This document shows positions 1 to 64,000 of a stretch of 64,000 nucleotides of DNA, in pieces (position 1 is the stretch's first letter; each line of letters begins with the position of its first letter). Made by a program: the position numbers and the translations under genes. Source of the DNA: Herbihabitans rhizosphaerae (GTDB lineage: Bacteria > Actinomycetota > Actinomycetes > Mycobacteriales > Pseudonocardiaceae); NCBI RefSeq assembly GCF_004216555.1, contig NZ_SGWQ01000015.1, positions 62,001 to 126,000 of the forward strand, read 5' to 3'. The notes under the pieces were generated by a model. The model worked only from the letters and a program-made list of their open reading frames with translations. It had not been told where the DNA came from and made no database searches.

Positions 1-1
1 T

Positions 2-145
2 GTATTCGCGATTCTCGAGAAGCATCCAGGTGTGTTGGACACTATCGGGGCGCACAACGAGCTTGCCGAAGCCGCTATTGCTCCGCTCCAGCAGAGACCG
101 CTCGAGCCGGGCGTGGCTGTAGTCGTCGCGCACCTACCCCGGTGA
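2..145 (+). CDS. C-terminal 47 residues of an unidentified gene (partial)
   Basis: An open frame runs in from the left edge and stops at TGA 143-145. The visible peptide starts VFAILEKHPGVLDTIGAHNE and ends in a hydrophobic VAVVVAHLPR tail. Codon use is typical of high-GC coding DNA, with G/C in most third positions. It converges on the minus-strand PucR gene and their stop codons overlap by about 12 bases. I do not recognise the family from this tail; the rest lies outside the window. Confidence 0.5.
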   Translation, partial: VFAILEKHPGVLDTIGAHNELAEAAIAPLQQRPLEPGVAVVVAHLPR

Positions 146-1231
146 GCCCAGCGCGTCACGGCCGAGCGAGCGGTGAGTCAGCACCCAGAGGAGTTCGAAG
201 ACGGCGATCGGGTTGCCGCGCAGGCTCACCCCCGCCAGCTCCTCGAACCGGGCGATCCGGTACCGGACCGTGTTCGGGTGCACGAACAGCTGCTCGGCCG
301 TGCGCGCCACGTTCTTGCCCTCCAGCAGGTAGGCGTGCAGAGTGTCGGCGATCTCGACGGCGGAGTCGTTGTGCCCCAACGGTTCCAGGTATCGGCGGGT
401 CAGCGCGCCGCTGATCGTGCCGTCGGTGCCGACGGTCGGTAACAGGCCGAGCTCGTCGAACTCGTGCACGCCCGTGCGGCCGTGCCGGCGGGCGGTCTCC
501 AGCGCACGCGAGGCCATCCGAAACGACTCGGGCAGCCGATGAGGTGGGCGGGGCGGACCGACCCCCAGGGTGCCCCGACGGTCCGCCCCTTGCCCCGGCC
601 GGGCGGGCAGCACCCCGGCCAGGTCTTCGCCGATCACGGTCACCAGGCCCGCCGCGCCGCCGTACCCGGCGATCAGGCCGTAGGCGCGCGCGAGGTCCTC
701 CGGCCGCATGCCGGGTGCCGGCCGGCCGCGGACCGCGAGGTACTCCCGGTCCGGATCCAGTCCACAGTGGACGGCGTCCTGCCGTGCCGTGGTCGCCGTG
801 GTGTCGAACAGCAGCCGCCGCAGGAAGTTCGCGCGCACGCGGTGGTGCTCGGCGTTCTGGTAGCCCTCGGCCACCGCGGCGGCCAGCGCGTTGCACCGCT
901 GGACCACCTCGTCCACCGTGCCGAGCACGACCTCGGGCGGCGTGCCCCGAACCGCTCCCGCGTCACGCAGATGATCGACGATCACGCGCAGCGCCGCCTG
1001 GTACACGGCGGCGACCTGGCCCGGCGGGTAGCCATCGGCGGCCCACGCGGCGCCGATGGTGACCAGCCGCGCCCGGTCCGTCGCCGGCGTGCCGATGACA
1101 CGTCGGATCAGGGCACTCAGCAGATACTCGGCGTCGGTCAGCTGCGGCATGGCCCGCGCGTTGCGGCGCACCGCCCCGACGATGTGCGCCCGCAGCGCCT
1201 CGGTGTCCAGCGACTCGACGATCTCGCTCAC
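134..1231 (-). CDS. PucR-family transcriptional regulator (downstream copy)
   Basis: A 365-residue DNA-binding regulator. The C-terminal PucR-type helix-turn-helix lies at about residues 292-345 and carries the family hallmark VHPNTVRYRIARFEELAG. The middle of the protein is the usual poorly conserved effector/GGDEF-like linker. The start is GTG at 1231: it overlaps the TGA of the upstream regulator as GTGA and has GGGAGG seven bases upstream. A longer ATG frame exists but would lie inside the neighbour. It is a paralogue of the preceding gene, and both share a PRTLDRLPESFR-like stretch before the DNA-binding domain. The pair is translationally coupled and probably co-regulates one target. 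The effector is unknown. Confidence 0.85.
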   Translation of the reverse strand: MSEIVESLDTEALRAHIVGAVRRNARAMPQLTDAEYLLSALIRRVIGTPATDRARLVTIGAAWAADGYPPGQVAAVYQAALRVIVDHLRDAGAVRGTPPEVVLGTVDEVVQRCNALAAAVAEGYQNAEHHRVRANFLRRLLFDTTATTARQDAVHCGLDPDREYLAVRGRPAPGMRPEDLARAYGLIAGYGGAAGLVTVIGEDLAGVLPARPGQGADRRGTLGVGPPRPPHRLPESFRMASRALETARRHGRTGVHEFDELGLLPTVGTDGTISGALTRRYLEPLGHNDSAVEIADTLHAYLLEGKNVARTAEQLFVHPNTVRYRIARFEELAGVSLRGNPIAVFELLWVLTHRSLGRDALGSPG

Positions 1232-2340
1232 CGAGGGCCTCCCGCGCCGAGCCGGGTCATGTACGCGTCGTACCGCAGCGCCCACCAGACCTCCATCGCG
1301 TGCACCGGATCGCGCAGCCGCGCACCGGTCAGCTCCTCGAACCGGGACATGCGGTACCGCAACGTGTTCGGGTGCAGATAGAGCACCTTGGCCGCCTGGT
1401 GCACGTGCATCCCCTGTTCGAAGTAGACGCGCAGGCTCTCCAGCACCTCCGCGCCCGACTCCACCGAGGACAGCGGTGCCAGATAGCGCCGGCGCAGGGC
1501 GTCGCCGACATCGCCGTCGGCCAGGATCGTCGGGAGCAGGCCCAGCGACTCGATGGTGTGCACGCCGGTCAGGCCGAACGCGTAGGCCGACTCGGCGGCA
1601 CGGCTGGCCAACCGGAACGACTCCGGCAGGCGGTCAAGCGTGCGCGGTGGCCCGATGCCGATGGTGACGTCCGCCAGGTCGGGTGGCGGGCAGGCGCCGA
1701 ACCCGACGACGTCGCCGTCCATCTCGGCGAGCATGCGATCACCGAGCGGTTCGGTTCCGGTGAGCCGTTCGGTCAGCTCGCCGCGGCGCAGGCCGGCCCG
1801 CGGTCGGGCGCGGAACGGCACGTACAGACGCTCGGTCCCGATGCCGTAAACGGTGACCTGCAGGCGCAGGTCCGGCGAGGTCGGCAGGCCGAGCAGCAGG
1901 ATGCCGGCGAGCCGGTTGCCGTACTCGGAGTCGAACGAGCTCCGGTCCACCGGGCGACGAATCCCGTTGTCCCCCAACATGATCGCCGACGCGGACACGT
2001 CGGCCACCGCGCTGGCCACCTCGAGCGAGGCGACCGGGTCGCCACCGTCCATGGTGCCGATCTCCTCCAGGTAGTCGATCGTCTCCGTGATGGCCGCGCG
2101 CCCGACCGACAGCATGGCCTCCGACGGCGCGCGCCGGTCGCACTCCAGGGGCGCGAGCCGGCCGCCGCCGCGGATCGACTCGATGATCTGCCGGTACTGC
2201 AGGTCGAACGCGGTGTCGATGGCGTGGTCCGGTGTGGTCGCGACGGTCGGGCAGTCCCGGCGAACCCGCGCCCTGGTCCTGGTCCTCAGCAGTTCGGCCG
2301 CGGACCGGAGCGCCTCGAGTAAGTCACCGGTGGTCGTCAC
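1228..2340 (-). CDS. PucR-family transcriptional regulator (upstream copy)
   Basis: A 370-residue regulator with the PucR C-terminal helix-turn-helix at about residues 300-350 (LYLHPNTLRYRMSRFEELTG), as in its downstream paralogue. The N-terminal half has no recognisable sensor domain. The start is GTG at 2340; no strong ribosome site is visible, so the start is the least certain part. Two PucR genes in tandem with a 4-base overlap suggest duplication and joint expression. No metabolic gene is in the same transcription unit, so the target cannot be read from context. Confidence 0.83.
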   Translation of the reverse strand: MTTTGDLLEALRSAAELLRTRTRARVRRDCPTVATTPDHAIDTAFDLQYRQIIESIRGGGRLAPLECDRRAPSEAMLSVGRAAITETIDYLEEIGTMDGGDPVASLEVASAVADVSASAIMLGDNGIRRPVDRSSFDSEYGNRLAGILLLGLPTSPDLRLQVTVYGIGTERLYVPFRARPRAGLRRGELTERLTGTEPLGDRMLAEMDGDVVGFGACPPPDLADVTIGIGPPRTLDRLPESFRLASRAAESAYAFGLTGVHTIESLGLLPTILADGDVGDALRRRYLAPLSSVESGAEVLESLRVYFEQGMHVHQAAKVLYLHPNTLRYRMSRFEELTGARLRDPVHAMEVWWALRYDAYMTRLGAGGPR

Positions 2341-2508
2341 CGGCGCGTCAGCGATGCGTCTAATGGAAAGTCACCCCTTCGGACGAGGCCGTGCGGGTAC
2401 GCCTCACCGCGGACGCGGCTCGATCGAACCGTTGTCCAGCAACGGGTTTGCCCGGCACGACCGGTTGGTAGTCGAGCTGTTGCTGACGCCTCGTCGCGCC
2501 GGGAAAGA

Positions 2509-2973
2509 TCAAGCCACGCCGGTCGTGCTGCTCCGCCGGCGCCGGATGCGTCCGGTGAGCAGCAGGCCGTCGCGCAGGTTCAGGCTCATCAGAACGATGT
2601 TGACCGCCCCGCCGGCGAGTTCGATCGCCTGCAGGGTCGTGAACGCCGCGCCGAAGTCGTTCTCGGCGGACAGTCGCTGCAGCAGGATGGCGCACGGCGT
2701 GAGCACGCCGAGGCCGATCGCCGCGATGGCGATCATCCGCTTCTGCTTGCCGAGAATTCGAGGGCCGCGGCGCTTGCCCATCAGCGACCGCCCGCTCCCA
2801 CCGGTGATCGCCATACTGGGCACCAGTACGCAGATTCCGTACAGGATCAGGGTTTTCACGCTCGCGATGGCATCGTGGTCACCGCCCACCTCCACCAGGA
2901 CGGAGGCGACGAAAAAGGTCGTGATCAAGGTCAGACCGAGTGTGCCGGCGACGGCGTGTACGCGTTTCTTCAT
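2509..2973 (-). CDS. Small four-helix integral membrane protein
   Basis: A 154-residue protein with four hydrophobic segments, at about residues 5-28, 38-60, 77-97 and 110-132, and short basic loops (GKRRGPR and a C-terminal RIRRRR run). The start is ATG 2973 because GGGAGGA sits just upstream; the ATG 15 bases earlier lacks a site. It follows the MarR gene by 24 bases on the same strand, so the two probably form an operon in which the regulator controls the membrane protein. I do not recognise the family. A small exporter or a membrane-stress protein are possible readings, neither shown. Confidence 0.7.
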   Translation of the reverse strand: MKKRVHAVAGTLGLTLITTFFVASVLVEVGGDHDAIASVKTLILYGICVLVPSMAITGGSGRSLMGKRRGPRILGKQKRMIAIAAIGLGVLTPCAILLQRLSAENDFGAAFTTLQAIELAGGAVNIVLMSLNLRDGLLLTGRIRRRRSSTTGVA

Positions 2974-2997
2974 GCGTCGTCCTCCCATGGGTTGGGC

Positions 2998-3456
2998 CTA
3001 CGGCATCGCGGCGTCCTGCCGGTCGAGCAGATTGACGTCGATGTGCCTCAAGATCCGTTTCAGCGCAGCCACGTCGTCGTCGACGAGCCCCTCCAGCGCG
3101 CGGGCCAGAACCGCTTCGGCCAGCCCGACGAGTGATTCCTTGAGCTGGCGCCCCTCCGCGGTCAGGAACACCGAGAAGGCCCTGCGGTCCTGCTCGTTCG
3201 GCTCACGGAAGATGTAGCCGTTGCGCTCCAGCACGGCGAGCATCCTCGTCACGTTCGGCTTGTCGTTGAACGTCCGCTGCGCGAGCTCCACCTGCGAGAG
3301 GCCCTCCTCCTCCCACAGCCGGTTCAGCAGCGCCCACTGCTCCGGCGTGACCACGCAGCCGGCGTCCCGGAACGCGTGCAGCAGCTCGCGCTTGAGGTAC
3401 AGCGCGGTCCGGTTGAGGAAGAACCCCACCGAGTCGTCGAGCTTGAATTCCGCCAT
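2998..3456 (-). CDS. MarR-family transcriptional regulator
   Basis: A 152-residue winged-helix regulator. The recognition region is LSQVELAQRTFNDKPNVTRM followed by a wing containing REPNEQDRRAF, the usual MarR D-R-R signature, at about residues 50-100. The start is ATG 3456 with GAAGG a few bases upstream. It is divergent from ohrR, and the 189-base gap carries inverted repeats that fit MarR operators. It is probably autoregulatory and controls the membrane protein directly downstream. Confidence 0.85.
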   Translation of the reverse strand: MAEFKLDDSVGFFLNRTALYLKRELLHAFRDAGCVVTPEQWALLNRLWEEEGLSQVELAQRTFNDKPNVTRMLAVLERNGYIFREPNEQDRRAFSVFLTAEGRQLKESLVGLAEAVLARALEGLVDDDVAALKRILRHIDVNLLDRQDAAMP

Positions 3457-3475
3457 GAGCCTTCGATCACAATTG

Positions 3476-3489
3476 GTTGTTATGACAAC
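3476..3489. promoter_or_regulatory. Candidate MarR operator (GTTGT-4-ACAAC)
   Basis: A perfect inverted repeat GTTGT-TATG-ACAAC lies about 20 bases upstream of the ATG of the minus-strand MarR gene. Position and size fit an autoregulatory MarR site; no binding data are implied. Confidence 0.5.
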
Positions 3490-3606
3490 GGAAGGCTAGT
3501 CCCGCGTCCGCCTCACCGTCAAGGGGCTACGGCCACTCTCGGCTCTCGGAAAATGGCTGTTTACCTGGCGTTACACCGCTCGCCTCGCGGTAGCTTGCGA
3601 GACACT

Positions 3607-3622
3607 CAGTTGCACACAACTG
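3607..3622. promoter_or_regulatory. Candidate OhrR operator upstream of ohrR
   Basis: A perfect inverted repeat CAGTTG-CACA-CAACTG ends 23 bases before the ohrR ATG. Its right side continues as ACAACTGAACT, which resembles the OhrR box in front of ohr at 4149. This suggests autorepression. Confidence 0.5.
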
Positions 3623-3645
3623 AACTCGCTTCTAGCATCGAGCTC

Positions 3646-4098
3646 ATGGGGAACTCGGATCTGACGCTGGACAAGCAGGTGTGCTTCGCCCTCTACTCGG
3701 CGTCCAGGGCGGTCACCCAGCTGTATCGCCCGGTACTGGACAGCCTCGGCCTGACCTACCCGCAGTACCTGGTGCTGATCGTGCTGTGGGAGCGCGGCCC
3801 GACGACCGTGAAGGATCTCGGCACGGCGTTGCGCCTCGACTCGGGGACGCTGTCTCCCCTGCTCAAGCGCCTGGAATCGGCCGGGCTGGTCGCCCGTGAG
3901 CGGCGGGCCGAGGACGAGCGATCGGTACGCGTGCGACTCACCGACAAGGGCGACGAGCTGCGCGGCCGCGCGTGCGTGGTGCCCGGCCGGATCGCCGGCG
4001 CCTCGGGTATGGACCTGGCCGAGCTGGAGGAGTTGCGGCAGCGCCTGGTCGAGCTGACCGAGGCGGTCGGCAAGCACACCCTCGCACCGCTCGACTGA
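3646..4098 (+). CDS. ohrR: OhrR organic-peroxide-sensing MarR repressor
   Basis: A 150-residue MarR-family protein. Cys13 in QVCFALYSASR matches the reactive cysteine that OhrR proteins use to sense organic hydroperoxides; oxidation releases DNA. The winged helix follows (LRLDSGTLSPLLKRLESAGL, then ERRAEDERSVRVRLTDKG). A second Cys near residue 113 might allow a two-cysteine mechanism, but its position is not typical. The start is ATG 3646, the first codon giving the normal N-terminus. The target ohr lies 113 bases downstream with a near-palindromic OhrR box before it. Confidence 0.9.
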   Translation: MGNSDLTLDKQVCFALYSASRAVTQLYRPVLDSLGLTYPQYLVLIVLWERGPTTVKDLGTALRLDSGTLSPLLKRLESAGLVARERRAEDERSVRVRLTDKGDELRGRACVVPGRIAGASGMDLAELEELRQRLVELTEAVGKHTLAPLD

Positions 4099-4148
4099 CC
4101 ACCCCGACGAGTCGCCCCCGCGATCAGCGTCACGGTTCATTTGATTGT

Positions 4149-4165
4149 GCACAATTGAATTGCGC
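4149..4165. promoter_or_regulatory. OhrR box upstream of ohr
   Basis: GCACAATT-G-AATTGCGC is a 17-base near-palindrome with one mismatch. It follows the known OhrR consensus of ACAATT and AATTGT arms and lies about 45 bases before the ohr ATG. An overlapping perfect palindrome ATTGTGCACAAT spans 4144-4155. Confidence 0.65.
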
Positions 4166-4211
4166 ACTACGGTCGATGGAGTACGACATCCGATGATCGA
4201 AGGAGAAGGCG

Positions 4212-4628
4212 ATGACCACGCTGTACACAGCCAAGGCGACGGCAACCGGAGCGGGCCGAGGCGGCCGGGTTCGCTCCTCGGACGAGGTCCTCGACGTCGA
4301 GCTGAGCGTGCCCAAGGAGCTCGGCGGCCCCGGTGCGGCCGCCACCAACCCGGAGCAGCTGTTCGCCGCCGGCTACGCGGCCTGCTTCAACAGCGCGCTG
4401 CAACTGGTCGCGCGCAAGCAGAAGATCACGCTCGACGACTCGACGGTGACCGCCGAGGTGGGCATCGGCCCGGCCGGAGCCGGGTTCGGACTGTCCGTCT
4501 CGCTGCTGGTCAGCACCCCGAGCGTGCCGAGGGAGACGGCGCAGGCCCTGGTCGGCGCCGCGCACCAGGTGTGCCCCTACTCCAACGCGACCCGCGGCAA
4601 CGTCGACATCGAGCTGAAGGTGGCGTGA
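4212..4628 (+). CDS. ohr: Organic hydroperoxide resistance protein Ohr
   Basis: A 138-residue Ohr/OsmC-fold thiol peroxidase that reduces fatty-acid and other organic hydroperoxides in the cytoplasm. The two catalytic cysteines are Cys58 (GYAACF) and Cys121 (QVCPYSNATRGN), and the conserved Arg19 near the N-terminus is present. Length matches the family. The start ATG 4212 has AAGGAGAAGG just upstream. It is regulated by OhrR next door and overlaps the following reductase gene by one base (TGATG), so both are likely induced by peroxide. Confidence 0.95.
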   Translation: MTTLYTAKATATGAGRGGRVRSSDEVLDVELSVPKELGGPGAAATNPEQLFAAGYAACFNSALQLVARKQKITLDDSTVTAEVGIGPAGAGFGLSVSLLVSTPSVPRETAQALVGAAHQVCPYSNATRGNVDIELKVA

Positions 4629-5632
4629 TGACCACGACCAGGGAGATCCACCTCGCCGCACGGCCGGTCGGCTGGCCCACCGCGAACGATTTCGCCCTCG
4701 TGCAGCGGGACCTGCCGCCGTTGGCCGCCGGTCAGGTGCTGGTGCGCAACCAGTACATGTCGGTGGACCCGTACATGCGCGGCCGGATGAACGACGCCAA
4801 GTCCTACACGCCTGCATTCCCGCTCGGCGAGCCGCTCGTCGGCGGCGCTGTCGGCGAGGTCGTTGAGTCCACAGTGGACGGTCTCGCGGCCGGCGATCTG
4901 GTGCTGCACGGTCTCGGCTGGCGCGAGCACGCGATCGTGGACGGTGGCGGCGTGACCAAGCTGGACAGTGTCACCGGCGTGTCGCCGTCGCGGTACCTCG
5001 GCGCGCTCGGTATGCCAGGGCTCACCGCCCACGTCGGACTGCTGGACATCGCCGCGTTCCAGCCGGGTGACACGGTGTTCGTCTCCGGCGCCGCCGGGGC
5101 GGTCGGCGCGCTGGTGGGCCAGATCGCGCGGCTGCGCGGCGCCAAGCGGGTGATCGGCAGTGCCGGATCGGCCGGCAAGGTCGCCTACCTGACCGACCGG
5201 CTCGGCTTCGACGCGGCGTTCAACTACCGCGACGGCGACGTGCACGGGCAACTCGCGGCGGCCGCGCCGGACGGCATCGACGTCTACTTCGACAACGTCG
5301 GCGGTGATCACCTGGAGGCGGCGATCGGCCGGCTGAACGTCGGCGGCCGGGTCGCGCTGTGCGGGGCCATCTCGATGTACAACGCCAGCGAGCCGCAGCC
5401 GGGGCCGAACAATCTCGCGCTGGCCGTCGGCAAGCGGCTGAGCCTGCGCGGCTTCATCGTCAGCGATCACTTCGACCGGCTGCCCGAGGTCGTGGCCGAG
5501 GTCGGCGGCTGGCTGCGCGACGGTGAGCTCGTCGCCGACGAGACCGTGGTGGACGGCCTGGACAACGCGGTCGACGCGTTCCTCGGCATGCTGCGCGGCA
5601 CCAACACCGGGAAGATGATCGTCCGGCTTTGA
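4628..5632 (+). CDS. Zinc-free NADP-dependent MDR reductase (leukotriene B4 dehydrogenase-like)
   Basis: A 334-residue medium-chain reductase of the PTGR/CurA type, which reduces double bonds of alpha,beta-unsaturated carbonyls with NADPH. The N-terminus has the family pattern LVRNQYMSVDPYMRGRM, the cofactor fold has SGAAGAVG near residue 157, and YFDNVGG follows. There are no zinc-binding cysteines. The start ATG overlaps the ohr stop by one base. Its place in the ohr operon fits disposal of reactive aldehydes from oxidised lipids; that link is inferred. Confidence 0.88.
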   Translation: MTTTREIHLAARPVGWPTANDFALVQRDLPPLAAGQVLVRNQYMSVDPYMRGRMNDAKSYTPAFPLGEPLVGGAVGEVVESTVDGLAAGDLVLHGLGWREHAIVDGGGVTKLDSVTGVSPSRYLGALGMPGLTAHVGLLDIAAFQPGDTVFVSGAAGAVGALVGQIARLRGAKRVIGSAGSAGKVAYLTDRLGFDAAFNYRDGDVHGQLAAAAPDGIDVYFDNVGGDHLEAAIGRLNVGGRVALCGAISMYNASEPQPGPNNLALAVGKRLSLRGFIVSDHFDRLPEVVAEVGGWLRDGELVADETVVDGLDNAVDAFLGMLRGTNTGKMIVRL

Positions 5633-5699
5633 CACCCGTTCGAGTGGTTTCCTTCACAACTGAATGGTTTTCCTGCAGCTGTGTAGGAACACTGCCGGA

Positions 5700-6311
5700 G
5701 TGACCCGATCAGCTCCGGACCGCACGCGCGCGCCACACCTCGGACCCGAGCGGCGCCGCCCTCAGGTCCTGGACGCCGCACTGGCGATCGCCGCCGCCGA
5801 GGGCATCACCGCGGTGTCGATCGCCAGGGTGGCCGACCACCTCGGCGTCACCCGTCCCGTGGTGTACGCCTGCTTCGCCGACCGGATCGAGCTGATCAAG
5901 GCGCTGGTCGAGCGAGAGGAACAGGTCATCCTCGGCGGCGCGTTCGCCGCGTTGTCCCCGCGGGACGGCGACCCGTTCGTGGCCGGCTTCCAGGCGTTAC
6001 TCACCACCGTGGCCGAGCATCCGGACTCCTGGCGAGTCGTGTTCGAGGGCACGCCCGACCCCGCCGTGCGCGAGCTGTTCGGCCGCGGCCGGATGCTGAT
6101 CGGCGCCGAGTTCGAGCGCCTGATCACCCCGACCCTGCGCGCCTGGGGCACCACCGACGTGCCGCGCAAACTGCCGGTGCTGGTGGAGCTGTTCCTGTCC
6201 TCCTGCGAGGGCGCCATCCGCACGCTGCTCAGCGGCGAGCAGACCTGGACACCCGACGAGCTCGGCGAGTTCGTCGGCAAGGCCGTCCACCGCGCACTGC
6301 GCGAAGCCTGA
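5700..6311 (+). CDS. TetR-family transcriptional regulator
   Basis: About 203 residues from GTG 5700; a frame extending to 5664 would add 12 residues and cannot be excluded. The helix-turn-helix is near residues 20-66 (GITAVSIARVADHLGVTRPVVYACFADRIELIKAL). The C-terminal half is a typical ligand domain. It lies between the ohr reductase and an acyl-CoA dehydrogenase that follows 22 bases downstream, so it most likely controls that enzyme. CACAACTGAAT at 5655-5665 resembles the OhrR half-sites seen upstream. Confidence 0.82.
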   Translation: MTRSAPDRTRAPHLGPERRRPQVLDAALAIAAAEGITAVSIARVADHLGVTRPVVYACFADRIELIKALVEREEQVILGGAFAALSPRDGDPFVAGFQALLTTVAEHPDSWRVVFEGTPDPAVRELFGRGRMLIGAEFERLITPTLRAWGTTDVPRKLPVLVELFLSSCEGAIRTLLSGEQTWTPDELGEFVGKAVHRALREA

Positions 6312-6333
6312 CCCGACCATCGCAAGGAGAGCC

Positions 6334-8094
6334 ATGCCCGTCGCCGCGAAGTCACTGCTGCTCAACCCGTCCGCCTACGATCCGGCGCACTTCGACGAGC
6401 AGACGCGGCGGGTGCTCGCCGCCACCGTCGAGCACTTCGAGGGACGCGGGCTGGCCAAGCTCGTCGAGGACTACCACGCGCACACCTGGTACCAGGAGTT
6501 CCTCGACTTCGTGGCCGAGCAGAAGGTGTTCGCCACCTTCCTCACCCCGGCCCGCGACGGCGGCGGTGACAGCGACAAGCGGTGGGACACCGCGCGGGTG
6601 GCGGCCATGTCGGAGCTGCTCGGCTTCTACGGCCTGTCCTACTGGTACCCGTGGCAGGTGACCTGCCTCGGGCTCGGCCCGGTGTGGCAGAGCCACAACG
6701 ACACCGCACGGGAACGCGCCGCGGCGGCGCTCGACGCGGGCGGCGTGGCCGCGTTCGGCCTGTCCGAGCGGGAGCACGGCGCGGACATCTACTCCACCGA
6801 CATGGTGCTCACCCCGGACGGCGCCGGCGGGTTCACGGCCAACGGCGACAAGTACTACATCGGCAACGGCAACGCGGCGTCCACCGTGTCGGTGTTCGGG
6901 CGGATCGACGGAGTCGACGGACCCGACCAGTACGTCTTCTTCACCGCCGACAGCGGCCACCCGAACTACCGGCTGATCCAGAACGTGGTGCCGAACCAGA
7001 ACTACGTGTCGGAGTTCCGGCTCGAGGACTACCCGGTCGCCGCCACCGACATCCTGCACACCGGCGACGACGCGTTCAGCGCCGCGCTCAACACGGTCAA
7101 CGTCGGCAAGTTCAACCTCTGCTTCGGCGCGATCGGACTGACCACGCACGGGTTCTACGCGTCGATCCGGCACGCGCACAATCGCGTGCTGTACGGCAAG
7201 CCGGTCACCGACATGAGCCACATCCGCGCGTCGTTCACCGACTCCTACGCCCGGCTGATCGCGATGAAACTGTTCAGCGACCGGGCAATCGACTACTTCC
7301 GCACCGCGAGCCCCGAGGACCGGCGCTATCTGCTGTTCAACCCGGTCACGAAGATGAAGGTGACCGCAGAGGGCGAGAAGGTGATGATCCAACTCGGCGA
7401 TGTCGTGGCGGCCAAGGGCTTCGAGAAGGACAACTTCATCGCCATCGCGAAGTTCGACACCACGTGCCTGCCCCGGCTGGAGGGCACGGTCGCGGTGAAC
7501 CTGGCGCTGGTGCTCAAGTTCATGCCGGCCTACCTGTTCATGCCGGAGGACCTGCCCGAGGTGCCGACCCGCCAGGACGCCGCCGACGACGAGTTCCTGT
7601 TCCGGCAGGGCCCCACCCGAGGGCTGTCCAAGGTCCGCTTCCATGACTGGCGCGCCGCCTTCGCCGCGGCCAAGGGCATCCCGAACGTGGCGCTGTTCAC
7701 CGAGCAGGCCGAGGCGTTCACCCAGCTTCTGCTCACCGCCGCACCCGACGCCGAGCAGCAGAAGGATCTCGACTTTCTGTTGGCGCTCGGCGAGATCTTC
7801 ACGCTGATCGTCTACGGGCAGCTCATCCTGGAGCAGGCTAAGCTGGTCGACCTCGATCAGGACGCGGTGGACTCGATCTTCGAGTTCCTGGTGCGCGACT
7901 TCTCCTCGGCGGCGGTCACCCTGCACGGCAAAGCCGCCGCGACGGCCGACCAGCGGGAGTGGGCGCTCGGCGTGGTGCGCGCACCGGTCACCGACGCCGA
8001 GCGCGCCGCCCGGATGTGGTCCGAGGTGGCCGGGCTCGCCGGCGCCTACGCGATGAACCCGGGACCCCTGGTCGCCGGTGACGGCGGCGCGTAG
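6334..8094 (+). CDS. Acyl-CoA dehydrogenase family protein (about 586 residues)
   Basis: A flavoprotein of the acyl-CoA dehydrogenase superfamily, longer than the 380-residue core. The middle segment has FGLSEREHGADIYSTDM and YYIGNGNAASTVSVFGRID, corresponding to the flavin and substrate region. The helical C-terminal half follows (GFYASIRHAHNRVLYGKPV near residue 270). The start ATG 6334 has AAGGAGAG upstream. It probably oxidises an acyl-CoA or related substrate in fatty-acid or aromatic catabolism. It forms a likely operon with the preceding TetR gene. Substrate unknown. Confidence 0.85.
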   Translation: MPVAAKSLLLNPSAYDPAHFDEQTRRVLAATVEHFEGRGLAKLVEDYHAHTWYQEFLDFVAEQKVFATFLTPARDGGGDSDKRWDTARVAAMSELLGFYGLSYWYPWQVTCLGLGPVWQSHNDTARERAAAALDAGGVAAFGLSEREHGADIYSTDMVLTPDGAGGFTANGDKYYIGNGNAASTVSVFGRIDGVDGPDQYVFFTADSGHPNYRLIQNVVPNQNYVSEFRLEDYPVAATDILHTGDDAFSAALNTVNVGKFNLCFGAIGLTTHGFYASIRHAHNRVLYGKPVTDMSHIRASFTDSYARLIAMKLFSDRAIDYFRTASPEDRRYLLFNPVTKMKVTAEGEKVMIQLGDVVAAKGFEKDNFIAIAKFDTTCLPRLEGTVAVNLALVLKFMPAYLFMPEDLPEVPTRQDAADDEFLFRQGPTRGLSKVRFHDWRAAFAAAKGIPNVALFTEQAEAFTQLLLTAAPDAEQQKDLDFLLALGEIFTLIVYGQLILEQAKLVDLDQDAVDSIFEFLVRDFSSAAVTLHGKAAATADQREWALGVVRAPVTDAERAARMWSEVAGLAGAYAMNPGPLVAGDGGA

Positions 8095-8100
8095 TGAAAT

Positions 8101-8964
8101 GTGCCCATGAGGCGATGGCTGATCGGCTGCGGACTCGTGATCGTCACGCTCGTGACGGTCTGGTTCCTCTTCGGACCGCTCACGAGCTGGATCGCCGGCA
8201 CCGAGGTGACACGGATGGACACCAAGGATCGATTCGCGGCGACCAGCACGATTCGAACCCAGATCGGCAGTCTGTTCGGTGGCCTGGCGGTCGCCGGCGG
8301 CCTGTTCTACACGGCCAGAAGGTACTTCCTCGACCGTGACAGGCAGTTCACCGAACGGTTCACCGCGGCGGTCGAGCATCTCGGGTCCGAGAACGTGACG
8401 GTCCGCGCCGGCGGCGTGGCCGCGCTCGATCGAATTCTGCGGGACTCCCCCGCCGACCGGAACCGAGTCCTCGACCGTATCGCCGGGTTTCTGCGCCAGC
8501 AGACCATTCGCGTGTCCGAACCGCTGCCCGATGACGTCATGGTGGCCGTCGCGGCGCTGCGCGTCCCGCGCAAACGGATTCGAGGAACGGCGGAGGAACC
8601 GCTCAACCTGACCGCGGTGCGCCTGCCGGGGGCCGACATGCGCCGCACCGCGATGCCGACGGCCCTCCTGGCGAAGGCCGAGCTCCGGGAGGCCGATCTG
8701 TCCGGAGCGAACCTCGCCGGCGCGAAGCTGGACGGCTCGACGTTGATCAACGCCAACCTCGCCGGCGCCGACCTGACAGCGGCGAGCCTGGCCGGGGCAC
8801 GGCTGTCCGGAGCGAACCTCACCGACGCCGTCCTGGCCGACGCGGACCTGTCGGAGGCCGACCTGACGAAGACGATCGGCCTCACCACCGAGCAGATCGC
8901 CTCGGCACGGGTCGACGACAAGACCCGGATTCCCGCCGGCCTCACCGAGGCGCGGGCCACATGA
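8101..8964 (+). CDS. Membrane-anchored pentapeptide-repeat protein
   Basis: A 287-residue protein. Two N-terminal membrane helices (about residues 5-30 and 52-74) lead into FTERFTAAVEHLGSENVTVR and an ALDRILRDSP region, the usual pre-repeat helical module of actinobacterial pentapeptide proteins. A(D/N)LxxA pentapeptides run from about 185 to 265 and should form a right-handed beta-helix. The start may be GTG 8101 or ATG 8107; neither has a clear ribosome site. It starts seven bases after the acyl-CoA dehydrogenase stop and overlaps the following gene as ATGA at 8961, so the two are translationally coupled. Role unknown. Confidence 0.8.
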   Translation: MPMRRWLIGCGLVIVTLVTVWFLFGPLTSWIAGTEVTRMDTKDRFAATSTIRTQIGSLFGGLAVAGGLFYTARRYFLDRDRQFTERFTAAVEHLGSENVTVRAGGVAALDRILRDSPADRNRVLDRIAGFLRQQTIRVSEPLPDDVMVAVAALRVPRKRIRGTAEEPLNLTAVRLPGADMRRTAMPTALLAKAELREADLSGANLAGAKLDGSTLINANLAGADLTAASLAGARLSGANLTDAVLADADLSEADLTKTIGLTTEQIASARVDDKTRIPAGLTEARAT

Positions 8965-10674
8965 CGACCGGGCCCGGGGTGGACGTGCCGGTCGGCCTCC
9001 GGGCCGGGCACTGGAACACAGTCAAGCCGGAACGGGTCGTACTCATCGTGGTGCACAATGTCACCACTGTCAGCCGGCTTCTCGATGTCATTCCCGCATT
9101 CGACAGCGATCCCCGAGTACAACTGGTGTTCAGCTCGAGCGGCTCGGACCCGTTTCAGCATGGACTCGACGAATTACTCGACCGACTCGGATACATCACC
9201 ATACCCTGGCACCAGGCGAAACAGACGAGATTCGATCTCGCCATTTCCGCGAGCCACCACGGCGGGTTGACCGACATCGAAGCCCCACTCGCCATTCTCT
9301 CGCACGGAATTGGGTATACTAAGTACTCACCCGGAGCCCGGAGCCCGGAGCCCGGAGCCCGGAGCCCGGAGCCCGGAGCCCGGAGCCCGGAGCATTTTCG
9401 GGCTTTCGTCGCAATGGGTCCTGTACGACGGCAAACCGATCGCCGACGCGTTCGTACTCTCCCACGACCACCAGCGTGACGCTCTCGCACGTGAGGCGCC
9501 CACCGCGGTTTCGCGCGCCGTCGTCGCCGGAGACCCTTGCTATGACAGGCTGTTGGCAAGCCTGGAGTTCCGCGATCGCTACCGCGGTGCCCTCGGCGTC
9601 GACGGGCGAACCGTGGTCATGGTGTCCTCGACGTGGGGACCTTCCTCGCTCATCGGCCAACACCCACAAATCGTCAGAGAATTGCTGCACGCGCTGCCGT
9701 CCGACTTGTATAAAGTAGTCGCGGCGCTTCATCCGAACACCTCTCACGGTCACGGCCCCGGGCAGATCAGACAATGGCTGGCCGACTGCCTCAGATCAGG
9801 ACTGACAATTCTTCCGGAAATAGACGGATGGCAAGCCGGCCTCATCGCGTCCGACGTTCTCATCGGCGATTTCGGCGCGGTGACCGGTTACCATGCCGCG
9901 TTACGAAAGCCCACGTTGCTTGGCGCTTTCGAAGAATACGACGTCGTCCCGGGAACGGCCGTTTCCACGATGGGTGACGCCGCGCCCAGGCTGCGCCCCG
10001 GCACGCCGTTACGGCAGCAGATCGACAACGCGGTCGAGGACCACGATCCCGATCGGTATTCGAGCGTTTCCGGCTTGGTCACCTCGGCGGCCGGAAGGTC
10101 GCTCGGTCTGCTGCGCGGCCTGTTCTATCGGCTGCTGAACCTGACGGAACCGTCCGCCGAGGCCCCGGTCGAGGTCGTGCCGAGCCCTTCCACACCACGA
10201 ACGCACCGCTGGGACTCGCCGCACGCGTACCGCGTGAGCGCCACTGTCGATGAGGCGCGCCGGACTATCACCGTCGTGCGTCGCCCCGCCGAGGTCGGAC
10301 TGACTCGGGCCGGCCGCCCCGCCACCCACATCGTCTGCTCGCGGGACTACCCGCTGCGATCCCTGCGCTCGCAGGCGTCGGTCATCACGGCACGACGGCC
10401 CGACCTCGCCGACCCGCCGAGCTGGCTGCGCGCCACGCTCGACCACAACCCGACCTGCCAAGTCGCCGCGCTGCTCGACCAGGGCATCTGCACCGTGCGC
10501 ACCAGCGACGGGTGGACCGCGACCCTGCGCGCCGCCGAGTTGCCCGAGGAGTCACTGCCGTCGGTGATCGTCGCCTGGCTGGCCGCCGGTCACCCGATCA
10601 CCGAGCTGCCGCCGTCGATCACGATCGAAATCGGCGCGCGGCGAGGCGAGGTGACGGTCGACCGGGCCTACTGA
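8961..10674 (+). CDS. GT-B polymer-transferase-like protein, frame split by a heptanucleotide tract (phase-off as sequenced)
   Basis: Two halves of one gene lie in different frames on either side of the repeat at 9330-9392. The first half (from ATG 8961) has a Rossmann-like start (ERVVLIVVHNVTTVSRLLDV) and HHGGLTDIEAPLAILSHGIG. The second half has VVMVSSTWGPSSL and AGLIASDVLIGDFGAVTGYH. These recall motifs of CDP-glycerol glycerophosphotransferases (TagF-like, GT-B fold), which build wall teichoic-acid-type polymers. As sequenced, translation leaves the tract in the wrong frame and stops at 9477-9479 after 172 residues. Eight or eleven copies would give one frame (568 residues with eight). 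Parts of the gene are AT-richer than its neighbours. Membership of the transferase family is inferred from motifs only. Confidence 0.75.
9330..9392 (+). repeat. Heptanucleotide tandem repeat (CCCGGAG)x9 inside a coding region
   Basis: Nine perfect, uninterrupted copies of a 7-base unit (63 bases). Three units make 21 bases, so the repeat reads as the heptapeptide PGARSPE. Because 7 is not a multiple of 3, each copy gained or lost changes the downstream frame. The flanks are clearly coding in two different frames: GYTKYS before, and SIFGLSSQWVLYDGKPI after in the shifted frame. Confidence 0.97.
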
Positions 10675-12623
10675 TCGTGCCCGTCGCGCAGTTCCTCGGC
10701 CTCGGCCCGGTACCGCGCCGCGTCGTCCGCGCGACCCGCCGCGTCCGCCGTCTCCGCCAGCCACTCGAGCAGGTTGATCGCGCGGCTGGCGAGGCGGCCG
10801 CGCAGGAACATCGCGCGCGCGTCCTCCCCAAGTCGAATCGCCGCATCGACATCACCGCGATCTCCACGGATCCGGGCGATCAGTTCGACGCAGAGCGCCT
10901 CGTTCACCTGCTCGTCACCGCGCTCGACGAAACCGGCATGGGCACGGATGGCCGCCTGCTCAGCCTTGTCGAGTTCCTCCGAAACGCCGCGCTTCCACGT
11001 GATCCGCGCGCAGTGCATGTCGATCAAGACCAGTGCGCGCCGCTCCTGCTCCGGATCCTCCATCAGCGGCACGGCCTCGCGAGCAAGGTCCATCGCCCGC
11101 TGCGCTTCGGCAAGATCACCACGTGACTCCAGAGCGAGCCCGCGCCATGTGTACAGGCTCTCGTCTCCCTTGCGATAACCGACCGCGAAGGCGAGGGCGA
11201 TGGACTCGTCGGCCAGATCGTGTTCGCCGATGCGCTCATACAGGCCGGCCAGGTCGCGGCGCAGTTGCCAGGTGACCTCAGGCTCGTGGTCCCTGTAGTC
11301 CAGCGCCCGGATGTACAGATCGATCACCACCGAGCAACGACCGGTCTGGTAGGCGAACGGCCACAACGCCGGCGGGAAGGCCGTCACCAGCCGGCGCTGA
11401 TCAAGCTCGGCGGCCCGGCGCGCAGATGCGATCAGGTTCGGCCACTCGCGATCCAATTCCTCGGCCGCGTGCACGCCGTCGCCGTCAAACGAGGGGTCGG
11501 CCTCGTCGTAGGCCCACTCCGCGCCGAACGGCTTGGGACGTTTCGAGTAGGCCTTGGCCAACGCACCGAGACGGAGCAACCGCGCCACGATCACCCGGCG
11601 CACGGTCTCGTCGCGCACCTCCTCGGCCAGGTCAGTCGACGCCACCTCCGTCGCGTACTCGCGCACCAGGTCGTGGTAGCGAAACAGGCCGCGGTGCTCG
11701 GGCCGCTCGGCGCCGAGGTCGACCACCATGAGCTTGTGCACCAGCCGACGCACGAGGTGCTTGGCGGCCCGGTCCGGCAGATCGAGCGCGGCGGCGGCCT
11801 CGGTGAAGCCGAAGTGCCGTCCGGGGATCAGGGCGAGTAGCGGATACGCACGCGCCTCGTCGGGATTCACGCCGCGGTACACGGCGTCGAAGAGCTTCTG
11901 GAGCGTGCCATCGATGTCGACCTCGTCGAGCACGCGGCCGGTGCGGAGCGCCTCGACGAATTCCTCCGGACTGTCGTCACCATCCCGCAGGCGTGCCGCG
12001 GCCATGGCGAGCGCCACCGGCAGGCCGCCACAGATCTTGTTCAACTCCGTGATCACCGGCCGGGCGACCGTCGCGAGCGGAGGATTGGCCAACGTCGTCA
12101 CGATCACTTCGGCCGCCGTATCGTTCAGGCCGCCGAGCATGATCGACTTGAAACGCGCGTTCTCCAACTCGGGGAGCCGCTGACGGCTGGTCACCAGGAC
12201 CGCCGACCGCGACATGTCACCGAGCAACTCCTTGACCTGGTGCGCGTCCCCGACGTCGTCCAGCACCAGCAGGATCCGTCGGCCACCCAGATGAGACCGC
12301 AGCGCGTCCACTCGTTGACGAGGATCGTCCGGCACGTTCTCGCGCAGCTGCGCCAGCAGCCGACTGGCCACGTCCTCGACCGGCGTCGCGCCGCCGGGCG
12401 CGGAGCCACCGCAGTCACAGAACAGCACGCCATCGGGATAGTCGTTCGCCAATGCGTAGGCGACCGCGACGGTCAACGTGGTCTTGCCGGCGCCGGGCTC
12501 CCCCGTGATCAGCACGAGCAGCGGCACGCGTTCCCGCACCGCGTCCACCTGCCACCCGGTCACCGTCTCGGTTTGCTCATCGCGACCGACGCACCACGGC
12601 TTCATCGGCAGTACGGTGCCCAC
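10668..12623 (-). CDS. STAND ATPase with NB-ARC domain and TPR-like C-terminus
   Basis: A 651-residue signal-transduction ATPase. The P-loop GEPGAGKTT is at residues 41-49, Walker B LLVLDD at about 118-123, and CGGLPVALA near 215 matches the NB-ARC GLPLA motif. The C-terminal half (about 400-645) is made of helical pairs such as LAGLYERIGEHDLADESIALA, typical of tetratricopeptide repeats that sense or bind partners. There is no N-terminal DNA-binding or effector domain, unlike SARP-type fusions. The start is GTG 12623 with AAAGGGG upstream. The gene converges on the phase-variable transferase and their ends overlap by seven bases. Such proteins act in regulation or phage defence; which applies here is not shown. 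Confidence 0.85.
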   Translation of the reverse strand: MGTVLPMKPWCVGRDEQTETVTGWQVDAVRERVPLLVLITGEPGAGKTTLTVAVAYALANDYPDGVLFCDCGGSAPGGATPVEDVASRLLAQLRENVPDDPRQRVDALRSHLGGRRILLVLDDVGDAHQVKELLGDMSRSAVLVTSRQRLPELENARFKSIMLGGLNDTAAEVIVTTLANPPLATVARPVITELNKICGGLPVALAMAAARLRDGDDSPEEFVEALRTGRVLDEVDIDGTLQKLFDAVYRGVNPDEARAYPLLALIPGRHFGFTEAAAALDLPDRAAKHLVRRLVHKLMVVDLGAERPEHRGLFRYHDLVREYATEVASTDLAEEVRDETVRRVIVARLLRLGALAKAYSKRPKPFGAEWAYDEADPSFDGDGVHAAEELDREWPNLIASARRAAELDQRRLVTAFPPALWPFAYQTGRCSVVIDLYIRALDYRDHEPEVTWQLRRDLAGLYERIGEHDLADESIALAFAVGYRKGDESLYTWRGLALESRGDLAEAQRAMDLAREAVPLMEDPEQERRALVLIDMHCARITWKRGVSEELDKAEQAAIRAHAGFVERGDEQVNEALCVELIARIRGDRGDVDAAIRLGEDARAMFLRGRLASRAINLLEWLAETADAAGRADDAARYRAEAEELRDGHDQ

Positions 12624-12689
12624 CGGAACCCCTTTCCCCAGGTTTCAACCCTCGACTCTAGCGACTCAGGACACCAGAGGGTGACCTGA

Positions 12690-13745
12690 TCAACACCGCA
12701 TGTCCTTGATGATCACGCCGTCCAGGGCATCAGCGGCGTGTGCGGCACCGGCCGATGCCACCGCCTGCCGCTGGGCCGCCCGCAAGGTCGACCGGACAGC
12801 AGGGTCCTCGGCGAGGTGTTCGACCGTCGTCCGCAGCCGCCCCTGGCCTGGCCACGGCAGGGCGACTCCGCACCGATGTGCGAGCGATGCCAGGCGATTC
12901 TGCTCCCGGCTGCGCGGGACGGTGACCATCGGCACCGCGTGGACGATCGACTCCTGTACGGAGTTCATACCGGCATGGGTGACGAACACGTCGGCGTGTT
13001 CGAGCAGCTCGAGCTGAGGGAGCCACTGCCGGGCGATCACGTTGCCCGGCAACGCACCCAGTGCGCTGAGCGGGGTCTGCCCGGCGGCGAGCACCACGGT
13101 CCATTCCGTGTCGGCCAGTTCTCCGATCAGGGTGCGAAAGAATTGTCGTTCCCAGGTGTTGACGGTGCCGGGCGACACGAGCAGCGTGCGACCTCGCCGG
13201 ATCCGCTCCCACGGCAGACCGGGGTCGGGAGATCGCACGCCGCCGATCAACGGGCCGACGAACCGGTAGTGCGGACCGAACCGCTCGCGTCGCGGTTGCA
13301 GTTCCGGCACGGCGTTCACCAGGACCAGTCCCGATCCCCGACGAAGACGCGCGTACGTGGTCCAGAACGGCACGGTCGTCACACCCCAGCGGGTACCGAG
13401 CCGGCCCGCCCACCGCAGCCTCGGATCGGCGAGGACCACGTCCGGGGGCGCGGAATCGAACACCGCTCGGCAGGTGCTCGCCATCCGCGTCCACGCCTGG
13501 CGGCGGGCGACGGAGAGCGCGACCCGATCGATGCCTTTCCGGACGCCGTAACCAGGTTGGACGCGCACGTCGTGGTCGGTATCTCCGCCGACGAGTGACG
13601 CGCCGGCATCCGTCACGGCGGTCGCGTACCGGCGTCCTGCCACGACCGTGACCGCGTGGCCGCGAGCGATCAGCTCGGCTGCCACCGCCAAGAAAGGGTT
13701 CACGTGACCGCGCGCCGAGTAGGGAATGAGCAAGAACGAACCCAT
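12690..13745 (-). CDS. UGT/MGT-type glycosyltransferase (GT1 family)
   Basis: A 351-residue GT-B enzyme that would move an activated sugar onto a small molecule, often an antibiotic. The N-terminus ARGHVNPFLAVAAELIARGH is the acceptor-domain signature. The donor-site motif HAGMNSVQESIVHAVPMVTVP is near residues 257-277. It is slightly shorter than the usual 390 residues but has both domains and no frame breaks. The start is ATG 13745 with GAGG eight bases away. It lies beside remnants of a nonribosomal peptide locus, so it may be a surviving tailoring gene or a self-protection enzyme. Confidence 0.8.
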   Translation of the reverse strand: MGSFLLIPYSARGHVNPFLAVAAELIARGHAVTVVAGRRYATAVTDAGASLVGGDTDHDVRVQPGYGVRKGIDRVALSVARRQAWTRMASTCRAVFDSAPPDVVLADPRLRWAGRLGTRWGVTTVPFWTTYARLRRGSGLVLVNAVPELQPRRERFGPHYRFVGPLIGGVRSPDPGLPWERIRRGRTLLVSPGTVNTWERQFFRTLIGELADTEWTVVLAAGQTPLSALGALPGNVIARQWLPQLELLEHADVFVTHAGMNSVQESIVHAVPMVTVPRSREQNRLASLAHRCGVALPWPGQGRLRTTVEHLAEDPAVRSTLRAAQRQAVASAGAAHAADALDGVIIKDMRC

Positions 13746-13772
13746 CGATCCTCGACCGCGACCGTTGGCGAT

Positions 13773-14258
13773 CTACGGTGTCGCCGGCTGGGCGGCGTTG
13801 AGCGACTCGATGAACGTGGGCAGCTTCTGCCAGGTCTCCGGCGTGTAGAAGTGCCCGCCGGGCAACATGTCCCGTTCGGTCAGGCCCCTGCTCGGCGCGT
13901 TGGCCGAGAACACGACCAGCGCTTCGGGCGGCCGCTTTCCGGCTCGCTCGATTCCGGCGGTGACATCGAACGCCATCCAGCCGCCCATGCTGTGACCGAA
14001 AAGGACGTAGGGAATGTCGGTGGCGGACAACACCGCCTCGGTCGTGTCGGCGACCAGTTCGTCCCAGTTCTCGGCGAATTCGTCGGTGAACCTGCCCTCT
14101 CGGCCGGGATAGCAGATGGCGGCGAGTTCGTTCTCGGGGCCGATTTTGTCGTCCCATTCGAGGTAAGACGCCGCTCCCCCGCCACAGAAGCCGCGGCAAA
14201 TCAGTCTGCGAGTCGCGTCGGGGTTTCGCCGACGGCGAACAACAGTCGTGTCGTGCAT
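13773..14258 (-). pseudogene. Type II thioesterase with its middle deleted
   Basis: A 161-residue frame instead of the usual 240-260. The N-terminal part is normal for editing thioesterases of peptide/polyketide assembly lines: a GFCGGGAASYLEW oxyanion-type start, CYPGRE at 49-54 and the nucleophile GHSMGG (Ser90). The sequence then runs from VVFSANAPSRGL directly into LPGGHFY (His136), which in intact enzymes lies near the C-terminus. About 80 residues, including the catalytic Asp region and the lid, are missing while the frame is kept. It is therefore probably inactive. The ATG at 14258 is used; GTG six bases upstream is an alternative. Confidence 0.75.
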
Positions 14259-14355
14259 TGTCACAACCCGCACCCTAGCGCACCGAACGCGGCCCTCGTG
14301 GGCGTTCGGAGCCTGTACGCTGTCGTGGGTTCTGACACGGGGAAGAGTTTCTCGA

Positions 14356-15172
14356 GTGATCGATGATCAGCAGTCGCATGCCGCCGCGCACCTGGTCGAC
14401 ATGGACGCGTTTCCCGCCTCCAAGGTGCAGGAACAGCTGTTCTTCGCCCAGCAGGCGCTCGGCGACGCACCGACGTATCACGTTCCGCTGTTCCCGCGCG
14501 GGTCCGCCGATCTTGACGTCGAGACGCTGCGCCGCGCAGTCGAACGAGTGGTCGCCCGGCACGAGGCGTTGCGCACCAGATTCCTCGCGTCCCGCGAGGG
14601 TCTGCGACAGGTCGTCGACGACGACATAACCTGGAATCGGGGCCGCTGTTTCGCGCCGGTGTGTTCTCCTGCCGCGATTCCGAGCCGATCGTGATGCTGT
14701 GCGCGCACCACGCGATCTGCGACGGCTGGTCATTGAAGGTATTGCTGGAAGAATTGACCGAGTGCTATCACGCTTTCCGGTCGGGCGATTCTCCGGTATT
14801 GGATGACGATCCTTTCCAGTACGGTGACTATTCGCTGTGGCACAACGAACGGCTGGACAGTTCGGCGGCCGACGAGCAGCGGCGTTCTGAACCGAGGCGC
14901 TGGCCGAAAGCCTGCCGGTGCTGGACCTCCCCGGAGACGCGCTCGCCGAAACCGGTGACGGTCTCGCGATCTTCCAGGCGCTGACCGATCTCCTTGCGGC
15001 ACACCAGGTTCGCCCGTACGCCGGCCCGGTCACGTTCGTCCGAGGCGACGGCACGCCGGTCGAGCGGTGGCGCGCGACCCTCGGATCGATCACCGTGCAC
15101 CCGGTGGACGCCGACCACTACGCGATCATCCGCGCTCCCGAGCTGGCCGGCGTCCTGGACGCAGATCCGTGA
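14356..15172 (+). pseudogene. Collapsed NRPS gene: condensation-domain start fused to thioesterase end
   Basis: From GTG 14356 a condensation-domain N-terminus is readable (DAFPASKVQEQLFFAQQALG, then VERVVARHEALRTRF). Near 14640 the frame shifts at a run of four G. The next frame carries GPLFRAGVF and the core motif HHAICDGWS (HHxxxDG). A second shift near 14885 leads into LPVLDLPGD, and after a large deletion the frame ends in a thioesterase C-terminus (RPYAGPVTF, then W-RATLGSITVHPVDADHY with the catalytic-type His). At least adenylation, carrier and most thioesterase sequence is gone. It is divergent from the thioesterase remnant 98 bases away. Confidence 0.75.
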
Positions 15173-15635
15173 CCGGCAAGCCATGCCCGGCGCGCACCCG
15201 CGCGGCCACGAGTGAGCGGTGACATGCCTCCGGGTCGCGCTCGACGCAGAGCAGCACGGTCGTCGAGTCGTCCGGAAGCTCGGCCACGAGCGCGCCGAGG
15301 TCGAACGGGTCGAGGATCTCCCGGGTGTAGCGCTCGGCGTACTCGGGCGCGAGCGCGACGCGGTTGCGCTTGCCCACGCCCTGGCGGTCGTCCTCGCGGT
15401 ACTGGAGCTGGCGCAGATCGGTGGTCGGCGCCAGCTCCTTCACGTGCCGGTAGGCGATGTCCGCGGCGGCGAGCGCGCCCTGGAGCCGCGCCGAGTTCGC
15501 CCATGCGTACTCGGGTCCGCGAACGCCGCGGCGCTGGCGGAGGTCGAGCAGCAACCCCACGCCCTCGCCGGTGAGCTTCTCGACGAAGGCTTCGACCGTG
15601 AAGCCGTAGACGCCGATCGTCGCGACGCGTCTCAC
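15126..15635 (-). CDS. DUF488 domain protein
   Basis: A 169-residue protein of the DUF488 family. The N-terminus is a beta strand ATIGVYGF. The family-defining motif VLLCVERDPEACHRSLVA is near residues 127-144, with Cys and His arranged as in other members. The start is GTG 15635 with AGCGGGG upstream. Its 3' end overlaps the NRPS remnant antisense by about 47 bases, which suggests that the remnant was trimmed down to this gene. Function of the family is unknown. Confidence 0.8.
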   Translation of the reverse strand: MRRVATIGVYGFTVEAFVEKLTGEGVGLLLDLRQRRGVRGPEYAWANSARLQGALAAADIAYRHVKELAPTTDLRQLQYREDDRQGVGKRNRVALAPEYAERYTREILDPFDLGALVAELPDDSTTVLLCVERDPEACHRSLVAARVRAGHGLPVTDLRPGRRPARERG

Positions 15636-15648
15636 CGCCGCCCCGCTC

Positions 15649-15811
15649 GTGTCCCGTGTCCGAGGTTCCTTGATGATTGCCGGGAGTCAGCGTGGTGCGT
15701 CGCAAGGCGGAGGTAAGGGCTCGTACCGGGGTTGTACTTGCCCTTGCCGACAACGCAGCGAGGCGCCGCGCTGGCCCCGGCAATCGCAAGATGATTTCGG
15801 ACACGGGGCAC
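15649..15811. mobile_element. MITE-like imperfect inverted repeat of 163 bp
   Basis: The two halves of this interval are imperfect inverted copies of each other almost to the centre. The outer arms start GTGTCCCGTGTCCGA on the left and, read on the other strand, GTGCCCCGTGTCCGA on the right. Both continue to GATTGCCGGG, then to CAGCG-TGGTGCGTCGC against CAGCGCGGCGCCTCGC, and to GTAAGGGC against GCAAGGGC. It has no coding capacity and fills the gap between DUF488 and the SnoaL-like gene, whose TAG begins at its last base. The pattern fits a miniature inverted-repeat element or its hairpin. No target duplication was clear. Confidence 0.65.
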
Positions 15812-16164
15812 TAGGGTACGAGTGCCGGCTGGTCCACGGCCCACAGCCAGGACCCGTCCGGCTGGCGGCGGGCGATCTCGACGGTCACCTCGCCGGTGGT
15901 CAGCGTGGACGCCGTGAGTGCCAGGTCGCCGCTCACCAGCGCCAGGTGCTGCCTGCCCGGCAGGAGCACCGGCGCGGCCGCGACGAACTGCTCGTACACC
16001 TTGCGGATCTCCGCGTGTCCGGTCGCGAGGTTGCCCGGCGGGAACGCCAGCACGGCGTCCGGCTCGTACAACGCCACCAGTCCGTCGACGTCACCCGCGT
16101 TGGCGCGCTCGATGAAGTACTTGCCAAGGTCGTTCGGCTCAGTGGCCACTGTCTTGCTTGTCAT
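15811..16164 (-). CDS. SnoaL/NTF2-like fold protein (117 residues)
   Basis: A small cone-shaped-fold protein. YFIERANAGDVDGLVALYEPDAVL is the classic NTF2/SnoaL start, and the C-terminal strand is GSWLWAVDQPALVP. Members are isomerases, hydrolases or binding proteins with varied ligands. The start is ATG 16164. It is divergent from a WYL regulator 61 bases away, with a perfect inverted repeat between them, so that regulator probably controls it. Its stop codon lies at the edge of the MITE-like repeat, so the C-terminus might have been altered by that insertion. Confidence 0.78.
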   Translation of the reverse strand: MTSKTVATEPNDLGKYFIERANAGDVDGLVALYEPDAVLAFPPGNLATGHAEIRKVYEQFVAAAPVLLPGRQHLALVSGDLALTASTLTTGEVTVEIARRQPDGSWLWAVDQPALVP

Positions 16165-16186
16165 GCCGATGAGCCTCTCAGCGAAT

Positions 16187-16205
16187 CACGACATCCTGTG
16201 TCGTG
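16187..16205. promoter_or_regulatory. Candidate operator CACGACA-5-TGTCGTG
   Basis: A perfect inverted repeat of 7-base arms around five bases, centred between the divergent SnoaL-like gene and the WYL regulator. It is well placed to be the binding site of the WYL regulator for both promoters. Confidence 0.6.
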
Positions 16206-16225
16206 TATTTCGGTAGAGTTCTCGT

Positions 16226-17197
16226 ATGCGCGCCGACCGGTTGGTGTCGCTGGTGCTGCTGCTGCGCCAGCACGGTCGGCTGTCCGCGACCGCGCTGGCC
16301 CGCGAGCTGGAGGTGTCCACTCGCACCGTGCTGCGCGACATCGAGGCGCTGTCCTCGGCCGGCGTCCCGGTCTACGCCGAACGCGGCCGGCACGGCGGTT
16401 TCGCGTTGCTGCCCGGTTTTCAGACCGAGCTCACCGGGCTGAACCACGACGAGGCACTCGCCCTGCTGGTCGCCGGATCGCGGCGCGGCGCGCAGACGTT
16501 CGGCCTCGGCGCGGCACTCGCGTCGGCCATGCGCAAGGTGGTCGACGCGCTGCCGGAAAGCTATCGGGCCACCGCTGCCGGCGCGGCCCAGCGACTGCTC
16601 ATCGACCCGGAGATCGACCTGCTCGCGCGCCGGCTGGTCGACGAGGAGGTGCCCGACACCATCGTGGCCGAGGTCCGGCGCGCGGTGTTCGCCGGACACA
16701 AGCTGCGCATCCACTACGCGGCCGTGGACCAGAGCCCGAAGTGGCGCACGGTGGACCCGATCGGCCTGGTCACCGTGCGCGACCAGGGGTACCTGCTGGC
16801 CACGAGGTCCGGCGCGGACCGCACCTACAAGCTGTCCCGGATCTTGGAGGCCGAGGAACTCGCCGAACCCGCGGAGCGACCGGACCGGGTCGACCTGGAC
16901 CGGGCCTGGCAGGAACGCAGCACCCGGTTTCGGACCGGCGGCGACCAGGTCACCGTGCTGGTGCGGGTGAACCCGGCGCGGCGCGCGGAGCTGGTGGGCA
17001 CCGCACTGGCCGTCCTTGCCGAGGAGGCCGACGCGGACGGCTGGCCGCGACTGGAGCTGACCTTCCAGGATTCGAGGCACGCCGAGTGGGCGCTGTGGCA
17101 GCTCGCCACGAACGCGGAAGCCCTTGCGCCGCAATGGTTGCGCAGCTCCCTGCGCGATCGCGCCGCCGCGGTCGCCACCAGCTACGCGGTCATCTAG
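16226..17197 (+). CDS. YafY-type HTH/WYL-domain transcriptional regulator
   Basis: A 323-residue regulator. The N-terminal winged helix (residues 1-60, SATALARELEVSTRTVLRDIEALSSAG) is followed by the linker RHGGFALLPGF and a WYL domain at about 150-230 (HYAAVDQSPKWRTVDPIGLV), with a WCX-type C-terminus. WYL domains are thought to bind nucleotide or small-molecule ligands. The start ATG 16226 gives the canonical MRADRLVSL opening. It most likely represses or activates the divergent SnoaL-like gene. Confidence 0.88.
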   Translation: MRADRLVSLVLLLRQHGRLSATALARELEVSTRTVLRDIEALSSAGVPVYAERGRHGGFALLPGFQTELTGLNHDEALALLVAGSRRGAQTFGLGAALASAMRKVVDALPESYRATAAGAAQRLLIDPEIDLLARRLVDEEVPDTIVAEVRRAVFAGHKLRIHYAAVDQSPKWRTVDPIGLVTVRDQGYLLATRSGADRTYKLSRILEAEELAEPAERPDRVDLDRAWQERSTRFRTGGDQVTVLVRVNPARRAELVGTALAVLAEEADADGWPRLELTFQDSRHAEWALWQLATNAEALAPQWLRSSLRDRAAAVATSYAVI

Positions 17198-17241
17198 CCC
17201 TGTACTACAGGGCCTTTCCGGCGTGTCGTGAGCCACGCTAA

Positions 17242-17298
17242 CGGGTCGAGCCCGCTGAACCCTTTAGCCGCGCTAACGGGTTCAGCGGGCTCGACCCG
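17242..17298. terminator. Very strong bidirectional hairpin
   Basis: Perfect 21-base arms at 17242-17262 and 17278-17298. The 15-base middle can itself pair (TTAGC-CGC-GCTAA), so nearly the whole 57 bases can fold into one stem. It follows the WYL gene by 44 bases. It may be a terminator or the scar of a repeat element. Confidence 0.6.
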
Positions 17299-17316
17299 GT
17301 TTGTAGCCCTCTAGAG

Positions 17317-17472
17317 CTAGACAGCGCCGGCCAGCAGGCCGATAACCATTTCCGTCGAGCGGTCCAGACAGATCGCCACGACGTCGTCCGCGCCGACGCC
17401 GAGCCCGCGCAGGTGGTTGGCGAGTTGGTTGGCGCACCGGTCCAGCTCGGCATAGCTCAACTGCTCGTGCCA
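17317..17472 (-). pseudogene. NRPS adenylation-domain scrap (A1-A2 region)
   Basis: Translated on the minus strand it reads QLSYAELDRCANQLANHLRG and then GVGADDVVAICLDRSTEM and VIGLLAGAV before TAG. This is the N-terminal core of an amino-acid-activating adenylation domain. Only about 50 of some 500 residues remain, broken at both sides: a hairpin region on one side and a YibE/F fragment on the other. It probably shares its origin with the NRPS remnant 2.2 kb away. Confidence 0.75.
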
Positions 17473-17904
17473 CTCGCCGTACTGGCCGGACTCTTCGCGC
17501 TCGCCGTGATCGCACTGTCCCGCTGGCGAGGGCTCGCGGCACTCGGCGCGCTCGCGGTCTGTCTGCTCGGGCTGACCGAGTTCGTGCTGCCGGCGATCAT
17601 CGAGGGCAATGATCCGCTCGTGGTCGCGGTGATCGGCTGCACGGTGATCATGGTGGTCGCGCTGTACCTGACGCACGGCGTGAACGCGCGCACCTCGGTG
17701 GCCCTGGTCGCGACGGTGGCGAGCCTCGCGATCACCGGCGTACTCGGGCACTTCGCCCTCGCCTATGCCGGCACCGCGCTCCCAATGCTGCTGTTGTTCA
17801 CCCTCACCGGTCTGCCCGGCGAGCACGCGCTGGCCGCGCTGGCCGTCGGCAACCGGCTACCGTTGCCAAATGAGAGCGGTCACTTGCGAGAAGGCGCGCC
17901 TTGA
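17459..17904 (+). pseudogene. YibE/F-family membrane protein with internal deletion
   Basis: The frame begins mid-protein at LLVPLAVLAGLFALAVIALS, then has GLAALGALAVCLLGLTEFVL and the conserved YLTHGVNARTSVALVAT. After ITGVLGHFA it jumps to LAYAGTALPMLLLF, which in intact YibE/F proteins sits near the C-terminus. The start and roughly 100 or more central residues are missing. It abuts the adenylation-domain scrap at its 5' side and runs into the start of the alcohol dehydrogenase gene. Confidence 0.6.
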
Positions 17905-19018
17905 GGTCGCCGAACTGCCAGACCCTCGGCCAGAGAAGGGCCACCTGCTGATCGAGGTGGAGCGCTGCGGCATCTGCGGCTCGGATCTGCACGCGCGCCA
18001 CCACGCCGACGAGTTGGCCGACGTGGCGAGCGAGGCCGGCTACGACGGGTTCATGCGCTCCGATCACCGGGTGATCATGGGCCACGAGTTCTGCGGCGAG
18101 GTGGTCGAGCGCGGGCCGGGCTGCCGCGCGATCAAGCCGGGCACCAGGGTGGTGGCGATGCCGCTGCTGCGCCGCGCGGACGGCGTGCACCAGATCGGGC
18201 TGTCCACCGCCGCGCCGGGCGGCTACGCCGAGCGGATGCTGGTCCAGGAGTCGCTCGCGTTCCCGGTGCCCAACGGCCTGTCGTCCGAGGTGGCCGCGCT
18301 GACCGAGCCGATGGCCGTCGGGTGGCACGCCGTCCGCCGGGGCGATGTCGGCAAGAAGCAGGTCGCCGTCGTGATCGGCTGCGGGCCGATCGGGCTCGCG
18401 GTGATCAGCCTGCTCAAGGCGAACGGCGTGCGTACGGTGATCGCCAGCGACTTCTCCCCCGGCCGGCGCGCGCTGGCCACCGCGTGCGGCGCGGACGTGG
18501 TGGTGGACCCGGCCGAGGACTCGCCGTTCGCCTCGGCCGCCGACCACGGGCACGTGGTGTCCGCCTCGGCCCTGCTCGATCTGGCCGTCTCCTCGATGAG
18601 CAAGCTCCGCCGGCTGCCGGTGCCGTGGGAGCACGTGTGGCGGATCGCGGAACGGTTCGGCGCCACCACGCCCAAGCACCCGGTGGTCTTCGAGTGCGTC
18701 GGCGTGCCCGGGGTGCTGGACCAGATCATCACCAGCGCGCCACTGTTCTCCCGCGTGGTCGTGGTCGGCGTGTGCATGGAACCCGATCGCATTCGGCCGG
18801 CGCTGGCGATCACCAAGGAGATCGACCTGCGCTTCGTGCTCGGCTACACCCCGATCGAGTTCCGGGACACCCTGCACATGCTCGCCGACGGCGAGATCGA
18901 CGCCACGCCGCTGATCACCGACACGGTCGGCCTCGACGGTGTGCACGACGCGTTCGGCACGCTCGCCGACCCCGGCGCGCACGCCAAGATCCTCATCGAC
19001 CCTCGGGCGGGACGTTGA
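17870..19018 (+). CDS. Zinc-binding medium-chain alcohol dehydrogenase family protein
   Basis: A 382-residue MDR enzyme. The catalytic-zinc signature CGICGSDLHARHH is near residue 34 and GHEFCGEVVE near residue 67. The nucleotide fold has VIGCGPIGLAVI near 167. The usual four structural-zinc cysteines are not evident, and a longer segment (DVASEAGYDGFMRSDH) sits between the first two motifs. The start is ATG 17870; upstream sequence belongs to the YibE/F remnant, so the original promoter may have been replaced. Substrate unknown, probably an alcohol or polyol. Confidence 0.85.
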   Translation: MRAVTCEKARLEVAELPDPRPEKGHLLIEVERCGICGSDLHARHHADELADVASEAGYDGFMRSDHRVIMGHEFCGEVVERGPGCRAIKPGTRVVAMPLLRRADGVHQIGLSTAAPGGYAERMLVQESLAFPVPNGLSSEVAALTEPMAVGWHAVRRGDVGKKQVAVVIGCGPIGLAVISLLKANGVRTVIASDFSPGRRALATACGADVVVDPAEDSPFASAADHGHVVSASALLDLAVSSMSKLRRLPVPWEHVWRIAERFGATTPKHPVVFECVGVPGVLDQIITSAPLFSRVVVVGVCMEPDRIRPALAITKEIDLRFVLGYTPIEFRDTLHMLADGEIDATPLITDTVGLDGVHDAFGTLADPGAHAKILIDPRAGR

Positions 19019-20318
19019 AGTTGATCCGGAACACGTTGTCCGGGTCGGTGGCGGCCTTGATCCGGCGCAGCCTGGCGAAGTCGTCCGGGTGGTAGGCCAG
19101 GCTGACCGCGTCCGGCGAGGTGTCCTCGACGCCGGAGAAATTCGGGAACGTCGCACCGGTGGCATAGGGCCGCATCGCCGTCAGCAGCGCGTCCCGACGC
19201 GTCCGGTTGGCCACGTCCGGGTCGCTGATCGCCAGCAGCGAGAACGCCGCGTCCCGCCTGCCGATCGCGTTCGGCACCGCGGCCGGGCGGGACAGCGCGC
19301 CGCCCCAGGCCCGCAGTTCGACGAGGTACGGCGCACCCGGGCCGGCGTGCTTGGCCAGCGTGGCGGCCGCGTCCTGGTCGAAGTCCCGCAGCATGATGTT
19401 GCGATCGAACGCGGGCACCGGCACGTCGACCGGCTCGTGATGGATGCTCCCGATCTCCGTGTACGGCAGCTCGCGCACGGTGTCCACGACGCGAGGGCCG
19501 AGCCGGCGCAGCCGCTCCACCAACCGGTGTCCCTCGGCGCGGTTGTCTCCGCTGTACGCGAGACGCACGTGCGTGATGTGCCGGCCGCGCAGTTCCGGCG
19601 GCATCGCCGGATCGTCCGGGTAGTCGAGCAGCAGCACGGACGAGGCCATCGTGTCGGGCACCTCGGCCGCCCAGCGGGCGTAACCGTGCAGCACGTCCTC
19701 GAACACCTCCGGCCCGAAGCACAGCTCGCCGCCCAGCACGCCCGGCACCGCGAACAGGTCGATCTCCATGGCGGTGACCACGCCGAAGTTGCCGCCGCCA
19801 CCGCGCATCGCCCAGAACAGGTCCGGGTTCTCCTCGGCGGACACCCGCCGGTGCGCGCCGTCCGCCGTGACCACGTCGAACCACCGCACATGATCGGCGG
19901 CGAAGCCGAACCGCCTGGCCAGCAGGCCGACTCCGCCACCAAGCGTGTAGCCGACCGCGCCGACGTGCGGGCTGGTGCCGTTCAGCGGGGCCAGCCCGTG
20001 CGGCGCGGCGGCCTCGATGACCGCCCGCCACGACGCGCCGCCCTCGACCCGCGCCACCCGCCGTGCCGGGTCGACGTCCACTGTGGACATACGGCCCGTG
20101 CGGATCAGCACCGCGCCGTCGGCCGGCACGGACGGCCCGTGCCCGGTGTTCAGCACGCCGACCGGCACGCCACGATCCGAGGCCAGCCGCACGGCGGCGA
20201 CCACATCGGCCGCGCACGTCGCGTCGACGATCAGCTCGGGACGGTGCTCGACGGCGAGGTTGAACCCCGAGCGCAGCGCGTCGTATTCCGGTTCACCAGG
20301 GCGAATCACGATGGACAT
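18993..20318 (-). CDS. FAD-linked oxidase with BBE domain (berberine-bridge-enzyme type)
   Basis: A 441-residue flavoprotein with an N-terminal PCMH FAD domain (VGVLNTGHGPSVPADGAVL near residues 52-70, then LGGGVGLLARRFG near 125) and a C-terminal BBE motif (DNVFRINFNVPP). The His in TGHGP is at the usual histidyl-FAD position; the second cysteinyl link is not evident. Such enzymes oxidise sugars, alkaloids or polyketides. The start ATG 20318 is the codon giving MSIVIRPGEPEYD. Its last 26 bases overlap the convergent alcohol dehydrogenase gene. Confidence 0.85.
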   Translation of the reverse strand: MSIVIRPGEPEYDALRSGFNLAVEHRPELIVDATCAADVVAAVRLASDRGVPVGVLNTGHGPSVPADGAVLIRTGRMSTVDVDPARRVARVEGGASWRAVIEAAAPHGLAPLNGTSPHVGAVGYTLGGGVGLLARRFGFAADHVRWFDVVTADGAHRRVSAEENPDLFWAMRGGGGNFGVVTAMEIDLFAVPGVLGGELCFGPEVFEDVLHGYARWAAEVPDTMASSVLLLDYPDDPAMPPELRGRHITHVRLAYSGDNRAEGHRLVERLRRLGPRVVDTVRELPYTEIGSIHHEPVDVPVPAFDRNIMLRDFDQDAAATLAKHAGPGAPYLVELRAWGGALSRPAAVPNAIGRRDAAFSLLAISDPDVANRTRRDALLTAMRPYATGATFPNFSGVEDTSPDAVSLAYHPDDFARLRRIKAATDPDNVFRINFNVPPEGR

Positions 20319-20377
20319 ACCGCCATCGTCGCGCGTCTCACGCCGCCCGTATTGAACGTTTCGGACATCCCACCCGA

Positions 20378-23300
20378 TCAGGGTGCACAGGTCAGCTTGG
20401 CCTCCGCCCAGTCGCCGTGGTCGCTGCCGACGCCGTTGCCGCCGTCGCCGATGTGCAGGTCCATCGTCTTGCCGCCGGTGACGTCCACGTCCACCGTCGC
20501 GGTGGCGGAGTTCCCGGTGAGCACCGGCGAGACGTACTTCTCCACACCGTCCACCACGACCCTGAACACCACCGAGCCGCGATCGGCCATCTCGTCGTCC
20601 ACGCCGACCTTGGCGGTGAACCGGGTGCACACCCCGCCGAGGTTCGCCTTCACGGCGGACACCGCGTGCCCACCGAGGCCCTTGGCGTAGGTGACACCGT
20701 TGAGTGTCAACGGGTTGCCGTCGCCGCCGGCGCTCTCGTTGTTCGACTTGTCCCGCTCGACCGGTCCCCAGCCGTTGGTCGTGGAGATCCACTCCAGGTC
20801 GCTGACGAACGCCTCACCCTTCGGCGCGGGCGGCAGCGGCCGGTCGTGCACGGCCGCTGCGAAGAACCCGATGGTCGAGTTCGCCGGCAGCTTCACGGCG
20901 CGGATCTGCTTGCCTGGCACCAGTTCCACGGTGTTGTAGAACATCCGGTAGTCCACGTCGGTGTTGGCCAACCCGGTCGGCGTGTACCGACCCTTGACCG
21001 CCACGGCGAGCTTGGAGCCGCCGGTCCCCTCGTCCTGGAACGACCAGTTCGGCACCTGCAACGCGTGCTGAGACTCGGTGCCGTCGGTGTACATCGCGGT
21101 CACCGTGCCGGTCGCGTTGGTGCTCGCGCCGGAGGCGAGGAACGCCAGGTGGGTTCCCGTGCCGGACACCAGGATCGGCTGCGCGTTGTTCTTCACCAGG
21201 TTCGGCGAACCCGGCGCGCCGGGTGGCAGGGTGAACTCCGCGCCGTTCACGGTGACCTTCGCACCGGGCCGGAAACCCTTGTCCGCCAACAACTCCCCGG
21301 CGAAACTGTTGCCGTCGGGGTCGAAGCCGCCCTTCGCGAACGTCGTCGCGTCGGTGACGCCGACCGTGTTCGCCGCGGTGGACATCGACGCGTACGGCAG
21401 CGCGGCGCCGGCCACCGCGGTGTTGTAGTAGACCCGGCCGGCGCGCGCCGTGTAGGTAACGTCCGCGCGGACCGTGTACTTGCCCGGTGGCACGGTCGCT
21501 CCCGGTGTCACGGTGAACCGGGCGGACACCGTCCGGCCGGGCTCGACCACCCGGGCCGGCGCGGGGTCACGCGGCACGGCGGTCCACCCCTGCGGCAGGT
21601 TCAGCGCCATCCGCACGTCCAGCATCCGGTGCGTGCCGCCGTTGCGGAAGGTCGCGGTGACGTCGGTCGGCTGACCGGGTGCGGCCCACAGGTCCGGTGT
21701 GGACAGTTCCGGCACGCCGAGCGAGTCCGACGCGTGCGCGCCGCCGCCGACCGAGCTGGCACCGGCCAGTGTGATCACCGACGACGCACTCGTCGCCACC
21801 GGCGAGGTCTTCACGTTCACCACGCCGCCGCGATCGGTTTCCGCGTAGTACCAACCGGTTTCGGCCGCTTCGTAGGCCTGCTTGGACGGGTGTTCGGTCA
21901 GCGGGCGGTCGTCCGCCTTGACCACCTTCGGCTTCGATCCGGTGTGCACGGTCAGCTCGTAGGGCCGCGCGGACGGCTTGCCCGCGTACTCGCCGACACT
22001 CTGTCCGATGTGGACGGTCACGTCACCCTTGCCGGCCACCGGCGCGGTCACGTCGAACCTCTGTGTCGCCGACTTGCCCTCGCGGTGCGCCCGGGTGGTC
22101 CGGTCGTCCTCGTAGAGATCGAAGCTCGAGTTGCCCTGCGGGTACACGTCCACGGTGACCCGGTCGCCCGGCTTCTGCTCGGCGTGCCCGTTGATCCCGT
22201 CGCGCCACATCGGCACGACCGCACCGGCCTTGACGAACAGCGGCAGCCGGTCCAGCGGCGCGTGATACCCGTTGACCGTGGTCTGCCCCTGGTACAGCTT
22301 GCCGGTCCAGTAGTCGATCCAGGTGCCGGCCGGCAGGTAGATCCCGTCCTTCACCTCACTGTCCGTCCACATGGGAGCGACCAGGAACTCTTTGCCGGCA
22401 AGGAATTCGTACTTGGTGGTGTCGTCCCAGGTCTTCGGATCGTCCGGGTACTCCAGCACCAGCGAGCGGTTGATCGGCGCACCGGTGCGGTGCGCGTTCG
22501 CCGCGTAGGAGTACAGGTACGGCAGCAGCCGCTCGCGCAGCTTCAGGTACTTGCGGTTGATCGCGGTATACGGCTCGCCGTAGGCCCACGGCTGCTTGAA
22601 CTTCGGCGTGGACCAGCCGCTCATGGTCATCAGCGCCGGGTTGAACACCTTCCACTGCATGTCGCGCACGTAGCTGGTGGCGCTGCCGCCGAAGATGCCA
22701 TCGATGTCACCGGCGGCATACGCGATCGCGGAGTTGCCCGAGCCGTGGATCGCGGGGATCTGCCACTTGATGTTGTCCAGCGTGCCGGAGTGGTCGCCGG
22801 TCCACTGCACGGCGCAGCGTTGCGCACCGGCCCAGCCCTCGACCATCCAGCTGTACCCGCGCGCGTCGCTGTGCTGCTCGATGCCGCCGTGCGCGGTGTC
22901 GCACGCGGACAGCGCGTGCCGGTAGCCGGGTCCGACCCAGGCCACGTCCAGCTTGCGCACCCGCACGCCGGCCTTGCCGACCTCCTCGGGCTGCTTGTCC
23001 AGCGCCGCCTCGGTCCACAGTCCCATGTGGACACCGCGCTTGCGCAGCTCGTCGCCGGCCTTGGTGAGCGCCTCGATGTCCCTGGTGCCGATGTAGCGCT
23101 CCACGCCGCCCGGGTTCGGGTTCGGGACGAAGGCGTCGCGGTCGGCGCTGTAGCCGCAGCCGTAGTCGTCGTTGACCAGCATCCAGCCGCGCGGCATGTC
23201 GTGGTCGGCGAACTTCTGCGCGATCTTGGGCGCGTCGGCGGCGGTGGTCTCCTTGTCCTGGTGGTACTTCCAGTCGTTGTTCGGGTCCGGGTCCACGCCG

Positions 23301-24151
23301 GGGCGGTAGTGGCCGCGGTTGTAGCAGTCGGAGTCGCCGTACTCCATGCCGTACAGCGGTGGCAGGAACGGGCGGCCGGTCAGCTCGGTGTAGCGGTCCA
23401 GCGCGGTGTACATGTCACCGGCGAAGTAGTACGCGTCGAACCGTTTCTCCTCGTGCGTGGTCGCGACGGGTTCGGTGAACGCGTAGTTGCCCGGCGCGAA
23501 GGTGTTGCGCAGCACGCCGTATCCCGCGGTCGACATGTAGTACGGCGAGGCGTTCGGGTTGCCGCCGTCCGCCCAGTTGAAGTCGCGGGTGACCTTGATT
23601 GTCTTGTCCCGGTGGGAAAAGCGGCCGTTCTGCATGCCGCCGCCGACGAACTGCTCGGCGACGCCGCGGCCCAGCGACTGGGTGGCCGTCTTGTCGGTCC
23701 AGGACAGCGCCTTGGTCTCCGACCAGATCACCGATCCGTCCGCGCGGTGCAGGGCGAACCGCAGCGGGTCCTTGTACGCGCGCACCTCGATCGTGTTGGT
23801 ACGCAAGGAGAAGTACGTTCCCTTGTCCGTCCACTGCGTGCTGGGCGCCGGGTAGTCGGTCTTCACCACGATGTTGGAACTCGGTGCGTTCGGGTCCGGT
23901 GGCGGCGTGTTGGCCGGGTCGGTGAACTGCCCGTCCGGTGCGAGCCACAGCCGGAACACGTCGTCGCGCTGGAAGATCACCCGCACTTTGGCCGGGCCCG
24001 CTGTGAGCGTGTATGTCGCACCGTCGGCGGAGAAGTCGGTGACCTTGCCCAGCGAGCCGTCCGGTTGTGCGGCCGCCGGTGTGGCCCACAGCAGACCCAC
24101 CGCGACCACCAGGGAAAACGCGGCGACGAATCCACGTCTGAGCACGCTCAT
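20378..24151 (-). CDS. Secreted multidomain glycoside hydrolase family 31 enzyme
   Basis: About 1257 residues. An N-terminal signal peptide (FVAAFSLVVAVGLLWATPAAAQ) targets it outside the cell. A GH31 alpha-glucosidase-type beta domain and catalytic barrel follow; KLDVAWVGPGY fits the nucleophile strand and WTGDHSGT the acid/base loop. Then come the GH31 C-terminal sheets (DLYEDDRTT), an NEW3-like domain (VTATFRNGGTHRMLDVRMAL) and a terminal NPCBM carbohydrate-binding domain (ATVDVDVTGGKTMDLHIGDG). The start is ATG 24151; ATG 24166 is also possible. It probably releases alpha-linked sugars from polysaccharide or host glycans. Exact specificity is unknown. Confidence 0.88.
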   Translation of the reverse strand: MSVLRRGFVAAFSLVVAVGLLWATPAAAQPDGSLGKVTDFSADGATYTLTAGPAKVRVIFQRDDVFRLWLAPDGQFTDPANTPPPDPNAPSSNIVVKTDYPAPSTQWTDKGTYFSLRTNTIEVRAYKDPLRFALHRADGSVIWSETKALSWTDKTATQSLGRGVAEQFVGGGMQNGRFSHRDKTIKVTRDFNWADGGNPNASPYYMSTAGYGVLRNTFAPGNYAFTEPVATTHEEKRFDAYYFAGDMYTALDRYTELTGRPFLPPLYGMEYGDSDCYNRGHYRPGVDPDPNNDWKYHQDKETTAADAPKIAQKFADHDMPRGWMLVNDDYGCGYSADRDAFVPNPNPGGVERYIGTRDIEALTKAGDELRKRGVHMGLWTEAALDKQPEEVGKAGVRVRKLDVAWVGPGYRHALSACDTAHGGIEQHSDARGYSWMVEGWAGAQRCAVQWTGDHSGTLDNIKWQIPAIHGSGNSAIAYAAGDIDGIFGGSATSYVRDMQWKVFNPALMTMSGWSTPKFKQPWAYGEPYTAINRKYLKLRERLLPYLYSYAANAHRTGAPINRSLVLEYPDDPKTWDDTTKYEFLAGKEFLVAPMWTDSEVKDGIYLPAGTWIDYWTGKLYQGQTTVNGYHAPLDRLPLFVKAGAVVPMWRDGINGHAEQKPGDRVTVDVYPQGNSSFDLYEDDRTTRAHREGKSATQRFDVTAPVAGKGDVTVHIGQSVGEYAGKPSARPYELTVHTGSKPKVVKADDRPLTEHPSKQAYEAAETGWYYAETDRGGVVNVKTSPVATSASSVITLAGASSVGGGAHASDSLGVPELSTPDLWAAPGQPTDVTATFRNGGTHRMLDVRMALNLPQGWTAVPRDPAPARVVEPGRTVSARFTVTPGATVPPGKYTVRADVTYTARAGRVYYNTAVAGAALPYASMSTAANTVGVTDATTFAKGGFDPDGNSFAGELLADKGFRPGAKVTVNGAEFTLPPGAPGSPNLVKNNAQPILVSGTGTHLAFLASGASTNATGTVTAMYTDGTESQHALQVPNWSFQDEGTGGSKLAVAVKGRYTPTGLANTDVDYRMFYNTVELVPGKQIRAVKLPANSTIGFFAAAVHDRPLPPAPKGEAFVSDLEWISTTNGWGPVERDKSNNESAGGDGNPLTLNGVTYAKGLGGHAVSAVKANLGGVCTRFTAKVGVDDEMADRGSVVFRVVVDGVEKYVSPVLTGNSATATVDVDVTGGKTMDLHIGDGGNGVGSDHGDWAEAKLTCAP

Positions 24152-24301
24152 GGCCTGCCTACCCATTCTTCTGATGTCAACTACTGCATTTTCTGCACAG
24201 CTTTCGAACACTATTGAACAGTCGCGTGCTGTGGTCAAGAGGATAAACGGACGGTCGCATCCCAGGGAACAACTCGGCGATCGCCGGTGTTGGACGGGTT
24301 G

Positions 24302-24313
24302 TTCAAATTTGAG
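24302..24313. promoter_or_regulatory. Candidate MarR operator TTCAAATTTGAG
   Basis: The core TCAAATTTGA is a perfect 10-base palindrome, 20 bases before the ATG of the flavin monooxygenase operon. A near-identical site lies before the MarR gene at 26904. The match suggests that one regulator controls both. Confidence 0.55.
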
Positions 24314-24332
24314 ACAAGTGCTGGAGGCTGGG

Positions 24333-25421
24333 ATGCAGTTCGGAGTGTTCACCGTCGGTGACGTGACACCGGACCCGACGACCGGGCGCGCGCCGTCCGA
24401 ACACGAGCGGATCACCGCGATGGTGGCGATCGCGCTGAAGGCCGAGGAGATCGGCCTCGACGTGTTCGCGACCGGCGAGCACCACAATCCGCCGTTCGTG
24501 CCGTCCTCGCCGACCACCCTGCTCGGCCACATCGGCGCACGGACCGAGAAGCTGATCCTGTCCACCGCGACCACGCTGATCACCACCAACGACCCGGTGA
24601 AGATCGCCGAGGACTACGCGATGCTGCAGCACCTCACCAGTGGGCGGGTCGACCTGATGCTGGGCAGGGGCAACACCGCGCCGGTCTACCCGTGGTTCGG
24701 CCAGGACATCCGGCAGGGCATTCCGCTGGCCATCGAGAACTACGCGCTGCTGCACCGGTTGTGGCGCGAGGACGTGGTCGACTGGGAGGGCCGGTTCCGC
24801 ACGCCGCTGCAAGGGTTCACCTCCACACCGCGACCACTCGACGGGGTGCCGCCGTTCGTGTGGCACGGCTCGATCCGCAGCCCGGAGATCGCCGAGCAGG
24901 CCGCATACTACGGTGACGGCTTCTTCCACAACCACATCTTCTGGCCCGCCGAGCACACCAAGCGGATGGTGAGCCTGTACCGGCAGCGGTTCGAGCACTA
25001 CGGGCACGGCAGCGCCGATCAGGCCATCGTCGGCCTCGGCGGGCAGATCTTCATGCGCGCGAACTCGCAGGACGCGATCGCGGAGTTCCGCCCGTACTTC
25101 GACAACGCCCCGGTCTACGGCGGCGGGCCGTCGCTGGAGGACTTCTCCGCCGACACCCCGCTCACCGTGGGCAGCCCGCAGCAGGTGATCGACCGGACGC
25201 TCGGCTTCCGTGACTACGTCGGCGACTACCAACGGCAGCTGTTCCTCGTCGATCACGCCGGCCTGCCGCTGAAGACCGTGCTGGAGCAGCTCGACCTGCT
25301 CGGCGAGCACGTGCTTCCGGTGCTGCGCAAGGAAATCGAGGCTCGCACGCCCGCGCATGTGCCGTCCGCGCCGACACACGATTCCCTGCGCGCGGCACGC
25401 GAGGAGGTGACCGCCGGATGA
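24333..25421 (+). CDS. LLM-class flavin-dependent oxidoreductase (CE1758-like)
   Basis: A 362-residue luciferase-like monooxygenase using reduced FMN. It shows the TIM-barrel opening MQFGVFTVGDV, then FATGEHHNPPF and the conserved VDLMLGRGNTAPVYPWFG region. The start is ATG 24333 with GGAGG seven bases upstream. It overlaps the FMN reductase gene as ATGA, the standard pairing of this subfamily with its flavin supplier. The substrate is not known. Confidence 0.88.
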   Translation: MQFGVFTVGDVTPDPTTGRAPSEHERITAMVAIALKAEEIGLDVFATGEHHNPPFVPSSPTTLLGHIGARTEKLILSTATTLITTNDPVKIAEDYAMLQHLTSGRVDLMLGRGNTAPVYPWFGQDIRQGIPLAIENYALLHRLWREDVVDWEGRFRTPLQGFTSTPRPLDGVPPFVWHGSIRSPEIAEQAAYYGDGFFHNHIFWPAEHTKRMVSLYRQRFEHYGHGSADQAIVGLGGQIFMRANSQDAIAEFRPYFDNAPVYGGGPSLEDFSADTPLTVGSPQQVIDRTLGFRDYVGDYQRQLFLVDHAGLPLKTVLEQLDLLGEHVLPVLRKEIEARTPAHVPSAPTHDSLRAAREEVTAG

Positions 25422-26014
25422 CCACGATCATGGCGATCTCCGCCGGTCTGTCCCAGCCGTCCAGCACGCGAATGCTGGCCGACCGGCTCGCCGCCGAGGT
25501 GAAAGCGGATCACACCGAGACCGTCGAACTGCGCGAGTACGCCCACGACATCACCGACCACCTGCTGACCCGGTTCGCCAACGCGCGCCTGCGGCCGGTG
25601 CTGCGACGGCTCGCCGACGCCGACGGGCTGATCCTGGTCACGCCGGTGTTCACCGCATCGTTCAGCGGGCTGTTCAAGTCGTTCCTCGACATCGTGGAAC
25701 CCGATGCGCTGCAAGGAAAACCGGTGCTGATCGGCGCGACCGGCGGGACCGAGCGGCACTCGCTGGTACTCGAGCACGCGCTGCGGCCGGTGCTGACCTA
25801 TCTGCGCGCCGTCGTGCTCCCGACCGCCGTGTACGCGGCCAGCGCCGACTGGGGCAACGACACCGATCTGAGCCGGCGGATCGCCCGCGCCGCCGGCGAG
25901 TTGGCCGCCGAGGTGGCGCGCCGCCCAGCCGTCGGACGCGTCGACCCGTTCGCCGATCCCGTCCCGTTCACCGACCTGCTCGCCGACATTTCCGGGAGGA
26001 CCGATCATGACTGA
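25418..26014 (+). CDS. NAD(P)H-dependent FMN reductase (CE1759-like)
   Basis: A 198-residue flavodoxin-fold reductase. It has an N-terminal ISAGLSQPSSTRMLADRL phosphate-binding loop and the central TPVFTASFSGLFKSFLDIV segment of the SsuE/azoreductase superfamily. It supplies reduced FMN to the partner monooxygenases on either side, which it overlaps by 4 and 8 bases. This subfamily is known to pair with the CE1758-type enzyme encoded just upstream. Confidence 0.88.
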   Translation: MTTIMAISAGLSQPSSTRMLADRLAAEVKADHTETVELREYAHDITDHLLTRFANARLRPVLRRLADADGLILVTPVFTASFSGLFKSFLDIVEPDALQGKPVLIGATGGTERHSLVLEHALRPVLTYLRAVVLPTAVYAASADWGNDTDLSRRIARAAGELAAEVARRPAVGRVDPFADPVPFTDLLADISGRTDHD

Positions 26015-26903
26015 CTACGGACGCGAGCCTCAGTTCGGCGTGTTCGCGACGCCCAACGCGGACAACGCCGACCACCTGATGCGCGTCGCGACACTGGCCG
26101 ACGAGCGCGGCCTCGACCTGATCGGCATCCAGGATCACCCGTACCAGCGGCGGTTCCTGGACGCGTGGTCGCTGATGGCCGTGCTGCTGGCGCGCACCGA
26201 GCGGGTGCGCGTTTTCCCTGACGTGGCAAGCCTTCCACTCCGCCAGCCCGCCGTACTGGCCAAGGCGGCGGCGAGCCTGGACGTGCTGTCCGGCGGGCGG
26301 TTCGAACTCGGGCTCGGAGCCGGCGCGTTCTGGGACGCGATCGGCGCGATGGGCGGCCCGAAGCGCTCCCCGCGCGAGGCGGCCGACGCGCTGATCGAGG
26401 CGATCGCGGTGATCAGGGCGATGTGGTCGGACGAGCGGTCGGTCCGCGTTGACGGCGAGCACTACCGGCTCGCCGGCGTGCGTCCCGGCCCGGCACCCGC
26501 ACACCCGATCGGCCTGTGGCTCGGCGTGCTCGGGCCTCGGTTGCTCGGCGAATTGGGCCGGTCGGCCGACGGCTGGGTGCCGTCCTCCAGCTACGTGCCA
26601 CCCGAGAAGCTGGCCGACAAGCACGCGCGGATCGACGAGGCGGCCACCGAGGCCGGCCGTGATCCCGCGGCGATCCAGCGGATCTACAACGTGCTCGGCA
26701 CGATCACCGGCGGCGAGTCGCGCGGGTTCCTGCACGGACCGCCGACCCAGTGGATCGAGGAGCTGACCGGGCTCGTGCTGGAGCACGGGATGGACACGTT
26801 CGTGCTCGGCACCGAGGGCGACGACCTGGCCCAGTTCGCCACCTTCGCGGACGAGATCGTGCCGGCCGTGCGGCAAGCCGTGGACGCGGCGCGCACTCGA
26901 TAG
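26007..26903 (+). CDS. LLM-class flavin-dependent oxidoreductase (second copy)
   Basis: A 298-residue luciferase-like enzyme. It has QFGVFATPNADNADHLM, the substrate loop GIQDHPYQRRF and LDVLSGGRFELGLGAGAFW, typical of F420- or FMN-dependent members. It overlaps the FMN reductase gene by eight bases. With the first monooxygenase and the reductase it makes a three-gene operon. Whether it uses FMN or F420 cannot be decided from sequence alone. Confidence 0.86.
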   Translation: MTDYGREPQFGVFATPNADNADHLMRVATLADERGLDLIGIQDHPYQRRFLDAWSLMAVLLARTERVRVFPDVASLPLRQPAVLAKAAASLDVLSGGRFELGLGAGAFWDAIGAMGGPKRSPREAADALIEAIAVIRAMWSDERSVRVDGEHYRLAGVRPGPAPAHPIGLWLGVLGPRLLGELGRSADGWVPSSSYVPPEKLADKHARIDEAATEAGRDPAAIQRIYNVLGTITGGESRGFLHGPPTQWIEELTGLVLEHGMDTFVLGTEGDDLAQFATFADEIVPAVRQAVDAARTR

Positions 26904-26915
26904 TTCAATATTGAG
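26904..26915. promoter_or_regulatory. Candidate MarR operator TTCAATATTGAG
   Basis: The perfect 10-base core TCAATATTGA starts one base after the preceding stop codon and six bases before the MarR ATG. It differs from the 24302 site only at two central bases. A site this close to the start suggests autorepression of a separate, nearly leaderless transcript. Confidence 0.55.
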
Positions 26916-26920
26916 AGACC

Positions 26921-27364
26921 ATGGACGACCAGTGCCCTGACGACCGCGTGTGGCGGACCTACATCGAGACGAGCATTCGGCTGCAGACTCGTCTCGACGA
27001 TGACCTGCGCGCGACGGCCGGCATGAGCCTGATCGACTACCACGTGCTGCTGCTGCTCGCCGAGGCTCCGGACTGCCGGATGCGCATGGGCGAGTTGGCC
27101 GCGCGCATGGTGTTCTCCTCCAGCCGGCTGACCTACCAGGTCAAGGCCATGGAGGAGCGCGGCTGGGTGCTGCGCCAGCAGTCGTCGGCCGACCGGCGGG
27201 TCAGCCACGCGGTGCTCACCGCCAGCGGGTTCACCGCGCTGCGCGATGCCGGCGAGCACCACGGGCGCACCGTGCGAGAACTGTTCACCAACGACCTGGA
27301 CGACGAGGAGCTGCGCGTACTGCGGCGGGTGTTCGAGCGCGTGGCGAAGCGCCTGGACGGTTGA
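26921..27364 (+). CDS. MarR-family transcriptional regulator
   Basis: A 147-residue winged-helix protein (MRMGELAARMVFSSSRLTYQ, then the wing with QSSADRRVSHAVLT). The start ATG is 17 bases after the monooxygenase stop. Matching palindromes in front of this gene and of the three-gene flavin operon make it the likely repressor of that operon. A ligand related to the operon's substrate is expected. Confidence 0.87.
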   Translation: MDDQCPDDRVWRTYIETSIRLQTRLDDDLRATAGMSLIDYHVLLLLAEAPDCRMRMGELAARMVFSSSRLTYQVKAMEERGWVLRQQSSADRRVSHAVLTASGFTALRDAGEHHGRTVRELFTNDLDDEELRVLRRVFERVAKRLDG

Positions 27365-27386
27365 TCTCGCGCCGTACGGTGTCCCT

Positions 27387-28157
27387 ATGGCTGTCACCGT
27401 TGACAAACGCGGCCCGATCACGATCGTCACGCTGGACCGGCCCGAGGTCCGCAACGCGGTCGATCACGAGCACGCGCTCGCGCTGACCGAGGCGTTCCAG
27501 TCCTTCGACGCGGACGAGGACTCCTCGGTCGCCGTGCTGCACGGCGCCGGCGGGAACTTCTGCGCCGGCGCGGACCTGAAGGCCGTCGCCCGCGGCGACG
27601 TGCGCATCGTTCCGCCCGGCGAGGACGGCCCGGCCGGCATGGGGCCGACCCGGCTGCTGCTCGGCAAGCCGGTGATCGCCGCCGTCGAGGGCTACGCGGT
27701 GGCCGGCGGGCTGGAGCTGGCGATCTGGGCCGACCTGCGGGTGGCCGACCCGACCGCGGTCTTCGGCGTGTTCTGCCGGCGGTGGGGCGTGCCACTGATC
27801 GACGGCGGCACGATCCGGCTCCCCCGCCTGATCGGCCACTCGCACGCGCTGGACATGATCCTCACCGGCCGCCCGGTCGACGCGTCCGAGGCGCACCGGA
27901 TGGGCCTGGCGAACCGGATCAGCGCCCCTGGCCGCGCGCTCGACGAGGCGATCGAACTCGCCGAGCAGATCGCCGGCTTCCCGCAGACCTGCATGCGCGG
28001 CGATCGGCTGTCCAGCCACGAGCAGCACTCGATGGAACTGGACGACGCGATCGCCAACGAGTGGCGGCACGGTATGTCGGCGATCGAGGCGGCTGTCACC
28101 GGCGCCGGCCGGTTCGCCTCCGGCCTCGGCCGGCACGGCAACTTCGACGAGCATTGA
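27387..28157 (+). CDS. Enoyl-CoA hydratase/isomerase (crotonase) family protein
   Basis: A 256-residue crotonase. The oxyanion-hole segments GAGGNFCAGADLKAV (near residues 55-69) and VEGYAVAGGLELAIWADLRV (near 95-114) are present. In the catalytic region the usual Glu-bearing motif is replaced by CRRWGVPLIDGG, so hydratase activity is not certain. The start is ATG 27387. It follows the MarR gene by 22 bases and is joined by a second crotonase 11 bases downstream. Confidence 0.87.
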   Translation: MAVTVDKRGPITIVTLDRPEVRNAVDHEHALALTEAFQSFDADEDSSVAVLHGAGGNFCAGADLKAVARGDVRIVPPGEDGPAGMGPTRLLLGKPVIAAVEGYAVAGGLELAIWADLRVADPTAVFGVFCRRWGVPLIDGGTIRLPRLIGHSHALDMILTGRPVDASEAHRMGLANRISAPGRALDEAIELAEQIAGFPQTCMRGDRLSSHEQHSMELDDAIANEWRHGMSAIEAAVTGAGRFASGLGRHGNFDEH

Positions 28158-28168
28158 GGAGATTTCCG

Positions 28169-29194
28169 TTGTCCGACAACGAATCGCACGCGGGCCAGCG
28201 CCCGGCGGCGTGGTATGAGAACTGGACAGAGGCACCGGACTCGCCGTGGCGGGACCGGCCCGCACCGGAGTCCGATCGCGAATACCGGACATTGACATAC
28301 GAGCGGGACGGCCGGATCGCGCGGCTCACGTTCAACCGTCCGGACAAGGGCAACACGATCACGCCGGACACCCCGGTCGAGCTGGCACACGCGGTGGAGC
28401 GCGCCGACCTCGACCCACGGGTGCACGTGATCCTGCTTTCCGGGCGTGGCAAGGGTTTTTGCGGCGGTTACGACCTCGCGCTGTTCGCCGAGCAGGGCGG
28501 ATCAACCGACGGTGAGGACGTGACCGGCACCGCGATCGACCCGGTCGCGCAGGCCGCGAACCACAACCCGTGGGGCACCTGGGATCCGATGCTCGACTAC
28601 GCGATGATGAGCCGCTTCAACCGCGGCTTCGCGAGTCTGCTGCACGCGAACAAGCCGACCGTGGCGAAGCTGCACGGGTTCGCGGTCGCCGGTGGCACGG
28701 ACATCGCGCTGTACTGCGACCAGATCATCTGCGCCGACGACACCAAGATCGGCTACCCGCCCACCCGCGTGTGGGGTATCCCGGCCGCCGGCATGTGGGC
28801 GCACCGGCTCGGCGACCAACGCGCCAAGCGGCTGCTGTTCACCGGCGACTGCATCAGCGGCAAACAAGCGGCCGAGTGGGGGCTGGCGGTCGAGTCGTGC
28901 CCACTGGAGGAGTTGGATGAGCGCACCGAATCATTCGTGGCACGAATCGCCCGCATGCCGGTCAACCAGCTGATGATGGCCAAGCTCGCGCTCAACTCCG
29001 CGCTGCACTCCCAGGGCGTGACCAACTCCGCGATGATCAGCACGGTGTTCGACGGCATCTCCCGGCACACCCGCGAGGGCTACGCCTTCCAACTGCGCGC
29101 CGCCACGGCCGGCTTCCGCGAAGCCGTACGCGAGCGCGACGAGCCCTACGGCGACCACAAGCGCGCCCAGTTCAAGCACCCCCACCACCCCTGA
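28169..29194 (+). CDS. Enoyl-CoA hydratase/isomerase family protein (second crotonase)
   Basis: A 341-residue crotonase with an N-terminal extension of about 40 residues rich in Trp and Pro (AWYENWTEAPDSPW). It has the oxyanion loops SGRGKGFCGGYDLALF and LHGFAVAGGTDIALYCDQII, and a long C-terminal helix region (REGYAFQLRAATAGFREAV). The start is TTG 28169 with GAGGAG eight bases upstream; no in-frame ATG or GTG fits as well. It forms an operon with the preceding crotonase, suggesting a short CoA-ester degradation route. Confidence 0.85.
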   Translation: MSDNESHAGQRPAAWYENWTEAPDSPWRDRPAPESDREYRTLTYERDGRIARLTFNRPDKGNTITPDTPVELAHAVERADLDPRVHVILLSGRGKGFCGGYDLALFAEQGGSTDGEDVTGTAIDPVAQAANHNPWGTWDPMLDYAMMSRFNRGFASLLHANKPTVAKLHGFAVAGGTDIALYCDQIICADDTKIGYPPTRVWGIPAAGMWAHRLGDQRAKRLLFTGDCISGKQAAEWGLAVESCPLEELDERTESFVARIARMPVNQLMMAKLALNSALHSQGVTNSAMISTVFDGISRHTREGYAFQLRAATAGFREAVRERDEPYGDHKRAQFKHPHHP

Positions 29195-29218
29195 CCTGCA
29201 CCTTTGTGCCCTCCTCGG

Positions 29219-29236
29219 ACTTTAGCGGGCTAAAGT
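29219..29236. terminator. 18-bp palindrome ACTTTAGC-GG-GCTAAAGT, copy 1
   Basis: A perfect hairpin 25 bases after the second crotonase stop. The same sequence recurs at 29337 and, with a CC centre, at 58122. Position at gene ends fits a terminator or a repeated palindromic unit. Confidence 0.55.
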
Positions 29237-29336
29237 ACGCACGCATACACGGCGAATCGTGTCAAGTCGCGCATCCACAGGCCTCCGACCTGGCGCGATC
29301 ACACCACGTCACCGTCCACGGCCCCTGGAGCGGCGT

Positions 29337-29354
29337 ACTTTAGCGGGCTAAAGT
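29337..29354. terminator. 18-bp palindrome ACTTTAGC-GG-GCTAAAGT, copy 2
   Basis: An exact second copy 100 bases from the first, covering the stop codon of the minus-strand TetR gene. The two copies bracket the gap between the convergent crotonase and TetR genes. I see nothing else in the 100 bases between them. Confidence 0.55.
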
Positions 29355-29986
29355 CCGACTCGGGGCGTGACCAGGCCGATCGCGGCGCGCAGGGAGCCGA
29401 CGAACCGCTCGGGGCGGTAGCGCTCGGGATCGGTGAGCACGAGGCGCGCGGCCATCTCGAACAGCGTGACGATCGTGTGGCCGGCGATCTCCGGATCGAA
29501 CCCGTCGACCCGGCGCTGCCCCCACTCGGCGATCTCCCGCGCTCGCCGCAGCACCGCGTCGCGAGCCTCGTCGCGCGCGCGATGGAACGCCGACGGCATG
29601 TCGGGCAGCGGCATCACGATGCAGTACCAGCGATCCGGCGTCTCACGGACCGTGCGCAGGAACCGGTCCAGCGTCTCGGTGACCAGGCGTGCGGGCTCCC
29701 CGGCGCGCATGTCGGTCTCGGCCGGGATGAGCGCGAACAGTTGCGACAGCGCGGCCCGCTGCTCACGCCGCAGCAGCGCGTCGAGCAGGTCTGCCCGGCC
29801 GGAGAACTGGCCGTAGATCACCGGCTTGGTGACCCCGGCCCGCTCGGCGAGCGCGTCCATGGTCACCGCGTCGTGCCCGCTGGTGACGATCAGTCGCAGG
29901 GCCGCGTCGAGCAGTTGGGTGCGCCGCTCCTCGGCCGGCACCCGCGTCGCGTACGGGCGGCGCTTTCGGCTGGTCGTGCTGGTCAA
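29348..29986 (-). CDS. TetR-family transcriptional regulator
   Basis: A 212-residue repressor. The helix-turn-helix is near residues 20-68 (LLDAALRLIVTSGHDAVTMD, then RAGVTKPVIYGQFSGRADLL). The start is TTG 29986: GGGAGG sits five bases upstream, whereas the in-frame GTG six bases earlier overlaps that site. It is divergent from the MpaB-like oxygenase gene across a 78-base gap with two repeated operators, so it most likely represses both genes. Confidence 0.86.
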   Translation of the reverse strand: MTSTTSRKRRPYATRVPAEERRTQLLDAALRLIVTSGHDAVTMDALAERAGVTKPVIYGQFSGRADLLDALLRREQRAALSQLFALIPAETDMRAGEPARLVTETLDRFLRTVRETPDRWYCIVMPLPDMPSAFHRARDEARDAVLRRAREIAEWGQRRVDGFDPEIAGHTIVTLFEMAARLVLTDPERYRPERFVGSLRAAIGLVTPRVGL

Positions 29987-30004
29987 GCGCACCTCCCTTG
30001 AAAA

Positions 30005-30040
30005 ACTACTCCGCAGTAGTATATTACTACTCCACGGTAG
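30005..30040. promoter_or_regulatory. Tandem TetR operators
   Basis: ACTACTCCGCAGTAGT at 30005-30020 is an inverted repeat (ACTACT-CCGC-AGTAGT). A second copy ACTACTCCACGGTAG spans 30026-30040. Start-to-start spacing is 21 bases, two helical turns, as expected for side-by-side TetR dimers in the divergent promoter. Confidence 0.65.
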
Positions 30041-30064
30041 CATTTGACTCGCGGGAGGCACGCG

Positions 30065-31120
30065 ATGGCACGCAGGAACACCCCGACGCCGTGGGAGGAC
30101 TACGGGTTCTTCGGGCCGGACTCGGTGGCCTGGAAGGTGTGGGGCTACCCGACCGCACCGGTCACCGGCCTGCAACGGGCCGTCGTGGTCGAGGAGCTGG
30201 ACCCGCCGCTGATCGCCGCCGTGGACGCCACCGGCGACAACTACAACCGCCCGCGCACCCGGTACGACCGCACGATCCGCTACTTCGCCATGGTCGCCTT
30301 CGCCGACAGCCGCACCGTGTCCAAGGCAGCCGACGTGCTGGTGAAGGTGCACTCCAAGGCGATCGGCGTGGAACCGTTGAGCGGCAAGACATACGACGCC
30401 AACGACCCACACTCGCAGCTGTGGATCCTGCTCACCGGATGGCACTCGGTGCTCAAGGCGTATGAGACCTACGGGCCCGGCAAGCTCTCCGAAGAGGAGG
30501 AGAACCGGTACTGGGAGGAGTGCGCGATCGCCGCCGAACTGCAGACCTGCGACCCGGCCGACGTGCCGCGCACCCGCGACGGCGTGCGCGCCTACTTCGA
30601 GCGGATGCGCCCGCACCTGGCCGCGAGCGAGGCCGCGCAGAACATGATGCACCACCTGCTGAACGCGCAGGTGATCCTTCCGTCGGCGCACTGGTCGCTG
30701 CGACCGGCGCTGTGGGCCATCGCCAAGGTCATCCGCGCCGGCACGATCGCGACCATGCCGCACTGGATGCGCCGGTTGGGCGGACTGCGCCAGTCTCGGC
30801 TGACCGACGTCCTCGTCCGGCCGCTGCTGCGGCTGAGCTACGGCGTGCTGCACCGCGTCCGGACGCTCAAGCTGGCCGTGCTTCGGGCGATCTCGCCGTC
30901 GACCGTGCCGATCGTGGAGCCGATGTGGCGCGGCATCGCGCCGGCCAACCCCGTCGTGCTCACCCCGACCGAGGCGCGCGAGCGCTACGGCTACGACGAA
31001 CCGAGGCGCGCACACCTCGCCCTGCGCGCCCGCCAGCGCGAGCGGGTGTTCGGGCACGGCGAGTCGCCCAGCGACGAGGGGCTCGTCGAGTCGCAGCAGG
31101 TCCTGGGTTCGCTAGCGTGA
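30065..31120 (+). CDS. MpaB-like oxygenase (DUF2236 family)
   Basis: A 351-residue protein of the DUF2236/MpaB family, relatives of which include the fungal oxygenase MpaB and rubber oxygenases. It shows the N-terminal motif PDSVAWKVWGYPTAPVTGLQ, then YDRTIRYFAMVAFADS and DPHSQLWILLTGWHSVLKAY with conserved His residues that could bind haem or metal. The start is ATG 30065 with GGGAGG nine bases upstream. The last codons overlap the DoxX gene. It is controlled by the divergent TetR gene and probably oxidises a hydrophobic substrate. Confidence 0.82.
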   Translation: MARRNTPTPWEDYGFFGPDSVAWKVWGYPTAPVTGLQRAVVVEELDPPLIAAVDATGDNYNRPRTRYDRTIRYFAMVAFADSRTVSKAADVLVKVHSKAIGVEPLSGKTYDANDPHSQLWILLTGWHSVLKAYETYGPGKLSEEEENRYWEECAIAAELQTCDPADVPRTRDGVRAYFERMRPHLAASEAAQNMMHHLLNAQVILPSAHWSLRPALWAIAKVIRAGTIATMPHWMRRLGGLRQSRLTDVLVRPLLRLSYGVLHRVRTLKLAVLRAISPSTVPIVEPMWRGIAPANPVVLTPTEARERYGYDEPRRAHLALRARQRERVFGHGESPSDEGLVESQQVLGSLA

Positions 31121-31536
31121 CGGGCATGCGCGAACTCAGGTCGGCCAAGGCACTGGCGGTGTTGTTGGGAACCGCGGGCGTCACGCACTTCGTGCGGCCC
31201 GATCTCTACGACCCGCTGATCCCCCGCCAACTCCCCGGCAAGCCGCGCGATTGGACGTACGGCTCCGGTGTCGCCGAACTGGGTGTCGCCGTGGCGGTGG
31301 CCGTGCCGCGCACCCGTCGGCTCGGCGGACTGCTCGCCGCGCTGCTGTTCGCCGCGGTGTTCCCGGGCAACGTGAAGATGGCCGCCGACTTCCACCGCGC
31401 CCGCAAGCCGCTGCCGATGCGCGCCATCGCGCTGTTGCGGCTACCCGTGCAGTGGCCGCTGATCACCTGGGCACTGCGGGTGCGCCGGAATCACGGCCAT
31501 CCTCACAGGGGTGTGCCGAAGGCCCACAATTCGTAG
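31117..31536 (+). CDS. DoxX-family small membrane protein
   Basis: About 139 residues from GTG 31117, which overlaps the upstream TGA as GTGA; ATG 31126 is an alternative. Hydrophobic segments lie near residues 8-22, 45-62, 68-82 and 105-120, with VTHFVRPDLYDPLIPRQLPG between the first two, as in actinobacterial DoxX-like proteins. Coupling with the MpaB-like gene suggests a role near that oxidation at the membrane. The last 34 bases overlap an antisense remnant. Confidence 0.75.
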   Translation: MTGMRELRSAKALAVLLGTAGVTHFVRPDLYDPLIPRQLPGKPRDWTYGSGVAELGVAVAVAVPRTRRLGGLLAALLFAAVFPGNVKMAADFHRARKPLPMRAIALLRLPVQWPLITWALRVRRNHGHPHRGVPKAHNS

Positions 31537-31735
31537 AGCGAATAACCCCACTCGGTCTTGCGCTTCACGCCGTGCACGCGCACGTGCCGAACGGGTTCCG
31601 GAGCGTTCAGCTCGACCTGCTCGACCCCGCGGTTGGACGTGACCACGGTCGCCGCGTCGCGCCAGGTGACACCGTCGGCGGAGACCTGGATCGTGTAGCT
31701 CGTCGCGCAGGCCGGCAGAACATCTTCGAGCGATC
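31503..31735 (-). pseudogene. C-terminal scrap of an F5/8-type C (discoidin) domain protein
   Basis: Translating the minus strand from about 31735 to TGA at 31503 gives CATSYTIQVSADGVTWRDAA, then VELNAPEPVRHVRVHGVKR and GYSLYELWAFGTPL. This is the second half of a discoidin carbohydrate-binding domain, a usual C-terminal module of secreted actinobacterial glycosidases. An in-frame stop lies just upstream near 31742 and no start is available. The parent enzyme is gone. Confidence 0.75.
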
Positions 31736-31819
31736 GCGGTCAGTAACCATTCATCAGTTGATGCGTCGCCCATATCGTTTGTGGTACTTATGATTGGCAC
31801 AGCGACCAGAGGAGACGCG

Positions 31820-32647
31820 ATGGCGAACACGTTGGCCGGCAAGACGATCGTGATGTCCGGCGGGAGCAGGGGAATCGGCCTGGCCATCGCGCTGCGCGCC
31901 GCCAGGGACGGGGCGAACGTGGTGCTCCTGGCCAAGACCGCGCAGCCGCACCCCCGGCTCGACGGCACGGTGTTCACCGCCGCGGAGGAGATCGAGCGGG
32001 CCGGCGGAGCCGCGCTGCCGGTGGTCGGCGACGTGCGCTCCGACGAGGACGTTTTCGGTGCCGTGCGCGCCGCGGTCGAGCGGTTCGGCGGCATCGACAT
32101 CGTGGTGAACAACGCCAGCGCCATCGACCTGTCGGCCACCGAAGCACTGGAGATGAAGCGCTACGACTTGATGCAAGATATCAACACCAGAGGCACGTTC
32201 CTGCTCAGCAAGGCCGCGATCCCGCACCTGCGCGAGGCGGCCAACCCGCACATCCTCACGCTGTCACCACCGCTGAACCCCGCGCCGCACTGGCCGGGCC
32301 GGCACCTCGGCTACACGCTGTCCAAGTACGGCATGAGCCTGTGCACCGTTGGTCTCGCGAACGAGCTGGCCGATGCCGGAGTCGCCGCGAACTCGCTGTG
32401 GCCGCGCACGCTGATCGACACCGCGGCCGTGCGCAACCTGGTCGGCGGCGCGGAGAACTCACGCCGGCCGGAGATCATGGCCGACGCCGCGCACGCGATC
32501 CTCACTCGTGACTCCCGCACGTGCACCGGCAACCTGTTCGTCGACGACGAGGTGCTCGCCGCCGAGGGTGTCACCGACCTGTCCGGCTACCGCCCGGACG
32601 GCGCCACCGGCGAACTCGCGCTGGACATCTTCCTCGACCCGGCCTGA
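31820..32647 (+). CDS. Short-chain dehydrogenase/reductase (HSDL2-like)
   Basis: A 275-residue SDR. The cofactor motif SGGSRGIG is at residues 13-20, NNAS at 97-100, and the catalytic set is Ser149 and Tyr165-x3-Lys169 (YTLSK). The loop TAQPHPRLDGTVFTAAEEIE after the second strand is typical of hydroxysteroid-dehydrogenase-like-2 relatives. The start is ATG 31820 with GAGGAG upstream; TATGAT at 31789-31794 could be a -10 box. It converges with a MarR gene, overlapping it by 61 bases. Probable substrate: a lipid or steroid ketone/alcohol. Confidence 0.87.
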   Translation: MANTLAGKTIVMSGGSRGIGLAIALRAARDGANVVLLAKTAQPHPRLDGTVFTAAEEIERAGGAALPVVGDVRSDEDVFGAVRAAVERFGGIDIVVNNASAIDLSATEALEMKRYDLMQDINTRGTFLLSKAAIPHLREAANPHILTLSPPLNPAPHWPGRHLGYTLSKYGMSLCTVGLANELADAGVAANSLWPRTLIDTAAVRNLVGGAENSRRPEIMADAAHAILTRDSRTCTGNLFVDDEVLAAEGVTDLSGYRPDGATGELALDIFLDPA

Positions 32648-33117
32648 AAGCGGCTGGCGTCGAACGCGGCGGGCAGTACGTCGCCCGCCGCGAGCGTGGC
32701 GAGGCTGCCGTGCAGCGCACGCCGCTTGGTCTGGGGCAGGTCGGACAGCAGCAAGTCGTCCAGGTCGGACAGCATGCGGTTCGCGCGAGCCAGCCGTTTC
32801 TTGCCGGCAGCGGTGGTCTCGACCAGGTAGCGGCGCCGGTCGCCGGGATCGCGCACCCGCGCGGCGTACCCCGCCGACTCCAGGTCGTCCAAAGTGGACA
32901 CCATGGTGGCCGGGTCGATGCGCAGATGCCCGCCGATCCCGAGCTGCGACATCGCGCCGTTGTCCGCCAGCGCCTGCAGCACGCTGTAGTGCCGCACCCG
33001 CAGGCCGAGGTCGGCCAGCGATTCCTCGGCCAACCGGTACAGCACTTGGCCGACCTTCACCAGCAGACAGCCGGTGTGTTCGGCGATCGACCCCGGCACC
33101 AGTGGCGCGTCACTCAT
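32587..33117 (-). CDS. MarR-family transcriptional regulator
   Basis: A 176-residue winged-helix regulator (GIGGHLRIDPATMVSTLDDL, then wing RVRDPGDRRRYLVETTAAGK). The C-terminal 20 residues overlap the SDR gene antisense and look unconserved, so the original stop may have been lost. The start is ATG 33117. An inverted repeat lies 17-37 bases upstream. Beyond that promoter lies the GH89 remnant, possibly once its target. Confidence 0.82.
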   Translation of the reverse strand: MSDAPLVPGSIAEHTGCLLVKVGQVLYRLAEESLADLGLRVRHYSVLQALADNGAMSQLGIGGHLRIDPATMVSTLDDLESAGYAARVRDPGDRRRYLVETTAAGKKRLARANRMLSDLDDLLLSDLPQTKRRALHGSLATLAAGDVLPAAFDASRFQAGSRKMSSASSPVAPSGR

Positions 33118-33133
33118 CGTGCGTCCTACCTAT

Positions 33134-33154
33134 CGTTCGCGGTACGTACGAACG
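33134..33154. promoter_or_regulatory. Candidate MarR operator CGTTCG-9-CGAACG
   Basis: Six-base perfect arms around nine bases, located in the promoter region upstream of the minus-strand MarR gene. It is likely an autoregulatory site. Confidence 0.5.
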
Positions 33155-33166
33155 TTCATACTACGG

Positions 33167-34127
33167 GGAGAGCAGTGGAAGGGCACGCCGTACGCGTTCG
33201 GCACCATTCCGAACTTCGGCGGGCACACCACGATCGGCGCGAATACCGGGGTGTGGACCGCCCGCTTCCACCAATGGCACACCAAACCGGACAGCGCGCT
33301 GCGCGGCATCGCCTACCTGCCGGAGGGCACCGGCACCGATCCGGCTACGTTCGAGATGTTCACCGAGTTGGCCTGGCACACCGAGCAGGTCGACCACCGG
33401 CGCTGGGTTCGCCGACTACGCCGAACGTCGTTACGGCACAACGGATCCGCGTGCGGTGAGCGCGTGGGGGGCGCTGCGCCGTGGGCCGTACGACATGCTG
33501 TCGGGCGAGTGGAGCGAGCCGCAGGACAGCCTGTACGCCGCGCGGCCGAGTCTGACCGTGCGCACCGCGGCGGCGTGGTCGCCGACGTCAATGCGGTACG
33601 ACCTGGTCAACACCGCGCGGCAGGTGCTGGCAAACCGCAGTCGCACGCTGCTGCCGGAGATCAAGGCGGCCTACGACGCAGCTGATCTGCCCCGGTTCCG
33701 CGCGCTGGCCGCCGAGTGGAAGGGCGACATGGATCTGCTGGAGCGCCTGCTAGCCAGCGACCCGCGGTTCCTGGTCGGGCCCTGGCTGCGCGACGTGAAG
33801 GCTTGGGGTACAACGGATTCCGAGAAGCGCACGCTCGAGTACGACGCGCGGTCGATCATGACAACGTGGGGCCACCGGGCCAGCAGCGACGGCGGCCCAC
33901 TGCACGATTACGCGAACCGCGAGCTGTCCGGCTTGGTCGCCGACTTCTACGCGATGCGCTGGACCAGGTACCTCGACACGCTCGACACCGCGCTGGCCAC
34001 CGGCACCCCGCCGGCGCCGATCGACTGGTTCGCGATCGAGGACGCGTGGAACCGCGAGACCAAGACCTACCCGGTCGCCGCGACCGGCGATCCGTACCGG
34101 CTGGCAATTGAAGTAGCGGCGCGTTAG
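33167..34127 (+). pseudogene. GH89 alpha-N-acetylglucosaminidase remnant (5'-truncated and frameshifted)
   Basis: The first frame reads GTPYAFGTIPNFGGHTTIGA and then RGIAYLPEGTGTDPATFEMF, matching the NAGLU core with the Glu expected as a catalytic residue in LPEG. Near 33400 the frame shifts and continues as FADYAERRYGTTDPRAVSAW, DLVNTARQVLANRSRTLLPE and on to the natural stop at 34127. The signal peptide and the first several hundred residues are missing, so homology starts abruptly 50 bases after the MarR start. It is clearly not functional. Its 3' end touches the mce-associated gene tail to tail. Confidence 0.82.
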
Positions 34128-34759
34128 AGAAGTTGGACGTCGTCCATCAGCCAGTGGTCGCCGTCGTTGACCAGGGTCATATGGATCCGGTTGCGGTCGG
34201 CGCGCGTCTCCGGGCTGTTGGTGTTGGTGATGTTCTGGTCGACGAACAGGACCACCACCGCGCGATCGCGGCCGGCGTCGTCTTCGTCCAGCGAGGTGAC
34301 ACCGGCGGCCAGCACGTTGCCCAAGCTGGTCGCCTTGTGGTCCTGGATCAGCTTGGTCAACACCGCGCTGACCTGCTCGTACTGCTTGGTGAACTTCTCG
34401 GTCGCGTTCTTGGACACCACCGCGAAGTTCTCCGCGATCCTGGTGTGGTCATAGCTCGCCAGATCGGTCGCGTACTGCTTGGCCGCGGTCAGCGCACCGT
34501 CCCGGGTGGACTCGATCCGATCGAGCCGATACCACTGGTAGCCAAGGAATCCGGCCGCACCGAGCAGTACGGCGAGCACCGCGGCCAGCACGATCCGCCG
34601 CCAGCGCGGCCGGGGCTCGGCCACCGGGTCCTCATCGCCCGGCGGCGGAGTGTCCATAGTGGACTCAGTGGACTCCTCCGACGAAGGCTCACTGTCCGCT
34701 GTGGACATACGACCGGCGACACGGGTGACCCGGCGTGGCTTGAGCGTCGTGGATTTCAT
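34124..34759 (-). CDS. Mce-associated membrane protein
   Basis: A 211-residue protein with an acidic, Ser/Pro-rich cytoplasmic N-terminus, one membrane helix (IVLAAVLAVLLGAAGFLGYQ, about residues 57-76) and an extracytoplasmic domain with the NTF2-like pattern of Mam proteins (LIQDHKATSLGNVLAAGVTS). Mam proteins stabilise Mce lipid-import complexes. The ATG overlaps the mceF stop as ATGA and has AAGGAG nine bases upstream. It is the last gene of the operon. Confidence 0.88.
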   Translation of the reverse strand: MKSTTLKPRRVTRVAGRMSTADSEPSSEESTESTMDTPPPGDEDPVAEPRPRWRRIVLAAVLAVLLGAAGFLGYQWYRLDRIESTRDGALTAAKQYATDLASYDHTRIAENFAVVSKNATEKFTKQYEQVSAVLTKLIQDHKATSLGNVLAAGVTSLDEDDAGRDRAVVVLFVDQNITNTNSPETRADRNRIHMTLVNDGDHWLMDDVQLL

Positions 34760-36018
34760 CAGCGTGCTCCTTGGAGGTAGAGAGCCGACCAGGACATACC
34801 GCCGAGCAGGTGGTTCTGCCCGCCGTTGGCGCCCAGTCGCATCGGGTCGCCGGACGGCGTGCGCACCTGCCCGGTCACGGGATCGGCGGAGGCGACCGCG
34901 GTGGTGTCGGCCGGGCGTGGCGCGTTGGCCGCACCGCGCACGCCGAGGCCGTCGGTTTGCCCGCCTGGACAACGGAATCCGGGGTTCGCCTCGCGCGGCC
35001 CGGTCTCCTGCGGGGTGCGCCGTTGCTGGTCGTAGTAGCACACACCACCCTGCGCGCCGACCATCTCGAACCGCGCGATGTTCCCGTCGCCGATCGATGC
35101 CAGCTCACCGATCGCGCGAGGAATCACCACCAGCCCGTGCGACAGGGCCGGTGTGCGCACCGCGAGCATTTGCGCGGTGCTCACCAGGTTGCCGAGCAAC
35201 ATTGCGATCGACTGCTGGTTGTTGCGAAGCAACGGAACGACCTGCGCAACGAACGGCGGCGTGGTGTCCACAAGGGACCGGATGTCCGGATCCATCCGAC
35301 GGATCTCGTCGGACAGCGCGCGCAGGTTCGCGGCGAGCGCGGGCAGCCGGCCGGTCGCGCCCTGGATGCCGGCGAAGAACTCCTTCGACCCGCCGAGCAG
35401 GCTCAACGTGGTCGGCTCGATCTCCTCCAGCGCGCGCATGATCCGCCCGCCGTTGCCCATGATCTGTTCGAGCTTCGGCGCCATGCCGGACAGTCCGACG
35501 GACAGCTCGTCGGCGATCGTGGCGATCGCCCTGATGTCGATGCTGTCGGTCAGTCGCATCAGGTCGACCAGCACCCGTTCCAGCGGCAACGGCCGGGCCG
35601 TGCGGGACGGCGGGATCACCGCGCCGTCGGCGAGGAACGGCCCGCTGGCGGTATTCGGGCGCAGGTCCAGGTGCATGATCGCGACCGGAACGTCTTGTGC
35701 CACAACGGCTTGCGTGTCCACCGGGATCTGGCGCGCCGGGTCCAGGCGAAGATCGATCGCCACGCCCTTGCCCGGCCCGAGCAGTCGCACGTCGGCCACC
35801 TTGCCGGCCTCCACACCCCGGTAGGTCACCGGCGAGTCGGGTGCCAGACCGCCCGCGTTGTCCGTCAGCACGGTCACCGTGACCTTGTCGGCGAACGTGT
35901 CCACGCCGACCGCCTTCACCCCGACGTAGACCGTGCACGCGATGCCGATCACCAGGAACAGCGCCAGTTGCACCACCGGTAGCGGCTGGCGGGTCGTGTT
36001 GCGCCGGAACCTGATCAT
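34759..36018 (-). CDS. mceF: MCE-family protein MceF
   Basis: A 419-residue Mce protein. It has an N-terminal membrane anchor (VQLALFLVIGIACTVYVGVK) followed by the MCE domain at about 40-120 (GGLAPDSPVTYRGVEAGKVADV). The helical region and a long C-terminal Pro/Gly-rich tail contain paired Cys (GGVCYYDQQ and GFRCPGG). As sixth subunit it forms part of the periplasm-spanning lipid channel. It overlaps both neighbours by four bases. Confidence 0.9.
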   Translation of the reverse strand: MIRFRRNTTRQPLPVVQLALFLVIGIACTVYVGVKAVGVDTFADKVTVTVLTDNAGGLAPDSPVTYRGVEAGKVADVRLLGPGKGVAIDLRLDPARQIPVDTQAVVAQDVPVAIMHLDLRPNTASGPFLADGAVIPPSRTARPLPLERVLVDLMRLTDSIDIRAIATIADELSVGLSGMAPKLEQIMGNGGRIMRALEEIEPTTLSLLGGSKEFFAGIQGATGRLPALAANLRALSDEIRRMDPDIRSLVDTTPPFVAQVVPLLRNNQQSIAMLLGNLVSTAQMLAVRTPALSHGLVVIPRAIGELASIGDGNIARFEMVGAQGGVCYYDQQRRTPQETGPREANPGFRCPGGQTDGLGVRGAANAPRPADTTAVASADPVTGQVRTPSGDPMRLGANGGQNHLLGGMSWSALYLQGAR

Positions 36019-37034
36019 CGCGTCCCCCCGTGCAACAATCCGCCGACCGTGGGCAGGCCCGGCGGCGGTGGCAGCAGCGACGGCAGGCCGGTGATCAGGC
36101 CGACCAGCGAGCCGGGTACGTCGATCGTGGTGTCGGTGTTGAGATAGTCGCCGGGCACCGCGCGATCGAGCAGGCGGTGGAAGCTCTTCAGCCCGGCCAG
36201 CGTGGAACCGAGCTTGCCGTCCAGCGCGGCGACGCTCTCTACCACCGGCCCGAGCTTGGTGAGCTGCTCGATGATCCCGCTCTGCGTCGCGGCGAGCACG
36301 TCGCTCGTCGTGCGGGACAGGCTGGTCACCTGGCCGAGCGCGGTGCGGATGTTGCCCTGCTGGCCGCGCAACACGTCGATCGCCGGGGTGATCTGCCGCA
36401 ACGCGGTCTCCATCAGCGCCTTGTTGTCCACGGCGGTCTTGCTCAGCGCGCCCAACGCGTCCAGCGTCCGAGTCAGATCGCCGCCCCTGGCGTTGATCGA
36501 CGCGAGGAGCTTGTCCAGCCGCTCGATCAGGTCGCGCACCTTGCCCTCGCGGCCGCCGAGCATCGTGTTGGTCTCCGTGACGATCGTGCGGATCTGCTCG
36601 AAGCCGCTGTTGGACAGCACGGTTCCCAGCAGTGCCAAGGAATCCTCGACGTCCGGCCCGCGCGAGGTCTGGGTGATCACCGCGCCGCCGGCCAGCTTTC
36701 CCGGTCCGGCCGGCAGCAGATCCACGTACTGGTCGCCGAGCGCGGTGCTCTGCCGCAGCCGTGCGGTGGTCGCCGTGCCGAGCGCCACGTCCTCGCGAAC
36801 GCGCAGGCGCACGTGCGCGCGGTAGTCCTTCGCCTGAGTCGCCAGCACCCGGCCCACCTCGACCGGCCCGATCCGGACCCGCCCGCCGAGCGGCAGCCCG
36901 GCCGCGTTGTCGAACACCGCAGTCAGCTCGTAGGACGGCCCGTCGACCGACCGGCCGATCGGCATGTTCTGAAAGCTGACCGAGCACCCGGACAGCAGCA
37001 GAGTCGTTGCCGCGCAAGCGATGCGCCACCTCAT
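36015..37034 (-). CDS. mceE: MCE-family lipoprotein MceE
   Basis: A 339-residue protein with a lipoprotein signal ending in the lipobox LLLSGCSV, so it should be lipid-anchored, as MceE (LprK-like) subunits are. The MCE domain follows at about 35-115 (AVFDNAAGLPLGGRVRIGPV, then STALGDQYVDLLPAG), with a long coiled helical part and a Pro-rich end. It overlaps mceD and mceF by ATGA. Confidence 0.92.
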   Translation of the reverse strand: MRWRIACAATTLLLSGCSVSFQNMPIGRSVDGPSYELTAVFDNAAGLPLGGRVRIGPVEVGRVLATQAKDYRAHVRLRVREDVALGTATTARLRQSTALGDQYVDLLPAGPGKLAGGAVITQTSRGPDVEDSLALLGTVLSNSGFEQIRTIVTETNTMLGGREGKVRDLIERLDKLLASINARGGDLTRTLDALGALSKTAVDNKALMETALRQITPAIDVLRGQQGNIRTALGQVTSLSRTTSDVLAATQSGIIEQLTKLGPVVESVAALDGKLGSTLAGLKSFHRLLDRAVPGDYLNTDTTIDVPGSLVGLITGLPSLLPPPPGLPTVGGLLHGGTR

Positions 37035-38110
37035 CGGCCACCTCCGAGCGCGCCGGACAGGCCGAGTGGATCGGCGAAGCGCGGCGGGAAGTGGATCGGG
37101 TTGACCAGCCCGGCGCCGGAGCACAGCGGGATCGGCCAGCGCCGGCAGAACTCCTGGCCGGCCGGGAACTGGGTGAGTGTGGTGGAGAAGTCCAGCCGGA
37201 TCCGCAGCTTGTGCTCCGGCGAGATCGCGTTGCTCAGGTTGTCCATCGCCAGCGGCATCGTGTCGAGTACCTCGGCGAGCTGGTTCTGGTGTCCGGCAAG
37301 GGATCCGGCGATCCGGGCGAGCTGGGCGACGTCCTTGCCGATGGTGGCGCCGTGGTCGCGGACCAGCGCGCCGACCTCGCTCATGGCGGCGGTCAGCGCG
37401 GTGATCGTGTCGGCGATGGTGCGGCGCTGACCGGCGAACTCGGCAGCGGCCAGGTTCACCGACCCAGCCAGTGAGTCCACGCCGGACTTGTTGGCGTTCA
37501 AGGCTTTCACCAGCTTGTCCACGCCGGTGAGCACCGCCTGCACGTCGCCCATGCTGGTCGCGACGATCGTGCTGGCCTGCGAGATGCTGGTGATCGCGCT
37601 GTTGAACTGCGGCCCGCGCCCGCGCACCAGGGCGGCGGCCGACTCCAGCACCTTGCCCAGCGAGCCGTCCGCGTTCGCGCCGTCCGGCCCGAGCGCGACG
37701 AGGAGACTGTCGATCGAGGACATCAGCTTGTCCCAGCGCACCGGGGCGTGCGTACGCTCGACCGGGATCCGGCCGCCGTCGGGCAGCGCCTCCCCCGTCG
37801 TGTACGCCGGGGACAGCTCGACGTACTGGTCGCTGATCACCGCGGGTGACATCAGCCACGCCTCGACGTTGGCCGGGATCTTCGTGCCGCGCGGCACGGT
37901 CATCCGCACGGTGACGCTCAACCCGTTGGGGCGCACCGATTCCACGTGCCCGAGCGGCACGCCGAGAACGGCCACCTTGCTGCCCGGGTGGATCCCCTCC
38001 GCCTGGGCGAACTCCGCCTCGATCGTCGTCCCCGGCTTCGGCCACACCACGAGCACCACCGCGGTCGCCACCAGCGCGAGCACCACGAACGCCGTCACCG
38101 CCCGCCTCAC
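37031..38110 (-). CDS. mceD: MCE-family protein MceD
   Basis: A 359-residue subunit. It has an N-terminal membrane helix (AVTAFVVLALVATAVVLVVW), an MCE domain (GIHPGSKVAVLGVPLGHVES, then SDQYVELSPAYTTG) and a helical needle-like region, with a paired-Cys tail (FCRRWPIPLCSG). The start is GTG 38110. It is the only gene of the operon not overlapping its upstream neighbour: a 115-base gap filled with repeats separates it from mceC. Confidence 0.9.
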   Translation of the reverse strand: MRRAVTAFVVLALVATAVVLVVWPKPGTTIEAEFAQAEGIHPGSKVAVLGVPLGHVESVRPNGLSVTVRMTVPRGTKIPANVEAWLMSPAVISDQYVELSPAYTTGEALPDGGRIPVERTHAPVRWDKLMSSIDSLLVALGPDGANADGSLGKVLESAAALVRGRGPQFNSAITSISQASTIVATSMGDVQAVLTGVDKLVKALNANKSGVDSLAGSVNLAAAEFAGQRRTIADTITALTAAMSEVGALVRDHGATIGKDVAQLARIAGSLAGHQNQLAEVLDTMPLAMDNLSNAISPEHKLRIRLDFSTTLTQFPAGQEFCRRWPIPLCSGAGLVNPIHFPPRFADPLGLSGALGGGR

Positions 38111-38126
38111 CGCGCACCCCCAATCT

Positions 38127-38221
38127 CGCGAGTCCCGCGCTGTGCACCGCCGAGTCCCGCGCTGTGCACCCGCGCCGGTGCCTGAGCGCGGGACTCACCG
38201 TGTCTGAGCGCGGGACTCGCG
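38127..38221. repeat. GAGTCCCGCGC repeat cluster inside the mce operon
   Basis: Two direct copies of GAGTCCCGCGCTGTGCACC (38130-38148 and 38152-38170) are followed by two copies of TGAGCGCGGGACTC (38183-38196 and 38205-38218) in inverted orientation. The outermost 15 bases pair perfectly. Similar units occur at 53787-53830. The array can fold into a strong hairpin between mceC and mceD. Confidence 0.85.
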
Positions 38222-38225
38222 GGCA

Positions 38226-39218
38226 TCAGCGGCACCCCTTCACCAGGCCGACGGCGCACAACGCGTTGTCGGGGATCGGGCCGGCGGGTGCGGTGACGTC
38301 CAGCCACGGGCCGTTGCCGGTGGCGTTGGCCAGGTAGCGCGCACCCGGGGCGAGGACGTTCAACGTGCGCGACAGCGCCTGCTCGTTGGCCACCAGCGAC
38401 GCGGTGATCACGTCGAACCGGCGCACCAGCGGGTCGATCACCGGCTTGTTCACCCGCAGGAAGTCGATCAACTGCCGGCTCATCGCGTTCACGTCGTTGA
38501 TCAGCGCCCTGATCACGCCGCGGTGCTCGGCCAACGTTGACGCCACGATGTTCGCGTCGCCGAGCAGCGTCACCAGCGTGCCCTGCTGGGACAGCAGCGT
38601 GTCGGTGACCTTCTGCGCGCCGGCCAGCACCTCGCCGAACTGCTTGCTGTGCTTGGTGAACACCTCGCTGACCGCCGTCACGCCACGCAGCGCCTCGCCG
38701 GTGAGCCGCGGGTCGGGTGCCTCCGCGCGCAGGGTCCGCACCAGCGTGCGCAGCCGCTCCAGGTCCAACTCGGCGGTGGTCTTCTCGGCCGAGCCGGCCA
38801 GGTCCTGCAACGAGTACGGCACCGACGTGCGGGCCAGCGGGATCGGGCGATCGCCGTCCAGCCGCCCGCCGCCGGCCGGCTCCACCGAGAGGTACCGCTT
38901 GCCCAGGATCGTCTGGATCTTCACGGCGGCGCGCGTCGCCTCGCCGAGCGGCTGATCGCGGTTCAGCCGGAACCGCACGAGCACCCGGTCGCCGGCCAAC
39001 CCCAGCTCGGTGACCCGACCGGCCGGCACCCCGGCGATGTGCACCTGGTCGTCCACCTGCAGGCCCGCCGCGTTGGCCAACTCGGCGGCGTAGTCGGTGG
39101 TGCGCGCGTAGAAGAACGCCTGCGGCACCACCAGAGAACCGGCCACCAGCAGCGTGCCGACCAGCAGCCCGGCGATGGTCAGCTTGAGCGGATCGCGCTC
39201 CCGGAAGGGCCTCGTCAT
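38226..39218 (-). CDS. mceC: MCE-family protein MceC
   Basis: A 330-residue subunit. It has an N-terminal helix (LTIAGLLVGTLLVAGSLVVP), an MCE domain (AAGLQVDDQVHIAGVPAGRV, then LGKRYLSVEPAGGG) and a helical part (LVTLLGDANIVASTLAEHRG), ending in a paired-Cys tail (ALCAVGLVKGCR). The start is ATG 39218, overlapping the mceB stop as ATGA; a GTG six bases upstream is less likely. Confidence 0.9.
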   Translation of the reverse strand: MTRPFRERDPLKLTIAGLLVGTLLVAGSLVVPQAFFYARTTDYAAELANAAGLQVDDQVHIAGVPAGRVTELGLAGDRVLVRFRLNRDQPLGEATRAAVKIQTILGKRYLSVEPAGGGRLDGDRPIPLARTSVPYSLQDLAGSAEKTTAELDLERLRTLVRTLRAEAPDPRLTGEALRGVTAVSEVFTKHSKQFGEVLAGAQKVTDTLLSQQGTLVTLLGDANIVASTLAEHRGVIRALINDVNAMSRQLIDFLRVNKPVIDPLVRRFDVITASLVANEQALSRTLNVLAPGARYLANATGNGPWLDVTAPAGPIPDNALCAVGLVKGCR

Positions 39219-40225
39219 CGGCACACCGCCGAATGGTGATCGCTCACGCTGAGATGGATCGGCTGCCCGCCGAGCGAGACCCGCAGGTTGCAGAAGTAGA
39301 TGTTCATCCAGGAGCCGTAGTCCAGCGTCCGTGCGATCGTGTTGAAGAACGCCGGCGCGCGCTGGATCGCCTCGTTGACCGCGTCCAGATTGCGCTCCAG
39401 CGTGCCGGTCGCGGCGTTCACCGCGTTCAGGTCGCGCTGCACCGCCGGCCGCGCCCGTTCGACCAAAGTGGACAGTGAGGCGGCCACGTTTCCCGCGCCA
39501 CGCAAGGCATCCACGATCTGCTGCCGGTCGGCCGCCACCCCGGAGGTGAGCGCCGCCAGTCCGTCCAGCAGCCGCTTGAACTCCGGCGTGTTGGCCACCA
39601 TCGTGCCGAGCAGGCTGTTCAGGTTGCCCAGCACCTGACCGATCACGGCGTCCTTGGACACCACGGTGTCGGTCAACCGAACCAGGTGCGCGAGCAGGCT
39701 GTTGATCGTGCCGCCCTCACCCTGGAACACCGCGATCAGCTCGCCGGCGAGCTGGTTGATCTCCTGCGGACGCAGCACGTCGAACACCGGTTTGAACCCG
39801 CCGAGCAGGTCGGTCAGGTCCAGCGCGGGACGGGTGCGCGCGAGCGGGATCGTGGCGCCGGGCGCGAGTGAATCCGTTGTGGCACTGGGCAACAGCGAGA
39901 TGTACCGCGCGCCGAGCAGGTCGTGGTAGCGCACGACGGCCTGCGCGTCAGCCGGCACCGGCTGCGACTCGATCACCTCGAAGTCGACCTTCGCGTGCCC
40001 GTCCACCAGCGTGATCCCGGTGACCTGGCCGACCCGCACGCCGGCCACCCGGATGTCGCTGCCCGCGCGCAGCCCGAGCACGTCGGCGAACTCGGCCGAG
40101 TAGTCCTTTGTGGACTCTTCGAGCGACTTGGCCAGTGTGTTCACCACGAGCACGGTGGCCAGCACCGCGACGAGCACGAACGCGGTGAGCTTGATCAGCG
40201 TGCCGGTGAGCGCACCCCTGTTCAC
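39215..40225 (-). CDS. mceB: MCE-family protein MceB
   Basis: A 336-residue subunit. It has a membrane anchor (LIKLTAFVLVAVLATVLVVN), an MCE domain (LGLRAGSDIRVAGVRVGQVT, then LLGARYISLLPSATT) and a helical part with NINY-type ends near SWMNIYFCNLRVSLGG, the conserved MceB C-terminus. The start is GTG 40225, overlapping the mceA stop as GTGA. Confidence 0.9.
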   Translation of the reverse strand: MNRGALTGTLIKLTAFVLVAVLATVLVVNTLAKSLEESTKDYSAEFADVLGLRAGSDIRVAGVRVGQVTGITLVDGHAKVDFEVIESQPVPADAQAVVRYHDLLGARYISLLPSATTDSLAPGATIPLARTRPALDLTDLLGGFKPVFDVLRPQEINQLAGELIAVFQGEGGTINSLLAHLVRLTDTVVSKDAVIGQVLGNLNSLLGTMVANTPEFKRLLDGLAALTSGVAADRQQIVDALRGAGNVAASLSTLVERARPAVQRDLNAVNAATGTLERNLDAVNEAIQRAPAFFNTIARTLDYGSWMNIYFCNLRVSLGGQPIHLSVSDHHSAVCR

Positions 40226-41454
40226 GGCATCACCATCCGCATGCCGCGCACGATCGGCCCGAGGAAGATCCCCATCAGGCCGGCCGGCAGTGGATTCGTC
40301 CGCGGTGGCACCGTCCGCCGGACCAACTCTTCGAGCGCCGACCGTTCGGCCGGGCTGCCCACCGGTCCGCTCGTCCCGCCGAAGCTGGGCGGCGGCGCGG
40401 ACATGGGTGCGGGTGCCGGCGGGCGGGCGGTGGGCGCGCGGCCGCAGTTCGGGCCGGCGAGATCGCCGTAGCGCGGGCAGTCCGCCGAGGTGTACGGGTA
40501 CGGCTGCACCAGCGTGATGTTGGCGCTGAGCTTCAGCCACGGGCCGGTGGAGAACACCGGCTGCGCGGCGTCCACGAGCGACTTGAGACCGCCGATGATC
40601 TCGGGGATGGCGCCGCGCTGCGCGTGCAACACGTCCAGTACCGGGTCACCGGCGCGGATCAGCTGAATGGCGCGATCCTTGTTGTCCCGCAACAGTTTCT
40701 CGCCCTCACCCATCAGCTCGATACCGCCGGTGACCATGGCGGCGAGCCCGCCGCGCTTGTCCACGATCGTGCGCGAGGTGACGATCGCGTTGTCCAGCGT
40801 GCGCCACAGGTCCGGCGCGGCGGTACGCAGTTGCTCGGCGAGATCGGCGGTGAACGCCAGATCCTCGCCCAGGGTGTCCACAATGGACTGCCCGTCGCGC
40901 ACCAGGGAGTGCGCCTGGTCGATCATGTCGCCGAACCGCGCTCCCCTGCCGCCGAGCACCCCGGCGACCGCGGCCAGCGCAGTGTTGATCTTCGCCGGCT
41001 CGATCTGCTTGAGCACCGTGTACAGCCGCTCGTAGGCGTCGTTGAGCGCGATCGTCTGCGCCGAATCGTCGGCCGGAACGGTGGTGCCGGCTCGTAGCGC
41101 GGCACTCTCGCCGGGCGGCGCGACCAGATCCACGTACTGGTCACCGAACAGCGTGCGCGGCAGCACGCGGGCCCGCACGGTCGCCGGGATGGCGTCGATC
41201 TGGTCGTCGGCCAGGCGGATCGTGAGCGTCGAGGTGGTCGCCGTGGTGTGCACCTCGGTGACCGTGCCGACCACCACGCCGTGATGCTCCACAGTGGACT
41301 GAGCGGCGATCCCGGCACTGCGCGCGGGCACCACGGCGGTGACGGTCGGCCGGTCGTCGAACGCGCCGGCGCCCTTGGCGATCACCAGTACGGCGATCAC
41401 CGCCACGATCAGCAGGCCGGCGATTCCCCGCAGTGCCAAGGAAAACCGGTTCAT
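40222..41454 (-). CDS. mceA: MCE-family protein MceA
   Basis: A 410-residue first Mce subunit. It has an N-terminal helix (GIAGLLIVAVIAVLVIAKGA), an MCE domain (HHGVVVGTVTEVH, then FGDQYVDLVAPPG) and a helical region, followed by a Pro/Ala-rich tail with paired Cys (ADCPRYGDLAGPNCG). It overlaps yrbEB as ATGA. Position right after the two permease genes is the standard order. Confidence 0.9.
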   Translation of the reverse strand: MNRFSLALRGIAGLLIVAVIAVLVIAKGAGAFDDRPTVTAVVPARSAGIAAQSTVEHHGVVVGTVTEVHTTATTSTLTIRLADDQIDAIPATVRARVLPRTLFGDQYVDLVAPPGESAALRAGTTVPADDSAQTIALNDAYERLYTVLKQIEPAKINTALAAVAGVLGGRGARFGDMIDQAHSLVRDGQSIVDTLGEDLAFTADLAEQLRTAAPDLWRTLDNAIVTSRTIVDKRGGLAAMVTGGIELMGEGEKLLRDNKDRAIQLIRAGDPVLDVLHAQRGAIPEIIGGLKSLVDAAQPVFSTGPWLKLSANITLVQPYPYTSADCPRYGDLAGPNCGRAPTARPPAPAPMSAPPPSFGGTSGPVGSPAERSALEELVRRTVPPRTNPLPAGLMGIFLGPIVRGMRMVMP

Positions 41455-42260
41455 CAGCGCCCACCGCCGGTGCCGGGCAGCTCCTGGTGGATGCCCCAGA
41501 ACGCGAACGTGAGCAGTACGTCCACGATCATGATCAACACGATGCTGGTGCGCAGCGCCCGCCCGGCCGCGCGCCCGACGCCCTCCGGCCCGCCCGTGGC
41601 CGTGTAGCCGTAGTAGCAGTGCACCATCGTCACGACCATGGCCAGCACAAGCGCCTTGAGCAGCGAGAACAACACGTCCTGCGGCGGGAGTACCAGGGAG
41701 AAGTAGTAGTCGTAGTTGCCGCCGGACTGGCCGTTCAGGTCCACCACGACCAGGCGCGTCGCCACGTACGAGGCGAACAGGCCCACCAGGTACAACGGGA
41801 TCACCGTGAAGAACGCGGCGATCATGCGCGTGGTGACCAGGAACGGCAGCGAGCGGATCGACATCGCGTCCAGCGCGTCGATCTCCTCGGAGATCCGCAT
41901 CGCGCCGAGTTGCGCGGTGAACCCGGTGCCCACCTTCGCCGCCAGCGTCAGGCCCGCCACGATCGGCGCCAGCTCGCGGGTGTTCACCAGCGCGGACATC
42001 GAGCCGGACAGCGGCGACAGCGACACCAGGTCCAGGCCGCGGAAGCCCTCCAGCCCGATCTGCGAACCGGACACGAACGACATCGCGAACACCACGCCGA
42101 TCGTCCCGCCGCCGGCGAGCAGCGTCGCCGAGCCGAAGCTGACCTCGGCGATCAGCCGCACGATGTGTCGCCAGTAGCGCACCAGCGAGCGCGGCACGGC
42201 GGCGATCACCTTGACGTAGAAGGTGAACTGTCGCCCGGTCTCGGCGAGCATCTTGATCAT
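41454..42260 (-). CDS. YrbE/MlaE-family permease (second, YrbEB)
   Basis: A 268-residue integral membrane permease of the MlaE family, which pairs with YrbEA to form the inner-membrane part of the Mce lipid importer. The conserved stretches LAPIVAGLTLAAKVGTGFTA and RISEEIDALDAMSIRSLPFL (the coupling-helix motif EEIDAL) are present with five or six membrane helices. The start ATG 42260 overlaps the preceding stop as ATGA. The ATPase (Mkl/MceG type) is not encoded here, as usual. Confidence 0.92.
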   Translation of the reverse strand: MIKMLAETGRQFTFYVKVIAAVPRSLVRYWRHIVRLIAEVSFGSATLLAGGGTIGVVFAMSFVSGSQIGLEGFRGLDLVSLSPLSGSMSALVNTRELAPIVAGLTLAAKVGTGFTAQLGAMRISEEIDALDAMSIRSLPFLVTTRMIAAFFTVIPLYLVGLFASYVATRLVVVDLNGQSGGNYDYYFSLVLPPQDVLFSLLKALVLAMVVTMVHCYYGYTATGGPEGVGRAAGRALRTSIVLIMIVDVLLTFAFWGIHQELPGTGGGR

Positions 42261-43048
42261 GGCCCACTCCCCAGCGCGTACACCTCGCCGATGCCCACGT
42301 TGGCCAGGAACACCAGGAAGAACGCGAGCACCACGGCCTCGTTCACAGCGTTGCCGACACCCGCTGGTCCGCCCTTGGCGGTGAGCCCCTTGAAGCAGCA
42401 CACGCCGGCCGCGAGCACGGCGAACGCGGCCGCTTTCACCTGGGACAAGATGAAGTCGGACAGGTGCGCGAAGTCGGTCATGGTGCCGAGGAAACTGCCC
42501 GCGGTGACGTCCTGCACGAGTACCTGGAAGGCGAAGCTCGCGCCGATGCCGATCGCCATCACCAGGCTGTCCAGCAGCATGGTGATCAGCACGGCGGCGA
42601 CGATCCTCGGCACCACGAGCCGCTCCAGGGTGGAGATGCCCATGACCTCCAGCGCGTCGACCTCCTCGCGGATGTTGCGCGCGCCGAGGTCGGCGCACAT
42701 GGCCGAGCCGCCGACACCGGCGATCATCACCGCGCACACCAGAGGTGCTGCCTGGCCGACGATCAGCAGCGCGACGACGGCGCCGCTGTAGCTCTGCGCG
42801 CCGATCTGGCCGGTGAGCGATCCGACCTCGACCGCGACCACCACGCCGAACGGGATCATCACCAGGATGGCCGGCACGGTGCACACGCCGGCCAGGAACC
42901 ACATCTGCCCGACGCACTCCCGCCAGGCGAACCGGCCACGGGTGATCGAGCGCCAGGCGGCGATCCCGGTGTCGACGGCGAATCCGAACAGCACGCCGAT
43001 CTCGACGACGGCGGGCGGGAGCCGTCGCGTGCCCGCCGGAGCGGCCAT
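42257..43048 (-). CDS. YrbE/MlaE-family permease (first, YrbEA)
   Basis: A 263-residue MlaE-family permease opening the mce operon. It shows the cytosolic EEVDALEVMGISTLERLVVP coupling motif, LGARNIREEVDAL and hydrophobic segments near residues 75-95, 110-135, 150-175 and 225-250. The start is ATG 43048 with a GAGAGGGGGG ribosome site; an in-frame extension upstream would run through the operator and is rejected. Expression is probably set by the divergent TetR gene. Confidence 0.92.
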   Translation of the reverse strand: MAAPAGTRRLPPAVVEIGVLFGFAVDTGIAAWRSITRGRFAWRECVGQMWFLAGVCTVPAILVMIPFGVVVAVEVGSLTGQIGAQSYSGAVVALLIVGQAAPLVCAVMIAGVGGSAMCADLGARNIREEVDALEVMGISTLERLVVPRIVAAVLITMLLDSLVMAIGIGASFAFQVLVQDVTAGSFLGTMTDFAHLSDFILSQVKAAAFAVLAAGVCCFKGLTAKGGPAGVGNAVNEAVVLAFFLVFLANVGIGEVYALGSGP

Positions 43049-43089
43049 GTGCCCCCCTCTCGCCGTCGGGCCTGTCAAAGACAGAACGA

Positions 43090-43117
43090 TTGTTACGTGA
43101 CATGAGTTACGCAACAA
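43090..43117. promoter_or_regulatory. Candidate TetR operator of the mce operon
   Basis: TTGTTACGTGAC-ATGA-GTTACGCAACAA is an inverted repeat with 10 of 12 arm bases pairing. It sits 42 bases before yrbEA and 26 bases before the TetR gene, so one dimer could block both promoters. Confidence 0.65.
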
Positions 43118-43143
43118 GTGTTCTGCTGGGATAACCTTTGCGC

Positions 43144-43755
43144 ATGGCGAAGACGACCCGCGACCCGGAGAGTCGGCATCGGATCGTGCGCGCGGCGTGG
43201 CGGCTCGTCGGAAAACAGGGCGTGCCGGCCACCACCGTGCGCGGCATCGCCGTCGAGGCGGGCGTGTCCACCGGCTCGGTGACGCACTATTTCGAGGACA
43301 AGGCCGAGATCATGTCCTCGGTGCTGCGGTACAACAACCGCCTGATGGCCGAGCGGATCGGCAAGTCGATCGGACGGGCGACCGGCCTCGCCGCGGTCGA
43401 GCGGATCGCGCAGGCGATGCTCCCGCTGGACAACGAGCGCCTGCGGACGTGGAACGTGTTGATCGCGTTCTGGGGCCAGAGCGGCGCGTGGGCGCACATC
43501 GACCAGCGCTCCCCCGACTCCGGCTACGGCGGGCTCCGCATGCTGGTGATCGAGGCGTTCGCCGACGCGCGGCGCGCCGGCGAACTCCCCTCCGACACCA
43601 CCCCGGCGCACGAGGCCGAGCGGCTGCTCGTGCTCGTCTTCGGCCTCAGCCTGATGGCGGGCGGATTCCCCGCGCTGCTCGGCAACGTCGCCCGGCGCTC
43701 GCGCACCATGCTTGCCGAGCACATCGCCGCACTGCGCACGAAGGAGAACGTATGA
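43144..43755 (+). CDS. TetR-family regulator of the mce operon
   Basis: A 203-residue repressor. The helix-turn-helix is near residues 12-58 (GKQGVPATTVRGIAVEAGVS, then TGSVTHYFEDKAEIMSSVL). The start is ATG 43144 and has no ribosome site; a -10-like GATAACCT lies 11 bases upstream, so the transcript may be nearly leaderless. It is divergent from the mce operon with a strong inverted repeat between, and overlaps the SnoaL-like gene as ATGA. A lipid ligand imported by Mce is a reasonable inducer (inference). Confidence 0.87.
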   Translation: MAKTTRDPESRHRIVRAAWRLVGKQGVPATTVRGIAVEAGVSTGSVTHYFEDKAEIMSSVLRYNNRLMAERIGKSIGRATGLAAVERIAQAMLPLDNERLRTWNVLIAFWGQSGAWAHIDQRSPDSGYGGLRMLVIEAFADARRAGELPSDTTPAHEAERLLVLVFGLSLMAGGFPALLGNVARRSRTMLAEHIAALRTKENV

Positions 43756-44135
43756 CCGAGGATCTCGTCGCGATCGAGAAGCGTCGCGTCCAGTCACTGC
43801 TGGACGTCGACGCCGACGGCTACGACCAGCTGCACGCCGACGACTACCGGCTGTGCAACCCGACCGGCACGGTCTGGACCAAGACCGAGTACCTGGACCG
43901 GCTGCGCACCGGCGGGCTGACCTACCGTCGGCTGGAGCCGCTCGGCGACATCGACGTGCTCGCCGACGGCGACCTGGCCGTGCTGCGCTACCGGTGCCTG
44001 ATCGAGCTGCGCGTCGACGGTGCCGACATTCCCGCGCACGAGGCGTGGCACACCGACGTGTACCGGCGCGCCGGGGACTCGTGGCGGTGCGTGTGGTCGC
44101 AGGCCACGGGAATCATGGCCACGGTCACCGGGTAG
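43752..44135 (+). CDS. SnoaL/DUF4440-like NTF2-fold protein
   Basis: A 127-residue protein of the NTF2 superfamily (IEKRRVQSLLDVDADGYDQL, then DYRLCNPTGTVWTKTEYLD), with the DUF4440 ending DSWRCVWSQATGI. The start ATG 43752 overlaps the TetR stop and AAGGAG lies eight bases upstream. Co-transcribed with the mce repressor; it may be a ligand-binding protein or small enzyme. Confidence 0.82.
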   Translation: MTEDLVAIEKRRVQSLLDVDADGYDQLHADDYRLCNPTGTVWTKTEYLDRLRTGGLTYRRLEPLGDIDVLADGDLAVLRYRCLIELRVDGADIPAHEAWHTDVYRRAGDSWRCVWSQATGIMATVTG

Positions 44136-44196
44136 CCGGCCTGCGAGGCGGGTTCGGGCCCGTCATGCTGGAGCGGCGACCGTCGAGGGAGATCCG

Positions 44197-45024
44197 ATGA
44201 CCATTGCGCCGACCGTGAAGCTGCGGGACGGCAACGAGATGCCGGTACTCGGGTTCGGCACCTGGCCGATGGACGACGCGCAGTCCGAGGTCGCCGTGTC
44301 CGAGGCGCTGCGCCTGGGCTACCGGCTGGTCGACACCGCCGCCAAGTACGGCAACGAGTCGGGTGTGGGCGCCGGCGTGCGCACTTCCGGAGTGCCGCGC
44401 GAGCAGGTGTTCGTCACCACCAAGTTGCGCGGCTCGCAACACGGCTACGACGAGGCGCTGGCCGGATTCGAGGAGAGCCGCGCCCGGCTCGGCCTGGACT
44501 ACGTGGACCTGTACCTGATCCACTGGCCGCTGCCCGGCATCGACAAGTACGTGGACTCGTGGCGCGCGTTCGTCGAGCTGCGTGACCGCGGCCTGGTGCG
44601 CTCGATCGGCGTCTCCAACTTCACGCCGGACCAGATGGACCGGCTGACCGCCGAGACGGGCGTGACCCCGGCGGTCAACCAGATCGAGATGCACCTGGAC
44701 TTCCCGCAGGACGAGATGCGCGCCTGGCACACCGAGCACGACGTGGTCACCGAGTCGTGGCGCCCGTTCGGACGGGGTCCGTTGTCCCGCAAGGAGGTTC
44801 TCGACGTCGCCGAGGCACGCGGGTGCACCCCGGCGCAGATCCTGTTGCGCTGGCACCATCAGCTCGGCGCGGTCCCGATCCCGAAGTCGGGCAACCCGGA
44901 GCGGATGGCGCAGAACCTCGCGATCTTCGACTTCACGCTCACCGAGGAGGAGATGACCACCCTCAGCGCGGCGAGCCAGGCCGTTCGGCTCGGGGGCGAG
45001 CCGACGACTCACGTGGAACTGTGA
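44197..45024 (+). CDS. Aldo/keto reductase
   Basis: A 275-residue NADPH-dependent reductase. The catalytic tetrad is Asp46, Tyr51, Lys76 and His109 (LVDTAAKYGNE, VTTKLRG, LIHWPLP). The cofactor motif IPKSGNPERMAQN is near residue 228. GVSNFTPDQM is the usual family signature. The start is ATG 44197 with GAGGGAG upstream. The last 62 bases overlap the convergent monooxygenase gene. The natural substrate is an aldehyde or ketone, not further defined. Confidence 0.9.
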   Translation: MTIAPTVKLRDGNEMPVLGFGTWPMDDAQSEVAVSEALRLGYRLVDTAAKYGNESGVGAGVRTSGVPREQVFVTTKLRGSQHGYDEALAGFEESRARLGLDYVDLYLIHWPLPGIDKYVDSWRAFVELRDRGLVRSIGVSNFTPDQMDRLTAETGVTPAVNQIEMHLDFPQDEMRAWHTEHDVVTESWRPFGRGPLSRKEVLDVAEARGCTPAQILLRWHHQLGAVPIPKSGNPERMAQNLAIFDFTLTEEEMTTLSAASQAVRLGGEPTTHVEL

Positions 45025-46459
45025 CCGTGCGGTAGTCGGCCAGGTTCACCGTGCGGGTGCGGCGGTCGTACTCCGAGACCAGGCCGGGCCAGTTGTTGGT
45101 CACCCGCCCGGCCTCGGTGCGGTACCAGCTCGCGCACGACGCCCACGCCGTACCGGCCAGCCGCGACTGGATCTCCCGGTCGTACCGGGCCTCCACGTCC
45201 ACTCGAACGTCCACATAGGACTGTCCGTCCAGGTGGTCGACGAGCTGGCGGATGTAGCGGGCCTGGCGCTCCAGCATGTAGATGATCGAGCCGGCGCCCA
45301 GGTTGGTGTTCGGGCCGTACATGAGGAACAGGTTCGGGAAGGCGGGCACCGTGATGCCCAGGTACGCCCGCGCGCCGTCGGCCCAAGCGTCGTTCAGGTC
45401 GCGGCCGTCGAGCCCGCGCACGGCGATCGGCGCCAGGAAGGACTGCGTGGCGAAGCCGGTGCCGTAGACGATCACGTCCACGTCGTGCTGCGTCCCGGCC
45501 GCGTCGCGCACCCCGCCGGGCGTGATCTCCGCGATCCGCTCGGTCACGACGTCCACATTGGACTGTGCCAGCGCCGGGTAGTAGTCATCGGCGAACAGGA
45601 CGCGCTTGCAGCCGATCGGGTAGTCCGGGGTCAGCTTCGCCCGCAGCGCCGGGTCGAACACCTGCCGTTTCAGGTGCCAGCGGGTGACCGCCGAGCCGAG
45701 CTTCGCGATCGCCTTGTTGCCGACGATGCCCATCGTGCTGAACTCGCAGAACGCCCACCACAGGAACCGTTCCGCCTTCTGCAGCACGGGAAAGCGGGCG
45801 AACGCGGTGTGGTGCAGCGGCTTGTAGACGGTGTCCGGCTTGGGTGCGATGTAGGGTGCCGAGCGCTGGAACAGGGTCAGCCGATCGACCCCCTGCTGGA
45901 TCTTCGGCACGAACTGGATCGCGCTCGCGCCGGTGCCGATCACCGCGACCCGCTTGCCGGTGAGGTCGACGTCGTGGTCCCACTCGGCGGAGTGGAAAGC
46001 CTTGCCGGCGAAGGTTTCTCGCCCCGGAATGTCCGGATGGGACGGTCGGGAAAGCTGCCCGGTCGCCGGCACGAACACATCCGCGGTGAGCGTCTCACCG
46101 GTGCTGGTCGTGATCGTCCACTGCCCGCTGTCCTTGTCGAACTCGGCCGACGCGACCTCGGTCCGGAACCGGATGTGCTCGCGCAGCCCGTGCCGGTCCA
46201 CCACCCCGTTCATGTACGCCGTGATGTCCTCGCGCAATGAGAACCGCATCGGCCACACCGGGTTCGGCTCGTAGGAGAACGAGTAGTACGGCGACGGGAT
46301 GTCGCAGCCGGCGCCCGGATAGGTGTTCTCCCGCCACACGCCGCCGACCTCGCCGGCCTTCTCCAGCACGGTGAAGTCGTGATACCCGTTGCGTTTCAGC
46401 TCCAACGCCATCGCCAGGCCGCCGAAGCCCGACCCGACGATCACCACCGAGGTCGTCAC
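44963..46459 (-). CDS. Baeyer-Villiger-type flavin monooxygenase
   Basis: A 498-residue FAD/NADPH monooxygenase. The FAD motif GSGFGG is at residues 9-14. The Baeyer-Villiger fingerprint F-x-G-x3-H-x3-W-D reads FAGKAFHSAEWD at 150-161, and the second nucleotide motif GTGASA is at 175-180. These enzymes insert oxygen into ketones. The start is GTG 46459. With the nearby reductase, SDR, crotonases and mce operon it could serve steroid or terpene breakdown; this link is inference. Confidence 0.9.
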   Translation of the reverse strand: MTTSVVIVGSGFGGLAMALELKRNGYHDFTVLEKAGEVGGVWRENTYPGAGCDIPSPYYSFSYEPNPVWPMRFSLREDITAYMNGVVDRHGLREHIRFRTEVASAEFDKDSGQWTITTSTGETLTADVFVPATGQLSRPSHPDIPGRETFAGKAFHSAEWDHDVDLTGKRVAVIGTGASAIQFVPKIQQGVDRLTLFQRSAPYIAPKPDTVYKPLHHTAFARFPVLQKAERFLWWAFCEFSTMGIVGNKAIAKLGSAVTRWHLKRQVFDPALRAKLTPDYPIGCKRVLFADDYYPALAQSNVDVVTERIAEITPGGVRDAAGTQHDVDVIVYGTGFATQSFLAPIAVRGLDGRDLNDAWADGARAYLGITVPAFPNLFLMYGPNTNLGAGSIIYMLERQARYIRQLVDHLDGQSYVDVRVDVEARYDREIQSRLAGTAWASCASWYRTEAGRVTNNWPGLVSEYDRRTRTVNLADYRTVTVPRESSARPRAERPGSPR

Positions 46460-46545
46460 CGCGTGAGGCTAACCCTTCCCATAATCGGCTTCAACTGCTG
46501 CGGGAGATGCTCCAGGACGGACTCATACTGCCCTGTTGCGAACGA

Positions 46546-47205
46546 TCAACCATCGACCGGCTCGTTCGTTAGCCTAAATGCCAAGGTTACGGCTTCCCAC
46601 CTATTTCTGGCACCAAGCTTTGCCAGCAGGTTGGAAACATGATATTTGACAGTCCTCTGGCTGAGCGTCAACAAGCTGGCGATGTCGTCATTTGACCGCC
46701 CTTGCGCGAGTAGGTGTAATACGTCGCGCTCGCGAGCAGTCAGGCGCATCCTTGTGTCACATCCGGCCAGTCCAGCGCGCAACGCGATCCTATTAAGGAT
46801 ATGAGATCCTTCGGAGAACATCGTGCTGTGAATATAGTAGCTGCCTCGCGACACAACCTTGACCGCGAGGCACAGGTCTACCGGTGACACCTCGACTCCA
46901 ACCACACCGCGGAGTCCTCGATCTAGCAGTTCTACTGCCTCACGCACTTTGTTGTGCTCGGCTACCAGCACCAGCCCCGGAGCGGAAGTCGGCCTTGACG
47001 CCAAGTAGCGGGCAAGCTCGGAATACCTCGATCGGCCGTCAATGACTAGTGTCAGATCTTTTCCATTAGCTGCTGCGATAAGCGAGTCGATGTCTGCTGC
47101 CTGGAGTACAGACGGCATGCCATCTGGACCAGCAAGACTCATCGCCATACCAGATCTGACGATCTCGCTGTCCGCGCACACTCCAACGACGATATGTGAC
47201 AACAC
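46546..47205 (-). CDS. LuxR-type regulator with degenerate receiver-like domain
   Basis: A 219-residue protein. The C-terminal LuxR/NarL helix-turn-helix is at residues 153-212 (LTARERDVLHLLAQGRSNDD, then LSQRTVKYHVSNLLAKLGAR). The N-terminal 120 residues resemble a receiver fold with Asp56 in LVIDGRS, but the conserved Lys and acidic pair are not clear, so phosphorylation is doubtful. No sensor kinase is nearby. GC is about 50 percent over a sampled 60-base line, far below the neighbours, so the gene may have been acquired. Confidence 0.82.
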   Translation of the reverse strand: MLSHIVVGVCADSEIVRSGMAMSLAGPDGMPSVLQAADIDSLIAAANGKDLTLVIDGRSRYSELARYLASRPTSAPGLVLVAEHNKVREAVELLDRGLRGVVGVEVSPVDLCLAVKVVSRGSYYIHSTMFSEGSHILNRIALRAGLAGCDTRMRLTARERDVLHLLAQGRSNDDIASLLTLSQRTVKYHVSNLLAKLGARNRWEAVTLAFRLTNEPVDG

Positions 47206-47438
47206 ATCCCCCAGCCCCCAAGCTGATCAGTTCACCACAATCTAGCCGGGGTGGGAGGCGGCGAGTAGGTCTGAACGAGTGACGCTCCTCGATCCGTGCT
47301 CGAGGAACACAGCCGCCACGGTTGGTCCTGTCCTGAAGGCCAAGTCAGAAACCCGGTCCCAAGGCTGGGGTGCGGCAGTGGGGTTGCCTGGCTAACTACT
47401 TGGCGTCGAGTCCAACTCACATGAAGGAGTGCGAACAG

Positions 47439-47993
47439 ATGAAGACATGGTTCCAAGCCAGCATAGCGACCACTGCACTGCTGGCGGGCTTCGCGTTGGG
47501 GACGCCGTCGGCAACCGCGGCCACTCCCACCGGGTCGACCGAGCCGGGCGCGACGGCTTCTTTCGAAGGAAAGAGGCTTGACCTAAAGAGACAGGGCTGG
47601 GGGCAAGCGCAATCGTGCGTCGTGTTTAGCCGAGCGCGGACTGACTGCTTTCGGAGCAACGAAGAAGCGAACAGAGCCATTGGCTACGACAGAACCAAGG
47701 AAGTTCGTCAGGGTTTGACGACAACAGCGGACTTCGACTGCGCCAGAGATTGGCTGTGCCTCTTCGAGCACGCTGAAGGCAGAGGTCGCCGACTAATCTT
47801 CAACGAGGACGTCTGGCACAATCTCGCCGATTGGGATTTCGCCAATAAGACGTCCTCTTGGCGCAACAGGATGTTCGGGTGGGACGACGGTATACTGGGC
47901 GACGGCAAGGGGCACGTCCTTATACTCGAGTCGGGTGCGCGGGCCGCCTACATGGGCGGATGGAATGATGCCGCAGTCCACGTTCACGGCTGA
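47439..47993 (+). CDS. Secreted peptidase-inhibitor family I36-like protein
   Basis: A 184-residue secreted protein. The signal peptide spans MKTWFQASIATTALLAGFAL to about residue 30. A Cys-bearing domain follows: CARDWLCLFEHAEGRGRRLI with WDFANKTSSWRNRMFGWDD resembles the beta/gamma-crystallin-like SMPI metalloproteinase inhibitors. Four Cys could form two disulphides. The start is ATG 47439 with AAGGAG nine bases upstream; ATG 47421 overlaps that site. It is divergent from the LuxR regulator and shares its lower GC content. Confidence 0.75.
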   Translation: MKTWFQASIATTALLAGFALGTPSATAATPTGSTEPGATASFEGKRLDLKRQGWGQAQSCVVFSRARTDCFRSNEEANRAIGYDRTKEVRQGLTTTADFDCARDWLCLFEHAEGRGRRLIFNEDVWHNLADWDFANKTSSWRNRMFGWDDGILGDGKGHVLILESGARAAYMGGWNDAAVHVHG

Positions 47994-48037
47994 CGAACCG
48001 GCACCGTCGGCGTGAGCCGTCTACGGATGTCTCGCAT

Positions 48038-48087
48038 GTAGTGACCTTGGGTGTGGGCGTCGTTCGTGCCCACCCCAAGGTCACTAC
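48038..48087. terminator. Bidirectional hairpin terminator
   Basis: GTAGTGACCTTGGG at 48038-48051 pairs perfectly with 48074-48087, and GTGGGC/GCCCAC extends the stem inward. It lies between the convergent inhibitor and CU044_5270 genes and covers the stop codon of the latter. Confidence 0.75.
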
Positions 48088-49091
48088 CGAAACTCGTGCT
48101 GCAGGTAGTTCTCATACGAGATGACAGCCGGAATGCGAACGTTCAATTTGCCTGCGGTCGTTGGCAACATTTGCTCATAGCTGAGAACCTGCCCATCGAT
48201 TGAACTAATAACCAAGGTATAGCGCGTCGGCAATCCGCCGTAGCTTGACTCCAGGGAGAACGCCTTGCCGAGCCGTCCGGCTCGGTCACGAGCATCCCCG
48301 TCGTTGTGCAGACCGGGTAGGTCGGCCACGACTCGGAGCACGGCCGCGCGTTCGGCGGGCGTTAGGACACGCTCCCGCAGCAGATCGGTGACGGCGACGA
48401 TCGTCTCCGCAGGGCCGTGCTCAGGCGGATGGTCCTTCTGGAGCCAAGTCCGCAGAGCGTTCATGTCTGTAGGCGGTCGGTCATTCCAGACTCGTGAAAA
48501 TCCGCCAGGGCCGAAGGTGCGAGTGGCGTTGTCGCCTGACCGCGACGCCTCCCATTTCTGCAGGTCCGCAGTGGACTCGAACTCCAGCGGCGACGTTCGG
48601 TTGCTCTCGCGACCGGATCCGTCTGAGTTGACCCAGATCTCGCGCTGGGTTGCCTGCAACGCCGACACTGTTTCGGACTTGGTGACCTGAGAGTGCAATG
48701 ACCACGCATGCGTTCGGAGGTATTCGGTGCGGCCGGCACTAAGCGCTGGAACTGGTGACTGACCTGCCCGGTCGGCGATCTCTCGCAGAACGATGTCGGC
48801 GGGTCGACCATCGACACTCGGAACGATCTTCAATGGTGCCGGCGTCGCCGCGAGACCGCGCGGTGGGTTCGGACCGGCGATCGTCCACACTCCGACACCG
48901 GCCAGCGCAACCGTGGCAGCCGCCGCCGTCGTCAGCACAGATCGGCGTGTTCGTTGACTACTCCACTGACGGCGTCGTGCGAGATCAGTCGCGTCATCAA
49001 ACGTCGGCACCGGTGGCACCTGAGCGTCACGGTCCAGCACGGGATCCAGTGGACTGAGGAGATCGCGAATCTGCCGTTCAGCGCCCATCAT
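48084..49091 (-). CDS. CU044_5270-family membrane protein, likely sigma-factor partner
   Basis: A 335-residue protein with a cytoplasmic N-terminus (about 50 residues), one membrane helix (VLTTAAAATVALAGVGVWTI, about 52-71) and a large extracytoplasmic domain. The family is typically encoded directly after an ECF sigma gene, as here, where the genes overlap as ATGA. It may act as an anti-sigma-like anchor or a target of the sigma factor. The start is ATG 49091 with AAAGGAGCG upstream. Confidence 0.82.
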   Translation of the reverse strand: MMGAERQIRDLLSPLDPVLDRDAQVPPVPTFDDATDLARRRQWSSQRTRRSVLTTAAAATVALAGVGVWTIAGPNPPRGLAATPAPLKIVPSVDGRPADIVLREIADRAGQSPVPALSAGRTEYLRTHAWSLHSQVTKSETVSALQATQREIWVNSDGSGRESNRTSPLEFESTADLQKWEASRSGDNATRTFGPGGFSRVWNDRPPTDMNALRTWLQKDHPPEHGPAETIVAVTDLLRERVLTPAERAAVLRVVADLPGLHNDGDARDRAGRLGKAFSLESSYGGLPTRYTLVISSIDGQVLSYEQMLPTTAGKLNVRIPAVISYENYLQHEFR

Positions 49092-49630
49092 TTCGCTCCT
49101 TTACCGTGACTCAAGCTCAGGTGTGGACCGCCTGATGGTTGCTCCGGCTGGTCCATGGCACGAAGCAGGCGCCGACGTGCGCGGCTCACACGCATGCTCG
49201 CGGTGGTCCGCGCGCAGCCCAGCACTTCGCCGACCTGTGTGCTGGAAAGGTTTTCCCAAGCGACCAACCGCAGGACTTCTTGATCCGCCTCGCTCAGTTG
49301 ATCGAAAGCAGCAGCTGCCGCCAGTCGATTGGCCACATCAGCGGCATGATCGGGATCAGCGTCGCGCGACGAGGTGGCACGGGCATGCTCGAGAAGATCG
49401 CGAGCACGACGTGCACTTCGGTACTGGTTGGCCAAGACGTTTCGCGCCACGCCGTACAGCCACGGCAATGGTGTGCTCCCCAGCTCATCGAGTCGACGCC
49501 ACACGACTGCGAACACGTCGGCGACAGCGTCGTCGACCTCAGGCTCCGCCAGACGACGCCCGACGAACCGTTTGATGTCGCCGTAGTGCTCTTGATAGAC
49601 GTGGGTGAAACGCTCCTGGCGTCGCCCCAT
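49088..49630 (-). CDS. ECF-type RNA polymerase sigma factor
   Basis: A 180-residue sigma-70 family protein with only regions 2 and 4. Region 2 is near residues 8-75 (YGDIKRFVGRRLAEPEVDDA, then PWLYGVARNVLANQYRS). Region 4 is near 110-160 (LRLVAWENLSSTQVGEVLGC). The start is ATG 49630. It probably responds to an envelope signal through the membrane protein encoded next. Confidence 0.9.
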   Translation of the reverse strand: MGRRQERFTHVYQEHYGDIKRFVGRRLAEPEVDDAVADVFAVVWRRLDELGSTPLPWLYGVARNVLANQYRSARRARDLLEHARATSSRDADPDHAADVANRLAAAAAFDQLSEADQEVLRLVAWENLSSTQVGEVLGCARTTASMRVSRARRRLLRAMDQPEQPSGGPHLSLSHGKGAK

Positions 49631-49829
49631 GCGAGCCTCCTCTCGTCTACCAACTAGATGTCCGCGGCCGTCCGGATGTCACAGCGAAGGTTGAAAATCG
49701 CGACCAAGAGTCCCCGCAACCACACATGGCCAGCTTGCACGGAAGCTTGACGCTGCGGCCACGCTCGCGTCAGCCAGACTCGTTCTCGCAGTTCGATCGA
49801 GGTTGGATCGGCTGCCAGGGTTCGGACGG

Positions 49830-50597
49830 CTAACTGACGACATGCGTTTCCACGCCGTCCAGCAGCAGGTCGATGCCGGTCACGAAGGCCTCCTCGGCGT
49901 GGTACTCCATGTAGCCCGCGTCCTCGGGCATCGGGTCGCGGTCGGACTCGATCCACACCACCAGCGGGAAGCGTTCGGCGAAGTCGGGCGCCACCGACGC
50001 GAACTCCTCGCCGCGGGCCAGCCACCAGTCGTCCTCGGACATGCCGGTGGCCGCCGGCGCCTCGCGCGCCTCCGCCACGGTCGCCGCCGAGCCCCGGACG
50101 TGGTTGCCCAGCGCGTGCACCACCGGACGCAGGTCACGCGGGCCGAGACCGGTCTCGCGCAGGATGCCGACGAGCGTGTTCAGTACGGCGAACTCGTTGG
50201 GTCCGAGGACCGGCCGGGCCTGTGAGACACGCAAAGCCCACGGGTGCCGCAGGCAGAAGTTCCACTGGTCCCGCGCCCAGGCGTGCACCGCGGCGCGCCA
50301 GCCGGCGCCGAGGTCGTATCCACCGGGAATCTCGGCCAGCACGCGGTCGTACATCAGGTCGACCAGTTCGTTCTTGCCGGGCACGTGCGTGTACAGCGCC
50401 ATCGCCGTGCAGCCGAGCCGCTCCCCCACCGCGCGCATGGAGACCGCGTCCATGCCGTGCGCGTCGGCGATCGCGATCCCCGCGTCGACGATCACGTCCG
50501 CGTTCAGGCCCCGCTTGCGCGCCGGCCGGTGCTCGGCAACACCCCAGAGCAGCTCCATCGTCCTGCGTGGGTCGCCCTGGGCGGCGAAGACTGTCAC
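49830..50597 (-). CDS. TetR-family regulator (TetR class C-terminal domain)
   Basis: A 255-residue repressor. The helix-turn-helix is near residues 36-80 (DAVSMRAVGERLGCTAMALY, then HVPGKNELVDLMYD). The ligand domain is of the TetR_C type that often binds antibiotics. The start is GTG 50597 with AAGGAG. It is divergent from the UvrA-like ABC gene; palindromic operators in the 61-base gap suggest control of that gene. Confidence 0.88.
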   Translation of the reverse strand: MTVFAAQGDPRRTMELLWGVAEHRPARKRGLNADVIVDAGIAIADAHGMDAVSMRAVGERLGCTAMALYTHVPGKNELVDLMYDRVLAEIPGGYDLGAGWRAAVHAWARDQWNFCLRHPWALRVSQARPVLGPNEFAVLNTLVGILRETGLGPRDLRPVVHALGNHVRGSAATVAEAREAPAATGMSEDDWWLARGEEFASVAPDFAERFPLVVWIESDRDPMPEDAGYMEYHAEEAFVTGIDLLLDGVETHVVS

Positions 50598-50607
50598 AGC
50601 TCGCTCC

Positions 50608-50618
50608 TTACGGTGTAA
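50608..50618. promoter_or_regulatory. Candidate TetR operator, half 1 (TTAC-GGT-GTAA)
   Basis: A small palindrome directly upstream of the TetR ribosome site. It shares the TTAC-3-GTAA pattern with the site at 50633. Confidence 0.55.
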
Positions 50619-50632
50619 AGTGCGGTGACTAG

Positions 50633-50645
50633 TTTACAGCGTAAA
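50633..50645. promoter_or_regulatory. Candidate TetR operator, half 2 (TTTAC-AGC-GTAAA)
   Basis: A perfect 13-base palindrome 13 bases before the UvrA-like ATG, about 25 bases from its partner site. The pair fits repression of both divergent promoters. Confidence 0.6.
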
Positions 50646-50658
50646 GAGAAGGGTAGGT

Positions 50659-52937
<2,279 letters not shown>

Positions 52938-52941
<4 letters not shown>

Positions 52942-53783
52942 GCGAGCGGCAGCCGGTGCGGCTGATCACCGTCCGGTCGGCGCGGCGGGTGACTCCACGC
53001 ATGGTCCGGGTCACCTTCGAGGCCGGCGATCTGCCGAGTTCCGTCACGGACGAGCCGGACCAGCAGGTGAAGCTGTACATCCCCCGGCCCGGCCAGCGCG
53101 AGCCGGTCATGCCGACAGCCGACGGCGACTTCATGTCGTGGTACCAAGCATTCGCGGCGATCCCGGACGGCGAGCGGCCGTGGATGCGCAGCTACACACT
53201 GCGGGGCCTGGACGCCGCCGCCGGCACCGTGGACGTCGATTTCGTCATCCACGAGCATGCCGGCCCGGCCACCAGGTGGGCGATGTCCGCGGCACCGGGT
53301 GACGTGCTGGCGATGTTCGGGCCGTCGGCGACGTTCGCGCGGCTGGTGCCGCTGAGCGAGTCGATCACCTCGGCCGACCACGTGCTGATCGCCGGCGACG
53401 AGACGGCGCTGCCGGCGGTTGGCACGATCCTCGAGTGGCTGCCGGCGGGTACCCGTGTGACGGCGTATCTGGAGGTGGTGGACGCCGCCGAGCACCAGGT
53501 GTTCACCACCCGGGGCGAGGTCCACCTGCGGTGGGTGCACCGCGGCGACGGGTCACTGGTCGAGGCGGTGCGGCGGGCCGATCTGCCTGACGGTTCGGTG
53601 TTCGCCTGGCTCGCCGGGGAGGCCGGCACGGTCCGCGAACTGCGCCGGCACCTGGTCGATCGAGGTGTGCCCAAGCACGCGATCGAGTTCACCGGCTACT
53701 GGCGCGCCCGACTCACCCAGGACGACGCGCCGACCGAGCAGGACCTGGCCGACGCGCGCGAACGCCTGCCCGACGCCCCCTGA
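52938..53783 (+). CDS. Siderophore-interacting flavoprotein (ViuB/SIP family)
   Basis: A 281-residue NADPH- and FAD-dependent ferric reductase. The FAD motif RSYTLR is at residues 84-89, DFVIHEHAGPATRWAMSAAP follows, and the NAD domain has LIAGDETALPA and FAWLAGEAGTVRELRRHL. These enzymes release iron from siderophores. The start is GTG 52938, overlapping the UvrA-like stop as GTGA, so it is co-regulated by the TetR gene. Pairing of iron release with a drug-protection ATPase is unusual; a DNA-damaging metal-chelating compound as signal is one possible reading. Confidence 0.9.
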
Positions 53784-53786
53784 CCT

Positions 53787-53830
53787 CGCGAGTCCCGCGC
53801 CCCGCACCAGCGAGTCCCGCGCCCTGCACC
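53787..53830 (+). repeat. GAGTCCCGCGC direct repeats
   Basis: CGAGTCCCGCGCCCCGCACC is followed three bases later by CGAGTCCCGCGCCCTGCACC. These are the same family as the units in the mceC-mceD gap at 38127. They lie between the SIP gene and the GH59 remnant. Confidence 0.8.
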
Positions 53831-54304
53831 AAGTACGCGATCCGGGACTGGCCCGCGTGGTCGACGTGATCGGCAGTCACTACCCGGGTGGCCAGGTGCC
53901 GGCCGAGGCGCACAAGTCCGGCAAGCCGGTGTGGTCATCGGAGGACGGCCCGTGGACCGACAAGTGGAACGACTTCGTCGGCGGTGCGCACAACGCGCTC
54001 GGCAGCACGCACAACACCAACTACGTCGACGGAAACAGTGGATTGATGCGGGCGAACGAGCCGTGGTCCAGGCATTTCCAGGTCACCTCACCGAACGCAA
54101 CCGGCTCGTCAAGGGCACGCCGTGCTGCCGGCCAACCAGTGGCACACGATCCGAATACCGTTGCGCGGCAACAATATTCAGGTGTTCATCGACGGGACGA
54201 AGGTCGGCGAGGCCACCGAGTCGGCCTACGCACGCGGCCGCACCGGCATCGGCACCGGATGGAACCGAGTGCGGTTCGACGACTTCTCCGTGACCCCCGG
54301 ATGA
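53830..54304 (+). pseudogene. GH59 galactosylceramidase remnant with large deletions
   Basis: The first frame reads VVDVIGSHYPGGQVPAEAHK and SGKPVWSSEDGPW (the Glu of SSED fits the GH59 nucleophile), then NYVDGNSGLMRANEPWS. In intact enzymes some 20 residues separate NYVDG from the LMxANEPWS block, so part is lost. Another large gap leads in a different frame to the C-terminal lectin-like end (QWHTIRIPLRGNNIQVFIDG, then GIGTGWNRVRFDDFSV) and TGA at 54302. No signal peptide or N-terminal barrel remains. Confidence 0.78.
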
Positions 54305-54573
54305 CAGTTCGAACATCCCGTGTCAGCAGACCAAGACCACCCGATCATGTGGCATGTCGCTCTCCAACGGGTGACAGGCGCGGTCGGCTACCCCGTCCTG
54401 GTCGCGGCCGGTGATCAAGCGTCACCCATCCGACTGGGCACGGGCTCGTCTATTCGTGGACGACCGGGACGGACCTGACAGAAGGTCAGATGACTGACTC
54501 CGTCCGGCCCTGCACGGTGCTCCGAGAGTGGTAACGATGCAGGTCAGAGGGGTTCAGTCGAAGAGGAGCGAAG

Positions 54574-55074
54574 ATGCGCAAAGGATTCTTGAGAATTGTC
54601 GCCGCCGTGACGGCCGCGAGCGCGATCGCCATGTCGGGGGCCGCGATGGCACAGGCCGACACGTCCCCGCCCGCGACGGCGGCACAGCAGGACGCCGCGA
54701 CTGTTCAGCGCATGCACGACGAGCTGAAGGCCGCGGGCGACAACAAGGACCTGGCCGGCTTGGAATCCAAGCTCGCCGAGTTGCGCCCGGTCCTGAGTGG
54801 GCTCGCCGCCAAGCCGCTGCCCAAGAGCACGCAGGACCAGGTCGGCGTCGCCACCCAACGGGCCAACGAGTTGGAGGGCCAGATACCCCAGGCTCGGATG
54901 TCCACTGACCCGCTCGGCCTGCTCGGCGGCTTGCTGTCGGCGCTGCTGTCCGCCCTGCTCGACCTGGTGTCGAGCCTGCTCGGCGGCGGTCTTCCGGTTC
55001 CGGTACCGCAGCTGCCCGTCCCGACACCGCCATTGCCGGTGCCGACTCCGCCGCTGCCGGTTCCGACACCGTAA
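54574..55074 (+). CDS. Small secreted protein with helical domain and PLPVPTP tail
   Basis: A 166-residue protein with a signal peptide ending at MSGAAMAQA (about residue 27). A helical stretch (about 35-108) has heptad-like Leu/Ala spacing (DLAGLESKLAELRPVLSGLA). A very hydrophobic Leu run (LLGGLLSALLSALLDLVSSL) follows, and a C-terminal Pro-rich tail is made of 18-base repeats encoding LPVPTP. The start is ATG 54574 with GAGGAG upstream. No family is recognised; a surface-exposed or self-assembling protein is possible. The 269 bases before it hold no gene I can support. Confidence 0.75.
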   Translation: MRKGFLRIVAAVTAASAIAMSGAAMAQADTSPPATAAQQDAATVQRMHDELKAAGDNKDLAGLESKLAELRPVLSGLAAKPLPKSTQDQVGVATQRANELEGQIPQARMSTDPLGLLGGLLSALLSALLDLVSSLLGGGLPVPVPQLPVPTPPLPVPTPPLPVPTP

Positions 55075-55086
55075 CGGCACGAACTC

Positions 55087-55123
55087 GACGGGCCCGGCAC
55101 ACCGCACGCGTGCCGGGCCCGTC
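55087..55123. terminator. Strong bidirectional terminator hairpin
   Basis: GACGGGCCCGGCAC at 55087-55100 pairs perfectly with 55110-55123 around nine bases. It sits between the convergent secreted-protein gene and the type VII cassette. Confidence 0.85.
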
Positions 55124-55134
55124 GTCGTGAATCC

Positions 55135-55632
55135 TCAGGCGACGCTGGAGCCGGCCGGGCGCACGCTGCGCACGAAGTCCTGGAAGTCGGGGAACACGGT
55201 CTCCAGCTGCGACGGCCGGCAGGTCAGCACCAGCTCGATCACCGCGCGCTTGTCCGGGTCGTCCACGTCGACCATCGACACGAAACCCTGACACTGCACC
55301 AGTTCCATCGACTGGCTGTGCACGGTGGCGCCGAGATCGAGCACCTGGCTCAACCCGGGCGACTCCGGCGAGCCGGCCTCGACGCGCTTGCGCACGGACA
55401 CCGGCACGTCGGCGCCCTCCAGCCGGCTCACCGACTCGTCGGCGATCTCGATCATGGTCTGCTCCGGCGGACGAATCTGGCCGGTGATCGTGATGTTCGC
55501 GGTGAAGCGATCCACCGAGGCCGGGTGCACCGCCACGAACGCGGCCAGGACCGCGCCGACCGAGTTCGGCGGTACCGATTCCCACCCCTCGGGCAGCGAG
55601 AACTCGATGCGGACCGGCAGTTCGGTTGCCAT
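55135..55632 (-). CDS. LpqN/DUF1795-like protein of a type VII secretion-type cassette
   Basis: A 165-residue protein without signal peptide. IEFSLPEGWESVPPNSVGAV and later EQTMIEIADESVSRLEGADV resemble the PsbP/LpqN/DUF1795 fold. The start is ATG 55632, 14 bases after the large substrate gene. Its position at the end of a WXG100-like/large-substrate operon suggests a chaperone or immunity role for the upstream protein; sequence alone does not decide. Confidence 0.65.
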   Translation of the reverse strand: MATELPVRIEFSLPEGWESVPPNSVGAVLAAFVAVHPASVDRFTANITITGQIRPPEQTMIEIADESVSRLEGADVPVSVRKRVEAGSPESPGLSQVLDLGATVHSQSMELVQCQGFVSMVDVDDPDKRAVIELVLTCRPSQLETVFPDFQDFVRSVRPAGSSVA

Positions 55633-55646
55633 GCAATGCTCCAGTG

Positions 55647-57002
55647 TCAGTCGAACGGATTGAGCTTGTCGGCGACATCGCCGACCGTGTCCACGACCTC
55701 GCCGGGGTCGACGGTGATCTCGAAGCCGATCTTGCCACCGACCCCGAGACCGACTCCGGCCTCGGCGCCGATCGTCCACTTGCCGTCTTCACCCTTGCCG
55801 ATGGTCGCATTCGCCTCGGCGCCGACACCGACCCAGCCCTCGGCCTTCGCACCCGCGCCGACCCCGCCGACGTCACCGTGTACCTCGGCCTCGGCCCGGC
55901 CGCCGGCGAACGCGTTCACGCCGGCCTTGATGCCGTCCTTGCCGATCGACGCCTCCGCGCCGGCCTCGGCGCCGATGTACCCCTTGACCGAACCGCCGAC
56001 CTCGGCGTACCCGTAGCGCGCCGAGCCCTTGGCCTCACCGCTGACCAGGTACGCGCCGGCCTTCGCGTCCGCGTACACGCCGTCCTTGCTGACACCGGCC
56101 GACCAGCCGGCGTCCGCGGACAGCGCCTTGATTCCCGCCTCACCCATCAGGGTGACGTTGCCGACCTGAGTGGCACCCTTCGCGTCCGCCTTGAACAGGC
56201 TGGCCTCGGTGTTGCCGCCGAACACCGTGACCTTGACGTCCGGGCCCTTCTTGTCGCCGGCGTTCTCGTCGAACTTGTGCCCCCACTGGCCGTACTTGCC
56301 GAATTTGCCCTTCTTGCCCTGGGCCTTCTGCGCCTTGTCGATCCAGCTGTCGGTCTTTTTGATGTCGATGGCGGCCTTCTGCGGGCCCTTCTTCTCGACG
56401 AACCTCGCCGGGTGGGCAAGCCAGTCCGGTGTGTTCTTGCCCTTGCCGCCGTGCTTTTCGATCTCCTTAGCGTGCGCGTCGCCGGCCTTACCGAGCTGGT
56501 CCTTCGCGCGTTCGAGGATTGCGGAGGCCTCCTTGCGCAGCGCGATTCCCGGATCGGTGAACGCACCGCCGTTCGGCTTGGGTCCGTTGGGGCTGCCGAT
56601 CGGTGCGTCGGGGTCCACGCCGGGAGAGAATGTTCCGCCCTTGGCAGCGAACTCCTCGGCCGCCTTCTTGGTCGCCTGCTCCCCCGCGTCCCATTTCGCG
56701 ATCGCCTCGCGGGCTTGGCCTTGCGCCCAGGTCAGCGAGGACACGTGCCCGTCGAGCGCCTTGGCGGCGGAGTCCAGGGAATCATGGCCGAGCTTCCAGT
56801 TGCCCTTCTCCGGGGTGAACTTCTCCCAGAACCCGTTGCTGGCCTGCCCGTCCCAGGCGGAAATGCGAACCGCGCCGAGGTCCTCCCCGACGCCTTTCAG
56901 CAGATCGGCTTTCTTGCGCAGGTCGTCGGCCGCGTTGGCGACCGCCTCCGGATTACCCGGAATCAGCTCTTTCGGATCGTCGGTCTGCCCGAGTGCGGCC
57001 AT
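55647..57002 (-). CDS. Large type VII-secreted-type protein with Gly/Ala repeat domain
   Basis: A 451-residue protein. The N-terminal part (about 1-120) is a helical T7SS-type signal domain (DDPKELIPGNPEAVANAADD, then WAQGQAREAIAKWDAGEQAT). A Lys-rich linker (about 160-245) has KGKNTPDWLAHPARFVEKKG. The C-terminal 200 residues are a glycine/alanine/valine-rich repeat (VGGSVKGYIGAEAGAEASIG) that should form stacked beta strands. No classic toxin domain is recognised. The start ATG overlaps the small WXG100-like gene by one base. Confidence 0.72.
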   Translation of the reverse strand: MAALGQTDDPKELIPGNPEAVANAADDLRKKADLLKGVGEDLGAVRISAWDGQASNGFWEKFTPEKGNWKLGHDSLDSAAKALDGHVSSLTWAQGQAREAIAKWDAGEQATKKAAEEFAAKGGTFSPGVDPDAPIGSPNGPKPNGGAFTDPGIALRKEASAILERAKDQLGKAGDAHAKEIEKHGGKGKNTPDWLAHPARFVEKKGPQKAAIDIKKTDSWIDKAQKAQGKKGKFGKYGQWGHKFDENAGDKKGPDVKVTVFGGNTEASLFKADAKGATQVGNVTLMGEAGIKALSADAGWSAGVSKDGVYADAKAGAYLVSGEAKGSARYGYAEVGGSVKGYIGAEAGAEASIGKDGIKAGVNAFAGGRAEAEVHGDVGGVGAGAKAEGWVGVGAEANATIGKGEDGKWTIGAEAGVGLGVGGKIGFEITVDPGEVVDTVGDVADKLNPFD

Positions 57003-57322
57003 CAGTTGCCTCCCGGAACGGGCGACGGGCCCGGCTGCGGATTCGGCAGGCCTTCCTTGGCGCGCTGATCGGTCTCGACGTAGGTTCTGGCGATTCCCTC
57101 GAGGGTCTCACCGGCGTTCGCGGACCGGCTCTGCAGGATTTTCTTCGCGAGTTCCCAGGTCGTGCAGAAACTGGCGATGGTCTCGGCGACCTTGCCGTGA
57201 CCGTAGGAGTCGCTCTTGCCGCTGACGTCCTCCAGGTTGGTGTCGTCCGCCTTGCCGATCGCCGTGGAGATCGCGCCGGCAGCCGTGTTGAGCTGCTCAG
57301 GGATCACTCCGTAACCGTCCAT
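57002..57322 (-). CDS. WXG100/EspC-like small secreted protein
   Basis: A 106-residue helical-hairpin protein of the type seen as partners in type VII secretion (DGYGVIPEQLNTAAGAISTA, a turn, then FCTTWELAKKILQSRSANAG and YVETDQRAKEG near the C-terminus). The central W-x-G is not exact but Trp is present. The start is ATG 57322. It is the first gene of a three-gene operon. Confidence 0.75.
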   Translation of the reverse strand: MDGYGVIPEQLNTAAGAISTAIGKADDTNLEDVSGKSDSYGHGKVAETIASFCTTWELAKKILQSRSANAGETLEGIARTYVETDQRAKEGLPNPQPGPSPVPGGN

Positions 57323-57448
57323 CCAGCCCCGCCCGCCTTCCGCCCGCGTGGACAGCCATCACGTGACCACGCTCCGACGTCGTTTGTATCGATCTGGTTC
57401 CCCCGATCGGAGTGGCAACTTCTGGGGGGGTTCGTGCGATAGCCAGTT

Positions 57449-58045
57449 GTGGAAGTGAACTGGGACTCTCTGGCAGTGCGCGCGTTCGAGGCGCGCGAGC
57501 GGCATCCGCGCGTGGTCGCGGCGGCTCTCGGCATGCTGACCAGCACCGTGCTCACGGTGATTCTGTGGTGGGGGCGCATGCCGACCGGGTGGGGTCTGGT
57601 GATCGCGCTGGTGCTGTGGCTCGTGTTCGCGAGCGTGTTCGCGGCGGTCACGTCCAAGCAGATCGAGCGGTTCGGGCCGGTGTTCCCGTCCGGCCGCTCC
57701 CGGGAGACGCGGGTGACGATCCGGCGGGCCGTGCGCCGTGGTGAGCCGGTGACCGACCGTGACCTGGCCTACGGCGTCGACTTTCACGCCGATGTCGTGC
57801 TCGCCCGGCCGTGTCATCCGGTGGCGGTGGCGGTCACCGGCGTGGTGTGCCTGATGGCCGGCGTCGGGTTCATGCTGTTCGTGGAGGGGTGGGACAAGAG
57901 CGCGGGCCCGCTGCTGCTGGTGCTGGCCGGTGCGCTGATGCTGGTGACGGCGCCGGCCGAGTTGTCACTGCGCCGTGGTGCGGTCGCGGCACAGCGGCAA
58001 GCGGCGGCGGTGCTGTACGCCAAGCACGAGCGGCCGATGAGTTGA
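57449..58045 (+). CDS. Four-helix membrane protein of unknown function
   Basis: A 198-residue protein. Two helices near residues 22-41 and 46-67, a cytoplasmic loop with VTIRRAVRRGEPVTDRD, and two more near 125-145 and 150-168, then a basic amphipathic tail. The start is GTG 57449; GTG 57455 is also possible. It is divergent from the type VII cassette and could belong to it functionally. Confidence 0.7.
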   Translation: MEVNWDSLAVRAFEARERHPRVVAAALGMLTSTVLTVILWWGRMPTGWGLVIALVLWLVFASVFAAVTSKQIERFGPVFPSGRSRETRVTIRRAVRRGEPVTDRDLAYGVDFHADVVLARPCHPVAVAVTGVVCLMAGVGFMLFVEGWDKSAGPLLLVLAGALMLVTAPAELSLRRGAVAAQRQAAAVLYAKHERPMS

Positions 58046-58121
58046 GCAGCTGGGACGACACGCAGGCATGCGGTGACCGAGCCGCCAGCCACTTGACAAT
58101 CACATGATCTTCTGCCTGCGT

Positions 58122-58139
58122 ACTTTAGCCCGCTAAAGT
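58122..58139. terminator. 18-bp palindrome ACTTTAGC-CC-GCTAAAGT, copy 3
   Basis: Same arms as the copies at 29219 and 29337, with the centre complemented. It lies 77 bases after the membrane-protein gene, in a 199-base gap that otherwise holds nothing I can support. Confidence 0.55.
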
Positions 58140-58244
58140 CCGGTGACCAGGACAAAGGCGCAGGTCAGGCGAGATCAACAACGGGCGCGACCGTGGAGAC
58201 CACACGCGTTTGGGCATCGTGCTGGGGTGCGGTCACCCTCACGG

Positions 58245-59446
58245 CTACCCGATCACGCGGACAGACGGTTCAGTAGGGCGGCGGGTCTGGGTCGGCGATG
58301 GGTTGGGCGCGGACGGTGGTTTTGTGTCCGAGTGGGCTGCGGGTGATGACGGTGTCGGGTGGGGTTGTTCGACGTGCCAGCCGGGCTTCTCCTTGCAGAG
58401 GTTGTGGCGTTCGCAGCGTGGGTTGAGGTTGCACAGGCAGGTGCGGCCGTGGTCGGTGTGGCGGAGGGTGTGATCGATGTGGCATCGGGTGGCTGGTCTG
58501 TCGCATCCGGGGTGGGTGCATCTGCGGAATCGCAATCGGATGTTTTCGGCCATCGCGGCGGGTGGATAGCGTTTCCTGCCGACGTCGGTGATCATCCCGG
58601 TTGGTGGGTCGTAGAGTATTCGTCGCCAGGTGGTTTTCTTGTCGGCCGCGAGTTCCCGCACGACGTGCGCGGGGAGTATGTCGACGCCGAAGAGTTCACC
58701 CGGCTTGTCACCCACACAATGGTTTTGATGTGTGACTGGTTCTCGCCGCAGAAGTGGTCGACGGCGGTGTCGAATCGCAGATTATCGAGACTGCGGGTGT
58801 CGCCTTGTTGCTTCAACCGTCGGGCGTGTTGGTCGATCCGCAGGTAGGCGGGGTAGAGCTGTTCGACAGGTCCCCGGATGCCGAGGAAGGCTTCGCCGTC
58901 GTCGTCCTGCTTGAAGGTGACACACCGGTCCTTGCGGCGCACCAGGCGGCGTTGTTCGGCGCCGTCGGGGTCGACCTTGTTCACCCAGTAGCGCACCTTG
59001 CGCTGAAACGGGGTGTAGTAGTCCGGCGGATCCGCCAACACACCAGCTTCCACCAGGGCGGCGTGCTCATCCGACAGCGGCCGGGTGACCTCGTACATCG
59101 CCCGGGCTTTCGCCCAATCGATCTCGCCCCGGGCGAGCGCGGACAGGGTCTGCGGGAGGCGGGTCACCAGCGCCTCGGCCATCGTCACCTGATGCGAAGC
59201 GTGCCCGGGTGACCACTTCAACGCCTGCCCGATCTCCTCGGACACGTTCTCGACTCCATCGCGCAGTTGGTTGTACTGGGCGAGTAGCCGAACCTCATCA
59301 GCACACAACGCGGCTTTGTCGCGCTCGACGTTTTCCAGCTCCGCTACCGTGCTCGCCTCATCCGGCGTAAACGGCCCATCGGAGAAATCGAACTCAGGCT
59401 CGCCAAATTCTCGAGGCGCGGTTGCGAGAACCGCGTCCCAAGACAT
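58245..59446 (-). pseudogene. DUF222/HNH endonuclease-like gene with frameshift
   Basis: The N-terminal frame (from ATG 59446) is a DUF222 domain (VENVSEEIGQALKWSPGHAS, then ARGEIDWAKARAMYEVTRPL). Near 58712 the frame shifts. The other frame continues naturally with KPGELFGVDILPAHVVRELA and an HNH end (CTHPGCDRPATRCHIDHTLR, then CERHNLCKEKPGWH). Together they match 13E12-repeat-type HNH proteins, which occur in many copies in mycobacteria and relatives. One base lost or gained explains the split; an assembly error is possible. Confidence 0.82.
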
Positions 59447-59604
59447 TTCCTCACCTATTACCAACACACCACAATTCTATCGGACTATCCACGAAAATGG
59501 CGTCCCCCATTCCGGTGGCAAGCTGGTCGCCCTGACACCTCCACGATGTCCAACCACGAGAGGGCGACCAGCGCGGCAGCCCAAAACGCACAAAGCGCAC
59601 TAAT

Positions 59605-60810
59605 TCAAGAAAGATCACCCGAGTCGGCGATCAGGTCAGCAAGCACAGCGCCAGCCTCAGCGTCCGGCGAGCCGGCGGGCAGCCACCCCTGATCCGCCCG
59701 CCGGTACGGGTACCAGCGGCGGTCACGGCCGTACCGCAGCTGCACGTCCCCGGCCGTCCACCAGTTGTCCGACCGCGAGAATTCCGGCGGTGAGTCCACT
59801 TCCGACAACGCGTCGGCCAGCGCGGCGGCCGCTCTGGCGCGCTCAACACCATCCGGCGTCCACGGCGTGTCCCAGGTGGACAGTCCAGCCGCGCCACCGT
59901 TTCTCCAGGCAAGCACGGCGACGTCGAAGTCCTCCCCCACGGCCGGCCGCAGCCTGGCGCGCAGCACCGGATCGCCATCCGACGCCGCAAGCCGCACCGC
60001 GTCGGCGCGCACGTCGAGCGGCTCAAGCGAGCCGGCGGCGAGCAGAGCACGCGCACGCGAGGCGGCGTCAGACACCAGCAGCCGCAGTCCGTCCGGGTCC
60101 ACCCCGGGGGCGGCGGCGAACGGCGGCACCGCCAGCGAACCGTCCACAGTGGACGGTGGAGCCGGCAGCGCGGCGGGCGTCGCGGCGTAGGCCTCGGCGG
60201 CAGGTGTACCGGGTACCCGAACCTCGGGCTCGGCGTGCGCGATGTTGCGACTGCGCAGCTCGTCCAGCAACTCCGACTCGGCGCGCCCCCGCAACAACAG
60301 CAGCACGAACGGATCGGCGTCCATCAGCCAGGCGACCTGATAGCAGAGCGCGGCCGCGTGCTTGCACGGCAGCTCCCAGCCGGCACAGTCGCACTCCGGC
60401 TCCAGATCACCGATCCCGGGCAGCAGGCGCACCCCGGCGTCGTCGGCGGCCGACACGAGATCGCGCGGCATGTCCCGGTCCAGCAGCGCCGCGATGTGCC
60501 CAGCACGGCCGGCCACCTGGTCGAGAAAGCGCTCCCACTCGACGTCGGACAGCTCATCGAGAGTCACCCGCGTTGCGTACGGCCCGTCGTCGGCGTCGTA
60601 CACCGTGGCGGCGATCCGGCCAGGGCTGACCGTGATCGTGTCGACCTGCCCGGCGGTGGCGAACTTGCGGCCACGGCGCAGTTGCTCGAGGTCCAGCGAG
60701 GTGTCCTCCAGCGCCTGCACCCACGCCTGCCCCCACCACGACAGCGCGCGCCGGTTCATCCGCTTGCCGGCGGGGAACGCCGGGAAACCCTTGACCCGGT
60801 CAGTGTTCAC
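59605..60810 (-). CDS. SWIM zinc-finger protein
   Basis: A 401-residue protein. The SWIM motif C-x-C-xn-C-x-H reads ECDCAGWELPCKHAAALCYQ near residues 138-157. The N-terminal MNRRALSWWGQAWVQALEDT is common to SWIM proteins that sit next to SNF2 helicases. The start is GTG 60810, overlapping the helicase stop as GTGA. It likely binds DNA or protein as part of the same complex. Confidence 0.87.
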   Translation of the reverse strand: MNTDRVKGFPAFPAGKRMNRRALSWWGQAWVQALEDTSLDLEQLRRGRKFATAGQVDTITVSPGRIAATVYDADDGPYATRVTLDELSDVEWERFLDQVAGRAGHIAALLDRDMPRDLVSAADDAGVRLLPGIGDLEPECDCAGWELPCKHAAALCYQVAWLMDADPFVLLLLRGRAESELLDELRSRNIAHAEPEVRVPGTPAAEAYAATPAALPAPPSTVDGSLAVPPFAAAPGVDPDGLRLLVSDAASRARALLAAGSLEPLDVRADAVRLAASDGDPVLRARLRPAVGEDFDVAVLAWRNGGAAGLSTWDTPWTPDGVERARAAAALADALSEVDSPPEFSRSDNWWTAGDVQLRYGRDRRWYPYRRADQGWLPAGSPDAEAGAVLADLIADSGDLS

Positions 60811-63581
60811 GGCGTGCTCCTCAACTCGACGAGGTTGGCCAGATCGGCGTCGGACAGCTCGGTCAGCGCGGCGTCACCGGAGGCGAGCACGGCGTCGGCC
60901 AGCTCCCGTTTCGACTCCAGCATCGCGGCGATCCGGTCCTCCACGGTGCCTTCGGTGATCAGCCGGTGCACCTGCACCGGGCGGGTCTGCCCAATGCGGT
61001 ACGCGCGGTCGGTGGCCTGCGCCTCGACCGCCGGGTTCCACCACCGGTCGTAGTGCACGACGTGGTCGGCGCGGGTCAGGTTCAACCCGGTGCCGGCCGC
61101 CTTGAGCGACAGCAGGAACACCGGCACCTCGTTGTCCTGGAACCGTTGCACCATCGATTCCCGTTGTGGCACAGGGGTTCCACCGTGCAGGAACAAGGTC
61201 GGCACACCCCGCTCGGCCAGGTGCCGTTCGAGCAGCCGGGCCATGCCGACGTACTGGGTGAACACCAGCGCGGAGCCACCCTCGACCAGGATCGTCTCCA
61301 GCAGCTCGTCCAGCAGCTCCAGTTTGCCGGAGCGCCCGGCCAGCCGTCCGGTGTCCTCCTTGAGGTACTGCGCGGGGTGGTTGCACACCTGCTTGAGCGC
61401 GGTCAGCAGCTTGACGATCGCACCGCGCCGCGCCATGCCGTCGCTGTCACGGATCTCGGCCATCAGCTCGCTGGTCACCGCCTGGTACAGGGCGGCCTGC
61501 TCCGGAGTGAGCGACACCGGCTGGTCGGTCTCCGTCTTGGCCGGCAGTTCGGGCGCGATGCCGGGGTCGGTCTTCTTGCGCCGCAACAGGAACGGGCGCA
61601 CCAGCGAGGCGAGTCGGCGCGCGGCGGCGCCGCCCCGGTCGGTCTCGATCGGGGTGGCCCAGCGCGTCCGGAACTCGGTGAGCGTGCCGAGCAGACCGGG
61701 CGTGGTCCAGTCCAGGATCGCCCACAACTCGGAGAGGTTGTTCTCCACCGGGGTACCGGTGAGCGCGACGCGGGCCGAAGCCGGGATCACCCGCAGCGCC
61801 CGCGCGGTGGACGAGCGCGGGTTCTTCACGTGCTGCGCCTCGTCCGCGACGAGCATGCCCCAGCCTTGTCCCGCAAGGGTTTCCGCGTCCAGCCGCATGG
61901 TGCCGTAGGTGGTGAGTACGAAGCCTGCGTGCCCGCCGGCACTGGAGGCATCAGTGAGCCCGTCGAGCGTGCGGCCGGGCCCGTGGAACCGGCGCACCGG
62001 GACACCGGGCGCGAACCGGTTGATCTCCCGCTCCCAGTTGCCGAGCAGCGACGCCGGGCACACCACCAGGGTCGGCCCCTGCCCCGGACGCGAACTCAGA
62101 TGCAGGTGCAGGGAGATCAACGTGATCGTCTTGCCGAGGCCCATGTCGTCGGCGAGGCAGCAGCCGAGCCCGAGCGAGGTCATCCGGGCCAGCCAGCGCA
62201 GGCCGCGCAACTGGTAGTCGCGCAGGGTGGCGGCGAGCCCGTCCGGCGGCCCCACCTCGTCGCCATCGTCCGGCTGGGAAAGCTTGTCCCGCAAGGATTC
62301 CAGCCATCCGGTGGGTGCCACCTCGACCTGCTGGCCGTCCACCTCGGCGGTGCCGGTCAGCGCGGCGGACAGCGCGTCGATCGCGGTGAGCGGCTTGGCC
62401 GCCCGCTCCCGCGCGCGCCGGATCAGGTCCGGGTCGACCAGCGCCCACTCCTCGCGCAGCCGCACCACCGGCCGGGTCGCGTCGGCCAGGGCGTCCAGCT
62501 CCGCCTCGGTCAGCGCGGACCCGCGCAGCGCGACCTGCCAGTCCACGTCGAGCAGCGCGCCGCCGGAGAAGAACGCCGGCATATCGGACGGCGCCGGCTC
62601 CGTGCCGAGGCTGACCCGAGTGCTCAGCTCGCGGGTCAGCTCACGCGGCCAGTGCACGTCGACGCCGGCAACGGCCAGGCTGGACGCGGCGCCGGACAAC
62701 AGCTCGGTGACCTCCTCGTCGGTCAGCACGAGTTCGTCGGGCACGGCGGCGCGCAGCAGCGACTCCAGCGGCGGCCACACCCTGGCCGCGCGCCGGACCG
62801 CCATGATCGTGTCCACTGTGGACTCCTGGGTGAACCCGGGCGCGCCACTGGCCCACAGATCCCTGGCGTCGGCGACCCGGCTGGGGTCGGCCAGGTCGTG
62901 CACCTGCACTACGGCGCGGAAGCCCGCGGTGGCGAGATCGTCGCCGGTGGGTTCCATGCGCAGGGAGATCCGCACCCCGCGGTCGACGCCCGCGCCGGTC
63001 TCGATGGCCCACCGGCGCAGCTCCGGCACCGGGGTCGGCTCGACCGCGGCGAACGCCGGCCCACCGGCGGCCAGCGCGGCGGCCGGGGTGCGCGGCATCG
63101 TATCGGCCACGGCGTCCACAAAGGACCGGAGCAGCGCGGACGCGGCCGGCAGCGTGTCCCCCGATCCGTCCGCGGACACCGGGACGGCGCGCGCCATGGC
63201 CGGCATCGCGGCGGCCAGCGCGGCCAGGTGTTCGAGATCGGCGGCGTCCAGCGGGCCGGCCCGCCACGCGTCCACGTCGCCGTCGGACACGCCGGGCAGC
63301 AGCCGCCCGCGCGCGACGAGATGCAGCGCGGCCTCGGTCACCGCACGCCAGAACGCGACGGTCGGGTGCCCGCCCGCACCCAGGAGAACAGGCAGCGCGT
63401 CGGCCACAGAGAGCCGGACGGCGGGGACCGTACGAGTGCGTACGGTCCCCGCCGAATCGGGAATGGCGACGGTCAGGTCACCCTGCTCGTCCGAATCGGG
63501 CCGCCAGAAGGCGACCGTTCCGGCGCGTGGCGGGTCCGACGGTTCGAACACCACCGCGCAGTTCGCCAAATCCCGTGTCAT
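60807..63581 (-). CDS. SNF2-family DEAD/DEAH helicase-like ATPase
   Basis: A 924-residue Swi2/Snf2 translocase. An N-terminal bacterial SNF2 domain (1-450) precedes the ATPase core: motif I ADDMGLGKT, motif II ADEAQH, motif III LTGTPVEN, and the helicase C lobe ending DRAYRIGQTRPVQVHRLI. Members remodel RNA polymerase or DNA-protein complexes (RapA/HepA-like). The start is ATG 63581, 10 bases from the ABC permease stop, with CGGAG upstream. Confidence 0.93.
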   Translation of the reverse strand: MTRDLANCAVVFEPSDPPRAGTVAFWRPDSDEQGDLTVAIPDSAGTVRTRTVPAVRLSVADALPVLLGAGGHPTVAFWRAVTEAALHLVARGRLLPGVSDGDVDAWRAGPLDAADLEHLAALAAAMPAMARAVPVSADGSGDTLPAASALLRSFVDAVADTMPRTPAAALAAGGPAFAAVEPTPVPELRRWAIETGAGVDRGVRISLRMEPTGDDLATAGFRAVVQVHDLADPSRVADARDLWASGAPGFTQESTVDTIMAVRRAARVWPPLESLLRAAVPDELVLTDEEVTELLSGAASSLAVAGVDVHWPRELTRELSTRVSLGTEPAPSDMPAFFSGGALLDVDWQVALRGSALTEAELDALADATRPVVRLREEWALVDPDLIRRARERAAKPLTAIDALSAALTGTAEVDGQQVEVAPTGWLESLRDKLSQPDDGDEVGPPDGLAATLRDYQLRGLRWLARMTSLGLGCCLADDMGLGKTITLISLHLHLSSRPGQGPTLVVCPASLLGNWEREINRFAPGVPVRRFHGPGRTLDGLTDASSAGGHAGFVLTTYGTMRLDAETLAGQGWGMLVADEAQHVKNPRSSTARALRVIPASARVALTGTPVENNLSELWAILDWTTPGLLGTLTEFRTRWATPIETDRGGAAARRLASLVRPFLLRRKKTDPGIAPELPAKTETDQPVSLTPEQAALYQAVTSELMAEIRDSDGMARRGAIVKLLTALKQVCNHPAQYLKEDTGRLAGRSGKLELLDELLETILVEGGSALVFTQYVGMARLLERHLAERGVPTLFLHGGTPVPQRESMVQRFQDNEVPVFLLSLKAAGTGLNLTRADHVVHYDRWWNPAVEAQATDRAYRIGQTRPVQVHRLITEGTVEDRIAAMLESKRELADAVLASGDAALTELSDADLANLVELRSTP

Positions 63582-63591
63582 GCATCTCCGT

Positions 63592-64000
63592 TCACCGACT
63601 CAACCGCTGGTAGCGCCGCACGGCCAGCGGGAAGAACACCACCGTGATCAACACCGGCCACAGCACCGCCATCAGGATCGAGTGTTGCGCGATCCACGAG
63701 TCCCCGCCGATACCCGGATTGCCGAACAGCTCCCGGACGGCGGACACCGTGGACGACAACGGGTTCCACTCCGCGATGGTTCCCAGCCAGTTCGGCATGG
63801 TCTCCGGCGGGGCGTAGACGCTGGTGAGAAACCCGAGCGGCCACACCAGAATCTGCACCGCCGCCACCGACTCCGGATTCGGCAGCATCAGGCCGAGGTA
63901 GATGCCCAACCACAGCAGCGCGAACCGCAGCAGCAACATCAACCCGAACGCGGCCAGCGCGAGCCCGATGCCGCGGTTGATCTTCCAGTCGACCGCCAGC
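63592..64000 (-). CDS. ABC-2 type transporter permease (partial, C-terminal part)
   Basis: The frame enters from the right edge and stops at TGA 63592-63594. The visible 135 residues have three hydrophobic segments (LLLRFALLWLGIYLGLML, VAAVQILVWPLGFLTSVYA, ILMAVLWPVLITVVFFPLAV) and the DrrB-type motif EWNPLSSTVSAVRELFGNPG. It probably exports a drug or lipid together with an ATPase beyond the window. Confidence 0.85.
   Translation of the reverse strand, partial: LAVDWKINRGIGLALAAFGLMLLLRFALLWLGIYLGLMLPNPESVAAVQILVWPLGFLTSVYAPPETMPNWLGTIAEWNPLSSTVSAVRELFGNPGIGGDSWIAQHSILMAVLWPVLITVVFFPLAVRRYQRLSR

Follow-up and report, generated by a model that had tools for sequence, protein, structure and literature searches.

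The stretch between positions 13773 and 15172 of the window (the 64 000 nucleotides analysed here, contig C15:62001-126000 of a draft genome of 6.6 Mb in 25 contigs) raises the question of whether it holds the remains of a nonribosomal peptide synthetase (NRPS) locus and, if so, whether the intact glycosyltransferase gene beside it is the last survivor of that locus, as had been suggested from the letters alone. We translated the frames of this stretch and scanned them for Pfam domains, and we searched for an intact cluster both through the glycosyltransferase (41 genomes and an 84 980-species collection, 40 loci) and through the thioesterase (120 genomes and 390 genomes of the same family); among the genomes searched, the genus is represented by the source genome alone. 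The reading that we prefer, with a probability of about 0.88, is that the stretch contains what is left of a ruined NRPS locus and that the glycosyltransferase is probably not a remnant of it but part of a recurrent block that also comprises an NTPase gene and a third gene.

The NRPS remnant occupies three frames of the forward strand. The first (14359-14628) matches the start of a condensation domain (PF00668 model positions 4-77, E = 6.7e-11, 42.0 bits) and the second (14661-14884) matches model positions 124-195 (E = 1.1e-12, 47.9 bits; template in G075). Both scores are above the curated Pfam cut-off of 30.6 bits, and both pieces were also recovered by a whole-genome scan. The second piece carries the HHxxxDG active-site motif as HHAICDGWS (approximately 14706-14732), which the sequence-only reading had correctly reported together with a condensation-domain start. 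A single open condensation frame of about 450 residues is absent, the frames being separate and the Pfam coverage stopping at model position 195. An intact version of this NRPS did not turn up; the pieces share about 29-46% identity with the other condensation domains that we examined. The third frame (14891-15172) joins the end of the condensation remnant, which we place by eye at LDLPGD, to what appears to be the C-terminal end of a thioesterase, namely the 84-residue frame that follows LDLPGD (14918-15172, with its stop at 15172). Pfam returned nothing for this putative thioesterase end. In its three best relatives among the matches listed from 120 genomes (E values of 5.9e-5, 6.8e-5 and 1.35e-3), it can be aligned to the final 57-79 residues, 10-21 residues short of their stops, and the ends of all three aligned frames (G021, G032 and G018) are PF00975 thioesterase domains, preceded in one of them by a trace of a carrier domain. 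Of the seven loci inspected for this frame, three show thioesterase ends and two do not; at the threshold used, the other two had no match. Relatives were not seen to carry the same short frames as conserved genes; the three strongest matches to the 84-residue frame, among those listed from 120 genomes, lie in frames of 6864, 681 and 2648 residues, and the weaker ones, some of them in short frames, look like chance.

Two frame changes fall within 14359-15172, in the number that had been reported as frameshifts. However, approximately 75-100 nt are absent between the first and second condensation pieces (as judged from the Pfam positions and from one template, in G075), so the first break is a deletion and not a bare frameshift. 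Programmed frameshifting was considered as another account of the broken frames and rejected, since neither the missing sequence nor the loss of the middle of the gene is in keeping with it. From its sequence, the NRPS gene seems to have kept only some 200 residues at the start of its first domain and about 60-80 at the end of its last one, in line with the earlier description of a locus collapsed to its two ends. As read, the NRPS cannot function, because it has no adenylation or carrier domain and retains only a minor part of the condensation domain, and the peptide assembly line is almost certainly dead.

An intact cluster with the same flanks (glycosyltransferase and DUF488), which the sequence-only reading had proposed as the reference for defining the deletions, was found neither by the glycosyltransferase-based nor by the thioesterase-based search, and the size of the NRPS deletion could therefore not be derived. 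Among the loci examined, the glycosyltransferase is combined with the thioesterase or with DUF488 only in the source genome's own loci. The DUF488 gene itself is intact (15126-15635, reverse strand; PF04343, E = 2.5e-15); we considered it as a cluster member and rejected it, as it has no relative in any locus examined outside the source genome.

Is the glycosyltransferase the last survivor of the cluster, an enzyme that once decorated its product? The gene is indeed intact (12690-13745, reverse strand, with the Pfam families UDPGT and EryCIII-like_C above cut-off) and is separated by 27 bp from the thioesterase, with which it shares a strand. It resembles macrolide-type glycosyltransferases (NCBIfam MGT, E = 1.1e-56, below cut-off), and approximately 5-10 kb from a relative of 24% identity in Paenibacillus aquistagni (L068) there are matches to condensation and adenylation domains. 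Its three best relatives in the 41 genomes are closer, at 41-46% identity, two of them aligning over nearly their full length. Against the role of survivor stands, first, the gene that follows it in the window, which encodes a STAND-type NTPase (10668-12623, reverse strand; NB-ARC, PF00931, E = 1.7e-9): eight other genomes (G017, G102, Crossiella S99.2, G236, G182, G125, G049 and G083) have an NTPase match that adjoins a match to the glycosyltransferase. In five of these (G102, Crossiella S99.2, G236, G182 and G125), as in the window, the order is glycosyltransferase, NTPase and a convergent third gene, the third gene of G017 being on the other side. Other relatives of the glycosyltransferase (in G006, G015 and Crossiella SN42) do not have that NTPase alongside, so the block is recurrent and not universal. 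Secondly, a profile search found no condensation domain in nine neighbourhoods of glycosyltransferase relatives (L033, L034, L085, L086, L087, L152, L244, L245 and L248, the last three of about 7 kb each). The profile, built from seven domains of which one came from the control L091, recovered both positive controls (L091 and L142) and both pieces in the window. We thus consider a survivor of the NRPS cluster to be unlikely and, on balance, assign the glycosyltransferase to the NTPase block and not to the dead NRPS. It should be noted that one of these loci (L152, G102:C31) has its glycosyltransferase match in two frames and an NTPase match that crosses five stops beyond a 558-residue open frame, which shows that decay can affect the block as well.

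The thioesterase that diverges from the NRPS remnant (13773-14273, reverse strand, 166 residues) is, according to the PF00975 match and to DNA and protein alignments, a type II thioesterase pseudogene with an in-frame internal deletion. It covers model positions 2-108 of 226 (E = 1.8e-22), compared with 2-212 for a relative, and the DNA alignment gives a loss of 276 nt (92 codons), in frame and identical in size against all nine intact relatives. The internal loss had been noticed before, at about 80 central residues; its size is 92. The nucleophile elbow GxSxG is kept as GHSMGG and the catalytic histidine motif as GGHFYTPE, while a G-A-D-D stretch conserved in all nine intact relatives, which we take to be the region of the catalytic acid (Asp), lies in the deleted segment. 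Because this stretch and the lid region are lost, the truncated enzyme is predicted to be inactive. At the junction (13859-13866, reverse strand), which was delimited by overlapping blastn pieces and alignment, the window sequence can be matched, in several relatives, to either flank of the segment that was lost. The deletion may thus have been guided by a direct repeat, short and imperfect. A 28-nt inverted match of 79% that touches this junction (13839-13866 with 16030-16057) was taken as chance.

The closest relatives of the thioesterase, at 66-68% identity over the shared part, are in five genomes of one genus (g8), followed at 55-61% over the shared part by seven genomes of a second (g15) and one of a third (g19). 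A condensation or adenylation match lies near the intact relative in all 13 loci fetched, and the one whose domains were scanned (G333) has adenylation, TauD and NRPS genes alongside. Could the shortened thioesterase be a functional mini-protein, with only the NRPS dead? The deletion is in frame, the frame is open, so that a short product is possible, and the serine and histidine motifs are kept; moreover, the codon-position GC of the thioesterase and of the relic frames is near that of genes, from which it also follows that the decay may be recent. However, the protein has lost the G-A-D-D stretch and no longer has an NRPS to work with, and the 22 other matches listed at E ≤ 1e-28 among the 390 genomes of the family all have stop-to-stop frames of at least 249 residues (249-817, compared with 197 in the window). 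We regard a working mini-protein as quite improbable.

The wreckage extends beyond this stretch, as an adenylation-domain relic of about 50 residues (17317-17478, reverse strand; PF00501 model positions 19-65 of 384, E = 1.3e-12, found again by the whole-genome scan) and, beside it, a truncated relic of a YibE/F membrane protein (17413-17904, forward strand; PF07907 model positions 1-95 of 241, E = 3.7e-20) sit 2 kb from the NRPS wreck. Neither of them is mentioned in the sequence-only reading. The YibE/F relic is without about 88 internal residues compared with a Nonomuraea locus (L263), according to translations read by eye, the automatic alignment having missed the second half. Between a WYL regulator and the adenylation relic there is an inverted repeat (17242-17298), possibly a terminator, whose 27-nt arms agree at 96% and enclose a loop of 3 nt. 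A second NRPS locus of the genome (C3:167-174 kb, L100) also looks broken: it has pieces on both strands, including an adenylation domain with two stops, a condensation domain matched to position 283 only and, after the end of an adenylation domain, a thioesterase whose match stops at position 131. That the wreck is an assembly error, in which the repeated modules of an NRPS were collapsed, would fit a draft of 25 contigs and the repetitive nature of NRPS modules in general, but it is hardly credible given that nothing else in the genome matches 13750-15200 at the DNA level and that repeat collapse leaves the two frame changes, the clean 276-nt deletion and the YibE/F relic unexplained.

A mobile element or repeat was also considered as the cause and rejected, the genome having no second copy of the stretch; the repeats at the deletion junctions are weak ones only. 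Two 22-nt tandem duplications with similar units occur far apart in the window (38129-38170 and 53788-53831). For the NRPS wreck that we prefer, the course of events would be that the pathway stopped being useful and that successive deletions then accumulated in the locus, at least one of them probably between short direct repeats. The relic adds one more case to a known type, that of NRPS loci that have died, and its death by internal deletion is unsurprising. It does carry a caution for cluster mining, since thioesterase and condensation hits do not make a cluster here. The block next to the relic, with its repeat array, is of greater interest.

The third gene of this block is a transferase-like gene (8961-10674, forward strand; PF04464, E = 0.002, below cut-off), recognized from its frames and from a family search, the two halves of which (8961-9329 and 9400-10674) are out of frame with each other. 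Between them Tandem Repeats Finder detected an array of 9.1 copies of CCCGGAG (9330-9393, forward strand), a candidate slipped-strand switch: a non-triplet tandem array lies inside the coding region and puts the two parts of the gene in different frames. Its site, site 1 hereafter, is between the motifs HGIGYTK and FGLSPQW. Arrays of 7-nt units of other sequence occupy the same site in G017 (13 copies), G102 (11 copies) and Crossiella (five copies). Searches with two in-frame members of the family retrieved nothing from Pfam or NCBIfam at E = 0.01, and a profile of 22 third-gene sequences retrieved from the PDB one meaningless match (E = 0.44). In the source genome there are three further members of the family: one with 13 copies of GAAACCG, in frame (C15:26453, L189), one with an array interrupted by N (C2:153788, L185) and one with an 8-nt array near its start (C5:79360, L191).

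The family was found in 74 of 397 genomes of the same order (E ≤ 1e-20). We took 92 loci, namely the best 90 of 134 family matches plus the G017 (L085) and Crossiella (L033) loci, and an NTPase match is convergent within 4.5 kb in 70 of them, many of these matches being weak (tblastn E of 1e-4, with flanks mostly of 2.5-3 kb). At a threshold of three copies, 29 of the 92 loci have an array at site 1, 21 have one upstream, 40 have none and two have short repeats elsewhere; one locus counted among the 21 (L209) is by its sequence a site-1 array of another copy. A frame test was applied to all but three loci (L185, with N inside its array, and L186 and L209, which are without the first half), and it includes the array of L188, which with 2.3 copies is not in the census. 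The loci with a site-1 array are in frame in 15 cases and out of frame in 13 (n = 28), compared with 61 of 61 in frame for the loci without one, some of which carry upstream arrays. The Fisher value for this association (2.7e-8) is only indicative, since the loci are related. Of the 28 site-1 arrays, 23 have 7-nt units and five have 8-nt units; among the upstream arrays, the unit measures 5 nt in one case and 11 nt in another. In the 2.42 Mb of loci, which were chosen in part around the third gene, arrays of at least four copies number 39 with a period of 7, 11 with a period of 8 and six with all other periods from 4 to 12. A copy number that differs between close relatives and shifts the frame was seen in one pair only: G061 (L249) has five copies of CGGAGAC and is in frame, whereas G433 (L250) has six and is out of frame, although the two loci share 98.2% identity across 8.2 kb, in an alignment with a total of nine gap openings.

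The codons of HGIGYTK are AT-rich where arrays exist, with a GC3 of 0.45 (27 loci) against 0.83 in the no-array group (34 loci, including L185, which does hold an array; 29 loci yielded no such motif). This is partly background, as the 20 codons before the motif differ too (0.74 against 0.89). By eye, the seven HGIGYTK codons of the site-1 loci, which immediately precede the arrays (9300-9330 in the window), are alike at the DNA level, including a −10-like hexamer, and many upstream arrays follow a TACAAT-like element, some of them right after a possible leaderless ATG.

We lean towards the view that the glycosyltransferase is part of a phase-variable system, as yet undescribed, that occurs in actinomycetes and in which the NTPase gene is convergent with the array-bearing transferase-like gene and the number of repeat copies sets the frame of the latter; such a system could act by varying the polymers of the cell surface or by controlling a defence against phages. 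The array would be carried by about half of the family loci examined, either between HGIGYTK and FGLSPQW or near the start of the gene, just downstream of a −10-like TAYAnT element, and its units, mostly of 7 or 8 nt and of a length that is not a multiple of three, would vary in sequence between genomes. If the arrays switch in culture, a repeat-driven on/off switch beside a STAND-type NTPase would be common to many actinomycetes. No description of this repeat system was found in the literature searched, which included passages of PMC6749651 and PMC3711429, as well as PMC7159879, a result that is not proof of its being unpublished.

How do these elements compare with known systems? The NRPS relic shares with the condensation domains (PF00668) and terminal thioesterases (PF00975) of NRPSs the HHxxxDG motif and the alignment with thioesterase ends, but it lies in three frames with most of the protein absent. 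Similarly, the window thioesterase shares sequence and the serine and histidine motifs with the type II thioesterases RifR (PDB entry 3FLA) and surfactin TEII (PDB entries 2RON and 2K2Q), its best sequence match being PDB entry 7E3Z (E = 1.4e-39), but is without 92 residues, among them those of the lid region and of the G-A-D-D stretch. The NTPase has its best NCBIfam relatives among NB-ARC TPR proteins of the AfsR and HaaT types (HaaT, E = 6.1e-45; AfsR, E = 5.5e-35; both below the NCBIfam cut-offs), except that the domain scan found no DNA-binding domain in it. In a comparison with PADLOC, its residues 13-108 resemble mad8 (E = 3.4e-7), and there are two other matches with E values of about 0.007, while the glycosyltransferase and the two in-frame third-gene members have no PADLOC match at E = 0.01. 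STAND-type NTPases include both regulators and immune sensors, and since this one resembles the regulator AfsR, the RiPP protein HaaT and mad8, a role in regulation is as open as one in defence.

Phase variation by simple-sequence repeats is known in Haemophilus and Neisseria, and the Pgl system of Streptomyces coelicolor is phase-variable. With Pgl the block has in common its actinomycete host and phase variation, known for Pgl and a candidate property here, although no shared gene was recognized; PMC4365076 deals with Pgl as a phage-defence system. With the Haemophilus and Neisseria systems it shares a non-triplet tandem array in a coding region and the occurrence of in-frame and out-of-frame copies. 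It differs from them in its actinomycete hosts, in units mostly of 7 or 8 nt, in the fixed site at which arrays of differing unit sequence recur, and in being known from sequence alone.
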